Origin: an uncultured Chlorobiaceae bacterium
GTDB taxonomy: Bacteria; Bacteroidota; Chlorobiia; Chlorobiales; Chlorobiaceae
DNA: 44,245 nucleotides
Assembly (NCBI GenBank): GCA_903866255.1
Contig: CAIPMW010000013.1
Location: 1-44,245 of the forward strand
Direction: 5' to 3'
The notes under the pieces are model-generated. The model had not been told where the DNA came from. It searched no databases and saw nothing but the letters and a program-made list of their open reading frames with translations. Positions 1 through 44,245 of the stretch are shown piece by piece. The translations under genes and the position numbers were made by a program. Position 1 is the stretch's first letter. Each line of letters begins with the position of its first letter.

Positions 1-112
1 CAAGGTTGTAGCGACGCTGGGGAGTGCCCTCCACCAGACGAGCCAACTGAGCCTGCGATACCACCCGGTGCCCGAGACCGGAGTGCATCAACTTTTCTGT
101 GATCGTTTGCAT
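1..112 (-). CDS. Partial AbiEi-like antitoxin / transcriptional regulator, N-terminus only
   Basis: A reading frame on the minus strand begins at ATG 112-110 and stays open to the window edge, giving 37 residues that start MQTITEKLMHSGLGHRVVSQ. The segment SQAQLARLVEGTPQRRYNL resembles, from memory, the N-terminal winged-helix region of AbiEi-family antitoxins of type IV toxin-antitoxin systems, which repress their own operon and counteract an AbiEii nucleotidyltransferase toxin. No strong ribosome-binding site is visible. The partner toxin, if any, would lie outside the window to the left. The assignment rests on a short stretch and could be another HTH regulator. Confidence 0.45.
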   Translation of the reverse strand, partial: MQTITEKLMHSGLGHRVVSQAQLARLVEGTPQRRYNL

Positions 113-243
113 TCATGTATGATACTTTCATTTTTTGAAAGGTACAAACATTTTTTAGAACAAAAAAATAGTCTGAGCAATTTCGCTGGTACGCAACATC
201 GAATCTGCCAGATTCCAGGTTATCTGCACGTACACACAATATA

Positions 244-360
244 TTATGCGGTCGCCTCCAGAATATCAGCCAGCAATCGCCTGCCTTTTTCGGTCAAGCA
301 GTACTGCTGACGGGAACTGGTAGGTTTCTCCGGGATAGTCGTCCTTGCTCGGCAAATGCC
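244..360 (-). pseudogene. 3' remnant of an AlbA_2/Fic-like regulator C-terminus
   Basis: On the minus strand a frame ending at TAA 246-244 reads TTIPEKPTSSRQQYCLTEKG followed by RRLLADILEATA. This resembles the C-terminal winged-helix tail seen in AlbA_2/AAA_4 or Fic-type regulatory proteins (pattern TIPxKPxSRxQxYxLTxKGRxLL). The frame is closed by a stop about 50 codons upstream and has no credible start or ribosome-binding site, so only the 3' end survives. Together with the antitoxin fragment it suggests that the DNA left of the dsr operon is decayed accessory sequence. The family identification is from memory. Confidence 0.4.
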
Positions 361-395
361 AGTCGTTATAACCATTTTCAACCAAATCACTTTTT

Positions 396-1904
396 TCAGC
401 AAGCCCTAAAAAGCTTTACATACTCCTCTTGAGTTGCCTGATCGGCTGTTTTTACCCTGATTTTTTCAGGAAAAGCTTGATAAACGGTATGAAAGTCACT
501 GACACAGGACGGGGATGAAAAATATATCTCATCTATAAAATTGAGGTCTACAGGTTCATCCCGCTCACCGACAGTATGCCCAGCACCATCACGTTTGCAG
601 GTAAAATGTATCTTTACAGACTCAGCCGAACCTGAGTGACTGAAATCTTCCCCTGCTATCACTATTTTTTTCTTTTTGGAGTACCAGTTATCCTCAATGG
701 AGTGCCGAATGTTATCACCGATAATCAGAAGCGCTGGCGAATTCACCTGCTTGTCTCCCTTTCTCAACTCACCCAATGTTCCCGTAATAATTTTCTGGTT
801 GTACCTTGTCGCATTCTGCACAATAGCAACAGGCGTAGTGTCGTTACGACCCTTTAATGCCACAGCATCAAGCACCTCATGAACCGTAGAGGCCACCATA
901 TAGTAAACAAGAGTATCGGTATCAGGAACCTGGACTTTGCTCACTGGATGGCCAGTACAAAAAGCAACTGAGGAGGAGACTTTTCTCATCGTCAAAGGTA
1001 TCTCTGTGTAAGCGCTGGCACCATGAGCAGCGGTAATACCAGGAATAATCTCGTATCCTATACCATGCTCTCTCAGCACCTCTATCTCTTCGCCACCACG
1101 TCCAAAAATAAAGGGATCTCCCCCTTTGAGCCTTGCCACTATTTTACCCTCCTGCGCATGACGAAGAATCTCTTCGTTGATAGCATCCTGCTCAAAATGG
1201 TGACTGTCTTTCCTTTTTCCTGTATAAATTTTACGCGCACTGAACTGTGCAACAAGGTCACTGCTGACCAGATCATCATAAAGGATAACATCGGCCTCGC
1301 ATAAAACTCTTGCGGCCTTGATGGTCAGCAGTTCCGGATCACCCGGACCAGCTCCAATAATATAGACATACCCCTTTTTGTGCAGATCCGGAACAGGTAT
1401 ACCAATCTCGGCTGTCGTCTTCACAAGTTCATTTCCCTGACTCTGACAAGTACCCTGGAAGTCACCCCGTTGCACGATCGATTTCAGTGTATTTCGCCAT
1501 GCAACGGCCTTTTTTACATTTTCACCATTAGATGAGACGGCAATGGTCATCTCATCCTGCTTGATCACCGCTGGTGAGATAAAATCTGACAACTCCCGGT
1601 TATCGACAACATTGACCATAATTCCATAAGCCGCAGCATCGTTTTTTATCCTGCGGTTCACCTCAAGGTTGCTGGTACAGGCATAGACAAGAAAAAAGCC
1701 TTCAAGATCTGAAGTTTCATACTCTTTACGAATCTCTGTAAAGCCCATCTGATGCAACTCATCCTGAATCTCAGGCGATACAATGGAGATATTACGGGTG
1801 TACTGCACAACCGTCTTAATCTTGTGAAGTGCAATTTTTCCGCCGCCCACAAAGAGAATTCTTTTATTATCTATCCTGATATTCAGTGGCAGAAAACTTT
1901 TCAT
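396..1904 (-). CDS. cysG: Fused siroheme synthase: precorrin-2 dehydrogenase/ferrochelatase + uroporphyrinogen-III methyltransferase (DsrV/DsrW functions)
   Basis: This 502-residue cytoplasmic protein should make siroheme, the cofactor of DsrAB, from uroporphyrinogen III. Residues 1-150 form a SirC/Met8-type NAD-binding domain ([14 protein letters not shown]). Residues 178 to about 415 are an SUMT methyltransferase with [29 protein letters not shown] and [13 protein letters not shown]. The domain order matches CysG. A further 90-residue tail ([14 protein letters not shown]) looks like a shortened uroporphyrinogen-III synthase (HemD) C-lobe. It is the last gene of the dsr operon, 129 bp downstream of dsrP. 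In other green sulfur bacteria these roles are, as I recall, assigned to dsrV and dsrW; here both domains sit on one chain. No obvious terminator follows. Confidence 0.9.
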
Positions 1905-2033
1905 GATCTCTCCTTTTACAGTAAAAACTCCCTTGACAAGGAGTTCCCGTCAAAAAAAACTGGCCCCCTGCAAACCCGAAAAGCAGGGAGCCCTTTGGAA
2001 AATAATTGCAAAACAGAAAACAACAACAAACAA

Positions 2034-3119
2034 TCAACCAACATGTTCCATCTTTACTGAAACGACAACCTTTAAAAGGGCCGTAAACAACAGAGCACCA
2101 AGACTCCAGATTCCAGCGGCAATAAACAGTTCCGTTGACGTTGGTACATACGCAACAATTGAGGCAAGCGGTACAGGAACAAGCTCCCCGCCAATCAATA
2201 ACCCGGTGCTCTTCTCAATCAACAGGGAGAGAACAAGAGCGGCACAAGCTCCGGCAAACAACGGTTCCGATTTTTTTGATGATGGAAGAAGCAGAAGAAT
2301 AACCGAAACAAAACCAATAATGAGAGCAAACCAAATCAACGGCACATTGCTGTAGAATGGAGTAAATAATTGGACCACCAGCAGAAGAATGTGAGCTGCT
2401 CCAGCGTAAGTTGCTATCATGGCGAGCTTCTCTCTTCCCTCTTTTCCTGTGTCAATACCCGTAGTTTTCTTCAGGGCAAGAGTAACCAGAATCAGTAACG
2501 CCATCCCCGCAGCAACGGCAGAGGCTATAAAACGGGTGGCAAGCACGGCAGTCAACCAGAAATTGAGATCAGGCAGGCATGAATAGATCAATGCAGTAGC
2601 AGCAAGAATACCAAATGCCAAAAGAATTGAGAGATATATGAGCAACTTCACCCATTCAGGGGGCTGCACACCCTTCTTCTCAGCACCAAGCATTGCCCAT
2701 CCGGCGATGATAGTTGTGGCAAGATAACCCGAAAGAAACAGGAACTCCCAAAAAACCGGGGATCGGGGATTGGGATAGAAAATAATGTTAAGCAGACGAT
2801 CCGGCTTTCCCATATCAGCCACCACAAACAGCATACTCATCAAGGCTGCTGAGGCTGCCATAAACAGCGCAACGATGACTGTTTCTGTCAACTCCTTCTG
2901 CTGACGCAGAAAGACCATAACAACAGAAGCAGCAACACCAATGAAAAAGGTGAATTGTACTGTATACATCCCCCGACTTGCATCACGCCCCATACCTGTA
3001 ACAGTAAGCCCGAACCATCGCTGCTGATAATAGGCAGAAAGGCCGGAAGCAATAAGCGCAACAAGGAATACTGTCCAGATCCAGTAACTGCGGTTTCCTT
3101 TCAGAGCTTTCTCAATCAT
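2034..3119 (-). CDS. dsrP: DsrP, NrfD-like quinone-interacting membrane subunit of DsrMKJOP
   Basis: A 361-residue polytopic inner-membrane protein with roughly ten hydrophobic segments, the first at about residues 15-30. It belongs to the NrfD/PsrC family, which exchanges electrons with the quinone pool. In the DsrMKJOP complex DsrP pairs with the ferredoxin-like DsrO. The start MIEKALKGNRSYWIW lies 9 bp after the dsrO stop, as expected for co-translated partners. Conserved features include GKPDRLLNIIFYPNPRSP in a loop and several membrane-embedded charged residues. The protein is of normal length for DsrP and nothing appears broken. Confidence 0.93.
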   Translation of the reverse strand: MIEKALKGNRSYWIWTVFLVALIASGLSAYYQQRWFGLTVTGMGRDASRGMYTVQFTFFIGVAASVVMVFLRQQKELTETVIVALFMAASAALMSMLFVVADMGKPDRLLNIIFYPNPRSPVFWEFLFLSGYLATTIIAGWAMLGAEKKGVQPPEWVKLLIYLSILLAFGILAATALIYSCLPDLNFWLTAVLATRFIASAVAAGMALLILVTLALKKTTGIDTGKEGREKLAMIATYAGAAHILLLVVQLFTPFYSNVPLIWFALIIGFVSVILLLLPSSKKSEPLFAGACAALVLSLLIEKSTGLLIGGELVPVPLASIVAYVPTSTELFIAAGIWSLGALLFTALLKVVVSVKMEHVG

Positions 3120-3128
3120 GGGAAAACG

Positions 3129-3908
3129 TTAAATAATGTAAAAAACTGAAGGTTTTGTTCCCAACTCCGGCTTTCTCTGCATGGTGACATTGCTTTCAAG
3201 CAACATACGGATATCTGATCGGGGATCGTTCAAATCACCGAAAACAAGAGCCTGTTCAGGACACGCCTCAACACACGCAGGCAGCAAACCCTTGACCAGC
3301 CTGTTGGAGCAGAAATTGCATTTTTCCACGACACCCTGCTGCCTTGTCGGGTATGCCGTAACTGGATCGACAATCTCTGTGCGAGGATCCTCCCAGTTAA
3401 AACTCAGTGAGCCGTAAGGGCAAGCTGGCATACAGAAGCGACATCCAATGCAACGATGATAATCAATCTCAACAATACCGTCCCAGCGCTTAAACGTTGC
3501 TCCCGTCGGGCAGATTTGTGTACAGGGAGAATCGGCACAGTGGTTGCACAACGAGATAAACGTTCGGTTCTGAATCTCTTTGCTGACACCGGCAATATCG
3601 GCAGTCGGAAAAACATTTCTGTATGAATTTTTCCAGATCCATCGAATCTCCTCCCTCCGGTTTTTAAAGGCAGGTACATTATGCTCATGATGGCACGCCG
3701 CAATGCACTGCTGGCAATCCTCCTTGCATTTACGCGTATCAATCAACATTCCCCAGCGAATTTTTCCGGGAACCGGCTTTTCATCCCAAACTGGAAGAGC
3801 GGTTTTTTCCAGTGAAAATGCTGGAACCAACCCGGATGCAGCACCAAGACCTGCAAAAACCCCTAATGTGGTTTTTTTGATAAATTCTCTTCGTTGTTCA
3901 TTCATCAT
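3129..3908 (-). CDS. dsrO: DsrO, periplasmic ferredoxin-like iron-sulfur subunit (Tat-exported)
   Basis: A 259-residue protein with a twin-arginine signal ([15 protein letters not shown]) followed by four cysteine groups typical of DsrO/Nrf[39 protein letters not shown] and [20 protein letters not shown]. These would bind several [4Fe-4S] clusters and pass electrons between DsrJ and the membrane subunit DsrP. I place the start at ATG 3908 ([12 protein letters not shown]), which overlaps the dsrJ stop in ATGATGAATG. The longer upstream in-frame extension lies inside dsrJ and would put non-signal residues before the Tat motif. It lies between dsrJ and dsrP. Confidence 0.93.
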
Positions 3909-4285
3909 GGTGTTTCCATCGGCGATAGATGACAATTCCAGCACTTTGGTTTAACATTGGCATAGCTATGGCAATTATAGCAGAAGAGTCGATTGTTATG
4001 ACATCCCAGGCAAGTACCCAGACTCTTCTGGAACCTGCTGCCATTTGAGGCGATATGCACTCTATCTCCTTCTCGAACGACTGACCTCTCCCATCCCTGC
4101 AACACCTGCATGTGGTTGGCACGCATGAACTCTTTCGGGGCAATGCACTTTGTGCTGTCGATAGCCGAAACACGAGCGAGAGGCTTCTGTGATAGTTCAG
4201 CCTCACCATTGCGAAAAACATAAAGCGCCACAACAATGGAAAACGCAGCAAAAGTAACAAGCCAAAGCAGTTTTCTACTCTTCAT
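3905..4285 (-). CDS. dsrJ: DsrJ, triheme cytochrome c of DsrMKJOP
   Basis: A 126-residue protein with one N-terminal membrane anchor or uncleaved signal ([19 protein letters not shown]) and three CXXCH haem-binding motifs: CLGCH, CYNCH and CWNCH. This is the usual haem count for DsrJ, the periplasmic triheme cytochrome of the Dsr membrane complex. An additional cysteine in [11 protein letters not shown] corresponds in position to the region implicated in unusual haem ligation in DsrJ homologues. The start ATG 4285 is chosen because a GGAGGT sits 4 nt upstream; ATG 4288 is also possible. The start overlaps the end of dsrK and the stop overlaps dsrO, indicating tight translational coupling. Confidence 0.93.
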
Positions 4286-5924
4286 CATCACCTCCATCCT
4301 CAAAACCAGCCATGGTGTTCTCTCTCAAGTCTGTTGTTCTCCTCTTTTCACCCTGCATGACAAGCGCATTACCAACAAGTTCATGGAGACCATAGACCGA
4401 AACACCTGGATTCCAGTATTTCATAAGAGGAGGAAGACTGGCACGATCGATAGCACAGATGGTCACAAGAGAGTCAACCTTATGACGTTCTTTGACCTGC
4501 TTGACCGCATTGGCTCTTGGAAATCCTCCTCTCATACGATTTTCCATGTTCTCCTCCGCATTCAGGCCACTTCCTGAACCGCAGCAGAAGGTCTTTTCCC
4601 TGATGGTATCCTCCGGCATTTCATGGAAGCTGTTGCAAACGTTCCGAAGAACATGTCGCGGCTCTTCGAACATGCCCATTCCTCTGGCAACGTTGCAGGA
4701 GTCGTGAAAGGTTGTCCGCAGATGATCGTTTCGTTTCGGGTCAAGTTTCAGCTTATTATGATAGATCAAATCAGCAGTAAATTCTGCGATATGCACCATT
4801 TTGGTGGCAGAGGCATTGGTGAACCTGGTTCCTGTAATCGGAGATACCGGCACTTGAAGAAAATCTGCAGGGCCGTTCATCGTGTTCATATACTGATGCA
4901 CCACACGCCACATGTGGCCGCATTCACCACCAAGTATCCACTTCACTCCAAGGCGTTTTGCTTCGTGATACATCTTGGCATTCAGCTTCTTCATCATATC
5001 ATTCGAGGTGAACATGCCAAAATTCCCACCTTCAGAGGCGTAGGTGCTGATGGTATAATCAAGACCAATATGATGAAAGAGTAACAGGTAGCCCATCATC
5101 GTATAGACACCGGGATCACCGAACACATCGCCGGAGGGAGTAACGAATAGAACCTCAGCTCCCTTTCGATTAAAAGTAGGCTCCACTGCAACACCTGTAA
5201 GATCTTCGATATCCTCAACGAGGGAATTTATATTCTGTACAAAGGTATGTGGCTCAATGCCAAGATGGTTACCGGTACGGTTACAGTTCGAAACAGGAGC
5301 AAGAATCCAGTTATTGTTCACGCCGACAAGATTCAGTAACTCCCTGACCATCATGGTTATCTCCGCAGTATCAATCCCGAAGGGGCAGAAAACAGAACAG
5401 CGGCGACATTCGGTACACTGGTGAAAGTACATGTGCCACTCTTTGATCACCGCTTCTGTAAGCTTCCGTGATCCTGAAAAGCCTTTCAAAATCTTCTCGA
5501 CAAGAGGAAAATCATGTCGATAGACCGAGCGAAGCAGCTCCGCACGCACAACTGGCATATTTTTTGGATCTCCGGTGCCAAGGAAAAAATGGCATTTGTC
5601 GGCACAGGCTCCACAACGAACACAGCTATCAAGAAACAGTTTCAGGGAACGGTATTTCTTCAGGCGGCTTTGCAGGCCATCACTGATGGTTTTCTGCCAG
5701 CCTGCAGGCAATTGCCAATCATCGTCAGTTGCCGCCCATTTCCTCGGATTGGCAAAACCAAGATCTTCAAGCACCTCCGATTTACCAGGAAAACACCAAT
5801 TCCCGTCACGAAACTCGACAGGGATATCCCACCACTCGCGGGCAGAGTAGTCCCCTTTGAGAACACTTGGCTTTTCGTCGAACTCTTTTTTAAGTTCGGG
5901 GAGTTTGGGAACGTATTTCGACAT
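4275..5924 (-). CDS. dsrK: DsrK, HdrD-like iron-sulfur catalytic subunit
   Basis: A 549-residue cytoplasmic protein related to heterodisulfide reductase subunit D. It has two ferredoxin-type cysteine sets, CVRCGACADKCHFFLG and CTECRRCSVFCPFG. Further on are CCG-type motifs: GGECGHMWR, HDSCNVARGMGMFEE and FCCGSGSGLN, which in HdrB-like proteins bind a noncubane [4Fe-4S] cluster. In the Dsr complex DsrK is thought to handle the DsrC trisulfide/thiol cycle and to exchange electrons with DsrM. The C-terminus is acidic (GGDDEE). It overlaps dsrJ by 11 bp and follows dsrM directly, with dsrM ending at 5927. Length is as expected for the family. Confidence 0.94.
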   Translation of the reverse strand: MSKYVPKLPELKKEFDEKPSVLKGDYSAREWWDIPVEFRDGNWCFPGKSEVLEDLGFANPRKWAATDDDWQLPAGWQKTISDGLQSRLKKYRSLKLFLDSCVRCGACADKCHFFLGTGDPKNMPVVRAELLRSVYRHDFPLVEKILKGFSGSRKLTEAVIKEWHMYFHQCTECRRCSVFCPFGIDTAEITMMVRELLNLVGVNNNWILAPVSNCNRTGNHLGIEPHTFVQNINSLVEDIEDLTGVAVEPTFNRKGAEVLFVTPSGDVFGDPGVYTMMGYLLLFHHIGLDYTISTYASEGGNFGMFTSNDMMKKLNAKMYHEAKRLGVKWILGGECGHMWRVVHQYMNTMNGPADFLQVPVSPITGTRFTNASATKMVHIAEFTADLIYHNKLKLDPKRNDHLRTTFHDSCNVARGMGMFEEPRHVLRNVCNSFHEMPEDTIREKTFCCGSGSGLNAEENMENRMRGGFPRANAVKQVKERHKVDSLVTICAIDRASLPPLMKYWNPGVSVYGLHELVGNALVMQGEKRRTTDLRENTMAGFEDGGDDEE

Positions 5925-5926
5925 AA

Positions 5927-6922
5927 TTATTGCTTTTCAATCGGCAGCTTGGCCTTTTTCATCTTTTCGCGGTAATCATCTTCATACTCAGCGTATGTTC
6001 TGAACTTGATAGCGGTATTCCAGGGATTAATGTGCCGTTTTTCACGACTGTTATTACACTGGTTGCGGGTCGGACTTAAAAAAATTGCTCCTGCATGCAT
6101 AAGCTTGCTGAAGGGGAAGTAGATCGCAAGAACTGAAACCAGAAAAAGATGAACATAAAAGAGAGCACCTATATCTCCCGGAGCATCAACACTGAAGTTG
6201 ACAAGCCTCAGCATCTGGTCTTTGACCGGCATGATATCGAGCCTTGTCAGGTAGCGCATGAAAACGCCAACGACAACAATAGCCGCAATGAGAAAAAGCG
6301 GGAAGTAATCCGTTTGCAATGAAATGAGACGCATTTTTGCATCATTCAACCGACGAAAAACAAGAAAAGTTATAGCCACAAGAACCACCGCATCGGTGAT
6401 ATAAAAGGTTGGAAGGGTAACATCAAAAAAACCATCAACATGAGAAAGCAAATCGGTAAATCCCGGAACCATGGGAAAAAAGAAACGTGAGTGACGAAGC
6501 ACAATAATCAGCAGAGACCAATGAAATGCAAGTCCTCCAAACCAGAGCCATTTATGTGATCCGTAGGCAAGATTGGCATCTTTATGGATTTCGGCTTTGG
6601 TATTGCGAAAAAGAGAGCGGAAAAATAACACTTCAAACAGCACCCTGGCTGCAACTTCCCAAAAACGATGAGGACTTTCAAACCTGTCGTACTTGATCCA
6701 TTCCAGCGATTTCTCTTGCCCGCAGGTTGTTGGAATACGGAATGGGACTGGCCGCCTGAGCCAGTCTGCCAGACGCAAGAGAAAACCTGCCAGCAAAACA
6801 ACAATTGCTGTATAGGGAATGATGACTCCGAAAAGATAGGATAAACCGGCATACTGAACGCCAACAAAGGGAATAAGAGCAAGAATCGCCACCATAACAA
6901 GCGGCATAAACACTTTCTTCAT
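5927..6922 (-). CDS. dsrM: DsrM, b-type haem membrane subunit of DsrMKJOP
   Basis: A 331-residue integral membrane protein of the NarI-like family, with about six hydrophobic segments starting at residues 5-25 and 33-50. Histidines in or near the helices (FHWSLLIIVLRHSRFFF, LLSHVDGF, FYVHLFLVSV, LMHAGAIF) are candidate haem b ligands. It forms the core MK module with DsrK, linking the cytoplasmic thiol chemistry to the menaquinone pool. The N-terminus (MKKVFMPLVMVAILALIPF) starts at the stop of dsrT with a 4-bp overlap, and dsrK follows after 2 bp. Confidence 0.93.
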   Translation of the reverse strand: MKKVFMPLVMVAILALIPFVGVQYAGLSYLFGVIIPYTAIVVLLAGFLLRLADWLRRPVPFRIPTTCGQEKSLEWIKYDRFESPHRFWEVAARVLFEVLFFRSLFRNTKAEIHKDANLAYGSHKWLWFGGLAFHWSLLIIVLRHSRFFFPMVPGFTDLLSHVDGFFDVTLPTFYITDAVVLVAITFLVFRRLNDAKMRLISLQTDYFPLFLIAAIVVVGVFMRYLTRLDIMPVKDQMLRLVNFSVDAPGDIGALFYVHLFLVSVLAIYFPFSKLMHAGAIFLSPTRNQCNNSREKRHINPWNTAIKFRTYAEYEDDYREKMKKAKLPIEKQ

Positions 6923-7389
6923 GCCTCAGCCCTCCTTAACGCCATAAACATTCTGCGGCGACCCTCTTCAACTTTAAGTTGATATATTTTTTCACGATGC
7001 TGCATATAACTGTCGAATGCTTCAAGGGTAAGAATGTCAAAACGCGAATTAAATGCCTCCTGCACCTCCTGCGCCAGGGTGCCCGGCACAGTGGTTTTCA
7101 ACATAATATCGCGCAGCATTAATTTCGGTTCCAAAAAAATTGACAACGCTTTTGATGGGAGAATGTCCTGTACTGCTAAAATCCGCGTAACATCTTCAAG
7201 AGCCTCCTTATAATCGCTCTCGCCCTTGCCAAGGCTGGATAGAATCAGCTCCAGCGCTCTTGAAAGCTCCATTGCAACAGGAGTTGCGTAACCCATTTTC
7301 TCGGGAAACAATCCAAGCGCACTATCCAGCCACTGCTGAAGAATAGTCTCCCTGTGTGCATCAAGGAGCTGTAGCCATCTTGTCTTCAT
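6919..7389 (-). CDS. dsrT: DsrT, RsbRD-N-like accessory protein
   Basis: A 156-residue soluble, mostly helical protein. Its position between dsrH and dsrM matches dsrT of other green sulfur bacteria. The N-terminal part (QLLDAHRETILQQWLDS) resembles the RsbRD N-terminal-type domain often found just upstream of dsrMKJOP genes in sulfur-metabolising bacteria. No cofactor or catalytic motif is visible, and there is no signal peptide or membrane segment. The biochemical role is not established, although I recall a mutant phenotype in sulfide oxidation for a Chlorobaculum homologue. The stop overlaps the dsrM start by 4 bp. Confidence 0.8.
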   Translation of the reverse strand: MKTRWLQLLDAHRETILQQWLDSALGLFPEKMGYATPVAMELSRALELILSSLGKGESDYKEALEDVTRILAVQDILPSKALSIFLEPKLMLRDIMLKTTVPGTLAQEVQEAFNSRFDILTLEAFDSYMQHREKIYQLKVEEGRRRMFMALRRAEA

Positions 7390-7434
7390 AGCGTACTACA
7401 TAACAATTTCACAATCCTCTCATCAGTCAGAAAC

Positions 7435-7728
7435 TCAAAACCAACTGTTCACCTGATGCTCTTCGACAAGGCCTACAAATCCTTCGTAATCAACAGTTTC
7501 AACACCTTCAGCAAGAGTTCCAATCCCCCGCGCATCCAGATCCGGCCGCAGTGCAAAAACAGGATTGGTTTTTAGAACACGCTCAATTTCATGCGTAAAT
7601 TTATTGCCTGACTGCACGGCATAAACTCCGTCCTCAATAAAAAGAACGGGATCTCCCGGCAACAAAAACCTGGTACAGGTCTCGAATGTATTATTTTCAA
7701 ACGGTGATTTATTGATAGTATGCAACAT
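7435..7728 (-). CDS. dsrH: DsrH, TusB-like subunit of the DsrEFH sulfur transferase
   Basis: A 97-residue cytoplasmic protein of the DsrH/TusB family. The opening MLHTINKSPFENNTFETC places a cysteine at residue 18, close to the conserved persulfide-associated cysteine of DsrH. The core GDPVLFIEDGVYAV is a family hallmark, and the C-terminal VNSWF is also typical. With DsrE and DsrF it builds a heterohexamer that passes sulfur towards DsrC. It lies 11 bp downstream of dsrF; the 45-bp gap to dsrT is short and holds no visible terminator. Confidence 0.92.
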   Translation of the reverse strand: MLHTINKSPFENNTFETCTRFLLPGDPVLFIEDGVYAVQSGNKFTHEIERVLKTNPVFALRPDLDARGIGTLAEGVETVDYEGFVGLVEEHQVNSWF

Positions 7729-7739
7729 GATTTATTAGG

Positions 7740-8117
7740 TCAATGGTGAATAATGACATCCTGTTCTTTCATCAATCTGCCTGTCTCCTGAGCGTCCAGC
7801 ACTTCAACATCAACAACCAGATCATCTTCAGTCAAGCCCCGCTCTTCAAGTGAAACTCTGTCGACATAAAGTTTTTCGACATCGTAGCCATCCAGGGCCA
7901 TAAAGGTCTTTGAAAAGCCCTTGATCCCGATACCACTGGTATCCTGTCCTTTTTTGAGGGCATAAACCCCGTCGCCGATAAAGACAACAGAGAGATCCTG
8001 CTCGTAGGCAGCCATAATCAAAATCATCTCCAGCCCCTCATAAGTATAGATGGTGCCGTGTGGTGCATGGCGAAGGACATGCATGATCTTTTTTACATTT
8101 TCGTTTTCCATCTGCAT
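7740..8117 (-). CDS. dsrF: DsrF, TusC-like structural subunit of DsrEFH
   Basis: A 125-residue protein of the DsrF/TusC family, with the core motif LSVVFIGDGVYAL and a C-terminal QDVIIHH. It has no cysteine anywhere, which fits a structural rather than sulfur-carrying role inside the DsrEFH hexamer. The start ATG at 8117 overlaps the dsrE stop and has GGAG 4 nt upstream; an internal ATG two codons later is possible. Located between dsrE and dsrH as in other sulfur oxidisers. Confidence 0.92.
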   Translation of the reverse strand: MQMENENVKKIMHVLRHAPHGTIYTYEGLEMILIMAAYEQDLSVVFIGDGVYALKKGQDTSGIGIKGFSKTFMALDGYDVEKLYVDRVSLEERGLTEDDLVVDVEVLDAQETGRLMKEQDVIIHH

Positions 8118-8476
8118 TAATCTCCAAAGGTTACAAGTCTGTCGTTACGGATAGCAATGTCTGTAAGAGTGCCAAGACCGGTAATAGCACTTCCCTCGAC
8201 AAGGATATCATCACTGATTCCCCGACGTTTGGATGCAGCGATGCAGGCAAGAATCTCAACGCCATGTTTTTTACTCAGTTCACTCCATCGTCCGGCGATA
8301 TTCCGGTCGTCCTGGGGCGGATCCATGAGTTTCGTGACGTTGGTGACACCATCATTGTAGAGAAATACTGCATCAACAATATGTCCTTTTTTGATAGCGG
8401 CCTCAGCAAACTTGAAGGCCGTATCGGAGGCCTGGTGGTTGTACGGCCCCTCTTTGAGCAGAATACCTATTTTCAT
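8117..8476 (-). CDS. dsrE: DsrE, TusD-like sulfur-carrying subunit of DsrEFH
   Basis: A 119-residue cytoplasmic protein of the DsrE/TusD family, starting MKIGILLKEGPYNHQAS. Cys78 in VEILACIAASKRRG matches the number of the active-site persulfide cysteine (Cys78) known for Allochromatium vinosum DsrE. The longer in-frame extension to 8521 is rejected because family members begin at the first beta strand (MKIGILL). No strong ribosome-binding site precedes ATG 8476, so translation may be coupled to the upstream gene. It transfers sulfur to DsrC within the DsrEFH complex. Confidence 0.92.
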   Translation of the reverse strand: MKIGILLKEGPYNHQASDTAFKFAEAAIKKGHIVDAVFLYNDGVTNVTKLMDPPQDDRNIAGRWSELSKKHGVEILACIAASKRRGISDDILVEGSAITGLGTLTDIAIRNDRLVTFGD

Positions 8477-8525
8477 TGTCGATAAGTTCTTGACGTTTTG
8501 TAAACAAGTGAAATATTCCAACAGC

Positions 8526-8894
8526 TCAACACCCGGTCAGCTTCTCATGTAACGCTTCATAGAGAGGCGACCAGATTTTAGAATATTCGGCAAACGGCTT
8601 TTCGATAAACTGGCAAAAGTAGAGTGCGTTATCGGCCGCCTTGAAATTACCCTTATTGAGGGCATCGAGAGCCCTCTGGCCTGAATCAGCCGCATCATTT
8701 CCGGTAAGCTTCGCCTGATTCCAATAGTTGACAGCCTCTTGCCGAAAAACAAAATTTTTAGGCCGCAACTGGGCCTGCTTGAGCGACAACACCTCTACAT
8801 TTCGGGAACCAAAAGTAACCGGCCAGCCTGTTTCAGCCCACTTTCTGGAGCATGCAATGGCCTCCTGAACCTTATTTATGACTTCTTCTGACAT
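8526..8894 (-). CDS. dsrU: DsrU-position protein, small helical, function unknown
   Basis: A 122-residue soluble protein between dsrL and dsrE, the position given to dsrU in the green sulfur bacterial dsr order. It is predicted mainly helical (KAADNALYFCQFIEKPFAEY) with three cysteines (IACSRKW, LYFCQF and the C-terminal TGC). It has no signal peptide, membrane segment or recognised catalytic motif. The start has AGGAG 10 nt upstream. The name is given by position only; I cannot assign a function from sequence. The C-terminal cysteine is notable in a cluster devoted to persulfide carriers. Confidence 0.65.
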   Translation of the reverse strand: MSEEVINKVQEAIACSRKWAETGWPVTFGSRNVEVLSLKQAQLRPKNFVFRQEAVNYWNQAKLTGNDAADSGQRALDALNKGNFKAADNALYFCQFIEKPFAEYSKIWSPLYEALHEKLTGC

Positions 8895-8938
8895 GGATCC
8901 GTTATCTCCTGTATTTTCATGGTTTCTGTTCCCTGGGC

Positions 8939-10675
8939 CTAAAGTCCTTCACCCATCCCCATCTGGATATACCCTGAAGGGCAGACCAGCGAACAAAGAT
9001 GGCATCCGACGCATTTGGAATAATTGGTATAGACCACTTCACCGGGAGGATTGTCCCTGAACCGGGTAACGGCTTCCTGGGGACAGAATGAGACGCACTG
9101 TTTGCAGTCGAAACAGAGCCCGCAACTCATGCAACGCTCTGACTCTGCCTTTACTTGACTCTCTGTCAGCGCTACAAGAAGTTCATCGTGGTTACCAACC
9201 ACCTCATCCAGTTCAATGGTCTCGCGCTTTGCCTGTTCAGAGTGTATAAAGTAAAGCACGTCCTGCTTATGGACTTTTGTTATCTCCCGATAACCCTGCT
9301 CAGGAAGAGACTCCCCTTTAAGAAACGCGTCGATGGAATTTGCAGCCTTGCGTCCGTGACCAACGGCCGTGGTAATAAGATCGACTTTTATGGCATCTCC
9401 ACCTCCGAAGATTTTTTCCTTGCCTTGCAGGCGATAATATCGGTCAACCTTTAACCATGGGCTGGCAGCAGTAACGCTTTCAAAACCACGCATGTCGGCT
9501 GTCTGCCCGATGGCAGCAACAATCATATCGGCCTCAATGTCAAAAGTCTCTTCAGTGTTTTTATACCTGAAAAAGGGAACCGGTGAATTCCAGCCCTCTT
9601 CACCCTTCACTTTTTTCACCATGCGGGCACAGCGCAGAGCCTGAACGCCATCTTTTCCCTTGATGACTTCCAGCGCACCTGCCATATAATGCATGGTTGT
9701 TCCTTCTCTGGCCGCATCATCAAACTCAATCTGGAAGCAAGCCATCTCCTCTTGTGGAACACCGGCTACCACTGATGCCTGGGAACCAAGCCGAAGCGCA
9801 AGACGCGCCACATCCATCGCGACGTTTCCATCGCCTATAATCAAGACCTTTTTGCCTATACTGACGTCATCGCCCTGAACTTCATAATTTCTCAGAAAAT
9901 CAATGGCATTGGTCACACCGGGAGTACCAGCGGAACCCGCGACAGGAAGAGAACGACCAACCTGTGCTCCAGGAGCCAGAAAAATCGCATCGTACTCTTG
10001 ATCGAGTTGCTCAAGGGAGATATCCGTTCCTACACGTACTCCCATTTTGGTCTCAACCCCAAGGCTGATAATACGCTGAATTTCTGTTTCAAGAATTTTA
10101 CGATCGACCCGGTAGCCCATGATGCCATAGAGTACCATGCCACCCAATTTTTCATTGGCATCGTAAATCGTTACGGCATGACCTTTTCGACGAAGCTGGT
10201 AGGCTGCGGAAAGTCCTGCCGGGCCACCTCCGATAACAGCAACTCTCTTGCCGCTCTCAGGCCCTGCTCCAGGCAGTTGCAGACCGGATTCAATGCCGTA
10301 ATTGCCAATCGCCTGTTCAACAGCATTAATGGCCACACTTTCGTCGTGGTACTGGCGATTGCATGCGCTCTGGCAGGGATGCGGACAAATCCGGCCCATA
10401 ACGGCAGGAAAAGGATTGGCATCGACAATCATTTCCCATGCGGCTTTCCACGCATTATCGGATTTGTCGATACCGTTCAGCAACCGCTGATACCCCCTGA
10501 TATTCTCCCCTGCCGGACATTCCGCCGAACATGGCGGAAGCTGGCTGACATAGACCGGACACTTGTGACTGTGATCTCCAAATGCGACAATTTTATCCGT
10601 TCCCGTCAGTTCACGGTATGGGGGGAACTCGTAAGCTATCGCAGAATCAAGGATTGGATTGGATTCTACCTTCAT
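8939..10675 (-). CDS. dsrL: DsrL, NAD(P)H:acceptor iron-sulfur flavoprotein
   Basis: A 578-residue cytoplasmic flavoprotein of the glutamate-synthase small-subunit type. The N-terminal region CSAECPAGENIRGYQ...RICPHPCQSACNR binds Fe-S. The FAD dinucleotide fold VAVIGGGPAGLSAAYQLRR follows at about residue 145, then a second NAD(P)-binding fold KVLIIGDGNVAMDVARLAL. The C-terminus carries ferredoxin motifs CMSCGLCFDCKQCVSFCP and CVGCHLCSLVCP. DsrL couples DsrAB to the NAD(P)H pool and is diagnostic of sulfur-oxidising dsr operons. It is somewhat shorter than the roughly 650 residues I recall for purple-bacterial DsrL. A good ribosome-binding site (AGGAG) precedes ATG 10675, and dsrB ends 18 bp upstream. 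Confidence 0.95.
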   Translation of the reverse strand: MKVESNPILDSAIAYEFPPYRELTGTDKIVAFGDHSHKCPVYVSQLPPCSAECPAGENIRGYQRLLNGIDKSDNAWKAAWEMIVDANPFPAVMGRICPHPCQSACNRQYHDESVAINAVEQAIGNYGIESGLQLPGAGPESGKRVAVIGGGPAGLSAAYQLRRKGHAVTIYDANEKLGGMVLYGIMGYRVDRKILETEIQRIISLGVETKMGVRVGTDISLEQLDQEYDAIFLAPGAQVGRSLPVAGSAGTPGVTNAIDFLRNYEVQGDDVSIGKKVLIIGDGNVAMDVARLALRLGSQASVVAGVPQEEMACFQIEFDDAAREGTTMHYMAGALEVIKGKDGVQALRCARMVKKVKGEEGWNSPVPFFRYKNTEETFDIEADMIVAAIGQTADMRGFESVTAASPWLKVDRYYRLQGKEKIFGGGDAIKVDLITTAVGHGRKAANSIDAFLKGESLPEQGYREITKVHKQDVLYFIHSEQAKRETIELDEVVGNHDELLVALTESQVKAESERCMSCGLCFDCKQCVSFCPQEAVTRFRDNPPGEVVYTNYSKCVGCHLCSLVCPSGYIQMGMGEGL

Positions 10676-10693
10676 GAATTATCTCCTGTAAGT

Positions 10694-11773
10694 CTAAAAG
10701 CGGACATGAGCAGACTGATTGAATGTGGTTCTTGCATGACGGTAACTGTCAATCATATCATCATCAAAAGTAAGTCCCGTTTCTTCAAAAAAGCGTTTCC
10801 ATCCAATACGGTTAATCCACTCTCCGACTCGTTCCCAAGGACGTCCGCCCTCTTTGTAGGCAGTCAGGATTTTACCGATTACATCAGTGACCTCAGGCCA
10901 TCTTGGCGGATTGTTTGGCAGATTGTGTGCGACAATACTCATCGTTGATGGTTTGGAGCGGGCATTGCTGTTTTTGCCACCGACCCAGATCGCAAACTTT
11001 GAGTGCTCGGGATGGTTGATCTCCATTGCAGGGCAGGCACCGAAACAGGCACCGCAGCAGATACACTTTTCCTCATCAACCATGAGCGATTTCTTGCCAT
11101 TAATCACTGTCGGCCTTATAGCCGCAACAGGGCAACGGGCAACCGCTTTTGGCAATTCACAGATGGTTGCGAGGTGATCGTGATTGATTCTTGGGGGACG
11201 GGTGTGTTTGATAACCACAGCGATATCGGCCTGGCCTCCACAGTTAATGGCGCAGCAGGAGGTAGAGAGCCTCACCTTGTTGGGCATCTCCATCCCCCTG
11301 AATTCATGGTACAACGTGTCCATCATTGACTTGACAACGCCGGAAGCATCAGTCGCCGGAATATCACAATGAAGCCACCCCTGGGTATGGGATACGGAGG
11401 AGACGCACATTCCTGTTCCACCGACCGGAAAGCCCATCGCTTCGAGCTCGCGGATCATCGGCTCCACATTTGCTTCGTTGGGTGTCAGAAACTCAACGTT
11501 ATTGCGTACCGTGAAGCGAAGATAACCATCGCTGTACTTGTCGGCAACATCACAAAGTCGTCTCAGCATATCAACCGTGTCCTGACGGGGCGTTCCTGCC
11601 CGGACAGTATAGATAGCGTCACCACTGTGAGCGACATGCTTCAGAACTCCCGGCTTTGGAATTTCGTGATATTTCCACTTCCCGTAGTTCTTTCTTACAA
11701 CCGGATGCAAGGCCTCCTCATAGCTGTGAGGCCCCGACTCCTGGGTTTTCCACTTTTTTTCAGGACTGCTCAT
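10694..11773 (-). CDS. dsrB: DsrB, reverse-type dissimilatory sulfite reductase beta subunit
   Basis: A 359-residue subunit of siroheme sulfite reductase. Siroheme/[4Fe-4S] cysteines are visible as the CVSS...HTQGWLHC region and CCAINCGG. A ferredoxin-type domain follows with CPVAAIRP and CICCGACFGACPAM. The C-terminal WPEVTDVIGKILTAYKEGG and ERVGEWINRIGWKRFFEETG match DsrB. With DsrA it works here in the oxidative direction, releasing sulfite from DsrC-bound sulfur. The direction is inferred from the accompanying dsrL, dsrEFH and Soe-like genes. The 96-bp gap to dsrA contains no clear terminator. Confidence 0.97.
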   Translation of the reverse strand: MSSPEKKWKTQESGPHSYEEALHPVVRKNYGKWKYHEIPKPGVLKHVAHSGDAIYTVRAGTPRQDTVDMLRRLCDVADKYSDGYLRFTVRNNVEFLTPNEANVEPMIRELEAMGFPVGGTGMCVSSVSHTQGWLHCDIPATDASGVVKSMMDTLYHEFRGMEMPNKVRLSTSCCAINCGGQADIAVVIKHTRPPRINHDHLATICELPKAVARCPVAAIRPTVINGKKSLMVDEEKCICCGACFGACPAMEINHPEHSKFAIWVGGKNSNARSKPSTMSIVAHNLPNNPPRWPEVTDVIGKILTAYKEGGRPWERVGEWINRIGWKRFFEETGLTFDDDMIDSYRHARTTFNQSAHVRF

Positions 11774-11869
11774 ATTGTTATTCCTTAAATTTTACCTTTC
11801 TCAACAAGGTGTGTGACCACCTCATTGAGAGAGTTGAATTCGATCAAGAGAATCTGCCGCTTAACGGGC

Positions 11870-13114
11870 TCAGTACTTAGCCTTGAAATAAGGATTATCA
11901 CGAGGCCTTGTCACCATATTGATGTTTGCTTCAAGACCGACGCCTTCAAGGAAGAGCTTCAAACCGACGCGCTCAATGGTTTCGCCGATACGTTCGTGGT
12001 CCAGACCGTTGTCATCCCACCAGTCGATAATTCCCTCAACCAGTTCGATAAACTCATCCATATCCTCGTCACTCTCCATCTTCATGAAGGGCACAATCAG
12101 CGAGCCCATGTTGACACCGACTTTCAGGGTGTTCTTTCCGCCCATCAGAAGGGAAATTCCCCGCTCATTGCCGGGAGAAAGTGCCTTGGGCATAACGTTC
12201 AGGCAGTGCATGCAACGTACGCAATCCCTGCTGTCAATGACCATCTCACCATCTTTGAGAGATATGGCCTTTGTAGGACAAAGATTGATGACCTGGTTAA
12301 CCAGTGCATCCGTACCATTTTTTTCAACCCAGGCCGTCACCTCTTCGGGTTCAATCTGGATTGCATCCTTCCATGTGCCTATAACAGCCAGATCAGAGCG
12401 CATGATGGCATTGGTGCAATCATTCGGACATCCTGAAAACTTCAGCTTGATTTTATAGTTCCATTCGGGACGATGAAGTGGCCCTACAAAATGTTTGAGC
12501 AGCTTGAGATGGGCCTTGAGATCATCGTAGCAGGCATTCTCGCAACGACCGGGTCCGATACAGGAGACCGCTGTACGCATACCTGCTCCAGCGCCACCAA
12601 GATCCCAGCCTGCCTGGTTGAGCTCATCAAAACACTCCTGAACTTTATCCTGTTCAATGCCTTGCAGCATGATGTCACCGGTCTGCCCATGGAGGGTAAT
12701 GATCCCGCTGCCATACTTTTCCCAGGTATCACAAAGTCCGCGAAGCATCTCTGTGTTGTAGTGAAGTCCCGGTGCCGGCTGAATTCGCATCGTGTGAAAT
12801 TCAGTTGCTTCAGGAAACTTGTCTTTTATCATCGAATAGCGCGTGATAACACCGGCGCCATAACCGTCTACCGTTACCAGACCGCCTTTCCAGTACCCCA
12901 TTTTGGTATTGTAGGAGTACTCAAGCTGATCCATAACCCCACGTAACATGGGCTTTTCCGTTCTTTCGGCAAGTTCCTTGAACCCGGAAATAAAACTTGG
13001 CCAAGGGCCTTTTTCCAGTTCATCGAGCATAGGGGTGGGATTCAAAAACTTTCCGTTCCCACCATCTTTACTCTGTATTACTTCATCTGAAGCAGCCTTT
13101 TGAGCGCCTTCCAT
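11870..13114 (-). CDS. dsrA: DsrA, reverse-type dissimilatory sulfite reductase alpha subunit
   Basis: A 414-residue catalytic subunit. The siroheme/[4Fe-4S] binding cysteines lie in CIGPGRCENACYDD and KFSGCPNDCTNA (C-x5-C and C-x3-C pattern). The inserted ferredoxin domain has CPTKAISL and CVRCMHCLNVMPKAL. Length and motif order are those of DsrA. A strong ribosome-binding site (AAAGGAGGT) lies just upstream of ATG 13114, and dsrC ends 56 bp upstream. The protein forms an alpha2beta2 core with DsrB and docks the C-terminal arm of DsrC at its active site. Confidence 0.97.
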   Translation of the reverse strand: MEGAQKAASDEVIQSKDGGNGKFLNPTPMLDELEKGPWPSFISGFKELAERTEKPMLRGVMDQLEYSYNTKMGYWKGGLVTVDGYGAGVITRYSMIKDKFPEATEFHTMRIQPAPGLHYNTEMLRGLCDTWEKYGSGIITLHGQTGDIMLQGIEQDKVQECFDELNQAGWDLGGAGAGMRTAVSCIGPGRCENACYDDLKAHLKLLKHFVGPLHRPEWNYKIKLKFSGCPNDCTNAIMRSDLAVIGTWKDAIQIEPEEVTAWVEKNGTDALVNQVINLCPTKAISLKDGEMVIDSRDCVRCMHCLNVMPKALSPGNERGISLLMGGKNTLKVGVNMGSLIVPFMKMESDEDMDEFIELVEGIIDWWDDNGLDHERIGETIERVGLKLFLEGVGLEANINMVTRPRDNPYFKAKY

Positions 13115-13170
13115 TATGACCTCCTTTGATTCACAGTAAAATTGGGATCAGCAAACCTCTCTTCTGTCGA

Positions 13171-13506
13171 CTAAACGCAACCCGTAGGTTTCGGCAGTCC
13201 GGCAATTTTGCATGCCTGTAAACCTGGCCCTTTAGGAAAAAGCCCGTAGAGAAATTCGGATGCAGCTTTTTTATCCATCTCCTTTTCCGTCGCGATTGCC
13301 TTGGTTAGCACCTTTACAGCCGGAGCAATCTGATATTCTTCATAATATCCTCTGAGAAAAGTGACCATATCCCAATGTGCCTGAGTCATTTCGATCTCCT
13401 CTCCCTCTGCCAGTACCTTCGCAATATCCTCGTTCCAGTCATCAAGATTGATGAGATATCCATTCTCATCCGTTTCATAACTAGCACCATTGACTTCAAT
13501 TGCCAT
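13171..13506 (-). CDS. dsrC: DsrC, persulfide carrier protein
   Basis: A 111-residue DsrC/TusE-family protein, first gene of the operon. The C-terminal arm ends KIAGLPKPTGCV and carries both conserved redox cysteines, Cys99 and the penultimate Cys110, spaced as in true DsrC. It receives sulfur from DsrEFH, presents it to DsrAB and is handled by DsrK as a trisulfide or heterodisulfide. The start MAIEVNGASYETDENGYL is supported by AAAGGAGAAAA upstream of ATG 13506. A long leader and probable promoter region lie to its right. Confidence 0.97.
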   Translation of the reverse strand: MAIEVNGASYETDENGYLINLDDWNEDIAKVLAEGEEIEMTQAHWDMVTFLRGYYEEYQIAPAVKVLTKAIATEKEMDKKAASEFLYGLFPKGPGLQACKIAGLPKPTGCV

Positions 13507-13656
13507 AATTTTCTCCTTTAAATTACTATCAAGAATATTGAGGTAAATTTTTAAAACCCATAAAATAAAACACCGGAAGAGTACCTGCGCCTATGAAAAA
13601 ACATCCGGCTCATGCTGTGACGATACCAAAAAATTGCAACACCATACAATGAAGCG

Positions 13657-13662
13657 ATTATA
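13657..13662 (-). promoter_or_regulatory. TATAAT -10-like box upstream of dsrC
   Basis: A perfect TATAAT on the minus strand, about 150 nt upstream of the dsrC start and within an AT-rich stretch. No good -35 hexamer sits at 16-18 bp, so this is only a candidate sigma-70 promoter for the dsr operon. If used, it leaves a 5' leader of about 145 nt. Confidence 0.3.
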
Positions 13663-13749
13663 TAGTTATGTAATTAACAACTTGTTGGCAATTTTTCAAA
13701 TTCTGATAACAAATAATTCACATTTTTGCACCAAAAACGGATTTACACG

Positions 13750-13779
13750 CCTTTTCCGGGTATTCTTTCCTGGAAAAGG
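13750..13779 (-). terminator. Inverted repeat between the cytochrome gene and dsrC
   Basis: The arms CCTTTTCC (13750-13757) and GGAAAAGG (13772-13779) pair over 8 bp with a 14-nt loop. On the minus strand it lies downstream of the cytochrome gene and upstream of dsrC. The T-rich tract (CCGTTTTTGG) follows only after about 10 nt, so it is a weak candidate terminator separating the secreted-protein cluster from the dsr operon. Confidence 0.3.
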
Positions 13780-13975
13780 TCATCCGGACTAAGGATTTTT
13801 AACTCCCCTCTGTTCCTTATCCATCGAAATGACAATCTTAACCTGGATGAGGCTATCTCCAGCAAAAATTAACGGCTGATCATTGTCTCCAGTATTTTTC
13901 GCAGCTCGCTCATTTCAATCTTGTTGTTTTCTGCCATAGCTGTTAATGGTATCAACATAGGGATTACTATTGAAA

Positions 13976-14389
13976 TTACTGATTCATTCCCCGGCCTCGG
14001 CCAATCCCGCGTCCCACACCCATATTCGGGTTATCCTGATCCCATACCCATTCAGCAACGGTTCTCAATTCTGCATCCGGCAAAACCATGGCAGGCATAA
14101 GACCAAATCTGGTAATGGCTTGAGGATCAATCGAGGTATTTTTGTTCGGTGATTTCAGGTAAGCGACGAGGTGATTAACACCCTCTTTTTTTGTCTTGAA
14201 TCTCTGATGGTATCGAAAAGCAAGTGGAGTAATCGGTGGTGCGTTTTTTGGCGGCGGTGCAACCGAATGACAGACACTGCAATTTTTGGTAAAGATCTCT
14301 TGACCGCTCAATGTTTTAGCTGACATAATGGATGGCGAGAACCCTGACACCAAACCGGACAGGATACAAACGGACATAACTCTTTTCAT
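13976..14389 (-). CDS. Secreted monohaem c-type cytochrome with Gly/Arg-rich tail
   Basis: A 137-residue protein with an N-terminal signal peptide (MKRVMSVCILSGLVSGFSPS) and one CXXCH motif (FTKNCSVCHSVAPP). A downstream methionine in FGLMPAMVLPD is the candidate axial ligand, and the C-terminal helix (AELRTVAEWVWDQ) is typical of class I cytochromes c. It ends in an unusual tail, GVGRGIGRGRGMNQ. The ribosome-binding site AAAAAGGAAAA precedes ATG 14389. It is the last intact gene of a cluster beginning with the sigma-54 promoter at 15414-15430. The electron partner is not evident from sequence. Confidence 0.85.
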   Translation of the reverse strand: MKRVMSVCILSGLVSGFSPSIMSAKTLSGQEIFTKNCSVCHSVAPPPKNAPPITPLAFRYHQRFKTKKEGVNHLVAYLKSPNKNTSIDPQAITRFGLMPAMVLPDAELRTVAEWVWDQDNPNMGVGRGIGRGRGMNQ

Positions 14390-14404
14390 GATTATTTTCC
14401 TTTT

Positions 14405-14562
14405 TCATATTGATCGACCTTTATTTTCCGAACTGCTGTTTCGAAAGACGTTGTCTTCCATACTGCCAGAAACTGAGGCTTTGGTCTGCCATTCTGCTGC
14501 GGCCACCATCGGCCATAGTGCAAAAAACAAAAGAGACCGGCAAGATGCTTCATCGTGCTCAT
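14405..14562 (-). pseudogene. Small secreted protein with a single-base frameshift in its signal peptide
   Basis: Two minus-strand frames join into one sensible product. ATG 14553 (or 14562) begins MKHLAGLFCF. If one T is added to the T6 run (complement of the A-run 14522-14527), reading continues FALWPMVAAAEWQTKASVSG and ends ...NSSSENKGRSI at TGA 14407-14405. The result would be a canonical signal peptide with an AAA|E cleavage site and a mature peptide of about 30 residues. As given, the frames are out of register, so this is a recent homopolymer frameshift, a phase-variable site or a sequence error. GGAGGT lies at the end of the upstream gene. No family recognised. Confidence 0.4.
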
Positions 14563-14574
14563 TTTTTATGGTAG

Positions 14575-14913
14575 TTACCTCCGCGAACCGCCCCGGTGTG
14601 ATCCTGAGCCTTTGCCGACTCCCTTGCCACCAGGGCCATCCGTAAACAACCTGCTCTCTGACTGCTCACCAAAGCATGAGCCATCAAAGATTTTTCTGTT
14701 TGTGTTTGAAAACCCGGCCCGGCCCTGAACTGCGTCATTGATCCCATCACCATCTTCATCGATAAATTGCAGCTTCTTAAGCTCCCTGTTCCCGGATTCA
14801 ACTGCCGGACTGATGCTGGATGTCGGGTTGCTGGATGCTGCTTCTCCGGCCACTACCGGTTGACAAAATCCGGAAACAAGGATGATGGTGAAAACGATTT
14901 GTTTTGAAATCAT
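14575..14913 (-). CDS. Small secreted protein with one DxDGDG calcium-binding-type motif and Gly/Arg tail
   Basis: A 112-residue protein with a signal peptide (MISKQIVFTIILVSGFCQPVVAG, quoted in part). The motif QFIDEDGDGINDAVQGRAGF is cited here by its key residues D-x-D-G-D-G-x-N-D, a thrombospondin type 3/dockerin-like calcium-binding loop. The C-terminus is Gly/Lys/Arg/Ser rich (GGKGVGKGSGSHRGGSRR). One cysteine (FDGSCFGE) remains in the mature part. It is a paralogue in layout of the next gene upstream and lies between it and the cytochrome gene. I do not recognise a named family; an envelope or extracellular location is inferred from the signal peptide. Confidence 0.75.
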   Translation of the reverse strand: MISKQIVFTIILVSGFCQPVVAGEAASSNPTSSISPAVESGNRELKKLQFIDEDGDGINDAVQGRAGFSNTNRKIFDGSCFGEQSESRLFTDGPGGKGVGKGSGSHRGGSRR

Positions 14914-15003
14914 GGCTTTTCATTTCTCGATTACCTGAACAAGACAAAAGAGTGCCGGAGCGCTCCCTCATCCGACTGAACAAGCTGCAATCGCCGGAAT
15001 CTT

Positions 15004-15327
15004 TCAGCGACCTCTTCTTGCGCTTCCATTAGTACCAGTGCCAGTACAGACACCTGTTCCCGTTCCGGTGTTCAATGATGTTCCTGCTGTTGCCCCTCTG
15101 CGACTTCCTGTCCCGTCCTGGGCTCGAACGTAATCAGGATCCTGACCGTTTGGAATGCCATCTCCATCAGCATCCGGCGCGTTATCGTTGATGCCATCTC
15201 CATTCACATCGACAAACCCGATTCCGAACATGTTGGTGAGCGGATTTCCTGCGGCAAAGAGCTGGGCTGATGGTGCAAAGCTGAAGATCATTCCTGCGAC
15301 TGCAACTAAACGAATAAACTGTTTCAT
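15004..15327 (-). CDS. Small secreted protein with tandem DxDGDG calcium-binding-type repeats
   Basis: A 107-residue protein with a signal peptide (MKQFIRLVAVAGMIFSFAPS, cleavage near LFAAG). Two adjacent calcium-binding-type loops follow, FVDVNGDGINDN and DADGDGIPNGQDPDY, the latter a classic thrombospondin type 3 repeat. The C-terminal third is a Thr/Gly/Ser/Arg-rich tail (TGTGTGVCTGTGTNGSARR) containing a single cysteine. It is the first gene after the sigma-54 promoter, with a strong ribosome-binding site (AAAGGAGAAAGCC) before ATG 15327. The function is unknown; co-expression with a cytochrome and with the similar 112-residue protein is inferred. Confidence 0.78.
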   Translation of the reverse strand: MKQFIRLVAVAGMIFSFAPSAQLFAAGNPLTNMFGIGFVDVNGDGINDNAPDADGDGIPNGQDPDYVRAQDGTGSRRGATAGTSLNTGTGTGVCTGTGTNGSARRGR

Positions 15328-15413
15328 GGCTTTCTCCTTTAAAATAACGATATGTGCTTGTTAATTGATCGAAAGGGCTTTTTCCTCCAGAGTTCTTGCC
15401 CTTGCAATTAATA

Positions 15414-15430
15414 CCACAATTAGCGTGCCA
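15414..15430 (-). promoter_or_regulatory. Sigma-54 (-24/-12) promoter
   Basis: On the minus strand the sequence reads TGGCACG-CTAA-TTGTG. The consensus is TGGCACG-N4-TTGCW, so the -24 element is perfect and the -12 element differs by one base. It lies about 90 nt upstream of the start of the 107-residue secreted protein gene, next to an NtrC-type activator gene whose product is expected to drive such a promoter. Confidence 0.85.
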
Positions 15431-15518
15431 CCCGCCATATAATATTTTAAGCAATTATATAATAGTGCTTTAAACAAAAAACGCATTTGCTCTTCGGTTG
15501 CAGATATCTCGATCATGC

Positions 15519-15553
15519 CGACCACCTGGTCGCTGTTTCGACCAAATGGTCGA
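15519..15553. promoter_or_regulatory. Tandem palindromic enhancer sites for the NtrC-type regulator
   Basis: Two near-identical palindromes lie side by side: CGACCACCTGGTCG (15519-15532) and TCGACCAAATGGTCGA (15538-15553). They share the pattern CGACCA-N2-TGGTCG and their centres are exactly 20 bp apart, about two helical turns, so dimers would bind the same face of DNA. They are about 95-130 bp upstream of the sigma-54 promoter, the usual distance for enhancer-binding proteins, and begin 20 bp beyond the end of the regulator gene. Binding by that regulator is inferred. Confidence 0.8.
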
Positions 15554-15572
15554 TGATGGAGATCCCGAAGAG

Positions 15573-16931
15573 CTACTTCATACCATACTTTTTCAGCTTG
15601 TAACGCAGGTGCCGTTCACTGATACCGAGCTGTTCTGCGGCTCTCGTCTGCACTTGACCAGCCACTCTCAGTGCATCAAGGATCAGTGAGCGCTCAAATG
15701 CTTCGACCTTTTCAGTAAAGGAGGAGGCCGCTGATTGCCATGAGCCTGAATGCTGTATACCCTCATTAACCCTGACGGGAAGATCTTTTACCATAATCGT
15801 TTCGCCACGGGAAAGCACGACTGATTGCTGAATGATGTTTTCCAGCTCGCGAACATTTCCAGGGTAAGAGTATTTCATCAAGGTATCCATGGCCTCTCTT
15901 GAAATTCCTGCAATCCGCTTGTTGTTTTCTGATGCAAAACGACGGACAAAGAGTTCGGCAAGTGGAGGAATATCTTCACGTCGGTCTCTCAGGGGTGGAA
16001 TCCTTATTGAAACAACATTCAGCCGATAGAACAGGTCCTGACGAAATGTCCCCTCTCTGACCATTGCTTCGAGGTCACGGTTTGTTGCAGCGACAATGCG
16101 GGCATTTGCCTTTAGGGGAGTGCTGCTGCCGATACGCTCAAAGGTTTTCTCCTGTAATACCCGCAGTAACTTGACCTGGAGGGAAAGGGGAATTTCGCCG
16201 ACTTCATCAATGAACAGTGTGCCGCCATCCGCCGTCTCAAATCGACCTTTCCGCTGTCGGTCGGCACCGGTATACGCGCCCTTTTCATGACCAAACAGTT
16301 CACTTTCAAGCAGATTATCCGGTAGTGCAGCACAATTGACAGCGACAAAAGGTTGGTCATGCCGGGATCCTGAAAAATGAACACTTTTTGCGATGAGTTC
16401 CTTGCCTGTGCCGGTCTCGCCGGTAATCAGCACGGATGCATTGCTGTCGGCTACCCGTCCGGCAATATTCAGAACAAGGCTCATCCCGGAGGATTCCGAT
16501 ATTATGCCTTCAACACTGAAACGCTCTGAAAGCTGCTGGCGAAGCAGCCTGTTTTCGCTGACGAGTTGTTTTCGTTCGACAATGTTGCGTATCAGTACCT
16601 GAAGCCGGTAAAGATCAATCGGCTTGGTGATGTAGTCGGCAGCCCCCAGCTTCATGGCCTCTATTGCTGATTCCACGGTGCCATAAGCGGTCATGATAAT
16701 GACCTGAACAGAAGGATTGATCTCCTTTATGGCTTCAAGAAGCTCAACGCCGCTCATACCGGGCATCTTGAAATCGGAGAGAACGATATCGACCGCATTT
16801 TCCCTGACAGTCATAAGTGCGTTTTCAGGGTGAGTCGCCTTCAGAACCTGATAACCCTGTTTTGTCAAAAATCCGGCAAGGCTTTCCAGTTGTACCGTCT
16901 CGTCTTCGACTACGAGAATCGTATAATCCAT
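15573..16931 (-). CDS. NtrC-family sigma-54-dependent response regulator
   Basis: A 452-residue enhancer-binding protein in three parts. The receiver domain (residues 1-120) has phosphoacceptor Asp53 in LSDFKMPGMSG. The AAA+ sigma-54 interaction domain has Walker A GETGTGKE (171-178), the GAFTGA-type loop as GAYTGA (218-223) and Walker B LFIDEVGE. The C-terminal Fis-type helix-turn-helix has RAAEQLGISERHLRYKLKK. I start at ATG 16931 (MDYTILVVEDE), preceded by AGGGA; the longer frame would overlap the kinase gene. It is paired with the histidine kinase immediately upstream and probably acts on the enhancer/promoter pair just downstream. Confidence 0.93.
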   Translation of the reverse strand: MDYTILVVEDETVQLESLAGFLTKQGYQVLKATHPENALMTVRENAVDIVLSDFKMPGMSGVELLEAIKEINPSVQVIIMTAYGTVESAIEAMKLGAADYITKPIDLYRLQVLIRNIVERKQLVSENRLLRQQLSERFSVEGIISESSGMSLVLNIAGRVADSNASVLITGETGTGKELIAKSVHFSGSRHDQPFVAVNCAALPDNLLESELFGHEKGAYTGADRQRKGRFETADGGTLFIDEVGEIPLSLQVKLLRVLQEKTFERIGSSTPLKANARIVAATNRDLEAMVREGTFRQDLFYRLNVVSIRIPPLRDRREDIPPLAELFVRRFASENNKRIAGISREAMDTLMKYSYPGNVRELENIIQQSVVLSRGETIMVKDLPVRVNEGIQHSGSWQSAASSFTEKVEAFERSLILDALRVAGQVQTRAAEQLGISERHLRYKLKKYGMK

Positions 16932-16968
16932 TGTCACGTCCCTTTTTTTTGTTACTGCCAATAGCCCT

Positions 16969-19014
16969 TCACAACAGGGGCAGAACAATTCTGAAAATGC
17001 TGCCCGCCCCTTCACGGCTTTCGACTTCCAGAATTCCTCCATGAGCCTGAACGATCTGGTTAGCTATGCTCAGGCCCATTCCGGTACCATTATCCTTTGA
17101 GGTAAAATAGAGATTGAATATCTGAGAGAGCATTTTTACTGGAATTCCTTTGCCGGTATCGGCAACCTCAATGAAGGCATTTCCGGGGCGCTTGCCTGCA
17201 GTGACGGTCACGATTCCATTTTCCTGGGTGGCTTCTACCGCATTCCGGACAAGATTGAGCAATACCTGCTGCATCTGCTCCCTGTCGAGAGAAACCTTGC
17301 TTTCCGAACAGGCTTGCACGCTAAATTCCAATCCTTTGGCTTTGGCTTCACCCTCCAGAACGGGCCGATATTGTTCTATCAACTCGTCAAGGTCAGAAGG
17401 CATCAGCATGAGCTGCGGAGGGCGGGCAAATTTCAGAAATCGCTGAATGATGGCATTAACTCGATACACCTCAGAGACGATAGCACGAACAAGATGATGA
17501 TACTCCTGCTCGTCTTCAGTTGGCGAAAACTCCATGTCGAGCCGCTGCCCCAAAACGCCGATTGCATTGAGAGGATTGCGGATTTCATGCGCCACCCCGG
17601 AAGCGAGTTCGCCCATTGCGGTAAGTTTTTCCTGACGCTCGATCACTTTCTGCATGGAGCGTTGCTCAGTCATATCCCTCAAGACGACAAAAGCCCCGTC
17701 CGAAAAGTTCTCAGTGCCAGTGATGAGGCTGAAGTGCACTGAAAGTATAAGCCGACGGTTTTTGGTGATGCATTCGAACTCCTTTGTGTTTGCAGTCGTC
17801 GGGCTGGCAATCAGCTCCATGAGCAATGTTCCGCACTCAGGCAGAATCTCCCTGACAGGCTTGTCAATCACATCGGCACCTGTTATACTGAAAAGCTGTT
17901 CTGCTGCACTGTTGACCAGGGTGATGCGCCCCTCCGTGTTTACTGCTATAACCGCATCCGCCATATTTTCGAGGATAGAGGAGGAAAACAGCTTTTCACG
18001 AAGGTACGCCTCCTTGACCATCAATTCATTCCGTCGGGTGATAATAAGATTGAAGACCGCCAGCCCTCCTATAACTGCAAGGGCGAGAAGCAACAGAAGT
18101 CGAGTTTGAATTTTCTCTGATGCTTCCATAAAATGATCGATTTTCAGTCCGATACGAAGCAGGCCGACTTTGTTGCCTTGATAGAGAAACGGCTTGATGA
18201 CTTCAAAAACATCTCTGCCTCTGAATTTTGTAAACCTGGTGATTGACTTGTTCTGTTGCAGTGCCGTCGAAAGCGCCGGGTCGGATTGTATTGTTTCGGT
18301 TTCAGTCACATTGGGCGTTGCGGCAATGATGGCTGACGTATCCTGCCAGATGATATAATCGATCCCCGCCGCATCGCGACCCGTGCGCTGGATAAGTCTG
18401 CCGGGTCCAATCTCCCGCTGCATGGCAAGCAGCCTTGATGCGTCAACATTGCCGACAATGGCGCCGCCTCGCCTTCTGGCCACAGCAACCACCAACCGGA
18501 CGCCTTTTCCGGAATCACTCTCCCTGATCCCGAGGTTGAGTACCTCTGTTTTTCCGGAAAGAATCGGCATGAGCTGACTGGAGGGATCGCAATTCCGAAG
18601 AAGAGGAGTATGATCTGACGGTGTGTTCCATGCAATTCGCTTGCCGTCACGATCAATAATGGTTATTCGATACATGCCGCTTTTACCGGCAATTTCAGAA
18701 AGATCATCAGATGTCAACGCTTTCTGAGAGTCCATCCTCTCAATAAGCCGCAACTGGTCCGCCAGGCCACCGGTGACAAGAGCATTGATCTCATTATACC
18801 CGATCAGTGCTGTTTCGGTGCCTTCGGTAAGAAAATGAACAAGCAGTGAAGACTCTTCGTGCATCAGATTCTCAATCTCTTCCATTCGAGATTTATAATG
18901 CAGAAACGCTGTAGCTGCGAAGACAATAACCAACACGAAAAACATCCCGGCAAGATATTTTGGCGGGATTGGCAGTAGATGCCATTGAGGTTTTTTCTTG
19001 CGCATCATGAGCAC
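16969..19014 (-). CDS. Membrane sensor histidine kinase (periplasmic sensor, PAS, HisKA, HATPase)
   Basis: A 681-residue two-component kinase. A membrane helix at residues 19-40 and a second at about 303-326 bracket a periplasmic sensor domain of about 260 residues, probably of the Cache type (RITIIDRDGKRIAWNTPSDH). A PAS domain follows (ENMADAVIAVNTEGRITLV), then the HisKA dimerisation box with phosphoacceptor His476 (SGVAHEIRNPLNAIG). The HATPase domain has N-box LLNLVRNAVEA, DTGKGIP and GTGMGLSIANQIV. The track start is GTG 19014; ATG 19008 or 19005 is equally likely because no clear ribosome-binding site is present. The signal sensed is unknown. Confidence 0.92.
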   Translation of the reverse strand: MLMMRKKKPQWHLLPIPPKYLAGMFFVLVIVFAATAFLHYKSRMEEIENLMHEESSLLVHFLTEGTETALIGYNEINALVTGGLADQLRLIERMDSQKALTSDDLSEIAGKSGMYRITIIDRDGKRIAWNTPSDHTPLLRNCDPSSQLMPILSGKTEVLNLGIRESDSGKGVRLVVAVARRRGGAIVGNVDASRLLAMQREIGPGRLIQRTGRDAAGIDYIIWQDTSAIIAATPNVTETETIQSDPALSTALQQNKSITRFTKFRGRDVFEVIKPFLYQGNKVGLLRIGLKIDHFMEASEKIQTRLLLLLALAVIGGLAVFNLIITRRNELMVKEAYLREKLFSSSILENMADAVIAVNTEGRITLVNSAAEQLFSITGADVIDKPVREILPECGTLLMELIASPTTANTKEFECITKNRRLILSVHFSLITGTENFSDGAFVVLRDMTEQRSMQKVIERQEKLTAMGELASGVAHEIRNPLNAIGVLGQRLDMEFSPTEDEQEYHHLVRAIVSEVYRVNAIIQRFLKFARPPQLMLMPSDLDELIEQYRPVLEGEAKAKGLEFSVQACSESKVSLDREQMQQVLLNLVRNAVEATQENGIVTVTAGKRPGNAFIEVADTGKGIPVKMLSQIFNLYFTSKDNGTGMGLSIANQIVQAHGGILEVESREGAGSIFRIVLPLL

Positions 19015-19284
19015 CGGTATATATACATCCCTTTTTAACCTCGACAGTATCAGAATTGATGCTCCGGGAATAATGGTAAAGATCGCAGCCTTGATTCAAC
19101 CCGATTTATTAGCTATATATTCTGAGATGGTAGTGGTTTTCGGGCTTCAGAAGCACCTTAATTTCCGAATGTAACCGATAAGATCATTGCTTGAAAGCCA
19201 AAAAAGTCCTTTTATTGATTCAACAAGTGTAAACGGGTTTTATTTATACTCCAAATCCCATACAACCTTAAATGCTGAAAAAAA

Positions 19285-19512
19285 ATGCAAAAAAATGTAG
19301 GGCAAATAGATAAAACAATCCGAATTGTTATCGGCGCGACGGTCATCGTTGCCGGGATCATCAATCATTCGTGGTGGGGCGCTGTTGGAGTTGTCCCGCT
19401 TTTGACCGCTTTTATAGGGTTTTGCCCTCTCTATTCTGTGCTGAAGATTTCGACAGGCGGAAGATGTTGTTGTAATGAAAAACCCAGGAAAAATAGCTCC
19501 TGCGAGCGTTGA
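19285..19512 (+). CDS. YgaP-like (DUF2892) small inner-membrane protein
   Basis: A 75-residue protein with two hydrophobic segments (RIVIGATVIVAGIINHSWW and GVVPLLTAFIGFCPLYSVL), a layout characteristic of the DUF2892/YgaP transmembrane domain. This domain is often fused or adjacent to rhodaneses. The FCPLYSVL motif is typical. The C-terminus is cysteine-rich and basic (GRCCCNEKPRKNSSCER). It is divergent from the kinase operon, which is transcribed away on the other strand, and converges with the lipoprotein gene. No strong ribosome-binding site is seen upstream of ATG 19285. Confidence 0.8.
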   Translation: MQKNVGQIDKTIRIVIGATVIVAGIINHSWWGAVGVVPLLTAFIGFCPLYSVLKISTGGRCCCNEKPRKNSSCER

Positions 19513-19551
19513 TGGGTAAATGACATTTTTATTGGATAAAAGAGATACTGT

Positions 19552-20220
19552 TTACTCCTTGACACATCGGACTGAAAAACCGGTATTTTTATTGGCCTTC
19601 CCTTTTCGCAAAGCGGCATCGAAGTAGCCGAGCGAGCGGCACCATGCACTCTTGGCTGTGACTTCTGTTGAAGACCATAATCGGCTGTACTCACCTGGTG
19701 GCATGAAATGGCCGTCGGTATCGCGCCGGGCTCCAGCAGGAAGAGCCTCAAAAGCACTTTGGCTGTTGGCATCAGCACTCTCCTCTTTCCAGCCGGAGGC
19801 TGATTTCAGCGCTCCACCGGCATTTTCAGTTCCGCCGAGCAGTTCAGTGAGTGCGCTCCATTCAGCATCGGTGGCTACGTGCCAGCCTGCCGGGGCAAGG
19901 CCTCTCGGGTCGTTGACAGCATACCAGTTATAGAGCTTTCCGTAGGTTTTCCCGTTTTTCTGCCTGTTTTTGTTATAACACCAAGCGCCTGTTGTGAGTG
20001 TTGCCCACTTGGCGGAATCCTGTACTTCAGGAATCGGCTCGCCGTTCCGGTAGTGTGCCACATCAAGATTTTTGCCTGTCCAGATCATGGAGCCTCTCCG
20101 AATGGCCGGATAGCTGTTGCCGTCAAGATCAACAGCCTTTTCTGGCTTTCTGCTGCATCCTGCCGACAAAAGGATGAGAGCAAACACTCCTGCCAAGAGA
20201 GGCAGTTTTTGTCTATTCAT
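19552..20220 (-). CDS. FISUMP-domain lipoprotein
   Basis: A 222-residue secreted lipoprotein. The signal peptide MNRQKLPLLAGVFALILLSA ends in a lipobox with the acylated cysteine (SAGC). The rest is a Fibrobacter succinogenes major paralogous (FISUMP) domain: GSMIWTGKNLDVAHY, YGKLYNWYAVNDPRGLAPAG, GWHVATDAEWSALTELLGG, RLWSSTEV and the closing GFSVRCVKE. The function of this domain is unknown; it occurs on many surface proteins of Bacteroidota and Chlorobiota. The start at ATG 20220 has AGGAATA upstream and overlaps the end of the methyltransferase gene by 8 bp, so the two are probably cotranscribed. Confidence 0.85.
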   Translation of the reverse strand: MNRQKLPLLAGVFALILLSAGCSRKPEKAVDLDGNSYPAIRRGSMIWTGKNLDVAHYRNGEPIPEVQDSAKWATLTTGAWCYNKNRQKNGKTYGKLYNWYAVNDPRGLAPAGWHVATDAEWSALTELLGGTENAGGALKSASGWKEESADANSQSAFEALPAGARRDTDGHFMPPGEYSRLWSSTEVTAKSAWCRSLGYFDAALRKGKANKNTGFSVRCVKE

Positions 20221-20875
20221 TATTCCTGTTTTTTGTGGCGGAAACAAGAAATACCGGATATGCTGCCGTAAAGCCTGCTCTGTTTGTTTTGTTGAAGGTG
20301 TATATGGTCTCAAACGACTTCACCTCCAGACCGGCACCATGCAGTAACGCAGCAAGCTTCGTACGGTCAAATCCGTGATGAACCTTTTCAAGCGGGTCGT
20401 CATGAAACAACCCATCTTCCATGTCAAGATCAGCCAGTGCGAGAGTGCCGCCGGGAGAGAGCAGAGTGGAGAGGCGGTTCAGAAACCCTGCCGTGTCATC
20501 AATATGGTGAAGCGTCATGCTGCTGTAAATCAGCTCAAAGCTGCTGTTATGCAGAGCGCACTCAGATGGTGATGAGAGATTTATACAGCTTGCCTCAATG
20601 CTCTCTATGCCCGATGTTCTGATTTTCTCCTTCAGCACGGCGAGCATCTCACGGGAGGTATCAATTGCCCGGAGGGTTTTCACCAACGGAGCAATTTCCA
20701 TGGTGAGCAGACCTGTGCCGCATCCGAACTCAAGAGTATGCATGGTTTTGTTCGGGCTTGTTGCAGTAATGATTGCTTTGGCAACAGTGAGAGCAACCGC
20801 TCTGCGTTGAGGATTTGCGTCCCAATCGGCGGCTTCGCGATTAAATTTTTCTGAACTGTTCCATGCGCCGGACAT
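20213..20875 (-). CDS. Class I SAM-dependent methyltransferase
   Basis: A 220-residue cytoplasmic methyltransferase of the Methyltransf_11/UbiE-like group. Motif I is HTLEFGCGTGLLTMEIAPL, the acidic residue after strand 2 appears in LRAIDTSREML, and LIYSSMTLHHIDD matches motif II/post II. LSPGGTLALADLDMEDG is typical of the region after the catalytic core. The substrate cannot be told from sequence. It overlaps the following FISUMP lipoprotein gene by 8 bp, which suggests a two-gene unit. Confidence 0.85.
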   Translation of the reverse strand: MSGAWNSSEKFNREAADWDANPQRRAVALTVAKAIITATSPNKTMHTLEFGCGTGLLTMEIAPLVKTLRAIDTSREMLAVLKEKIRTSGIESIEASCINLSSPSECALHNSSFELIYSSMTLHHIDDTAGFLNRLSTLLSPGGTLALADLDMEDGLFHDDPLEKVHHGFDRTKLAALLHGAGLEVKSFETIYTFNKTNRAGFTAAYPVFLVSATKNRNNE

Positions 20876-20914
20876 AGTGATAAGGGTAGAAATTATAAAG
20901 AGTAAAAAGAGCCA

Positions 20915-21382
20915 TCAGGGCTGCAAATCAGAGATGCACCCACCCTTCCGTTTAAGGGATGCGCCGCACTGAGGACACAGTGTCTCTCTGCAAGGCTCTC
21001 CCTTCAGGTGCGGCAGTTCAAAGCTGCATGCAGGGCAAACACAAATATCAGGACGGTTAGTTGGAAAAGAGTCACAGAGAGAGCGGACAACTCCTCCCTG
21101 TATACAGAGTTGTTTGCCGCCAACAATGGCTTCTGCAACTTTCTTGCGGGCAGCTTCAAGAATACGGCCAAAGATTGGGCGCGATACATTCATCTGCACC
21201 GCAGCCAGAGCCTGATATAAACCCTCCTTATCGGCCAGCCTGATCGCTTCCAGCTCGTCAACTGTCAGCATAACGCTTTCCAGCTCGTCGGGCGATACCC
21301 CTTCGGGTTTGAAACAGGTTACCTTCGGCAGCTCCCCGACACAGCGGCAGAGTATAGGCCGTCCTGCTCGATTGGTTGTCAT
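20915..21382 (-). CDS. DUF134 family predicted DNA-binding protein
   Basis: A 155-residue protein of the DUF134 family. The N-terminus RPILCRCVGELPKVTCFKP and the segment MLTVDELEAIRLADKEGLYQ lead into a sigma-70 region 4-like helix-turn-helix (AAVQMNVSRPIFGRILEAAR). C-terminal cysteine pairs (CVCPACSFELPHL and LCPQCGASLKRKGGC) look like a zinc ribbon. Family members are small presumed regulators, often near redox or metal-cluster genes. It lies 25 bp downstream of the OsmC-like gene on the same strand and is probably cotranscribed with it. The target is unknown. Confidence 0.85.
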   Translation of the reverse strand: MTTNRAGRPILCRCVGELPKVTCFKPEGVSPDELESVMLTVDELEAIRLADKEGLYQALAAVQMNVSRPIFGRILEAARKKVAEAIVGGKQLCIQGGVVRSLCDSFPTNRPDICVCPACSFELPHLKGEPCRETLCPQCGASLKRKGGCISDLQP

Positions 21383-21407
21383 AGCCAGAGTTTGGAAAAA
21401 TTAGGTT

Positions 21408-21809
21408 TTATCGGGTAACTGCTTTAACAATAAATTCAGGCGAATCCATAATGTGCTTTTTAACCGCGCAGAGATTGGCTGCACTGATAACCGCATCCTT
21501 GTATTTTTCAGGAAAATCCGGCGGCAGCTCAATGGCGATTTCGATTTTTCCAATGCCCTTGCCCGACTCTTTTGCAAAATGTGATTGAACAAGTCGGATG
21601 CCCTCTGTCGGGATGCCTCTGCTCTGGCAAAAAGAGAGGACAAAGATACCGGCACAGGTTCCGATTGATGCAAGAAACAGGGAAAAAGGCTCAGGAGCTG
21701 AACCCTCTCCACCAGCATATTCCGACTGATCGGTATGGATGGTAAAGCCATTAAAGTCGGCATTCACCTTTTTGCCGCCTCCGAACGTGACGATCATTTC
21801 GCTTTTCAT
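21408..21809 (-). CDS. OsmC-like protein
   Basis: A 133-residue protein of the OsmC/Ohr superfamily. It has the second-domain organisation with GSAPEPFSLFLASIGTCAGIF (the CAG cysteine is the first conserved thiol) and a second conserved cysteine in ISAANLCAVKKHI. These proteins reduce organic hydroperoxides or handle thiol sulfur using a cysteine pair. It starts at ATG 21809 and lies just upstream of the DUF134 gene on the same strand. The substrate is not determinable. Confidence 0.85.
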   Translation of the reverse strand: MKSEMIVTFGGGKKVNADFNGFTIHTDQSEYAGGEGSAPEPFSLFLASIGTCAGIFVLSFCQSRGIPTEGIRLVQSHFAKESGKGIGKIEIAIELPPDFPEKYKDAVISAANLCAVKKHIMDSPEFIVKAVTR

Positions 21810-22295
21810 GATAGAGAGCAGTGGTCAATGGTTGTTATAAGACTTTGATCAAATTATAAGCATAAGTCCATAATAAAACAACCCACAGCGACTGTTTTCG
21901 TTACTCATCTGAAAAAATACCCCGAAGAAAAGAAAAACAGTGGCCAGCGACCACACTGTTTATCACGATAATTCCTTGACTGAAGCGTCAATCACACTGT
22001 TCAATCCCCCTCAACCTGACCCGCCACCATATTTTGCCTCAGAACCATATTTCTTATACTTCTGCGGCGACCATGATTCGTGTGCGTAAAATAACCCAAT
22101 ATACATATACGGGGTATAGGTATATTGCTTGAAAAAAGCTATCTTGTGCAAGAGATTTTTATTCTGGACAGAGAACTTTACTATTTCTTGCATTCGATCG
22201 CCACCCTGGCCATTTGAAGATGAACACCTAGGCTGATTACCTTTGCCTTAGCATGATAAACTGAATTATTTTAAAATCTTATAATACAATATACT
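21810..22295. other. 486-bp intergenic region between the divergent OsmC-like and rhodanese genes
   Basis: No gene can be supported. The region holds a minus-strand terminator-like hairpin (21935-21961) and an AT-rich stretch just before the rhodanese gene with TATAAT at 22280-22285, only 10 nt before its ATG. A 60-codon minus-strand frame (22011-22193) is open but has unconvincing composition. Confidence 0.5.
21935..21961 (-). terminator. Rho-independent-type terminator on the minus strand
   Basis: The arms AAACAGTG (21935-21942) and CACTGTTT (21954-21961) pair over 8 bp with an 11-nt loop. On the minus strand the hairpin is followed directly by TTCTTTTCTTC. It is oriented to end a transcript coming from the right, although no recognised gene lies immediately upstream on that strand (the nearest is dsrN, about 0.8 kb away). 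Confidence 0.5.
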
Positions 22296-22670
22296 ATGAC
22301 CAAAACTCCTGAAGTCAGCCCTGCTAAAGCTCTTGCAATGATTCAAAAAGGTGCATTGCTTGTCGATGTCCGTGAAACAAACGAAATTTCAAAAAAATCA
22401 TTCGATATTTCCAATATCACACTGATTCCTTTACGGGAGTTAAAAAATCGGTTTCAGGAAATACCAGTTGACCGTCAGGTAATTATCGCATGTCATACTG
22501 GTAATCGCAGCTTGATGGCTACCCGTTTTCTGATGAACAATGGATACTCTAAAGCACTCAATATGCAGCAGGGAATTGTCCGATGGGAAAAAGAAGGACT
22601 TCCAGTCAAAAGTGAGCTGAAACAAAAATCTGGCTCTTGGCTGAAGCAAATATTGAGCAGGAAGCCCTGA
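22296..22670 (+). CDS. Single-domain rhodanese (sulfurtransferase)
   Basis: A 124-residue rhodanese-like protein, with LLVDVRETNEI near the N-terminus and the active-site loop CHTGNRS (catalytic Cys66) typical of single-domain sulfurtransferases. It lacks a signal peptide, so it should act in the cytoplasm, moving sulfane sulfur. The C-terminus is basic. It is transcribed towards the dsrN end of the second sulfur operon. No ribosome-binding site is visible and TATAAT sits only 10 nt upstream of ATG 22296, so the message may be nearly leaderless or the true start may differ. Confidence 0.87.
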   Translation: MTKTPEVSPAKALAMIQKGALLVDVRETNEISKKSFDISNITLIPLRELKNRFQEIPVDRQVIIACHTGNRSLMATRFLMNNGYSKALNMQQGIVRWEKEGLPVKSELKQKSGSWLKQILSRKP

Positions 22671-22767
22671 AAAGAGAGGTGAAGCGAGTTGTTCGCTCTT
22701 TATTGTTAGTTTTTCTAAACTTTCATGGTGGGGATGGGTGGCCTCATGCCCGATTTCTTCTTTACTG

Positions 22768-24174
22768 CTATGCACGCTCTCCATGACCACTGATATTGAA
22801 TTCAGATGCCAACGATACGAATGTTTCTGCCCACCCGGGATTACCGATAACATGCAAGTGAGCAAATGAGGCAAAAAGGTTTCGGTAAAGCACGCCATCA
22901 CTCTTTCCGGTTATCCCGTTTCCCCTGATCACGTCAAACTGATAAGAACAACCCGGCGATTGCATAACCGGCCTTGCATAATGAAATTCATGTGCCCTGA
23001 TTCGGGTACCCTTTCGAAACCAGGGCGAGTCTTTTTTACTCTTGAGATCAAGGTATCCATGCCCCGCAGGGTAATGCTCAAAACCGATATCAAAAGGCAG
23101 AATACCAGCAAGAGAGTATGTTTTTCCTTCATACGTTGCATTCCGGCAAAGGTAAATCAACCCTCCGCATTCAGCATAGATCGGCATTCCTGCCTCCGCT
23201 CTCTCCTGCACCTCTTTCAGGAGCCCCCTGTTTGCACTCAACGCTTCAAAAAACGATTCTGGAAATCCGCCACCCAGATAGAGTGCGTCAACATCAGGCA
23301 AAGAGTTCTCCTCAAGAGCGTTGATGAACACAAGCGCTGCGCCGTTGTCTCTCAAGGCGCTCAGGTTGTCAGGATAGTAAAAACAGAAGGCTGCATCGCT
23401 GAAGACCCCAATCCTTGCTGTTACTGCCGTGATATTCCCACAACTCTCAATCCTTTGCATCGACATCGGGGGCGCCTGATAAAAAAGAGATTGAATGGCA
23501 TCCAGATCGCAATAATGGGCTACCCGTTCAGCGGCACCCTGTATAAACTGAACCGCATCGGCTGTTTCTGCGACCGTTGTCAGCCCAAGATGCCGCTCAG
23601 GAATAACGAGCGCCCGATCATAGGGGATCTCTCCAAGCACCGGTACCTTGCAATAATGCTCAATTGCCTGCTTCTGCTTGTCTCCCTGCCGTGAACTGCT
23701 TACCTGATTCAAGATCACACCCTTGATCTTCACATTCGGAGGCATCGCCTGCATGCCCATGACAAGCGCGGCGATCCCCCGGTTTGTTTTTCGGCTGTCA
23801 ACGACAAGCAGCACCGGGGTATCAAGCAGCTCCGCAAGTCCAGCACTACTGTCAGAACCATCGAGAGAAAAACCATCATGCAAGCCATGATTGCCTTCAA
23901 CAAGAGCGATGTTCTTGTTTTCTATCCCGCTATTTTTCTGAAATGATGCGAGGCACGCCTCCCTGCCCATAAGCCAGGGGTCAAGATTGTAGCACTCGCT
24001 TCCACTGGCCAGCCGATGCCACAGAGGATCAATGTAGTCTGGACCTTTCTTGAAACTCCCGATGGGGACTCCCCGGGAAGCAAGAGAGGACAATATTCCA
24101 AGACTGACTGTTGTTTTGCCTGCACTCTTATGAGGTGCAGAAATCATCAGACGAGGCAAGTCTACCGAATCCAT
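22768..24174 (-). CDS. dsrN: CbiA-type cobyrinate a,c-diamide synthase (DsrN-like)
   Basis: A 468-residue glutamine-dependent amidotransferase. The N-terminal ATP-binding domain has APHKSAGKTTVSLGIL and FKKGPDYIDPLWH. The C-terminal class I-like glutaminase domain has DALYLGGGFPESF and the catalytic cysteine in YAECGGLIYLC. In sulfur oxidisers DsrN is proposed to amidate siroheme for DsrAB; the same fold serves cobalamin synthesis, so both roles remain possible. ATG 24174 is chosen because GGAG lies 5 nt upstream; the longer frame adds a non-conserved extension. It ends an operon of sulfur genes rather than lying with dsrC, as it does in some relatives. Confidence 0.88.
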   Translation of the reverse strand: MDSVDLPRLMISAPHKSAGKTTVSLGILSSLASRGVPIGSFKKGPDYIDPLWHRLASGSECYNLDPWLMGREACLASFQKNSGIENKNIALVEGNHGLHDGFSLDGSDSSAGLAELLDTPVLLVVDSRKTNRGIAALVMGMQAMPPNVKIKGVILNQVSSSRQGDKQKQAIEHYCKVPVLGEIPYDRALVIPERHLGLTTVAETADAVQFIQGAAERVAHYCDLDAIQSLFYQAPPMSMQRIESCGNITAVTARIGVFSDAAFCFYYPDNLSALRDNGAALVFINALEENSLPDVDALYLGGGFPESFFEALSANRGLLKEVQERAEAGMPIYAECGGLIYLCRNATYEGKTYSLAGILPFDIGFEHYPAGHGYLDLKSKKDSPWFRKGTRIRAHEFHYARPVMQSPGCSYQFDVIRGNGITGKSDGVLYRNLFASFAHLHVIGNPGWAETFVSLASEFNISGHGERA

Positions 24175-24259
24175 CATATCTCCATATCTTTTTCCTGCCC
24201 TGACAAAACAATAAGCTCTTGCTTCAACATGCAAAGAAAATCCGGAAAAACAGAAACAG

Positions 24260-24496
24260 CTACTTCTTCCGAATCAAAAATGTATGGACATTTGATGACT
24301 CGGTGTGTGAGACAAGTTCGTGGCCCGTACGCTTTGCCCATGAAGCCATGTCATTAACGGAACCGGGATCGGTTGCGGTCATTTTCAGTATCTCGCCACT
24401 ATTCAGTGAATCAATTGCTTTTTTGGTCTTCAAAATTGGCAAAGGACAATTTAATCCTTCACAATTCAACTCCATTTGACTTGCAATTTCGCTCAT
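24260..24496 (-). CDS. tusA: TusA sulfur carrier protein
   Basis: A 78-residue TusA/SirA-family protein. The signature CEGLNCPLPILKTKKAID contains the CPxP motif, whose first cysteine (Cys17) carries the persulfide, and DPGSVNDMASWAKRTGHEL is typical of the second half. In sulfur oxidisers TusA takes sulfur from rhodanese and passes it via DsrE2/DsrEFH to DsrC. ATG 24496 has AGGAG 6 nt upstream, which is preferred over the longer frame beginning at 24535. It lies 45 bp after the rhodanese gene. Confidence 0.93.
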   Translation of the reverse strand: MSEIASQMELNCEGLNCPLPILKTKKAIDSLNSGEILKMTATDPGSVNDMASWAKRTGHELVSHTESSNVHTFLIRKK

Positions 24497-24541
24497 TTTT
24501 AGCTCCTGATTTATATTATTGTAAGTATCGCACACCTCATT

Positions 24542-25009
24542 TCAGCCCCTCGGAGCCTTTTGTTCGGGCCGCAATTTAGCCACGAAATAATCATCCGCTT
24601 CAGCAGCATCAACCATTGTCTCTGCGCTACTCACAAGGGGTTCTTCATAGTCGTTCCAGCCCCGTAACCCTGTCCGTAAAGAGAAAACATGTTCATAACC
24701 AAGCAACTGCATGGAGTGAACAGCAAGAATACTGCGATGGCCGGAACGACAAACAACAACCACTTCACGCATTCGAGCCTGCACCAACTCAGGCACAGTA
24801 TCCTCAAAATCCCATTCACACGCTGATTCAAGAATACCACGGGGCACATTCATTGAACCACGGATATGCAGGTGATCAAATTCATAAGGTTCACGCACAT
24901 CAAGAACCAGCAGATCAGGGTTAGCTTTCATGCGATCAACGAGATCCCATGGCAAAATTTCTTTAATATCTGACAAACAGTGCCGAACAAGTTCAATATA
25001 ACGCACCAT
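24542..25009 (-). CDS. Rhodanese of the Rhd-TusA-DsrE2 relay
   Basis: A 155-residue single-domain rhodanese with LLVLDVREPYEFDHLHI and the active-site loop CRSGHRS (Cys87), followed by LLGYEHVFSLRTGLRGW. It is cytoplasmic and sits between dsrE2 and tusA, a conserved arrangement in sulfur oxidisers in which rhodanese loads TusA with persulfide. The first in-frame ATG (25009, MVRYIEL) is used; the open frame begins further upstream at a TTG without a ribosome-binding site. The C-terminus is unusually acidic then basic (VDAAEADDYFVAKLRPEQK). Confidence 0.9.
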   Translation of the reverse strand: MVRYIELVRHCLSDIKEILPWDLVDRMKANPDLLVLDVREPYEFDHLHIRGSMNVPRGILESACEWDFEDTVPELVQARMREVVVVCRSGHRSILAVHSMQLLGYEHVFSLRTGLRGWNDYEEPLVSSAETMVDAAEADDYFVAKLRPEQKAPRG

Positions 25010-25027
25010 AATCAGCAAATTTATAGG

Positions 25028-25537
25028 TCAGATAAAGAGCGAAATATTGGCATCAGCAGCATATTCAAGAAAGGTTGCCGCACCACCATATTCAACACCG
25101 TCAATGAACCCCTCTTTTTCAAAGCCAAAAACCTCCATCGTCATCTGGCAGGCAATAAAACGAACACCAAACTCCTGGCACATACCACGAAGCTGTTCGA
25201 TAGTGGCAACTCCTTTCTTTTTAAAGGTCTCCTTCATCAACATGGTCGCCATGTTGTCGAAACCAGGCATATTGCCTGAAATCATGTTGGGAATCGGCCA
25301 GTTCATCGATTGAAACTCCTTGCTGCCAAACGGCATTTTCATGGGCATTGCAGGATTGCTGTGAGGAGAGACTTTAGCATCAATCTCCTTTTTAAGCAGT
25401 GGCAAACCATAAAAAGTGAAAAAAATAACCGCCTCCATATCCATCGCAGCGGCTGTTGACGCAAGAATGAATGGGGGATATGCCCAGTCCAGTGATCCCT
25501 GTGATGCAATGATTGCCAGTTTTTTAGTATCAGCCAT
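25028..25537 (-). CDS. dsrE2: DsrE2-like sulfur transfer protein
   Basis: A 169-residue protein of the DsrE2 branch of the DsrE/F/H family: LAIIASQGSLDWAYPPFILA at the N-terminus, VIFFTFYGLPLL, and two conserved cysteines (Cys120 in LRGMCQEF and Cys130 in RFIACQMTMEVFG). DsrE2 is found with rhodanese and tusA and is thought to take part in the persulfide relay towards DsrEFH/DsrC. A GAGGAG ribosome-binding site precedes ATG 25537. It lies 19 bp upstream of the rhodanese start. Confidence 0.92.
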   Translation of the reverse strand: MADTKKLAIIASQGSLDWAYPPFILASTAAAMDMEAVIFFTFYGLPLLKKEIDAKVSPHSNPAMPMKMPFGSKEFQSMNWPIPNMISGNMPGFDNMATMLMKETFKKKGVATIEQLRGMCQEFGVRFIACQMTMEVFGFEKEGFIDGVEYGGAATFLEYAADANISLFI

Positions 25538-25580
25538 GATTATTCTCCTCGATTACACGTTCATTAAATGAATAGGTTTG

Positions 25581-25994
25581 TTAGTGACCACCCGACACCA
25601 AGCCCGCTGCAACAATACCAAGAACAGCAATCTGAAGCAACGTCAAAACAGTATAAATGCGATCCTTTTCCTTCAAGAAGACAGGGATAATAACTGCAAG
25701 GCAGAACATGGTCACCGATGAGAGATAGACTATTGATGCGTAACTGAGCACGTCACCCCTTCCCAACTGAGCGATCCAGTTCCACCCTGATGGAACATTA
25801 ACCACTTTATGTAACTCTGTCGCTCGAAGATGCCAATGCAAGGCAACCTCTGCAGGAGATGCCGCCGAAGGAAGCAACCGAAATACATAGGCAACGTAGC
25901 CTGCAACAATAAAAAAAATTCCCAGTGAGGAGGTCCAGGAGAGAACAGAGGCATAGGCCAACTGAACCCTGTTTGCATGAAGTTCTTGTTTCAT
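25581..25994 (-). CDS. DUF1634-like integral membrane protein
   Basis: A 137-residue protein with three to four hydrophobic segments (SLGIFFIVAGYVAYVF, VLSYASIVYLSSVTMFCLAVI and LLQIAVLGIVAAGLVSG). Proteins of this kind (DUF1634) commonly neighbour TauE/SafE exporters. Here it starts 16 bp after the end of the TauE/SafE gene on the same strand. A role as an accessory to sulfite or sulfur-compound export is inferred from this pairing only. The family call is from topology and context rather than clear motifs. Confidence 0.65.
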   Translation of the reverse strand: MKQELHANRVQLAYASVLSWTSSLGIFFIVAGYVAYVFRLLPSAASPAEVALHWHLRATELHKVVNVPSGWNWIAQLGRGDVLSYASIVYLSSVTMFCLAVIIPVFLKEKDRIYTVLTLLQIAVLGIVAAGLVSGGH

Positions 25995-26010
25995 GATAGG
26001 TACATTAAGG

Positions 26011-26967
26011 TCATATTCCGAATCCTTTTAAAAGAGCTCTTAATCCAGCGGCAGCCAAAAGCGTGATGACAAGCTTTCTGACAACACGAGTATGTACCTT
26101 TGTCAGCAGTCTTGCGCCAATTTTAGTCCCTATCATCATCCCTGCAATTGATGGAACTGCAATAAGAGGAAGCACTGCACCCTTGTGCAGATAGACCCAT
26201 GCGGCAGCAGTATCATTGATAGAGAGGACGAAAATGCTTGTGGCCACGGAGACTCTCAGAGGTGCACCAAGAACAAGGTTGAATACTGGCACATTTGCCC
26301 AACCAGCGCCAAGCCCGAACATTCCTGCCATGAATCCGATCACAATAAAAAGAAGAATTCCAACAGGGGTACGATGAATCTGCCAACTGACATCTTTTTT
26401 TAGCTGTTCATCGTAATAGATACCATAGATATGTAAAATTTTTGAAAGCGTATCTGGCTCAGCTATTTCTGGATATGCAGAGTTTTTGGAGAGCAGCATG
26501 ATAACCGAAATACCGAGAATTGTTGCACCCAAAGATAACTGCACAACATTTTCCGGCATGGCCAGCCCTGCCATAGCTCCGGCTATTGAGCTGATAGAGG
26601 CAATCAGCGCCATGGAAAGAGCAAGTTTGAGATTGGCAAGTCCCTTTTTCAGCAAGGGAGAGCCCGCCGAAAGCGCCCCGGAAAGCGCCACAAGCAGTCC
26701 CGCTCCCCTCACAAAGTCAATGTGGAAGGGAAAAAAACTGCTGACGATCGGCACAAACAGCACACCTCCACCAACCCCGGCAATAACAGCAATAATTCCA
26801 AGAAAAAATGAAAAGACGAAAAGTGCAATCTCCCATACCCACCATTCCGTTGGTACAGGAGGCGAAGTCTGTACAGCAAACGCCGCTACAGGCGACAACA
26901 GCATTAGCGCCGTGAACATCATCAACAAAAAAATTGAGATGACCGATCTATCTCCTCTTTTATTCAT
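26011..26967 (-). CDS. TauE/SafE family membrane exporter
   Basis: A 318-residue polytopic membrane protein of the TauE/SafE (sulfite/anion exporter) family. It has about eight to nine hydrophobic segments, with the duplicated motif IAVIAGVGGGVLFVPIV and GFMAGMFGLGAGWANVPVFN. The N-terminus (SVISIFLLMMFTALMLLSPV) looks like a signal or first helix. Start ATG 26967 (MNKRGDRSV) is preceded by GGGAGAGGA; the longer frame would overlap the molybdoenzyme gene. In this sulfur operon it plausibly exports sulfite or a related anion, but the substrate is inferred from context. Confidence 0.88.
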   Translation of the reverse strand: MNKRGDRSVISIFLLMMFTALMLLSPVAAFAVQTSPPVPTEWWVWEIALFVFSFFLGIIAVIAGVGGGVLFVPIVSSFFPFHIDFVRGAGLLVALSGALSAGSPLLKKGLANLKLALSMALIASISSIAGAMAGLAMPENVVQLSLGATILGISVIMLLSKNSAYPEIAEPDTLSKILHIYGIYYDEQLKKDVSWQIHRTPVGILLFIVIGFMAGMFGLGAGWANVPVFNLVLGAPLRVSVATSIFVLSINDTAAAWVYLHKGAVLPLIAVPSIAGMMIGTKIGARLLTKVHTRVVRKLVITLLAAAGLRALLKGFGI

Positions 26968-26980
26968 TCCTCTCCCACTG

Positions 26981-29842
26981 TTAAGAAATGTAGAAAGTCT
27001 TTTCATCAGGCCTGAATGGGCGCCCCATCCAGAGTGGACGGCGAAGACCATCAGGGCCCGGCGCTGGCCTTGTCATGGCAAGCCACTCCTTGTAAATCTG
27101 GTGTGAACGCTCCGTATCAACAAAAACGTCACCGTAACAATCCCCTTCATGCGCTTTTTCAATACGAACCTTCTGGTGCCAGCAGTGCATACCGCTGATG
27201 GGATCTGGATGAACCGGGAAGGTGATGTTCTGGTGCACGCCTCCATCAGACCAAAAGATTCTTGTTGAATCTGGATCGCTGCTCTCATAGGGCTCAATAC
27301 TCTCCTCAACTCTCATTTTCCATTTGCCGCCCCCTTCGCGCTTGATCTGTACGCGGTTGGTTGCCCAACGGTTGGCTGCGGGGTCCTGCTCGCGGCGCCA
27401 GCGACCAATGTGGTGCGAACAGGCAACAACTCCGGGGCGAATACCTTCCGTCACCCAAGCCCGGTTGATGAAAAAGCCGATATCGGTGTTAACCCTGATG
27501 AGATCACCATCCTCAAACCCGAGACTCTTTGCGTCAGAGGCATTCATCCAGACCGGGTTACGGTGCGCAATCTCTGCAAGCCATTTGGCATTGCCCGAAC
27601 GGGAGTGAATCAGTACCGGAAGACGGAAGGTCGGGACAAGCGCAAACTCACCCTTGCTCCGGTTCATAATCTCCTGATGCACATGGCTTTTAATGTAGAC
27701 AGGAAGACGATACTCAGGCCATTTCCAGTCGATCATCGTCTGTGAATAGAGTTCCTGTTTGCGGGATGGAGTCGGGAAACCTGTGCAATTTGCACCATTA
27801 ACCTGAACACCGATTGACTTGCCATTTTTCGTTATGAGGCCTGTATCCTGCTTGACGGTTGATCCCTGCAGATCTGCCTCCGACAAGGTTCTCTCATTGA
27901 CCTTGTAGACGTTGGTTTCGACCTCAAAAGCACCATATTTCTGCATATATCCCAGGGCAGTCAACCCCTCTTTGGCCGCCTTTTCCGGCAACCCCGGAAC
28001 GCGCTCAAAGATGTAACGGTAATACTCCTCAATGGTAATCTTTTCACCGGGACGATAAGGCGACATGCAATACTGCTTTATACCGAGGCTTCCATCCGGG
28101 TCAATCCGCCAGGTAAGCTCAATCCAGAACTCATCCTCTTCCCATACCTCGCCAACATTAGCCTGCCAGGTATAATCCACCGGATTGCCCATCTTTGCGT
28201 GAGCAACACGAAGTACAGGCTGACGGAAGGCAATCCACTTGCCTGCGTGGGTTTCATAACTGATCAGGTCATGCCGTTCAGCAGAGTGCCCCATAGGCAA
28301 AACATAATCAGCAAAATAGGCTGTTTCGCTCCATGTTGGAGTAAGCGCCGCATGAAGACCAATTTTTGACTCATCCTCCAGCGCCTCAATCCATGAAAAA
28401 CCGTCTGGATAGGTCCAGACCGGATTAAAGACTCTGGTAAAATAGACATCAAGCTTGCCACGTCCCTCTTTGAGAAAATGGGGCAGCAGGAAGCTCAGCT
28501 CAAAGTGAGCGAGAGGATACTCATCAGGCAACTGAAGTGTGTTCCAGAAGGTCTGAGGTTTCGGCTTGGCATGAACATCAGGGTGGAACTTGTTCCATGC
28601 GCTTGGCGATGTTCCGCCAGGGGTGCCAACACTGCCCGTCAAAACATTCAGGAAATGGAGTGTTCGTGACACTGCCCAGCCACCAAGATTACCGCTGCTT
28701 GCGCTGCGCCACACATGTGTGGCAAACTGCGTACCAGCCTCACCTATCTTGCGGGCAACCTCTACAATCATAGCCGCCTTGACGCCACTCTCTTTTTCGG
28801 CATACTCCGGTGTGTAGGCACTGTACTCTTTTTTCAGAGCCTCAATGAAATTTTCAAAGGTCACTGGAGTCCCCTTATAATCCTGCTGCAGGTACTCCTT
28901 CCAGTTCACCCAGTTTTCAAGGTAGTTGCGGTTATAGATCCCTTCATCAAGAATCACCTTTGCCATAGCGAGCAAAATCGCAGGCTCACTGCCTGGAAAA
29001 CTCGGCATCCAGTAGTCCGACATGCTCGCCGTGTTTGAAAGACGAGGATCAAGCACCGCAAGTTTGGCGCCTTTCATTCTTGCTTCAACAATGCGTTGGG
29101 CATGAGGGTTGAAATAGTGCCCCGACTCAAGGTGGGCACTGACCAGCAACATAAATTTAGCATTGGTATAGTCGGGAGAGGGACGATCGAGCCCTTCCCA
29201 TATCGCATAACCAAAACGTGCTCCAGAAGAACAAACATTGGTGTGGCTGTTATGGCCATCCACATTCCAGGCTCTCAGCACCCACTCCATGAAGCCTTCA
29301 TGGCCGGGGCGCCCGACATGATACGATATTTCGTTGTTGCGTCCCTCCTGTATGGCCTTGCGCATTCTTCCTGCAATATCGTCCAGAACACTGTCCCAGC
29401 TCACCCGATCCCACTTGCCACCGCCTCTTTTTCCCGATCGTTTCATCGGGTAAAGCACACGGTCGGTATCTTCAATCTGGTTGAGGGTTGCGGGGCCTTT
29501 GGCACAATTTCTACCACGACTTGCAGGATGGTAAGGATTGCCGACCAGCTTGCGCATTGTCATGGTCTCTTTATCAACATAAGCCAGAAGTCCACAACCA
29601 GCCTCACAATTGAAACAGGCGGTCGGAATAATCATATACTCCTTTGACTTGCGCTCAGGCCAGCTTTTAGAATCGTACTCCACCCAGTTGTCCCACTGAT
29701 CGGGAGGTGGACAATTAACCTGCTCGCCATGGGGGGCTGCACTTTTCACTGCTGGACCTTCCCCTTCAGTATGGAGATCAGGGATAAGATGCAGTTTTTC
29801 TGCTATCGTTTCAATAACTGTTGGTTTATGGGTATAGGTCAT
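26981..29842 (-). CDS. soeA: SoeA-like molybdopterin oxidoreductase catalytic subunit
   Basis: A 953-residue molybdopterin-guanine-dinucleotide enzyme of the PsrA/SoeA group. An N-terminal [4Fe-4S] site is formed by Cys76, Cys79, Cys83 and Cys113. The likely molybdenum ligand is Cys204 in NVCSSGARFGYA. There is no Tat signal, which fits a cytoplasmic enzyme such as SoeA, the sulfite:quinone oxidoreductase, rather than periplasmic polysulfide reductase. In green sulfur bacteria homologous operons are called polysulfide-reductase-like complex 3. Start ATG 29842 has GGAG upstream; the iron-sulfur/membrane partner precedes it by 18 bp. Sulfite oxidation to sulfate (or APS-independent) is the favoured role. 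Confidence 0.85.
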   Translation of the reverse strand: MTYTHKPTVIETIAEKLHLIPDLHTEGEGPAVKSAAPHGEQVNCPPPDQWDNWVEYDSKSWPERKSKEYMIIPTACFNCEAGCGLLAYVDKETMTMRKLVGNPYHPASRGRNCAKGPATLNQIEDTDRVLYPMKRSGKRGGGKWDRVSWDSVLDDIAGRMRKAIQEGRNNEISYHVGRPGHEGFMEWVLRAWNVDGHNSHTNVCSSGARFGYAIWEGLDRPSPDYTNAKFMLLVSAHLESGHYFNPHAQRIVEARMKGAKLAVLDPRLSNTASMSDYWMPSFPGSEPAILLAMAKVILDEGIYNRNYLENWVNWKEYLQQDYKGTPVTFENFIEALKKEYSAYTPEYAEKESGVKAAMIVEVARKIGEAGTQFATHVWRSASSGNLGGWAVSRTLHFLNVLTGSVGTPGGTSPSAWNKFHPDVHAKPKPQTFWNTLQLPDEYPLAHFELSFLLPHFLKEGRGKLDVYFTRVFNPVWTYPDGFSWIEALEDESKIGLHAALTPTWSETAYFADYVLPMGHSAERHDLISYETHAGKWIAFRQPVLRVAHAKMGNPVDYTWQANVGEVWEEDEFWIELTWRIDPDGSLGIKQYCMSPYRPGEKITIEEYYRYIFERVPGLPEKAAKEGLTALGYMQKYGAFEVETNVYKVNERTLSEADLQGSTVKQDTGLITKNGKSIGVQVNGANCTGFPTPSRKQELYSQTMIDWKWPEYRLPVYIKSHVHQEIMNRSKGEFALVPTFRLPVLIHSRSGNAKWLAEIAHRNPVWMNASDAKSLGFEDGDLIRVNTDIGFFINRAWVTEGIRPGVVACSHHIGRWRREQDPAANRWATNRVQIKREGGGKWKMRVEESIEPYESSDPDSTRIFWSDGGVHQNITFPVHPDPISGMHCWHQKVRIEKAHEGDCYGDVFVDTERSHQIYKEWLAMTRPAPGPDGLRRPLWMGRPFRPDEKTFYIS

Positions 29843-29860
29843 AGTTTCTCCAGCACTTGT

Positions 29861-31414
29861 TTAACTTAACGGGACGGTTTGCGGCGCATGAATCCAGACT
29901 TTTTCTGTGTAGAAGACACCGCAAAGTCCAAAAATAGCTGCAAAAGCAAGGATAACAGGATCGGCAAAAGCAAGACACAACAGGAGAGGCAGCACATTGC
30001 CCAGCAAGAAGCTGCCATACCAGAATGATTGCTTCAATGACCCATGCAAGATAGTTTCCGCAGCACGCTCTGCTGATTTCGACGGATGCTTGCCTAAAAG
30101 TTCAGACAGCATCACAAGAATATGAAGAACAAAGCCACCGGCAAGAGCAGGCCTGAGCGATTCAGAAAGGTCAGAAGCGCTTGAGGTCAAAAGGCCAAGA
30201 ACAAGCATGGCTGAACCTCCTGCAAGCAGCGAGTTCAGAAAGATATGCAACAGAAGCATCGGGCTTTGCCAGAAGTCTCTCCCCTTTGCAGAACCAAAAA
30301 GAAATGCCGTATAGATCGCTGTCAACAGGGCAAAAAGTGCACCGCACCAGAGCGAAATCTGTTCGAGCAGAGGTATTTCCAAATATTTTGCAACTCCCCA
30401 CAAGACAAGAAATGCACCAAATCCGGCAATTGTCAATCCACCCTTCACAAGCCATGAACCAAATTGCGGACGAAGCATCACAGAAGAAAAACGCTCGGGA
30501 CGATCAAGATCCTTGACAAGAAATCCTCCCGTAAGGGCAAGAAAAAGAAGCGAGGTAGCCCATACAGCCCATTGCAGTGAATCGGAGAGTGGATGCATCA
30601 GCAACGTCTGTAAAACAAACATCAGCAAAAACAATCCTGACGACACAGCCTTCGACCAGACATAAGCGGGAACCTCCCAGCCCCAGACAACTCCCTTGGC
30701 AGGAATATCATACACCTTTCTTGCCCTTGGTTTTCCATCAACGCCTGATGATGGAAGCAATTTTTTTGCCGGTTTGACAAAGTGCTTACCCGAAAAATGG
30801 CCAACTCCGCGCGATTGTTCGCTCCAGAGATATCCATTGACCTCCGAAACCTCAAGAGGATCAAGCGAAGCTCCATCACCGTTGATGTAATAAAGTTTGG
30901 GCGAAGTACCCTTTTCTGGCTTGCGCACCATCGTCTGCTCTTTTGCCACAAGGCGAGCGATCTCACTGCGGGGATCATCAAGATCACCGGCAACAATTGC
31001 CTGCTGGGGACAAATCGCAACACAGGCTGGATTGAGGCCGACCTCTTTCCTGTGGGCACAATAGTTGCATTTTGCGGAGGTGTGCGTCTCGGGATCCATA
31101 TAGAGAGCACCATAGGGACAGGCTTGGGAACAGGCTTTGCAGCCGATACAGCGACGCTGGTCAAAATCAACAATACCATCGTCACGCCGGTGCAGCGCCT
31201 CAACCGGACAGATATCAACACAGGGCGGTTCAGCGCAATGGTTGCAGCGGAGAACGGTAAAATATCTTCTGCTGTCGGGGAATGTCCCCTTTTCAACATA
31301 TTTAACCCAGGTACGGTTTACACCGAGAGGCACCTGGTTTTCGGATTTGCATGCCACCGTGCAGGCATGGCATCCGATACATTTCCGGGCATCAATAACA
31401 AAACCGTAATTCAT
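29861..31414 (-). CDS. Fused SoeB-SoeC-like iron-sulfur and membrane-anchor subunit
   Basis: A 517-residue natural fusion. Residues 1 to about 190 are a four-cluster ferredoxin subunit (CIGCHACTVAC, CNHCAEPPCVDICP, CIGCKACSQACP, CNYCAHRKEVGLNPACVAIC). From about residue 245 to the end is an NrfD/DmsC-like membrane protein with about eight helices. It would take electrons from the SoeA-like subunit and deliver them to menaquinone. ATG 31414 (MNYGFVIDARKCIGCHAC) is chosen because the extension upstream is not conserved-looking and a promoter can be read just beyond it. In purple bacteria SoeB and SoeC are separate chains. Confidence 0.87.
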   Translation of the reverse strand: MNYGFVIDARKCIGCHACTVACKSENQVPLGVNRTWVKYVEKGTFPDSRRYFTVLRCNHCAEPPCVDICPVEALHRRDDGIVDFDQRRCIGCKACSQACPYGALYMDPETHTSAKCNYCAHRKEVGLNPACVAICPQQAIVAGDLDDPRSEIARLVAKEQTMVRKPEKGTSPKLYYINGDGASLDPLEVSEVNGYLWSEQSRGVGHFSGKHFVKPAKKLLPSSGVDGKPRARKVYDIPAKGVVWGWEVPAYVWSKAVSSGLFLLMFVLQTLLMHPLSDSLQWAVWATSLLFLALTGGFLVKDLDRPERFSSVMLRPQFGSWLVKGGLTIAGFGAFLVLWGVAKYLEIPLLEQISLWCGALFALLTAIYTAFLFGSAKGRDFWQSPMLLLHIFLNSLLAGGSAMLVLGLLTSSASDLSESLRPALAGGFVLHILVMLSELLGKHPSKSAERAAETILHGSLKQSFWYGSFLLGNVLPLLLCLAFADPVILAFAAIFGLCGVFYTEKVWIHAPQTVPLS

Positions 31415-31439
31415 GGAGTGGTTTGCTCTAATAATTGTA

Positions 31440-31468
31440 ATATCATAGACAGTGAATGACCATTTCAA
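31440..31468 (-). promoter_or_regulatory. Candidate sigma-70 promoter of the Soe-like/sulfur relay operon
   Basis: On the minus strand TTGAAA (31463-31468) and TGATAT (31440-31445) are separated by exactly 17 bp. Transcription would start about 20 nt before ATG 31414 of the fused iron-sulfur/membrane subunit. Both hexamers match the consensus at four positions. Confidence 0.4.
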
Positions 31469-31729
31469 GCATGACTTGACAAGAAAAAATGCGGCGCAAA
31501 GTACACCAGAAAAAGGATGAGCACCTGCATTAAAATATAATCATTATATCAGTATATAACTAATCAGGTGATTAATAAAAAACGAAATTGAGCACCTGGC
31601 GGTCTAACACCTGATGGAGAGTGAATCGCTGCAACATCCACTCGATTATCACCAGTATAAGGTTGGTTATGGAAATATTGCGGGGAATGTAGTCTCGGGA
31701 GAAAAAATCATGGTTGCAGAGGCACGGCC

Positions 31730-31773
31730 AACACCCATCTCGTTATGAGGTAGTGTGTCAGGGGATGGGTGTT
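31730..31773. repeat. 10-bp perfect inverted repeat
   Basis: The arms AACACCCATC (31730-31739) and GATGGGTGTT (31764-31773) flank a 24-nt loop. No U-tract follows on either strand, so it does not look like an ordinary terminator. It lies about 70 bp beyond the end of livF and may be an RNA structure or a protein-binding site. Confidence 0.5.
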
Positions 31774-31844
31774 ATGCCGCTTAATATTCGATAAGCCAAA
31801 CCCCTGATGTCGATTTATGTAAAAGCCTTCAAAGAATCTGGCCG

Positions 31845-32540
31845 TCACATACCCAAAAAAGCTTTTTTAACATCCTGATTATTCAACAGCTCCTCACCGG
31901 TTCCAGTCAGAACAATTCTTCCGGTTTCAATGACGTAACCCCGATGACTGATATTCAGGGACTGATAGACATTCTGCTCAACCAGAAGAACAGTAACACC
32001 ACTGCTGTTGATGGTGTGAATTGCGCCAAAAACCACCTCGGTAAACAGTGGCGACAATCCAAGGCTTGGCTCGTCAAGCAGAAGAAGCTTGGGATTACCC
32101 ATAAGTCCGCGCCCTATGGCAAGCATCTGTTGCTCTCCACCGGACATGGTGCCACCCAACTGATTACGGCGCTGGGCAAGTTTCGGAAAAAGGGTAAAAA
32201 CCTTGTCGAGATTCTGTGGTCTCTCTTTCTGACAGAGAAATCCCCCCATCATCAAATTTTCAACTACCGTCATCTCGGGAAAAATCTTGCGACCCTCTGG
32301 AACATGCACAATTCCTCTCTGAACAATAGTGTGCGCTTTAAGGTTATGCAGTGATTCGTTGTTCCAGGTGATGACACCAGACCACTTGATAATCCCTGAA
32401 ATTGCCTTGAGCAAAGTCGATTTACCAGCACCATTGCTGCCAACAACCGAAACAACCTCGCCCTGGGCAATAGTGAGATTGATATCCCTCAGAACAGGCA
32501 TTTCTCCATATCCTGCATTCAAACTTTTAATATCAAGCAT
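31845..32540 (-). CDS. livF: Branched-chain-amino-acid-type ABC transporter ATPase (LivF)
   Basis: A 231-residue ABC ATPase of the LivF type, with Walker A VVGSNGAGKSTLLKAI, signature TMSGGEQQMLAIGRGLMG, Walker B LLLLDEPSLGLSPLF and the H-loop replaced by the family's LVEQN. It energises uptake together with LivG. ATG 32540 (MLDIKSLNAGYGEM) overlaps the livG stop and has GGAGGT upstream; the longer frame runs through livG. The transported compound cannot be told from the ATPase; see livK. Confidence 0.92.
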   Translation of the reverse strand: MLDIKSLNAGYGEMPVLRDINLTIAQGEVVSVVGSNGAGKSTLLKAISGIIKWSGVITWNNESLHNLKAHTIVQRGIVHVPEGRKIFPEMTVVENLMMGGFLCQKERPQNLDKVFTLFPKLAQRRNQLGGTMSGGEQQMLAIGRGLMGNPKLLLLDEPSLGLSPLFTEVVFGAIHTINSSGVTVLLVEQNVYQSLNISHRGYVIETGRIVLTGTGEELLNNQDVKKAFLGM

Positions 32541-33261
32541 TATGACCACCTCCAAGATAAGCTGCAATAACGTCAGGATTCGTAGTAATCTCCCCAGGAG
32601 TACCCTCGGCGAGCTTTTCACCGGAGTTCAACACAACTATCCGGTCACAGATTGAGGTAACTGCTTTCATGTCGTGCTCAATAAAAATAATGGTCGCCCC
32701 TTTCTTTCGGATACCCCTGATGATATCAAGAATAGTATCAGTTTCGGTGTGGTTCAATCCACCACATATTTCATCAAGAAGCAGCATTTTGGGGCGAGTA
32801 GCAAGAACTCTGGCAAGTTCAAGCTTCTTTTTCAGACCAATAGGCAGAGAACCTGCTGATTTAGTGGCATAATCGTTTAACCCTACCATCTGCAACTGTT
32901 CTTTTGCATTTGCTTCTGCCTCTTTGGCAATATTTGTGACAGAAAATGCACCTACCATGACATTTTCAAGCACCGTCAAGCTGCCAAGAGGCTTGACTCT
33001 TTGCCAAGTACGGGCCATACCCAACTTGCAAACCTCATCGGGACGCAGGGCATTGATCTTTTTTGTATCAAAAATCACATCACCCGATGTCGCAGGAAAA
33101 TAACCGGTGATGCAGTTGAAGAGTGTCGTTTTACCAGCTCCATTTGGTCCGATAAGACCAAAAATCTGCTCCTCTTCAACAGAAAAAGAGACATCCGAGA
33201 CCGCAACATTTCCACCAAAATGTTTGCTGACATGGCTGATATGAAGAAGATGTTGTATCAT
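32533..33261 (-). CDS. livG: Branched-chain-amino-acid-type ABC transporter ATPase (LivG)
   Basis: A 242-residue ABC ATPase of the LivG type: Walker A GLIGPNGAGKTTLFNCITG, a family-typical insertion before LARVLATRPKMLLLDEICGG (Walker B) and switch histidine IIFIEHDMKAV. The signature LPIGLKKKLELAR deviates from LSGGQ in the way usual for LivG. Overlaps both livM (4 bp) and livF (8 bp), indicating tight translational coupling. Confidence 0.92.
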   Translation of the reverse strand: MIQHLLHISHVSKHFGGNVAVSDVSFSVEEEQIFGLIGPNGAGKTTLFNCITGYFPATSGDVIFDTKKINALRPDEVCKLGMARTWQRVKPLGSLTVLENVMVGAFSVTNIAKEAEANAKEQLQMVGLNDYATKSAGSLPIGLKKKLELARVLATRPKMLLLDEICGGLNHTETDTILDIIRGIRKKGATIIFIEHDMKAVTSICDRIVVLNSGEKLAEGTPGEITTNPDVIAAYLGGGHNA

Positions 33262-34253
33262 TTTTTTCTCCGGAAAAGCCCGAGAATCCCTTTGGGCAGA
33301 TAAAGTATGCAGAGTACGGTGATGATTCCATAGACAAGCACGTGGGCATTCGCCAGACTCCCCTTTAAAAAGAGTCCAACCCCGGAGGTTTCAGAGACAA
33401 GACCAGCCTTGATCAGCATATCTCCAATGAGGTTGGAACGCAGCATTTCGGCCAAAGGCACCAGAAGGAGTGCGCCAATAACCGGGCCCCACAACGTCCC
33501 GACACCACCGATAATAGCCGTCAGAATAATTTCAATGGAGAGTCGAAGGTCAAGCACCGCCGATGTATCAATAAAACGAATGTAAAGCCCATAGAGCGAA
33601 CCAAGAACAGAGGTCAATGCAGCAGAGAGAAGCAATGCCTTGTTTTTATAGAAATAGATATTGATACCAAGCGAAGCCGCCGCGTCCTGATCTTCACGAA
33701 TTGCCTGCAGATAGTACCCTGTTTTGGATCTCCTCAAATATGCCGTTATGGAGAGAGTAACAACAAGCACCAGCAGCATACCATAATAAAACGGGATTTT
33801 ACTATTCAGGTCAAGATTCCACAGAGCAACATCAGTAAGCAAAATACCCTGCGCGCCACCAGTAAAATTAAAATTGAGCACCGACAGGCGTACAACTTCG
33901 GCCACCGCAATAGAGGCGAGCCCAAAGTAGTGACCACGCAACCGGAAAACAATACTACCGGTAATCAGGGCAATAATAGAGGCAACAACAATCCCCACTG
34001 CAATACAGAACAGTGGATTGAGGTTATAAAGCGTCACCAGAATCATTGTGGTATAAGCACCAGCTCCAAAGTAAGCTGCATGGCCAAAACTGTACTGCCC
34101 GGCATAACCGCCAAGAATATTCCATGCCGAAGAGAGCGCGGCCATCATCAGCATCGAAATCAATATACCAATGACATAGGGGTTCTCCCCAATAACAAGC
34201 GGTAACAAAACTGCACCTGCCGCGAGAACTGACAAAAAAGCGATCTGTTTCAT
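33258..34253 (-). CDS. livM: Branched-chain-amino-acid-type ABC transporter permease (LivM)
   Basis: A 331-residue inner-membrane permease with eight to ten hydrophobic segments, starting MKQIAFLSVLAAGAVLLPLV. LivM hallmarks include GGYAGQYSFGHAAYFGAGAY near the N-terminus and the coupling loop AIREDQDAAASLGINIYFYK, followed by IIGGVGTLWGPVIGA. Its start coincides with the livH stop and its end overlaps livG. Confidence 0.92.
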   Translation of the reverse strand: MKQIAFLSVLAAGAVLLPLVIGENPYVIGILISMLMMAALSSAWNILGGYAGQYSFGHAAYFGAGAYTTMILVTLYNLNPLFCIAVGIVVASIIALITGSIVFRLRGHYFGLASIAVAEVVRLSVLNFNFTGGAQGILLTDVALWNLDLNSKIPFYYGMLLVLVVTLSITAYLRRSKTGYYLQAIREDQDAAASLGINIYFYKNKALLLSAALTSVLGSLYGLYIRFIDTSAVLDLRLSIEIILTAIIGGVGTLWGPVIGALLLVPLAEMLRSNLIGDMLIKAGLVSETSGVGLFLKGSLANAHVLVYGIITVLCILYLPKGILGLFRRKK

Positions 34254-35122
34254 TATTGGCCTCCCTTTTTACCAAATAACCCTTGCGGTCGAAGAAGCAG
34301 AACCGCCAGAAAAATCACAAACACAATCACATCTTTCCAGTCACTTGAGAGATAAGTTGATGACATGGCCTCAACCACACCTATAATGATACCACCAACA
34401 CCAGCTCCAACAACCGAACCAAGACCACCCAGAACACAGATGGTAAAGGCCTTAAGCAAAAAAGTGTGACCCGCCAGTGGGTGAATATAATAGGTCGGGG
34501 CAATAAGAGCTCCTGCTGTTGCGGCAAGCGCCGTGCCAATACCAAACGCAATGGCGCTCATTTTGGCGACATTGATACCCATCAACTGGGCAGCTTCGCG
34601 ATTCTGGCTTGTTGCCCGAAGCGCCATACCTGTTGATGTTTTTGAAAGAAAAAAATAGAGGATTATCGTAATGGCACAGGTAATCAGGAATGATAACAGT
34701 AAGGGAACAGATACTGACACATCTCCAAAAGGATTAAATGCGCTGCTTGAGTACGTTGTTGTCAATATTTTTGGATCACTTGTAAATGCAAGAAGAGCAG
34801 TATTGCTCATAATCAGACCAAGACCAATGGTCAGCAGAATCTGATTTTGGTGAGGGTGATGAATGACCTTGTTGATAAAAATCCTCTCCATCATATAGCC
34901 AAAGAAAAAGGAGATCGGAATAATCAGGACAAGGGAGATATAGGGATCGATATGAAGCAGGGTAAAGGCAAAAAAGGCGAGGTACATTCCGAGCATCATC
35001 AGATCGCCATGCGCAAAATTACTGATGTTCATAACGCCAAAAACAAGGGACATACCTATGCCTGCGAGGGCATAGACCCCGCCGGTCAGTATTCCGGATA
35101 TCAGTGGTTGAAGAAATGACAT
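34253..35122 (-). CDS. livH: Branched-chain-amino-acid-type ABC transporter permease (LivH)
   Basis: A 289-residue inner-membrane permease of the LivH family, starting MSFLQPLISGILTGGVYALA. Typical motifs are FGVMNISNFAHGDLMMLGMY and the coupling loop MALRATSQNREAAQLMGINV. About eight hydrophobic segments are visible, and FTICVLGGLGSVVGAGVGG is conserved in the family. It forms the membrane channel with LivM. A 114-bp gap to livK carries a hairpin. Confidence 0.92.
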   Translation of the reverse strand: MSFLQPLISGILTGGVYALAGIGMSLVFGVMNISNFAHGDLMMLGMYLAFFAFTLLHIDPYISLVLIIPISFFFGYMMERIFINKVIHHPHQNQILLTIGLGLIMSNTALLAFTSDPKILTTTYSSSAFNPFGDVSVSVPLLLSFLITCAITIILYFFLSKTSTGMALRATSQNREAAQLMGINVAKMSAIAFGIGTALAATAGALIAPTYYIHPLAGHTFLLKAFTICVLGGLGSVVGAGVGGIIIGVVEAMSSTYLSSDWKDVIVFVIFLAVLLLRPQGLFGKKGGQ

Positions 35123-35164
35123 GAGGTTTTTCTGTAATAAAATGGAGGTGCCGTACTTATGCCC

Positions 35165-35195
35165 TTAAAACGCCTCCAGCAAGAGCGCCGGAGGC
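35165..35195 (-). terminator. Intercistronic hairpin between livK and livH
   Basis: The arms GCCTCC (35172-35177) and GGAGGC (35190-35195) form a GC-rich stem with partial extension. On the minus strand it is followed by GTTTTAAG. Its place right after livK suggests partial termination or mRNA stabilisation so that the binding protein is made in excess over the membrane and ATPase subunits. Confidence 0.5.
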
Positions 35196-35236
35196 ATGGA
35201 AAACAAGATATTCTTAAAACAGTGCAAACATATCTT

Positions 35237-36382
35237 TTACCGCTTGAAAGGATACACAAGCGCTTTTTTGCTGAATTGGGCAGGATAGACCGTTTCATAC
35301 TTGCCGTTCTGGATCTGCTGCACCAGCATGGGGTGATTGTTCTGATTGGTAAAACCGGCATAGTCTGCAAATTTTACCGGACCAAGAATACCATTCCAGC
35401 TCCCGGCTTTAAGATCTGCACGAAGTTTTGGGGCTGTTTTTGCTTTGGAAGCCGTTTCAACCATAATTCTCATTGCTTCATAAGCACATGCTGCATGATA
35501 AGATGGCTCTTTGGCATACTTCGCTTTGTAACGACGGCCAAAATCGGCAGCGCCTGGCCAGTTGACATCATCCGTCCACTGTGTGGCAGAGACGACAAGA
35601 CTGGATATTTCTGTCTGCTGGGCAAACTGGGCAGTGGTATAACCAGCTCCCGCACCAAGGAATGCCTTTGGAGCGAGTCCAATCTCTTTTGCCTGACGCA
35701 TCAACAGGATGGCATCGGCATCATAAGAGACCAGAAAAACAAGATCCGGATTGGCAGCTTTCACCTTCGAGAGAGATGGACGATAATCAGGCTGTCCCTG
35801 CTGGTACTTTTCGTTGGCAACCTCCTGCAATCCCATTTTTGCAGCATTCTCCTGGGCAGTCTTCACCGTAGAGACACCAAAATCGGTTGCAGCATACACA
35901 AAAGCAATGGTTTTCGGTTTGAATGCTTTCACCGCATCCATCAACACCTGTGAGTAAACATTGGCCGGTGCATTCAGACGAAAAACATTCTTGTATCCCT
36001 TCATGGTAATCTCCTCCTTGGCTGCTGCAGGAACAAGCAACGGCACCTGATACTGATCAGCCCTTGAGGCAACAACATTGGCACATCCAGAGGTATACGG
36101 GCCAACAACACCAATAACTGCATCACGCGTCACCAGCTTTTCGTAAGCTGCCAAGGCGTTTTTCGGGTCACCGCCATCATCCTCTTTAACCAGTTCAACC
36201 TGAATACCTTTTGCTTTCAAGTCCTCAATTGCCATTGCTGCGCCATTCGTGAGATTCTCACCGATCTGCGCCTCTTTCCCTGTAATAGAGTTGATAAACC
36301 CAATTTTGACCGGCGCTGCATGCGCCAACATCGGAAAAGCCAACAGCGCCGCCGCGACTATTGATACAAACTTGTTCTTCAT
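35237..36382 (-). CDS. livK: Periplasmic substrate-binding protein of the Liv-type ABC transporter
   Basis: A 381-residue periplasmic binding protein (type I fold). A signal peptide (MKNKFVSIVAAALLAFPMLA, cleavage after AHA) is followed by VKIGFINSITGKEAQIGENL, VIGVVGPYTSGCANVVASRA and DPKNALAAYEKLVTRD, as in LivK-like proteins. Ligands of this family include branched-chain amino acids, amides, urea and aromatic acids; the binding residues cannot be resolved by eye. AAAAGGAGATTAC precedes ATG 36382. It is the first gene of the operon, with a candidate promoter at 36468-36495. Confidence 0.88.
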   Translation of the reverse strand: MKNKFVSIVAAALLAFPMLAHAAPVKIGFINSITGKEAQIGENLTNGAAMAIEDLKAKGIQVELVKEDDGGDPKNALAAYEKLVTRDAVIGVVGPYTSGCANVVASRADQYQVPLLVPAAAKEEITMKGYKNVFRLNAPANVYSQVLMDAVKAFKPKTIAFVYAATDFGVSTVKTAQENAAKMGLQEVANEKYQQGQPDYRPSLSKVKAANPDLVFLVSYDADAILLMRQAKEIGLAPKAFLGAGAGYTTAQFAQQTEISSLVVSATQWTDDVNWPGAADFGRRYKAKYAKEPSYHAACAYEAMRIMVETASKAKTAPKLRADLKAGSWNGILGPVKFADYAGFTNQNNHPMLVQQIQNGKYETVYPAQFSKKALVYPFKR

Positions 36383-36600
36383 GTAATCTCCTTTTGTTTG
36401 AGTTTGCCCCCGCGCCAGGTTCAGGGGATAGATTCCTGCATCAGTATTCTAACTTCACGGATAAAGAGATATAAACTTACAACAGTTGTACACAAAAAAA
36501 AACTACGATCAGCTAAATAATGGTCACCTGCATTCCATATATCGCAACTATGATGAAGAAAACATGCTTGCAGGGATAGAGTAAATACCGATAATCGAGC
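36383..36600. other. Upstream region of livK
   Basis: No gene is visible between livK and the repeat array that starts near 36601. It contains a candidate promoter with a palindromic operator (36468-36495) and is otherwise AT-rich without recognisable elements. Confidence 0.5.
36468..36495 (-). promoter_or_regulatory. Candidate livK promoter with a 13-bp palindromic operator
   Basis: On the minus strand TTGTGT (36490-36495) and TATATC (36468-36473) are 16 bp apart. The spacer contains the perfect 6-1-6 palindrome TACAACAGTTGTA (36478-36490), positioned so that a bound dimer would block RNA polymerase. The start of livK lies about 85 nt downstream. Confidence 0.45.
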
Positions 36601-37090
36601 CCTGAAAGGGCAGGATAAGCTAACGATGGGTGAAGCCCATCGAAGATCACGAACAGCCCTTACCGCCCATCGAGGGTCTATCAGGGCAGGAGTTGCCGCT
36701 CACAGGACTTCACGCACAGGACTCCCGGATCACAGGGCTGCACCCTGTGTTAGCTGATGGTGCCCTTTCAGGGCTGGAGTTACCGCTCACAGCGCGGCAC
36801 GCATGGAGCTCCAGATCACAGGGCTGCACCCTGTGTTAGCAGATGATGCCCTTTCAGGGCTGGAGTTACCGCTCACAGGGCGGCACGTATGGAGCTCCAG
36901 ATCACAGCGCTGCACGTATGGGTCCCGCTCACAGGGCTGCACCCTGTGTTAACAGATGATGCCCTTTCAGGGCTGGAGTTACCGCTCACAGCGCGGCACG
37001 CATGGAACTCCAGATCACAGGGCGGCACGTATGTGTCCCTGTCACAGGGCTGCACCCTGTGTTAACAGATGATGCCCTTTCAGGGCTAAA
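36601..37090. repeat. Array of hairpin-forming direct repeats (86- and 113-bp spacing)
   Basis: A non-coding block in which CACAGGGCTGCACCCTGTG recurs at 36731, 36817, 36930 and 37043, giving spacings of 86, 113 and 113 bp. Each copy is a self-complementary hairpin (CACAGGG/CCCTGTG) followed by TTA, a short spacer, a second small hairpin GCCCTTTCAGGGC and a conserved stretch GGAGTTACCGCTCACAG. The 27-bp difference equals one inserted subunit (a CACAG-type motif plus GCACGTATGGGTCCCGCT). More diverged copies with CCCATCG motifs occupy 36601-36720. It lies between the livK promoter and a small winged-helix gene. Confidence 0.85.
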
Positions 37091-37172
37091 ATTACGTGTT
37101 CCTGAATTGTTTTCAATAGTGTAAATTGCGGTTGATGCGCATTCCAGTAAAAATAAAATAGAGTGACAAAAA

Positions 37173-37352
37173 ATGGATGTAAAAGAAAAAATACTTGAAG
37201 TCCTGAAGAAGGAGGGTGAACCTCTGAGCGCTGGCAAAATTACCGAACTAAGCGGCCTGGAGCGGAAAGAGGTTGACAAAGCAATGAAGGTAATGAAAGA
37301 AGATGGGTCAATTGTCTCTCCAAAACGCTGCTATTGGGAACCGGCACCATAG
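37173..37352 (+). CDS. 59-residue winged-helix DNA-binding protein
   Basis: A short complete gene (59 residues) reading [20 protein letters not shown] and continuing [20 protein letters not shown]. The pattern is a compact winged helix: helix 1, helix 2 after PLSAGKI, recognition helix [13 protein letters not shown], then the wing [16 protein letters not shown] precedes ATG 37173 by a few bases. It has no other domain and a single cysteine. Probably a small regulator; the target is unknown. It is transcribed away from the repeat array and ends at a strong hairpin. Confidence 0.75.
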
Positions 37353-37362
37353 TTGAAGAAGA

Positions 37363-37394
37363 TGTGACCGCAAGACGATAAGCCTGCGGTCACA
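37363..37394. terminator. Bidirectional hairpin between convergent genes
   Basis: The arms TGTGACCGCA (37363-37372) and TGCGGTCACA (37385-37394) pair perfectly over 10 bp with a 12-nt loop. It lies between the stop of the winged-helix gene (37352) and the stop of the secreted protein gene (37412) on the opposite strand, the expected place for a shared terminator, although U-tracts are weak. Confidence 0.55.
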
Positions 37395-37411
37395 TTGAGC
37401 TCACAAGTCCA

Positions 37412-37987
37412 TCAATTTCTTCTTCCGCCCTCATCCCGCCGATTATCGTTGCCGTTGTTACGCTGGTTCTGGTTGTCATTGCGTTGATCACGGGAGTTGT
37501 TGTTACCCCGATTGTCGAAGCGCTCGTCCCTGTTGCCATTGTCACCATTATGACCATCAAACCGTTGACGTCGGTTATCCCTCCAGTCATACCGGCCATC
37601 GTACCTGCGGTCTTGCCTGCGATATTCAATATCCCGCGACCGTCTTATCTCCTCCCATCGGTGTTGTCTTATTCCATAAGGCAGTCTGCTTTCATGAACA
37701 ATAACCCATGGTCCACGATAATCATCGGAACCATACCATATACCATTCTGGAATGCGTAATAAGAGTTGCCAAAGAAGATGATATCGTAAGGGCTTCCTA
37801 CCGCCACGGCAAAGCCCATATCCGGCAGAACGACAAATCGGGGTCGCGTATCAATCACAAACGGGGCTCGCTGTGGAGCAGACCCGCCCAAGCCAATATG
37901 GATACTTATCTCCGCCTTTGCATCGGTGGCGGGATGACCGAGCATGGCACCTGCAATTATTAGTGCGAACCCTATTTTTTTATACAT
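37412..37987 (-). CDS. Secreted protein with a basic Asn/Arg/Asp-rich C-terminal half
   Basis: A 191-residue protein with a signal peptide (MYKKIGFALIIAGAMLGHPA, cleavage near AKA). The N-terminal half has FVVLPDMGFAVAVGSPYDII and YYAFQNGIWYGSDDYRGPWV, a Tyr/Trp-rich segment of the kind found in small surface proteins. The C-terminal 90 residues are low complexity, dominated by Arg, Asp, Asn and Gly (RRQDRRYDGRYDWRDNRRQR). A GAGGGAG ribosome-binding site precedes ATG 37987. No named family is recognised; a periplasmic or outer-surface role is inferred from the signal. Confidence 0.75.
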   Translation of the reverse strand: MYKKIGFALIIAGAMLGHPATDAKAEISIHIGLGGSAPQRAPFVIDTRPRFVVLPDMGFAVAVGSPYDIIFFGNSYYAFQNGIWYGSDDYRGPWVIVHESRLPYGIRQHRWEEIRRSRDIEYRRQDRRYDGRYDWRDNRRQRFDGHNGDNGNRDERFDNRGNNNSRDQRNDNQNQRNNGNDNRRDEGGRRN

Positions 37988-38072
37988 ACTTGCACTCCCT
38001 CTGTGTTATCGTGTTGAAAATTGCAGTGATGATGCTTTTACTATCGATCCTGGAACTATAACTCTTCGACGA

Positions 38073-39815
38073 TCATTGCCGTTCATTCCAGCGCAGTGCA
38101 TCTCTGAGTCCAGAACTTCGTTCCGTTTTTTTCTTTACAGCAGAGCAAAATACAGCTTCATCTGCCCATATTTCAACTCTTTTTTTAGCTCTTGTCATGC
38201 CGGTGTAGATCAGCTCCCGCGTCAGAAGTTCGCTGTCAACCGGCGGAAGAAGCATCAGTATGCAATCAAACTCTGAACCCTGGCTTTTGTGAATGGTCAT
38301 GGCATAAGCGGTTTCATGGTCAGGAAGTCGTTCCGGAGGTATGCTGCGAACTTCCCCATCGGAAGTCGGGAAAAAGGCCTTTAAAAGAGCGCTGTTATCA
38401 GGATCGGGCAAGAGAATCCCAGTGTCGCCGTTGAAGAGACTCATGGCGTAGTCGTTTACCGTGACAAGAATGGGACGTCCAGAATAGAAGAGGCTCAATG
38501 GAGCTATCAGTTCTTCTCTGGCAAGAATTTTTTCAATGATGTTGTTGAGACCGCTTACCCCGTAGGGCCCGTCACGCAGGGCACAGAGTATCCGAAACTG
38601 GTCAAACCGCTCCAGCGCCTCTTTGGGTGAAGCTGCTTCAAGGTAACCCTGATAGCCTTTGACCACGTTTGTTGAAAGAGCATTCCGTAACTCTTCGTGG
38701 TTGGGTAACGATTGCCAGTGAAGAGTGCCCGCCTCATTGCCCGTCAAAAGCTCCAGCGCCTCCATCTCCAGACCGGCATTCACCGCCCGGCTGATTTCAG
38801 CTAAACCGCTTCCCGGCTGAAAACGGTAGTTTTTTTTGAGTACAACAAGTGAGGCCGAGAGTGGCGAAGCGGGGCTCCCCTCTCCGGCACCGCAAATATC
38901 ACCAAGAACCGCACCCTCCTCGATCGAGGCGAGCTGATCACGGTCGCCAAGGAGAATAAGTCGAGCATTTGGCTTGAGCGCTGCCACAAGGAGGCTCATC
39001 AGTGGGAGGGCAACCATTGATGCTTCATCGAGAATAACGGTATCATAAGGAAGCGGATTTTGCGCTGAGTGGCGAAAGCGGGTCGAACCGGAGATACTGC
39101 CAAGCAAACGCTGGATGGTGACAACATTGTCCGGTATTGCCAGCTTTACCTCGTCAGAACAGTTCAGGCTTTGGCGGATATCGTTAACGGATTGTTTCAG
39201 CCGTGCAGCGGCCTTACCTGTCGGAGTCGCCATGGCAATTCGCTGTTTCCTGCCTTCCTGCTCCAACAACAGCGCAAGAATGCGGACAACCGTCGAGGTT
39301 TTCCCTGTTCCCGGACCTCCGGAGATGACACAGAATTGCCGCTGGAGAGCTACCATTGCGGCCTCTTTCTGGTGATGATCGGTGTTCGCCGGAAAAAGTC
39401 TTTCAAGCGCTTCTTGTAGTTTCATTTCATCTAAAACGTCCGTGACTGCCGCCACTTTCTGCAGAATCATCATGGCAAGCAGATGCTCGTGTTGCCAGTA
39501 GCGATAGAGATAAAGGCGGCCTGCGGCATCAAGCACCAGTGGACGGTAACGCTGACCATTCACACTGACGACTGAACTTTTCCCGAGTAGTTCAAGCAAC
39601 CCTTCAAGCCGAGGCAGCAGCAGCTCCTTTCCGTTCACCCTGACCGTCTGCCCTGCAATATCAGCAAGGTTCAGGCAGAGATTGCCGCCTCCGACAGCAC
39701 GGCTGGCCAGAGAGACCACAAGCCGGAAGAGTTCACCATAATCCCCGTCGACCTGCTTGCAAAGAAAGTCGGCAAAATGGCGATCAATGGCCCGCTCCTG
39801 AAACTCAATAGTCAT
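38073..39815 (-). CDS. recD: RecD, 5'-3' helicase subunit of exonuclease V
   Basis: A 580-residue RecD-type helicase, close to the usual length of about 600. It has Walker A GGPGTGKTSTVVRIL, Walker B VILDEASMVAL, GDRDQLASIEEGAVLGDI and the C-terminal motif AMTIHKSQGSEFD followed by LTRELIYTGMTRAKK. In the RecBCD complex it unwinds DNA with 5'-3' polarity from double-strand breaks. GGAGGAGAAACCT precedes ATG 39815. The start overlaps the recB stop by 11 bp. recC is not in the window. Confidence 0.95.
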   Translation of the reverse strand: MTIEFQERAIDRHFADFLCKQVDGDYGELFRLVVSLASRAVGGGNLCLNLADIAGQTVRVNGKELLLPRLEGLLELLGKSSVVSVNGQRYRPLVLDAAGRLYLYRYWQHEHLLAMMILQKVAAVTDVLDEMKLQEALERLFPANTDHHQKEAAMVALQRQFCVISGGPGTGKTSTVVRILALLLEQEGRKQRIAMATPTGKAAARLKQSVNDIRQSLNCSDEVKLAIPDNVVTIQRLLGSISGSTRFRHSAQNPLPYDTVILDEASMVALPLMSLLVAALKPNARLILLGDRDQLASIEEGAVLGDICGAGEGSPASPLSASLVVLKKNYRFQPGSGLAEISRAVNAGLEMEALELLTGNEAGTLHWQSLPNHEELRNALSTNVVKGYQGYLEAASPKEALERFDQFRILCALRDGPYGVSGLNNIIEKILAREELIAPLSLFYSGRPILVTVNDYAMSLFNGDTGILLPDPDNSALLKAFFPTSDGEVRSIPPERLPDHETAYAMTIHKSQGSEFDCILMLLPPVDSELLTRELIYTGMTRAKKRVEIWADEAVFCSAVKKKTERSSGLRDALRWNERQ

Positions 39816-42800
39816 AGGTTTCTCCTCCCTCGTCGATGAGAATATTGGTTAATGCCTCAATCAGTCCTTCGGAGGGAAGGTCGCGGAAAAATCCTCTGCT
39901 CTCTCCCTGCTCCCTGCTCACCCCGCGCAGAAAAACATAGAGCACGCCACCGAAATGGGTGTTGTAATGGTAGTTTTTGACTCGCAGTGAAAGATAGCGG
40001 TTGAGCGCCACCGTGTAGAGCAGGTATTGGAGCGGATAAAAATTGCTCTGCATCGCCTGTGTCATTGAAGATTGACCGTAGTCATCAAGTGAGTTGCCAA
40101 GATGGTTTGATTTCCAGTCGAGCAGGTAATAGCGACCTCCCTCCTCAAAAACCATATCCATGAACCCCATGAGCATTCCCTTGACCGGCTTGAACTGGAG
40201 AGCCTCAGCAAGCTGGGTAAGGTCAATCCCGCCGGACAAAAAACCGTGATGAGCAAGAAGGTCGCCAAGCGTCGAAGAGTTGATAAAGCGGAGAGGGAAG
40301 AAAAATTCCAGCTCCGCGCTCCAGCTCCCTTTCTTGAGCGTGCCAAGGGTAAAGAGAGCGTCAGGCGACGAGAGTTGTGTCCTGAGCACGTTGAGCACCA
40401 TCCCGGTAATATGCGGTTCCCACTCCGTCTTATAGTTGTATCGTTCCAGACCCTCCACCACCAAATCACGAATCGACTCCTCAGAGGGGTCGGCAAAATC
40501 GAGCTTTTCAAAAATTCCGTGCATGAAGATACCCGCTTGCGCACCTTTGGGAAAAGTAAAAATGCTCTGTCCACCACCGGCAGCAATTGGTGACTCCCCT
40601 GCCTGACGCGCCTCATCGCGATCCGGCAACTCCGCGCTCTGTTGCCTGGTGCCGGATTCGTGGCGGCTGAAAGAGGTGAAGCTTGAAACGCGCCAGCCGG
40701 TGTCAACCCTGCCGCTGAAGCTGCGCAGATGGGGCTGATCAGAGGTTGTGGGTAGACGGGGAAGGAGTGACCTCTCCGCAACATCCGCCTGATTCATCCG
40801 CCTGAAGCCAATTGTTCCCCCTGAACTTTCGGCAAATTCCTGCAACTGCCGGGCCATTGTTGCTGCCGGCATGGCTTTCATTTCAGCGACGAGAGCCATC
40901 GCCGGGTTCTCCGTTTTTCGGGTACCACCCGAAGCGTGAAGCAGATAGTTGATCGGTGAGGTGTCAGCACGGGTCTTGCCTGCAAAAACATAGCAGCGGT
41001 ACTTTGCTCTCGTCAGGGCTACATAGAGCAGCCGGAGACTCTCCGCCAGCGACTCCTTTGCGGCCAGAGAGCGGTGAAGGTCAATATCGAAAGAGCCGAA
41101 ATCCTTCACGAGCTGCCACTGCTCATTGTGGAACATCACCACCTCGCCCTTATGGGTTGCACCGCCCCAGAGAAAAGGGCAGAAGACCACCGGATACTCG
41201 AGCCCCTTGCTGACATGGATGGTGACAATCTTCACCGCCGCTTCATCCGTTTCAAGGCGAATCTGGTGCTCCTCCTGCTCATCCTCCGCCCCAAGCCGTT
41301 CGCTGAACCAGGCAATCAGCCCCTCCATGCCCAATCCACGCTCATGTTCCTCCCCATGGAGCAGCTCAAAACAGTGCAGAACATTGGTGAGCCGCCGCTC
41401 TCCATCAGCATAACCGAGCAGGCGTCCCCGAACCCCCTCGCTGGCCATCAGCTCACGGCTCATCACCATAGAGCCGCGCTGAAGCCAAAGGTCATGGTAG
41501 CGGCGGAACGACCTGAGGCACTCCGTCCACAACTCCTCATCATCAAGCATCGTGGCAATCTCGTTACCTGACCTGCCAAGAAGATCGGTAACCAGAGCAG
41601 CCCGCACCTTTGGTTCATTCGACGGATCGCCAAGCGCAGAGAGCAGGATGCGCAGCTCTTCGGCCTCCCGCGATGCAAAGATGCTTTTGTCGCTCCGCAT
41701 AACCCCCGCAATGCCGCGTGCACTCAGAGCGCTGAGCACCATGGCCGCCTGCCGATGCGTGCGCACAATCACGGCAATGTCACCGGCGGTGAGAGCTTTC
41801 CCACCGACAAGGGTTTCGCCATCCTGCAGGAGAAGCACAATTTCACCTGCAACCGCTTTGGAGGCAAAAGCGCCAGCATCCTCAACCGTCCACACACCGC
41901 TCTTTTCATCACTGGAGTCCATGAACCAGAGCTGCATCGGCTCGCTTTGACTCCTCTCCCCGCTTTCGCCCGTTTCCCGGTTGCCCGAAGCAAGAGGATG
42001 ATAGAGAATGTCATTGTAGAGAAAAGGTCGCCTTGCGTTGTCGAACAGGGTATTGAAGGCATTGAGCAACAGCGGAGCAGAGCGCCAGTTATCGGTCAGG
42101 GTAAAACGACGCTCCTCACGCACCTCACGGGCCGCCCGCATGTAGGCGAAAATATCTGCACCACGGAAACTGTAGATCGCCTGTTTGGGATCGCCGATGA
42201 GAAAGAGCGGCAAGTCAGAGCCTGCGTAGATGCTCCTGAAAATCTCATACTGCACCGGATCGGTATCCTGAAACTCGTCAATCAGCGCCGCCCGGTATTT
42301 GGCACGAAGCAGCCCGGCCAGTATCACCCCGCCTCCATCCGAACGGAGCGCACGATAGAGATCTTCGAGGAGGTCGTCGAAAAAGCGAACATTGCTCGCC
42401 CGTTTGCGCAGCGGCAGGCTCTTCCGGTAAAAGCGAACCAGCTCAGCCTTGAGGGCAAGAAAACGGTTCTGCACCGCATCATGCAACCGCTGACAGCTCC
42501 AGAAAAGAGGGTGAACCGGCGGAGTATTTTTTAACTTTGTCCCTTCACTGATGGCGCTTGCGGTAAACTTGTTAAAGTCGGCGAACAGGTCGTAAGGATT
42601 ACCGGCAGCAACAAAAGCATCCATGTCGGCAAAGAGCGGCTCAAGCAGGTCTGCCCTGTAAGTCTCCTGTGACCGCTTCAGCCCCTTGTCTGTTGTCAAG
42701 AGCTTTGTAATGCTCTCGCGTTCATGCTGCCAGAGATCGCTTGTCTCCGAGTATGCAGCGCTGCACTCCTTATCGAGCGTTTGTATCTCCTCGTCGCTGA

Positions 42801-43404
42801 AGTCGGGGATAACCTCCACCCCGGTCCCGGCATGAAGATTTTTCAGCAGCGAGATGAAGGTTTCAGGTGAGTGACGTTTCCGCAGGGTATAGCCAAGCAG
42901 CGGTGAAGGTTCGCGGAAAAAGTGCATTCTCCAGAAATCCTCCACAATATCGCGAAGCAGTCCGGTCTGATCGGTGACCAACTCGGTATCGTACAGCGAA
43001 CCACTCTCAAAGGCGTTATCCTGCAATGCCCGCAGGCAGAAACCATGAATGGTGAAAATCGAGGCGGTATCGAAGGCGCCAAGAGCCCGCTCGAGGAGAT
43101 CGCGCACCCTTTTCATGCCGGTTTGAGAGACCTTTTCGTGCAGCTCTTCAAGAAATGCGTCCGCTGTCTCACCACCCTCCATCACCTCAAGCGCCTCGCG
43201 AATACGGTTGCGGATTCTCGCACGAAGCTCTTGCGTCGCCGCCTCGGTGTAGGTCACCACAAGAATCTGCTCCGGCAACAGCTCCTGCTCCACCAGCAGC
43301 CGCAAATAGAGCGACGCAATAGCGTAGGTCTTCCCCGTCCCGGCGCTTGCCTCGATAAGGTTGATGCCGGAGAGGGCGACCTGAATGTGGTTCAGTTGCT
43401 GCAT
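39805..43404 (-). CDS. recB: RecB, 3'-5' helicase-nuclease subunit of exonuclease V
   Basis: A 1199-residue UvrD-like helicase with a C-terminal nuclease, as in RecB. Helicase motifs: Walker A LIEASAGTGKTYAIASLYL, VVTYTEAATQELRARIR, Walker B ALIDEFQDTDPVQYEIF, IGDPKQAIYSFRGADIF and VKIVTIHVSKGLEYPVVF. The nuclease core is GFMDMVFEEGGRYYLLDWKSN, given by its key residues D...LLDWKSN. ATG 43404 (MQQLNHIQVALSG) is chosen because GAGGA lies upstream and the longer frame adds unconserved sequence. It forms an operon with recD; a recC gene would be expected upstream, outside the window. Confidence 0.95.
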   Translation of the reverse strand: MQQLNHIQVALSGINLIEASAGTGKTYAIASLYLRLLVEQELLPEQILVVTYTEAATQELRARIRNRIREALEVMEGGETADAFLEELHEKVSQTGMKRVRDLLERALGAFDTASIFTIHGFCLRALQDNAFESGSLYDTELVTDQTGLLRDIVEDFWRMHFFREPSPLLGYTLRKRHSPETFISLLKNLHAGTGVEVIPDFSDEEIQTLDKECSAAYSETSDLWQHERESITKLLTTDKGLKRSQETYRADLLEPLFADMDAFVAAGNPYDLFADFNKFTASAISEGTKLKNTPPVHPLFWSCQRLHDAVQNRFLALKAELVRFYRKSLPLRKRASNVRFFDDLLEDLYRALRSDGGGVILAGLLRAKYRAALIDEFQDTDPVQYEIFRSIYAGSDLPLFLIGDPKQAIYSFRGADIFAYMRAAREVREERRFTLTDNWRSAPLLLNAFNTLFDNARRPFLYNDILYHPLASGNRETGESGERSQSEPMQLWFMDSSDEKSGVWTVEDAGAFASKAVAGEIVLLLQDGETLVGGKALTAGDIAVIVRTHRQAAMVLSALSARGIAGVMRSDKSIFASREAEELRILLSALGDPSNEPKVRAALVTDLLGRSGNEIATMLDDEELWTECLRSFRRYHDLWLQRGSMVMSRELMASEGVRGRLLGYADGERRLTNVLHCFELLHGEEHERGLGMEGLIAWFSERLGAEDEQEEHQIRLETDEAAVKIVTIHVSKGLEYPVVFCPFLWGGATHKGEVVMFHNEQWQLVKDFGSFDIDLHRSLAAKESLAESLRLLYVALTRAKYRCYVFAGKTRADTSPINYLLHASGGTRKTENPAMALVAEMKAMPAATMARQLQEFAESSGGTIGFRRMNQADVAERSLLPRLPTTSDQPHLRSFSGRVDTGWRVSSFTSFSRHESGTRQQSAELPDRDEARQAGESPIAAGGGQSIFTFPKGAQAGIFMHGIFEKLDFADPSEESIRDLVVEGLERYNYKTEWEPHITGMVLNVLRTQLSSPDALFTLGTLKKGSWSAELEFFFPLRFINSSTLGDLLAHHGFLSGGIDLTQLAEALQFKPVKGMLMGFMDMVFEEGGRYYLLDWKSNHLGNSLDDYGQSSMTQAMQSNFYPLQYLLYTVALNRYLSLRVKNYHYNTHFGGVLYVFLRGVSREQGESRGFFRDLPSEGLIEALTNILIDEGGETYDY

Positions 43405-43561
43405 GGCGGCTTTTCCTCGGCAGGCTGGATAATGGGTGTAAAAGCGCAAGGGATAACTGTCAATGATAGCTATCTCCTGTAATGAAAGCAAGAACGAAAT
43501 CTCAATTAACCGAGAAACAGGAAAAGTTGGATAAGCTTTGTTGCCTGTTGTATCATTCAAT

Positions 43562-44245
43562 TCACCCCTGCGTCGCTTTCTGATACGGCCTTGCCTTCAG
43601 CAGCTTTTGCGTTCCATTCTTTCTTGCCTTCAGCACCCATCCAATGGTTCCACCTAACTTGTACATCCAGACAGGCATCACCGGCTGGGCCAGCAACTCG
43701 CGACTCTTGTCAGAAACCGGTTGACCATCGGCCAGCTCCTCTGCGGCACTCTCCAGCGCTTGCCGGAGCGTTCTGCCCCTTCCACCAAGTTGCTGGAGTG
43801 GCTGAGCGCGAACCATCCCCTCCCCTGCTCCAAGTGGAAGCCCCCCCATCCACTCAAATCCGGCAGAGCGGGCAAACTCAGCACAAACAGCAATGGCATT
43901 GGCATTTTGAGATGCCTCCGGAAAACCACAATTGACGATGGCAGAAAAACGTGTCCTCTTCGACTTTTGCCTGCAATGCGCCACAAGAGTTTCAAACACC
44001 GAAATAACTGCTCCGGGAAGAGTGTCCACATAGAGCGGAAAAGCAAGAACAACCAGATCCGCACGATCAATGGCATCCCGAAGCGCCTCCATGCGAGCGG
44101 CGGTATTGATTGCCTTGTACAGAGAGATCGTTTCGGTTTCGACCCCCTGCTGCTGCAACTGCTCAAAAAGATAGGAGCCCAGTGATGAAGAGTTGCTCTT
44201 CTCCAGGCGCGGACTACCAACCAGCAGGAGCGCCCGCTGAACCGG
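43562..44245 (-). CDS. Partial flavodoxin-like NAD(P)H-dependent oxidoreductase
   Basis: The frame is open to the right edge and ends at 43562, giving about 228 visible residues; the first codons lie beyond the window. The N-terminal part ALLLVGSPRLEKSNSSSLGS is the flavin phosphate-binding loop of NADPH-dependent FMN reductase/flavodoxin-like proteins. ADLVVLAFPLYVDTLPGAVI and IVNCGFPEASQNANAIAVCA are the second and third flavin-contacting regions. An additional C-terminal region of about 60 residues (GGTIGWVLKARKNGTQKLL) is basic. It precedes recB by 157 bp on the same strand. Confidence 0.8.
   Translation of the reverse strand, partial: PVQRALLLVGSPRLEKSNSSSLGSYLFEQLQQQGVETETISLYKAINTAARMEALRDAIDRADLVVLAFPLYVDTLPGAVISVFETLVAHCRQKSKRTRFSAIVNCGFPEASQNANAIAVCAEFARSAGFEWMGGLPLGAGEGMVRAQPLQQLGGRGRTLRQALESAAEELADGQPVSDKSRELLAQPVMPVWMYKLGGTIGWVLKARKNGTQKLLKARPYQKATQG

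Follow-up and report, generated by a model that had tools for sequence, protein, structure and literature searches.

A conserved tandem palindrome as the predicted enhancer of a sigma-54 promoter for small exported D-x-DGDG proteins in Chlorobiaceae

Genes and sequence features of the locus

The window analysed here is the whole 44,245-nucleotide stretch of contig CAIPMW010000013.1 (assembly GCA_903866255.1), which comes from an uncultured Chlorobiaceae bacterium. The features of the locus, all assigned to the minus strand, are as follows.

16969..19014, minus strand: sensor histidine kinase (Pfam sCache, PAS, HisKA and HATPase), the predicted cognate kinase
15573..16931, minus strand: NtrC-type response regulator (Pfam receiver, AAA+ Sigma54_activat and Fis-type HTH, HTH_8), the predicted binder of the palindrome pair
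15539..15552, minus strand: palindrome 1 (promoter-distal), CGACCATTTGGTCG, a perfect dyad in conserved alignment columns, predicted upstream-activator site
15519..15532, minus strand: palindrome 2 (promoter-proximal), CGACCAGGTGGTCG, a perfect dyad in conserved alignment columns, predicted upstream-activator site
15489..15573, minus strand: long imperfect hairpin enclosing both palindromes (-49.8 kcal/mol, z -6.5)
15415..15430, minus strand: -24/-12 (sigma-54) promoter element, TGGCACG-CTAA-TTGTG, matching 10 of 12 consensus positions
15004..15327, minus strand: first gene past the promoter, encoding a 107-aa exported protein with D-x-DGDG repeats
14575..14913, minus strand: gene for a second small exported D-x-DGDG protein, 112 aa
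13976..14389, minus strand: gene for an exported cytochrome c, 137 aa (Pfam Cytochrom_C / Cytochrome_CBB3)

The regulator has the domain set of NtrC-type proteins (bEBP), that is, a receiver, Sigma54_activat and HTH_8. Its loop reads GAYTGA, and the regulators of two distant loci (L052, from a KSB1 genome, and L055, from a Gemmatimonadaceae genome) have GAFTGA; GAYTGA is a GAFTGA variant that has been reported to be functional and compatible with activation (PMC6615313). The longest called regulator open reading frame (489 aa) begins within the kinase gene (16931-17042), so that this upstream extension and the called kinase frame overlap; homology favours the later ATG at 16931 (452 aa) as the regulator start. 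The kinase gene adjoins the regulator gene in the examined Chlorobiaceae loci and also in L052, L055, L244 and L246.

Two palindromes lie between the regulator gene and an exported-protein gene

The palindromes are situated between the regulator stop codon (15573) and the start of the 107-aa exported-protein gene (15327), and read CGACCACCTGGTCG (15519-15532) and CGACCAAATGGTCG (15539-15552) on the plus strand. The preliminary description had reported the pattern CGACCA-N2-TGGTCG twice, with the same arms and unlike centres, and this was confirmed: CGACCA-CC-TGGTCG occupies the first position and CGACCA-AA-TGGTCG the second. Its further statement that the two sites stand exactly two helical turns apart is slightly overstated, because the centre-to-centre distance of 20 bp corresponds to about 1.9 turns. 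In distant relatives the dyad spacing is 21-22 bp.

Genome-wide searches were done by pattern. The results showed that the exact 14-mer occurs at two places in the whole 2.8-Mb genome, both in the pair, and that CGAC-N6-GTCG-N6-CGAC-N6-GTCG occurs once. With up to three mismatches allowed, the pair pattern gave eight matches (seven besides the pair itself, the best of them with three mismatches) versus 31 for a reversed-pattern control, so no further pairs were recognized in this genome. Degenerate palindromes taken singly are frequent: 28 of 100 shuffles of the window contained two or more sites with no more than two mismatches. A dispersed, REP-like repeat was rejected as an explanation since the genome has one pair only; for the same reason the genome offers no internal replicate. 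The expectation in the preliminary description that the same pair would be found near other sigma-54 promoters therefore failed in this genome, but held in relatives, where second or distal pairs precede -24/-12 elements.

A -24/-12 promoter element stands at a phased distance from the pair

The -24/-12 promoter claimed beside the pair is indeed present on the minus strand, running from 15430 down to 15415 at 88 bp from the nearer palindrome. Its -12 box is off consensus (TTGT, not TTGC), the distance from the -24 start to the ATG at 15327 is 103 bp, and the spacer between the dyads and the promoter is A+T-rich (66%). The locus combines sequence features expected of an upstream activator site (UAS): tandem dyads, a -24/-12 element with its GG and TG elements at a loop-compatible distance, and an rpoN gene, which was found in the genome.

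Across relatives, a -24/-12 element was detected for 47 of 49 distinct pairs, on exactly one side and within 72-112 bp, and for none on both sides; the background rate of such an element is 0.8% per random 40-nt window on one strand. The distances from pair to element were 75-79 bp (n = 6), 86-90 bp (n = 40) and 98 bp (n = 1), with intermediate values absent. At the Gemmatimonadaceae locus L055 the distance was 110 bp, and in the sister genomes carrying L129 and L130 it differed by 20 bp (98 versus 78 bp). By comparative inference, and with the reservation that related genomes are not independent, these distance classes are those to be expected of an activator that has to be turned towards the polymerase across looped DNA. 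The steps of 10 to 12 bp and of 20 bp in the distance between enhancer and promoter would then show, in natural sequences, the helical phasing of a sigma-54 promoter.

The pair is conserved together with the regulator in Chlorobiaceae

Orthologues of the regulator, defined by at least 69% identity to the regulator of the window, were found in 39 of 86 Chlorobiaceae genomes. According to the preliminary description, absence of the pair upstream of orthologous promoters would have spoken against the proposal. The result showed that the pair (core CGAC-N6-GTCG, spacing exactly 20) lies just past the stop codon of the orthologous regulator in 34 loci (some genomes being counted twice), accompanied by a -24/-12 element at the phased distance; L128, with a spacing of 21 bp, is a further locus beyond these 34.

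In an alignment of 25 distinct 34-mers, the CGAC...GTCG columns of the footprint carried about 1.5-2.0 bits and the flanks mostly 0-0.6 bits. In each dyad the eight CGAC/GTCG letters are near-invariant, the six inner letters are partly conserved, with the inner C/A and T/G positions varying among orthologues, and the flanks are almost free, indicating that CGACCA-N2-TGGTCG is the local version of a CGAC-N6-GTCG core.

Among the 86 genomes, 37 have both regulator and pair, two the regulator alone, one the pair alone and 46 neither (Fisher p ~9e-21 for the association, the genomes being related and not independent). By inspection, chance-like one-mismatch matches (mostly in the family's second genus, and one in G045) were omitted from this count and G030, with a spacing of 21 bp, was added. 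As for the two genomes with the regulator alone, in G045 a degenerate pair is present, 89 bp from a -24/-12 element, and in G046 the locus stops at the contig edge.

Several further NtrC-type regulators are encoded in this genome and in those of its relatives, and the pair might accordingly be bound by another protein, either a repressor or a different activator, rather than by the adjacent response regulator. We consider this very unlikely, given that presence of the pair tracks the regulator orthologue as described above, that distant relatives with the same site encode a regulator 50-56% identical and similar in its HTH, and that an enhancer-binding protein requires just such a constant, phased distance to a -24/-12 element.

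A hairpin behind the regulator gene is private to the species

A 9-bp perfect outer inverted repeat, missed by the preliminary description, surrounds the dyads (GCTCTTCGG at 15489-15497 and CCGAAGAGC at 15565-15573), and the resulting hairpin begins at the regulator stop codon. Because these outer arms enclose the dyads, the regulator transcript could end in a hairpin of -49.8 kcal/mol, which is followed by a GTTTTTTG tract. The block could accordingly be an intrinsic terminator, or a processed hairpin that ends the regulator transcript, with the palindromes merely being its nested stems. However, sister species whose regulators are 97% identical retain the dyads but have lost the outer arms, the folding of most orthologous regions hardly exceeds that of shuffled sequence (z mostly between -3 and +1), and distal pairs stand behind no regulator gene. 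The stem is strong, but it is unconserved and the T run begins about 7 nt beyond it; the hairpin was also not listed by an intrinsic-terminator scan. We therefore regard a terminator origin of the palindromes as very unlikely. On comparison of these sequences the hairpin is private to the species of the window, where it may serve as a species-specific terminator of the regulator gene, and it does not explain the dyads. The probability that the pair arose by chance is negligible, as it is unique in the genome, is conserved in tens of genomes and had no occurrence in 60 Mb of simulated, window-like random DNA.

The pair precedes genes for small exported proteins and cytochrome c

Homologues of the 107-aa protein gene follow the pair in most pair-bearing Chlorobiaceae. 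The 112-aa protein gene is probably on the same transcript, and this gene order is kept in L046, L172 and other loci. The 137-aa cytochrome c is a probable member of the regulon as well: in G036, G040, G041, G043, G047, G050, G076 and G027 a homologue comes immediately after a pair and -24/-12 element. The small exported target proteins carry repeats of the type FVDxNGDGINDNAPDADGDGIPNGQDPDY and gave no significant hit among the Pfam and NCBIfam families. Pairs were also found before the kinase gene and at distal places, and nearly all pairs, including those distant from the regulator, precede either a small exported D-x-DGDG gene or a c-type cytochrome gene. G029 and G039 have an exported D-x-DGDG gene (loci L241 and L242) with neither a regulator orthologue nor a pair, showing that the target is not always under such control.

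In G078, whose regulator is 97% identical, the interval between the kinase gene and a FISUMP-like gene (L172, 5350-5923) holds one more pair and one more D-x-DGDG gene; the stretch 19014-19552 of the window is without both.

In the window, dsrL, dsrB, dsrA and dsrC (8939-13506) follow immediately after the regulon genes and share their strand. A link to these neighbouring sulfur-oxidation genes was considered and rejected, as among the loci compared the arrangement is confined to the window's own clade (L046) and absent in the L047-L050 loci.

The DNA pattern alone retrieves the regulon from distant genomes

A search of 394 genomes of the phylum with a pattern made up of the pair, 65-115 bp and TGGCAC gave matches in 22 Chlorobiaceae genomes and in four others (G095, G099, G126 and G162); the reversed pattern gave none in the same 394 genomes. 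In all four of the other genomes (4/4) the pair immediately precedes a small exported D-x-DGDG gene. In these genomes the exported gene is followed by a probable beta-barrel gene of roughly 376-405 aa and, if the contig extends far enough, by a sensor kinase gene. Outside Chlorobiaceae, barrel genes recur beside exported D-x-DGDG genes at the following positions.

L052, 2519-3757: probable outer-membrane beta-barrel gene
L055, 2763-3893: probable outer-membrane beta-barrel gene
L238, 1644-2858: probable outer-membrane beta-barrel gene
L239, 3190-4317: probable outer-membrane beta-barrel gene

The probable barrel proteins have 376-412 aa, with a weak SlipAM match for those of L238 and L052 and no match to a clear Pfam family. 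The kinase gene of G099 and G126 is followed by a regulator gene whose product is 50-52% identical, and kinase and regulator may therefore be self-activated in these two genomes; in G162 the DNA examined showed no regulator gene immediately after the kinase gene. The KSB1 locus L052 shares this layout with one good dyad and one half dyad, as does the Gemmatimonadaceae locus L055, with two dyads 21 bp apart. The regulon can be retrieved from distant genomes by its DNA pattern alone.

Proposed mechanism

Taken together, the conservation of the pair, the phased -24/-12 elements, the co-occurrence with the regulator and the genes that pairs precede support the enhancer geometry put forward in the preliminary description. 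It is highly probable, judging from sequence comparison, that the palindromes are the enhancer (UAS) of a sigma-54 promoter for the neighbouring NtrC-type regulator, driving an operon of exported D-x-DGDG proteins that probably includes the cytochrome c. From the elements, their conservation and phasing, the co-occurrence and the genes observed, we infer the following course of binding, phosphorylation, ring assembly, looping and transcription. Two regulator dimers would occupy the neighbouring dyads, both on one face of the helix. The adjacent sensor kinase would phosphorylate the regulator, whereupon an active AAA+ ring would assemble. The A+T-rich intervening DNA would loop, so that the ring could open sigma-54 RNA polymerase at the -24/-12 element, and the operon for the small exported D-x-DGDG proteins, probably with the cytochrome c behind them, would be transcribed. 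Assembly of an AAA+ ring and DNA looping are general features of this activator family. Background on both for these proteins is given in PMC6296734.

On a wider view, there is about an even chance that the pair marks a previously undescribed sigma-54 two-component module, present in Chlorobiaceae, other Bacteroidota, a KSB1 genome and a Gemmatimonadaceae genome. In it, a dedicated kinase and its regulator would govern the small exported D-x-DGDG proteins and, along with them, an outer-membrane beta-barrel or, among the Chlorobiaceae, a cytochrome c. The role of such a module may lie in metal handling at the cell surface or in extracellular electron transfer. The analysis provides a DNA site, predicted almost to the base, for an uncharacterised sigma-54 activator. 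It also connects the family of small exported D-x-DGDG proteins with a dedicated sensor kinase and, for green sulfur bacteria, with cytochrome c. The function of these proteins thereby becomes testable, from the signal of the kinase to the regulon.

Comparison with known systems

The D-x-DGDG-x-x-D loops of the target proteins resemble TSP3 and dockerin-like calcium-binding repeats, with weak matches only (to TSP3_bac, obtained with the KSB1 homologue, and to cartilage oligomeric matrix protein, at an E value of 0.24). ZraSR controls a small periplasmic protein via sigma-54, and ZraS-ZraR is the second-best NCBIfam match of kinase and regulator; however, the regulator reached 431 bits against a ZraR cut-off of 760 (NF007689), and the target proteins are from a different family. 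The best NCBIfam match of both proteins is AtoS-AtoC, but the scores of regulator (531 versus 714 bits, NF008469) and kinase (299 versus 646 bits) lie below the equivalog cut-offs, and the target genes are unrelated.

The system resembles NtrC of Escherichia coli in its receiver-AAA+-Fis HTH regulator and in having dyad sites that serve a -24/-12 promoter. The consensus site of NtrC is TGCACCAnnnTGGTGCA (PMC8743547), with which the site of the window shares the inner ACCA...TGGT. Unlike the NtrC box, the latter is a 14-bp CGACCA-N2-TGGTCG with a 2-bp centre, and its targets are exported proteins rather than nitrogen genes; the regulator scored 430 bits, below the NtrC equivalog cut-off of 558.6 (TIGR01818). 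No description of such a sigma-54 regulon in Chlorobium, or of the target protein family, was found among the open-access papers searched. Control of surface and exported components by sigma-54 is a theme argued in PMC3162934, and the regulon of the window fits it. Tandem-dyad enhancers are already known; what is new here is the site, its regulon and their spread.
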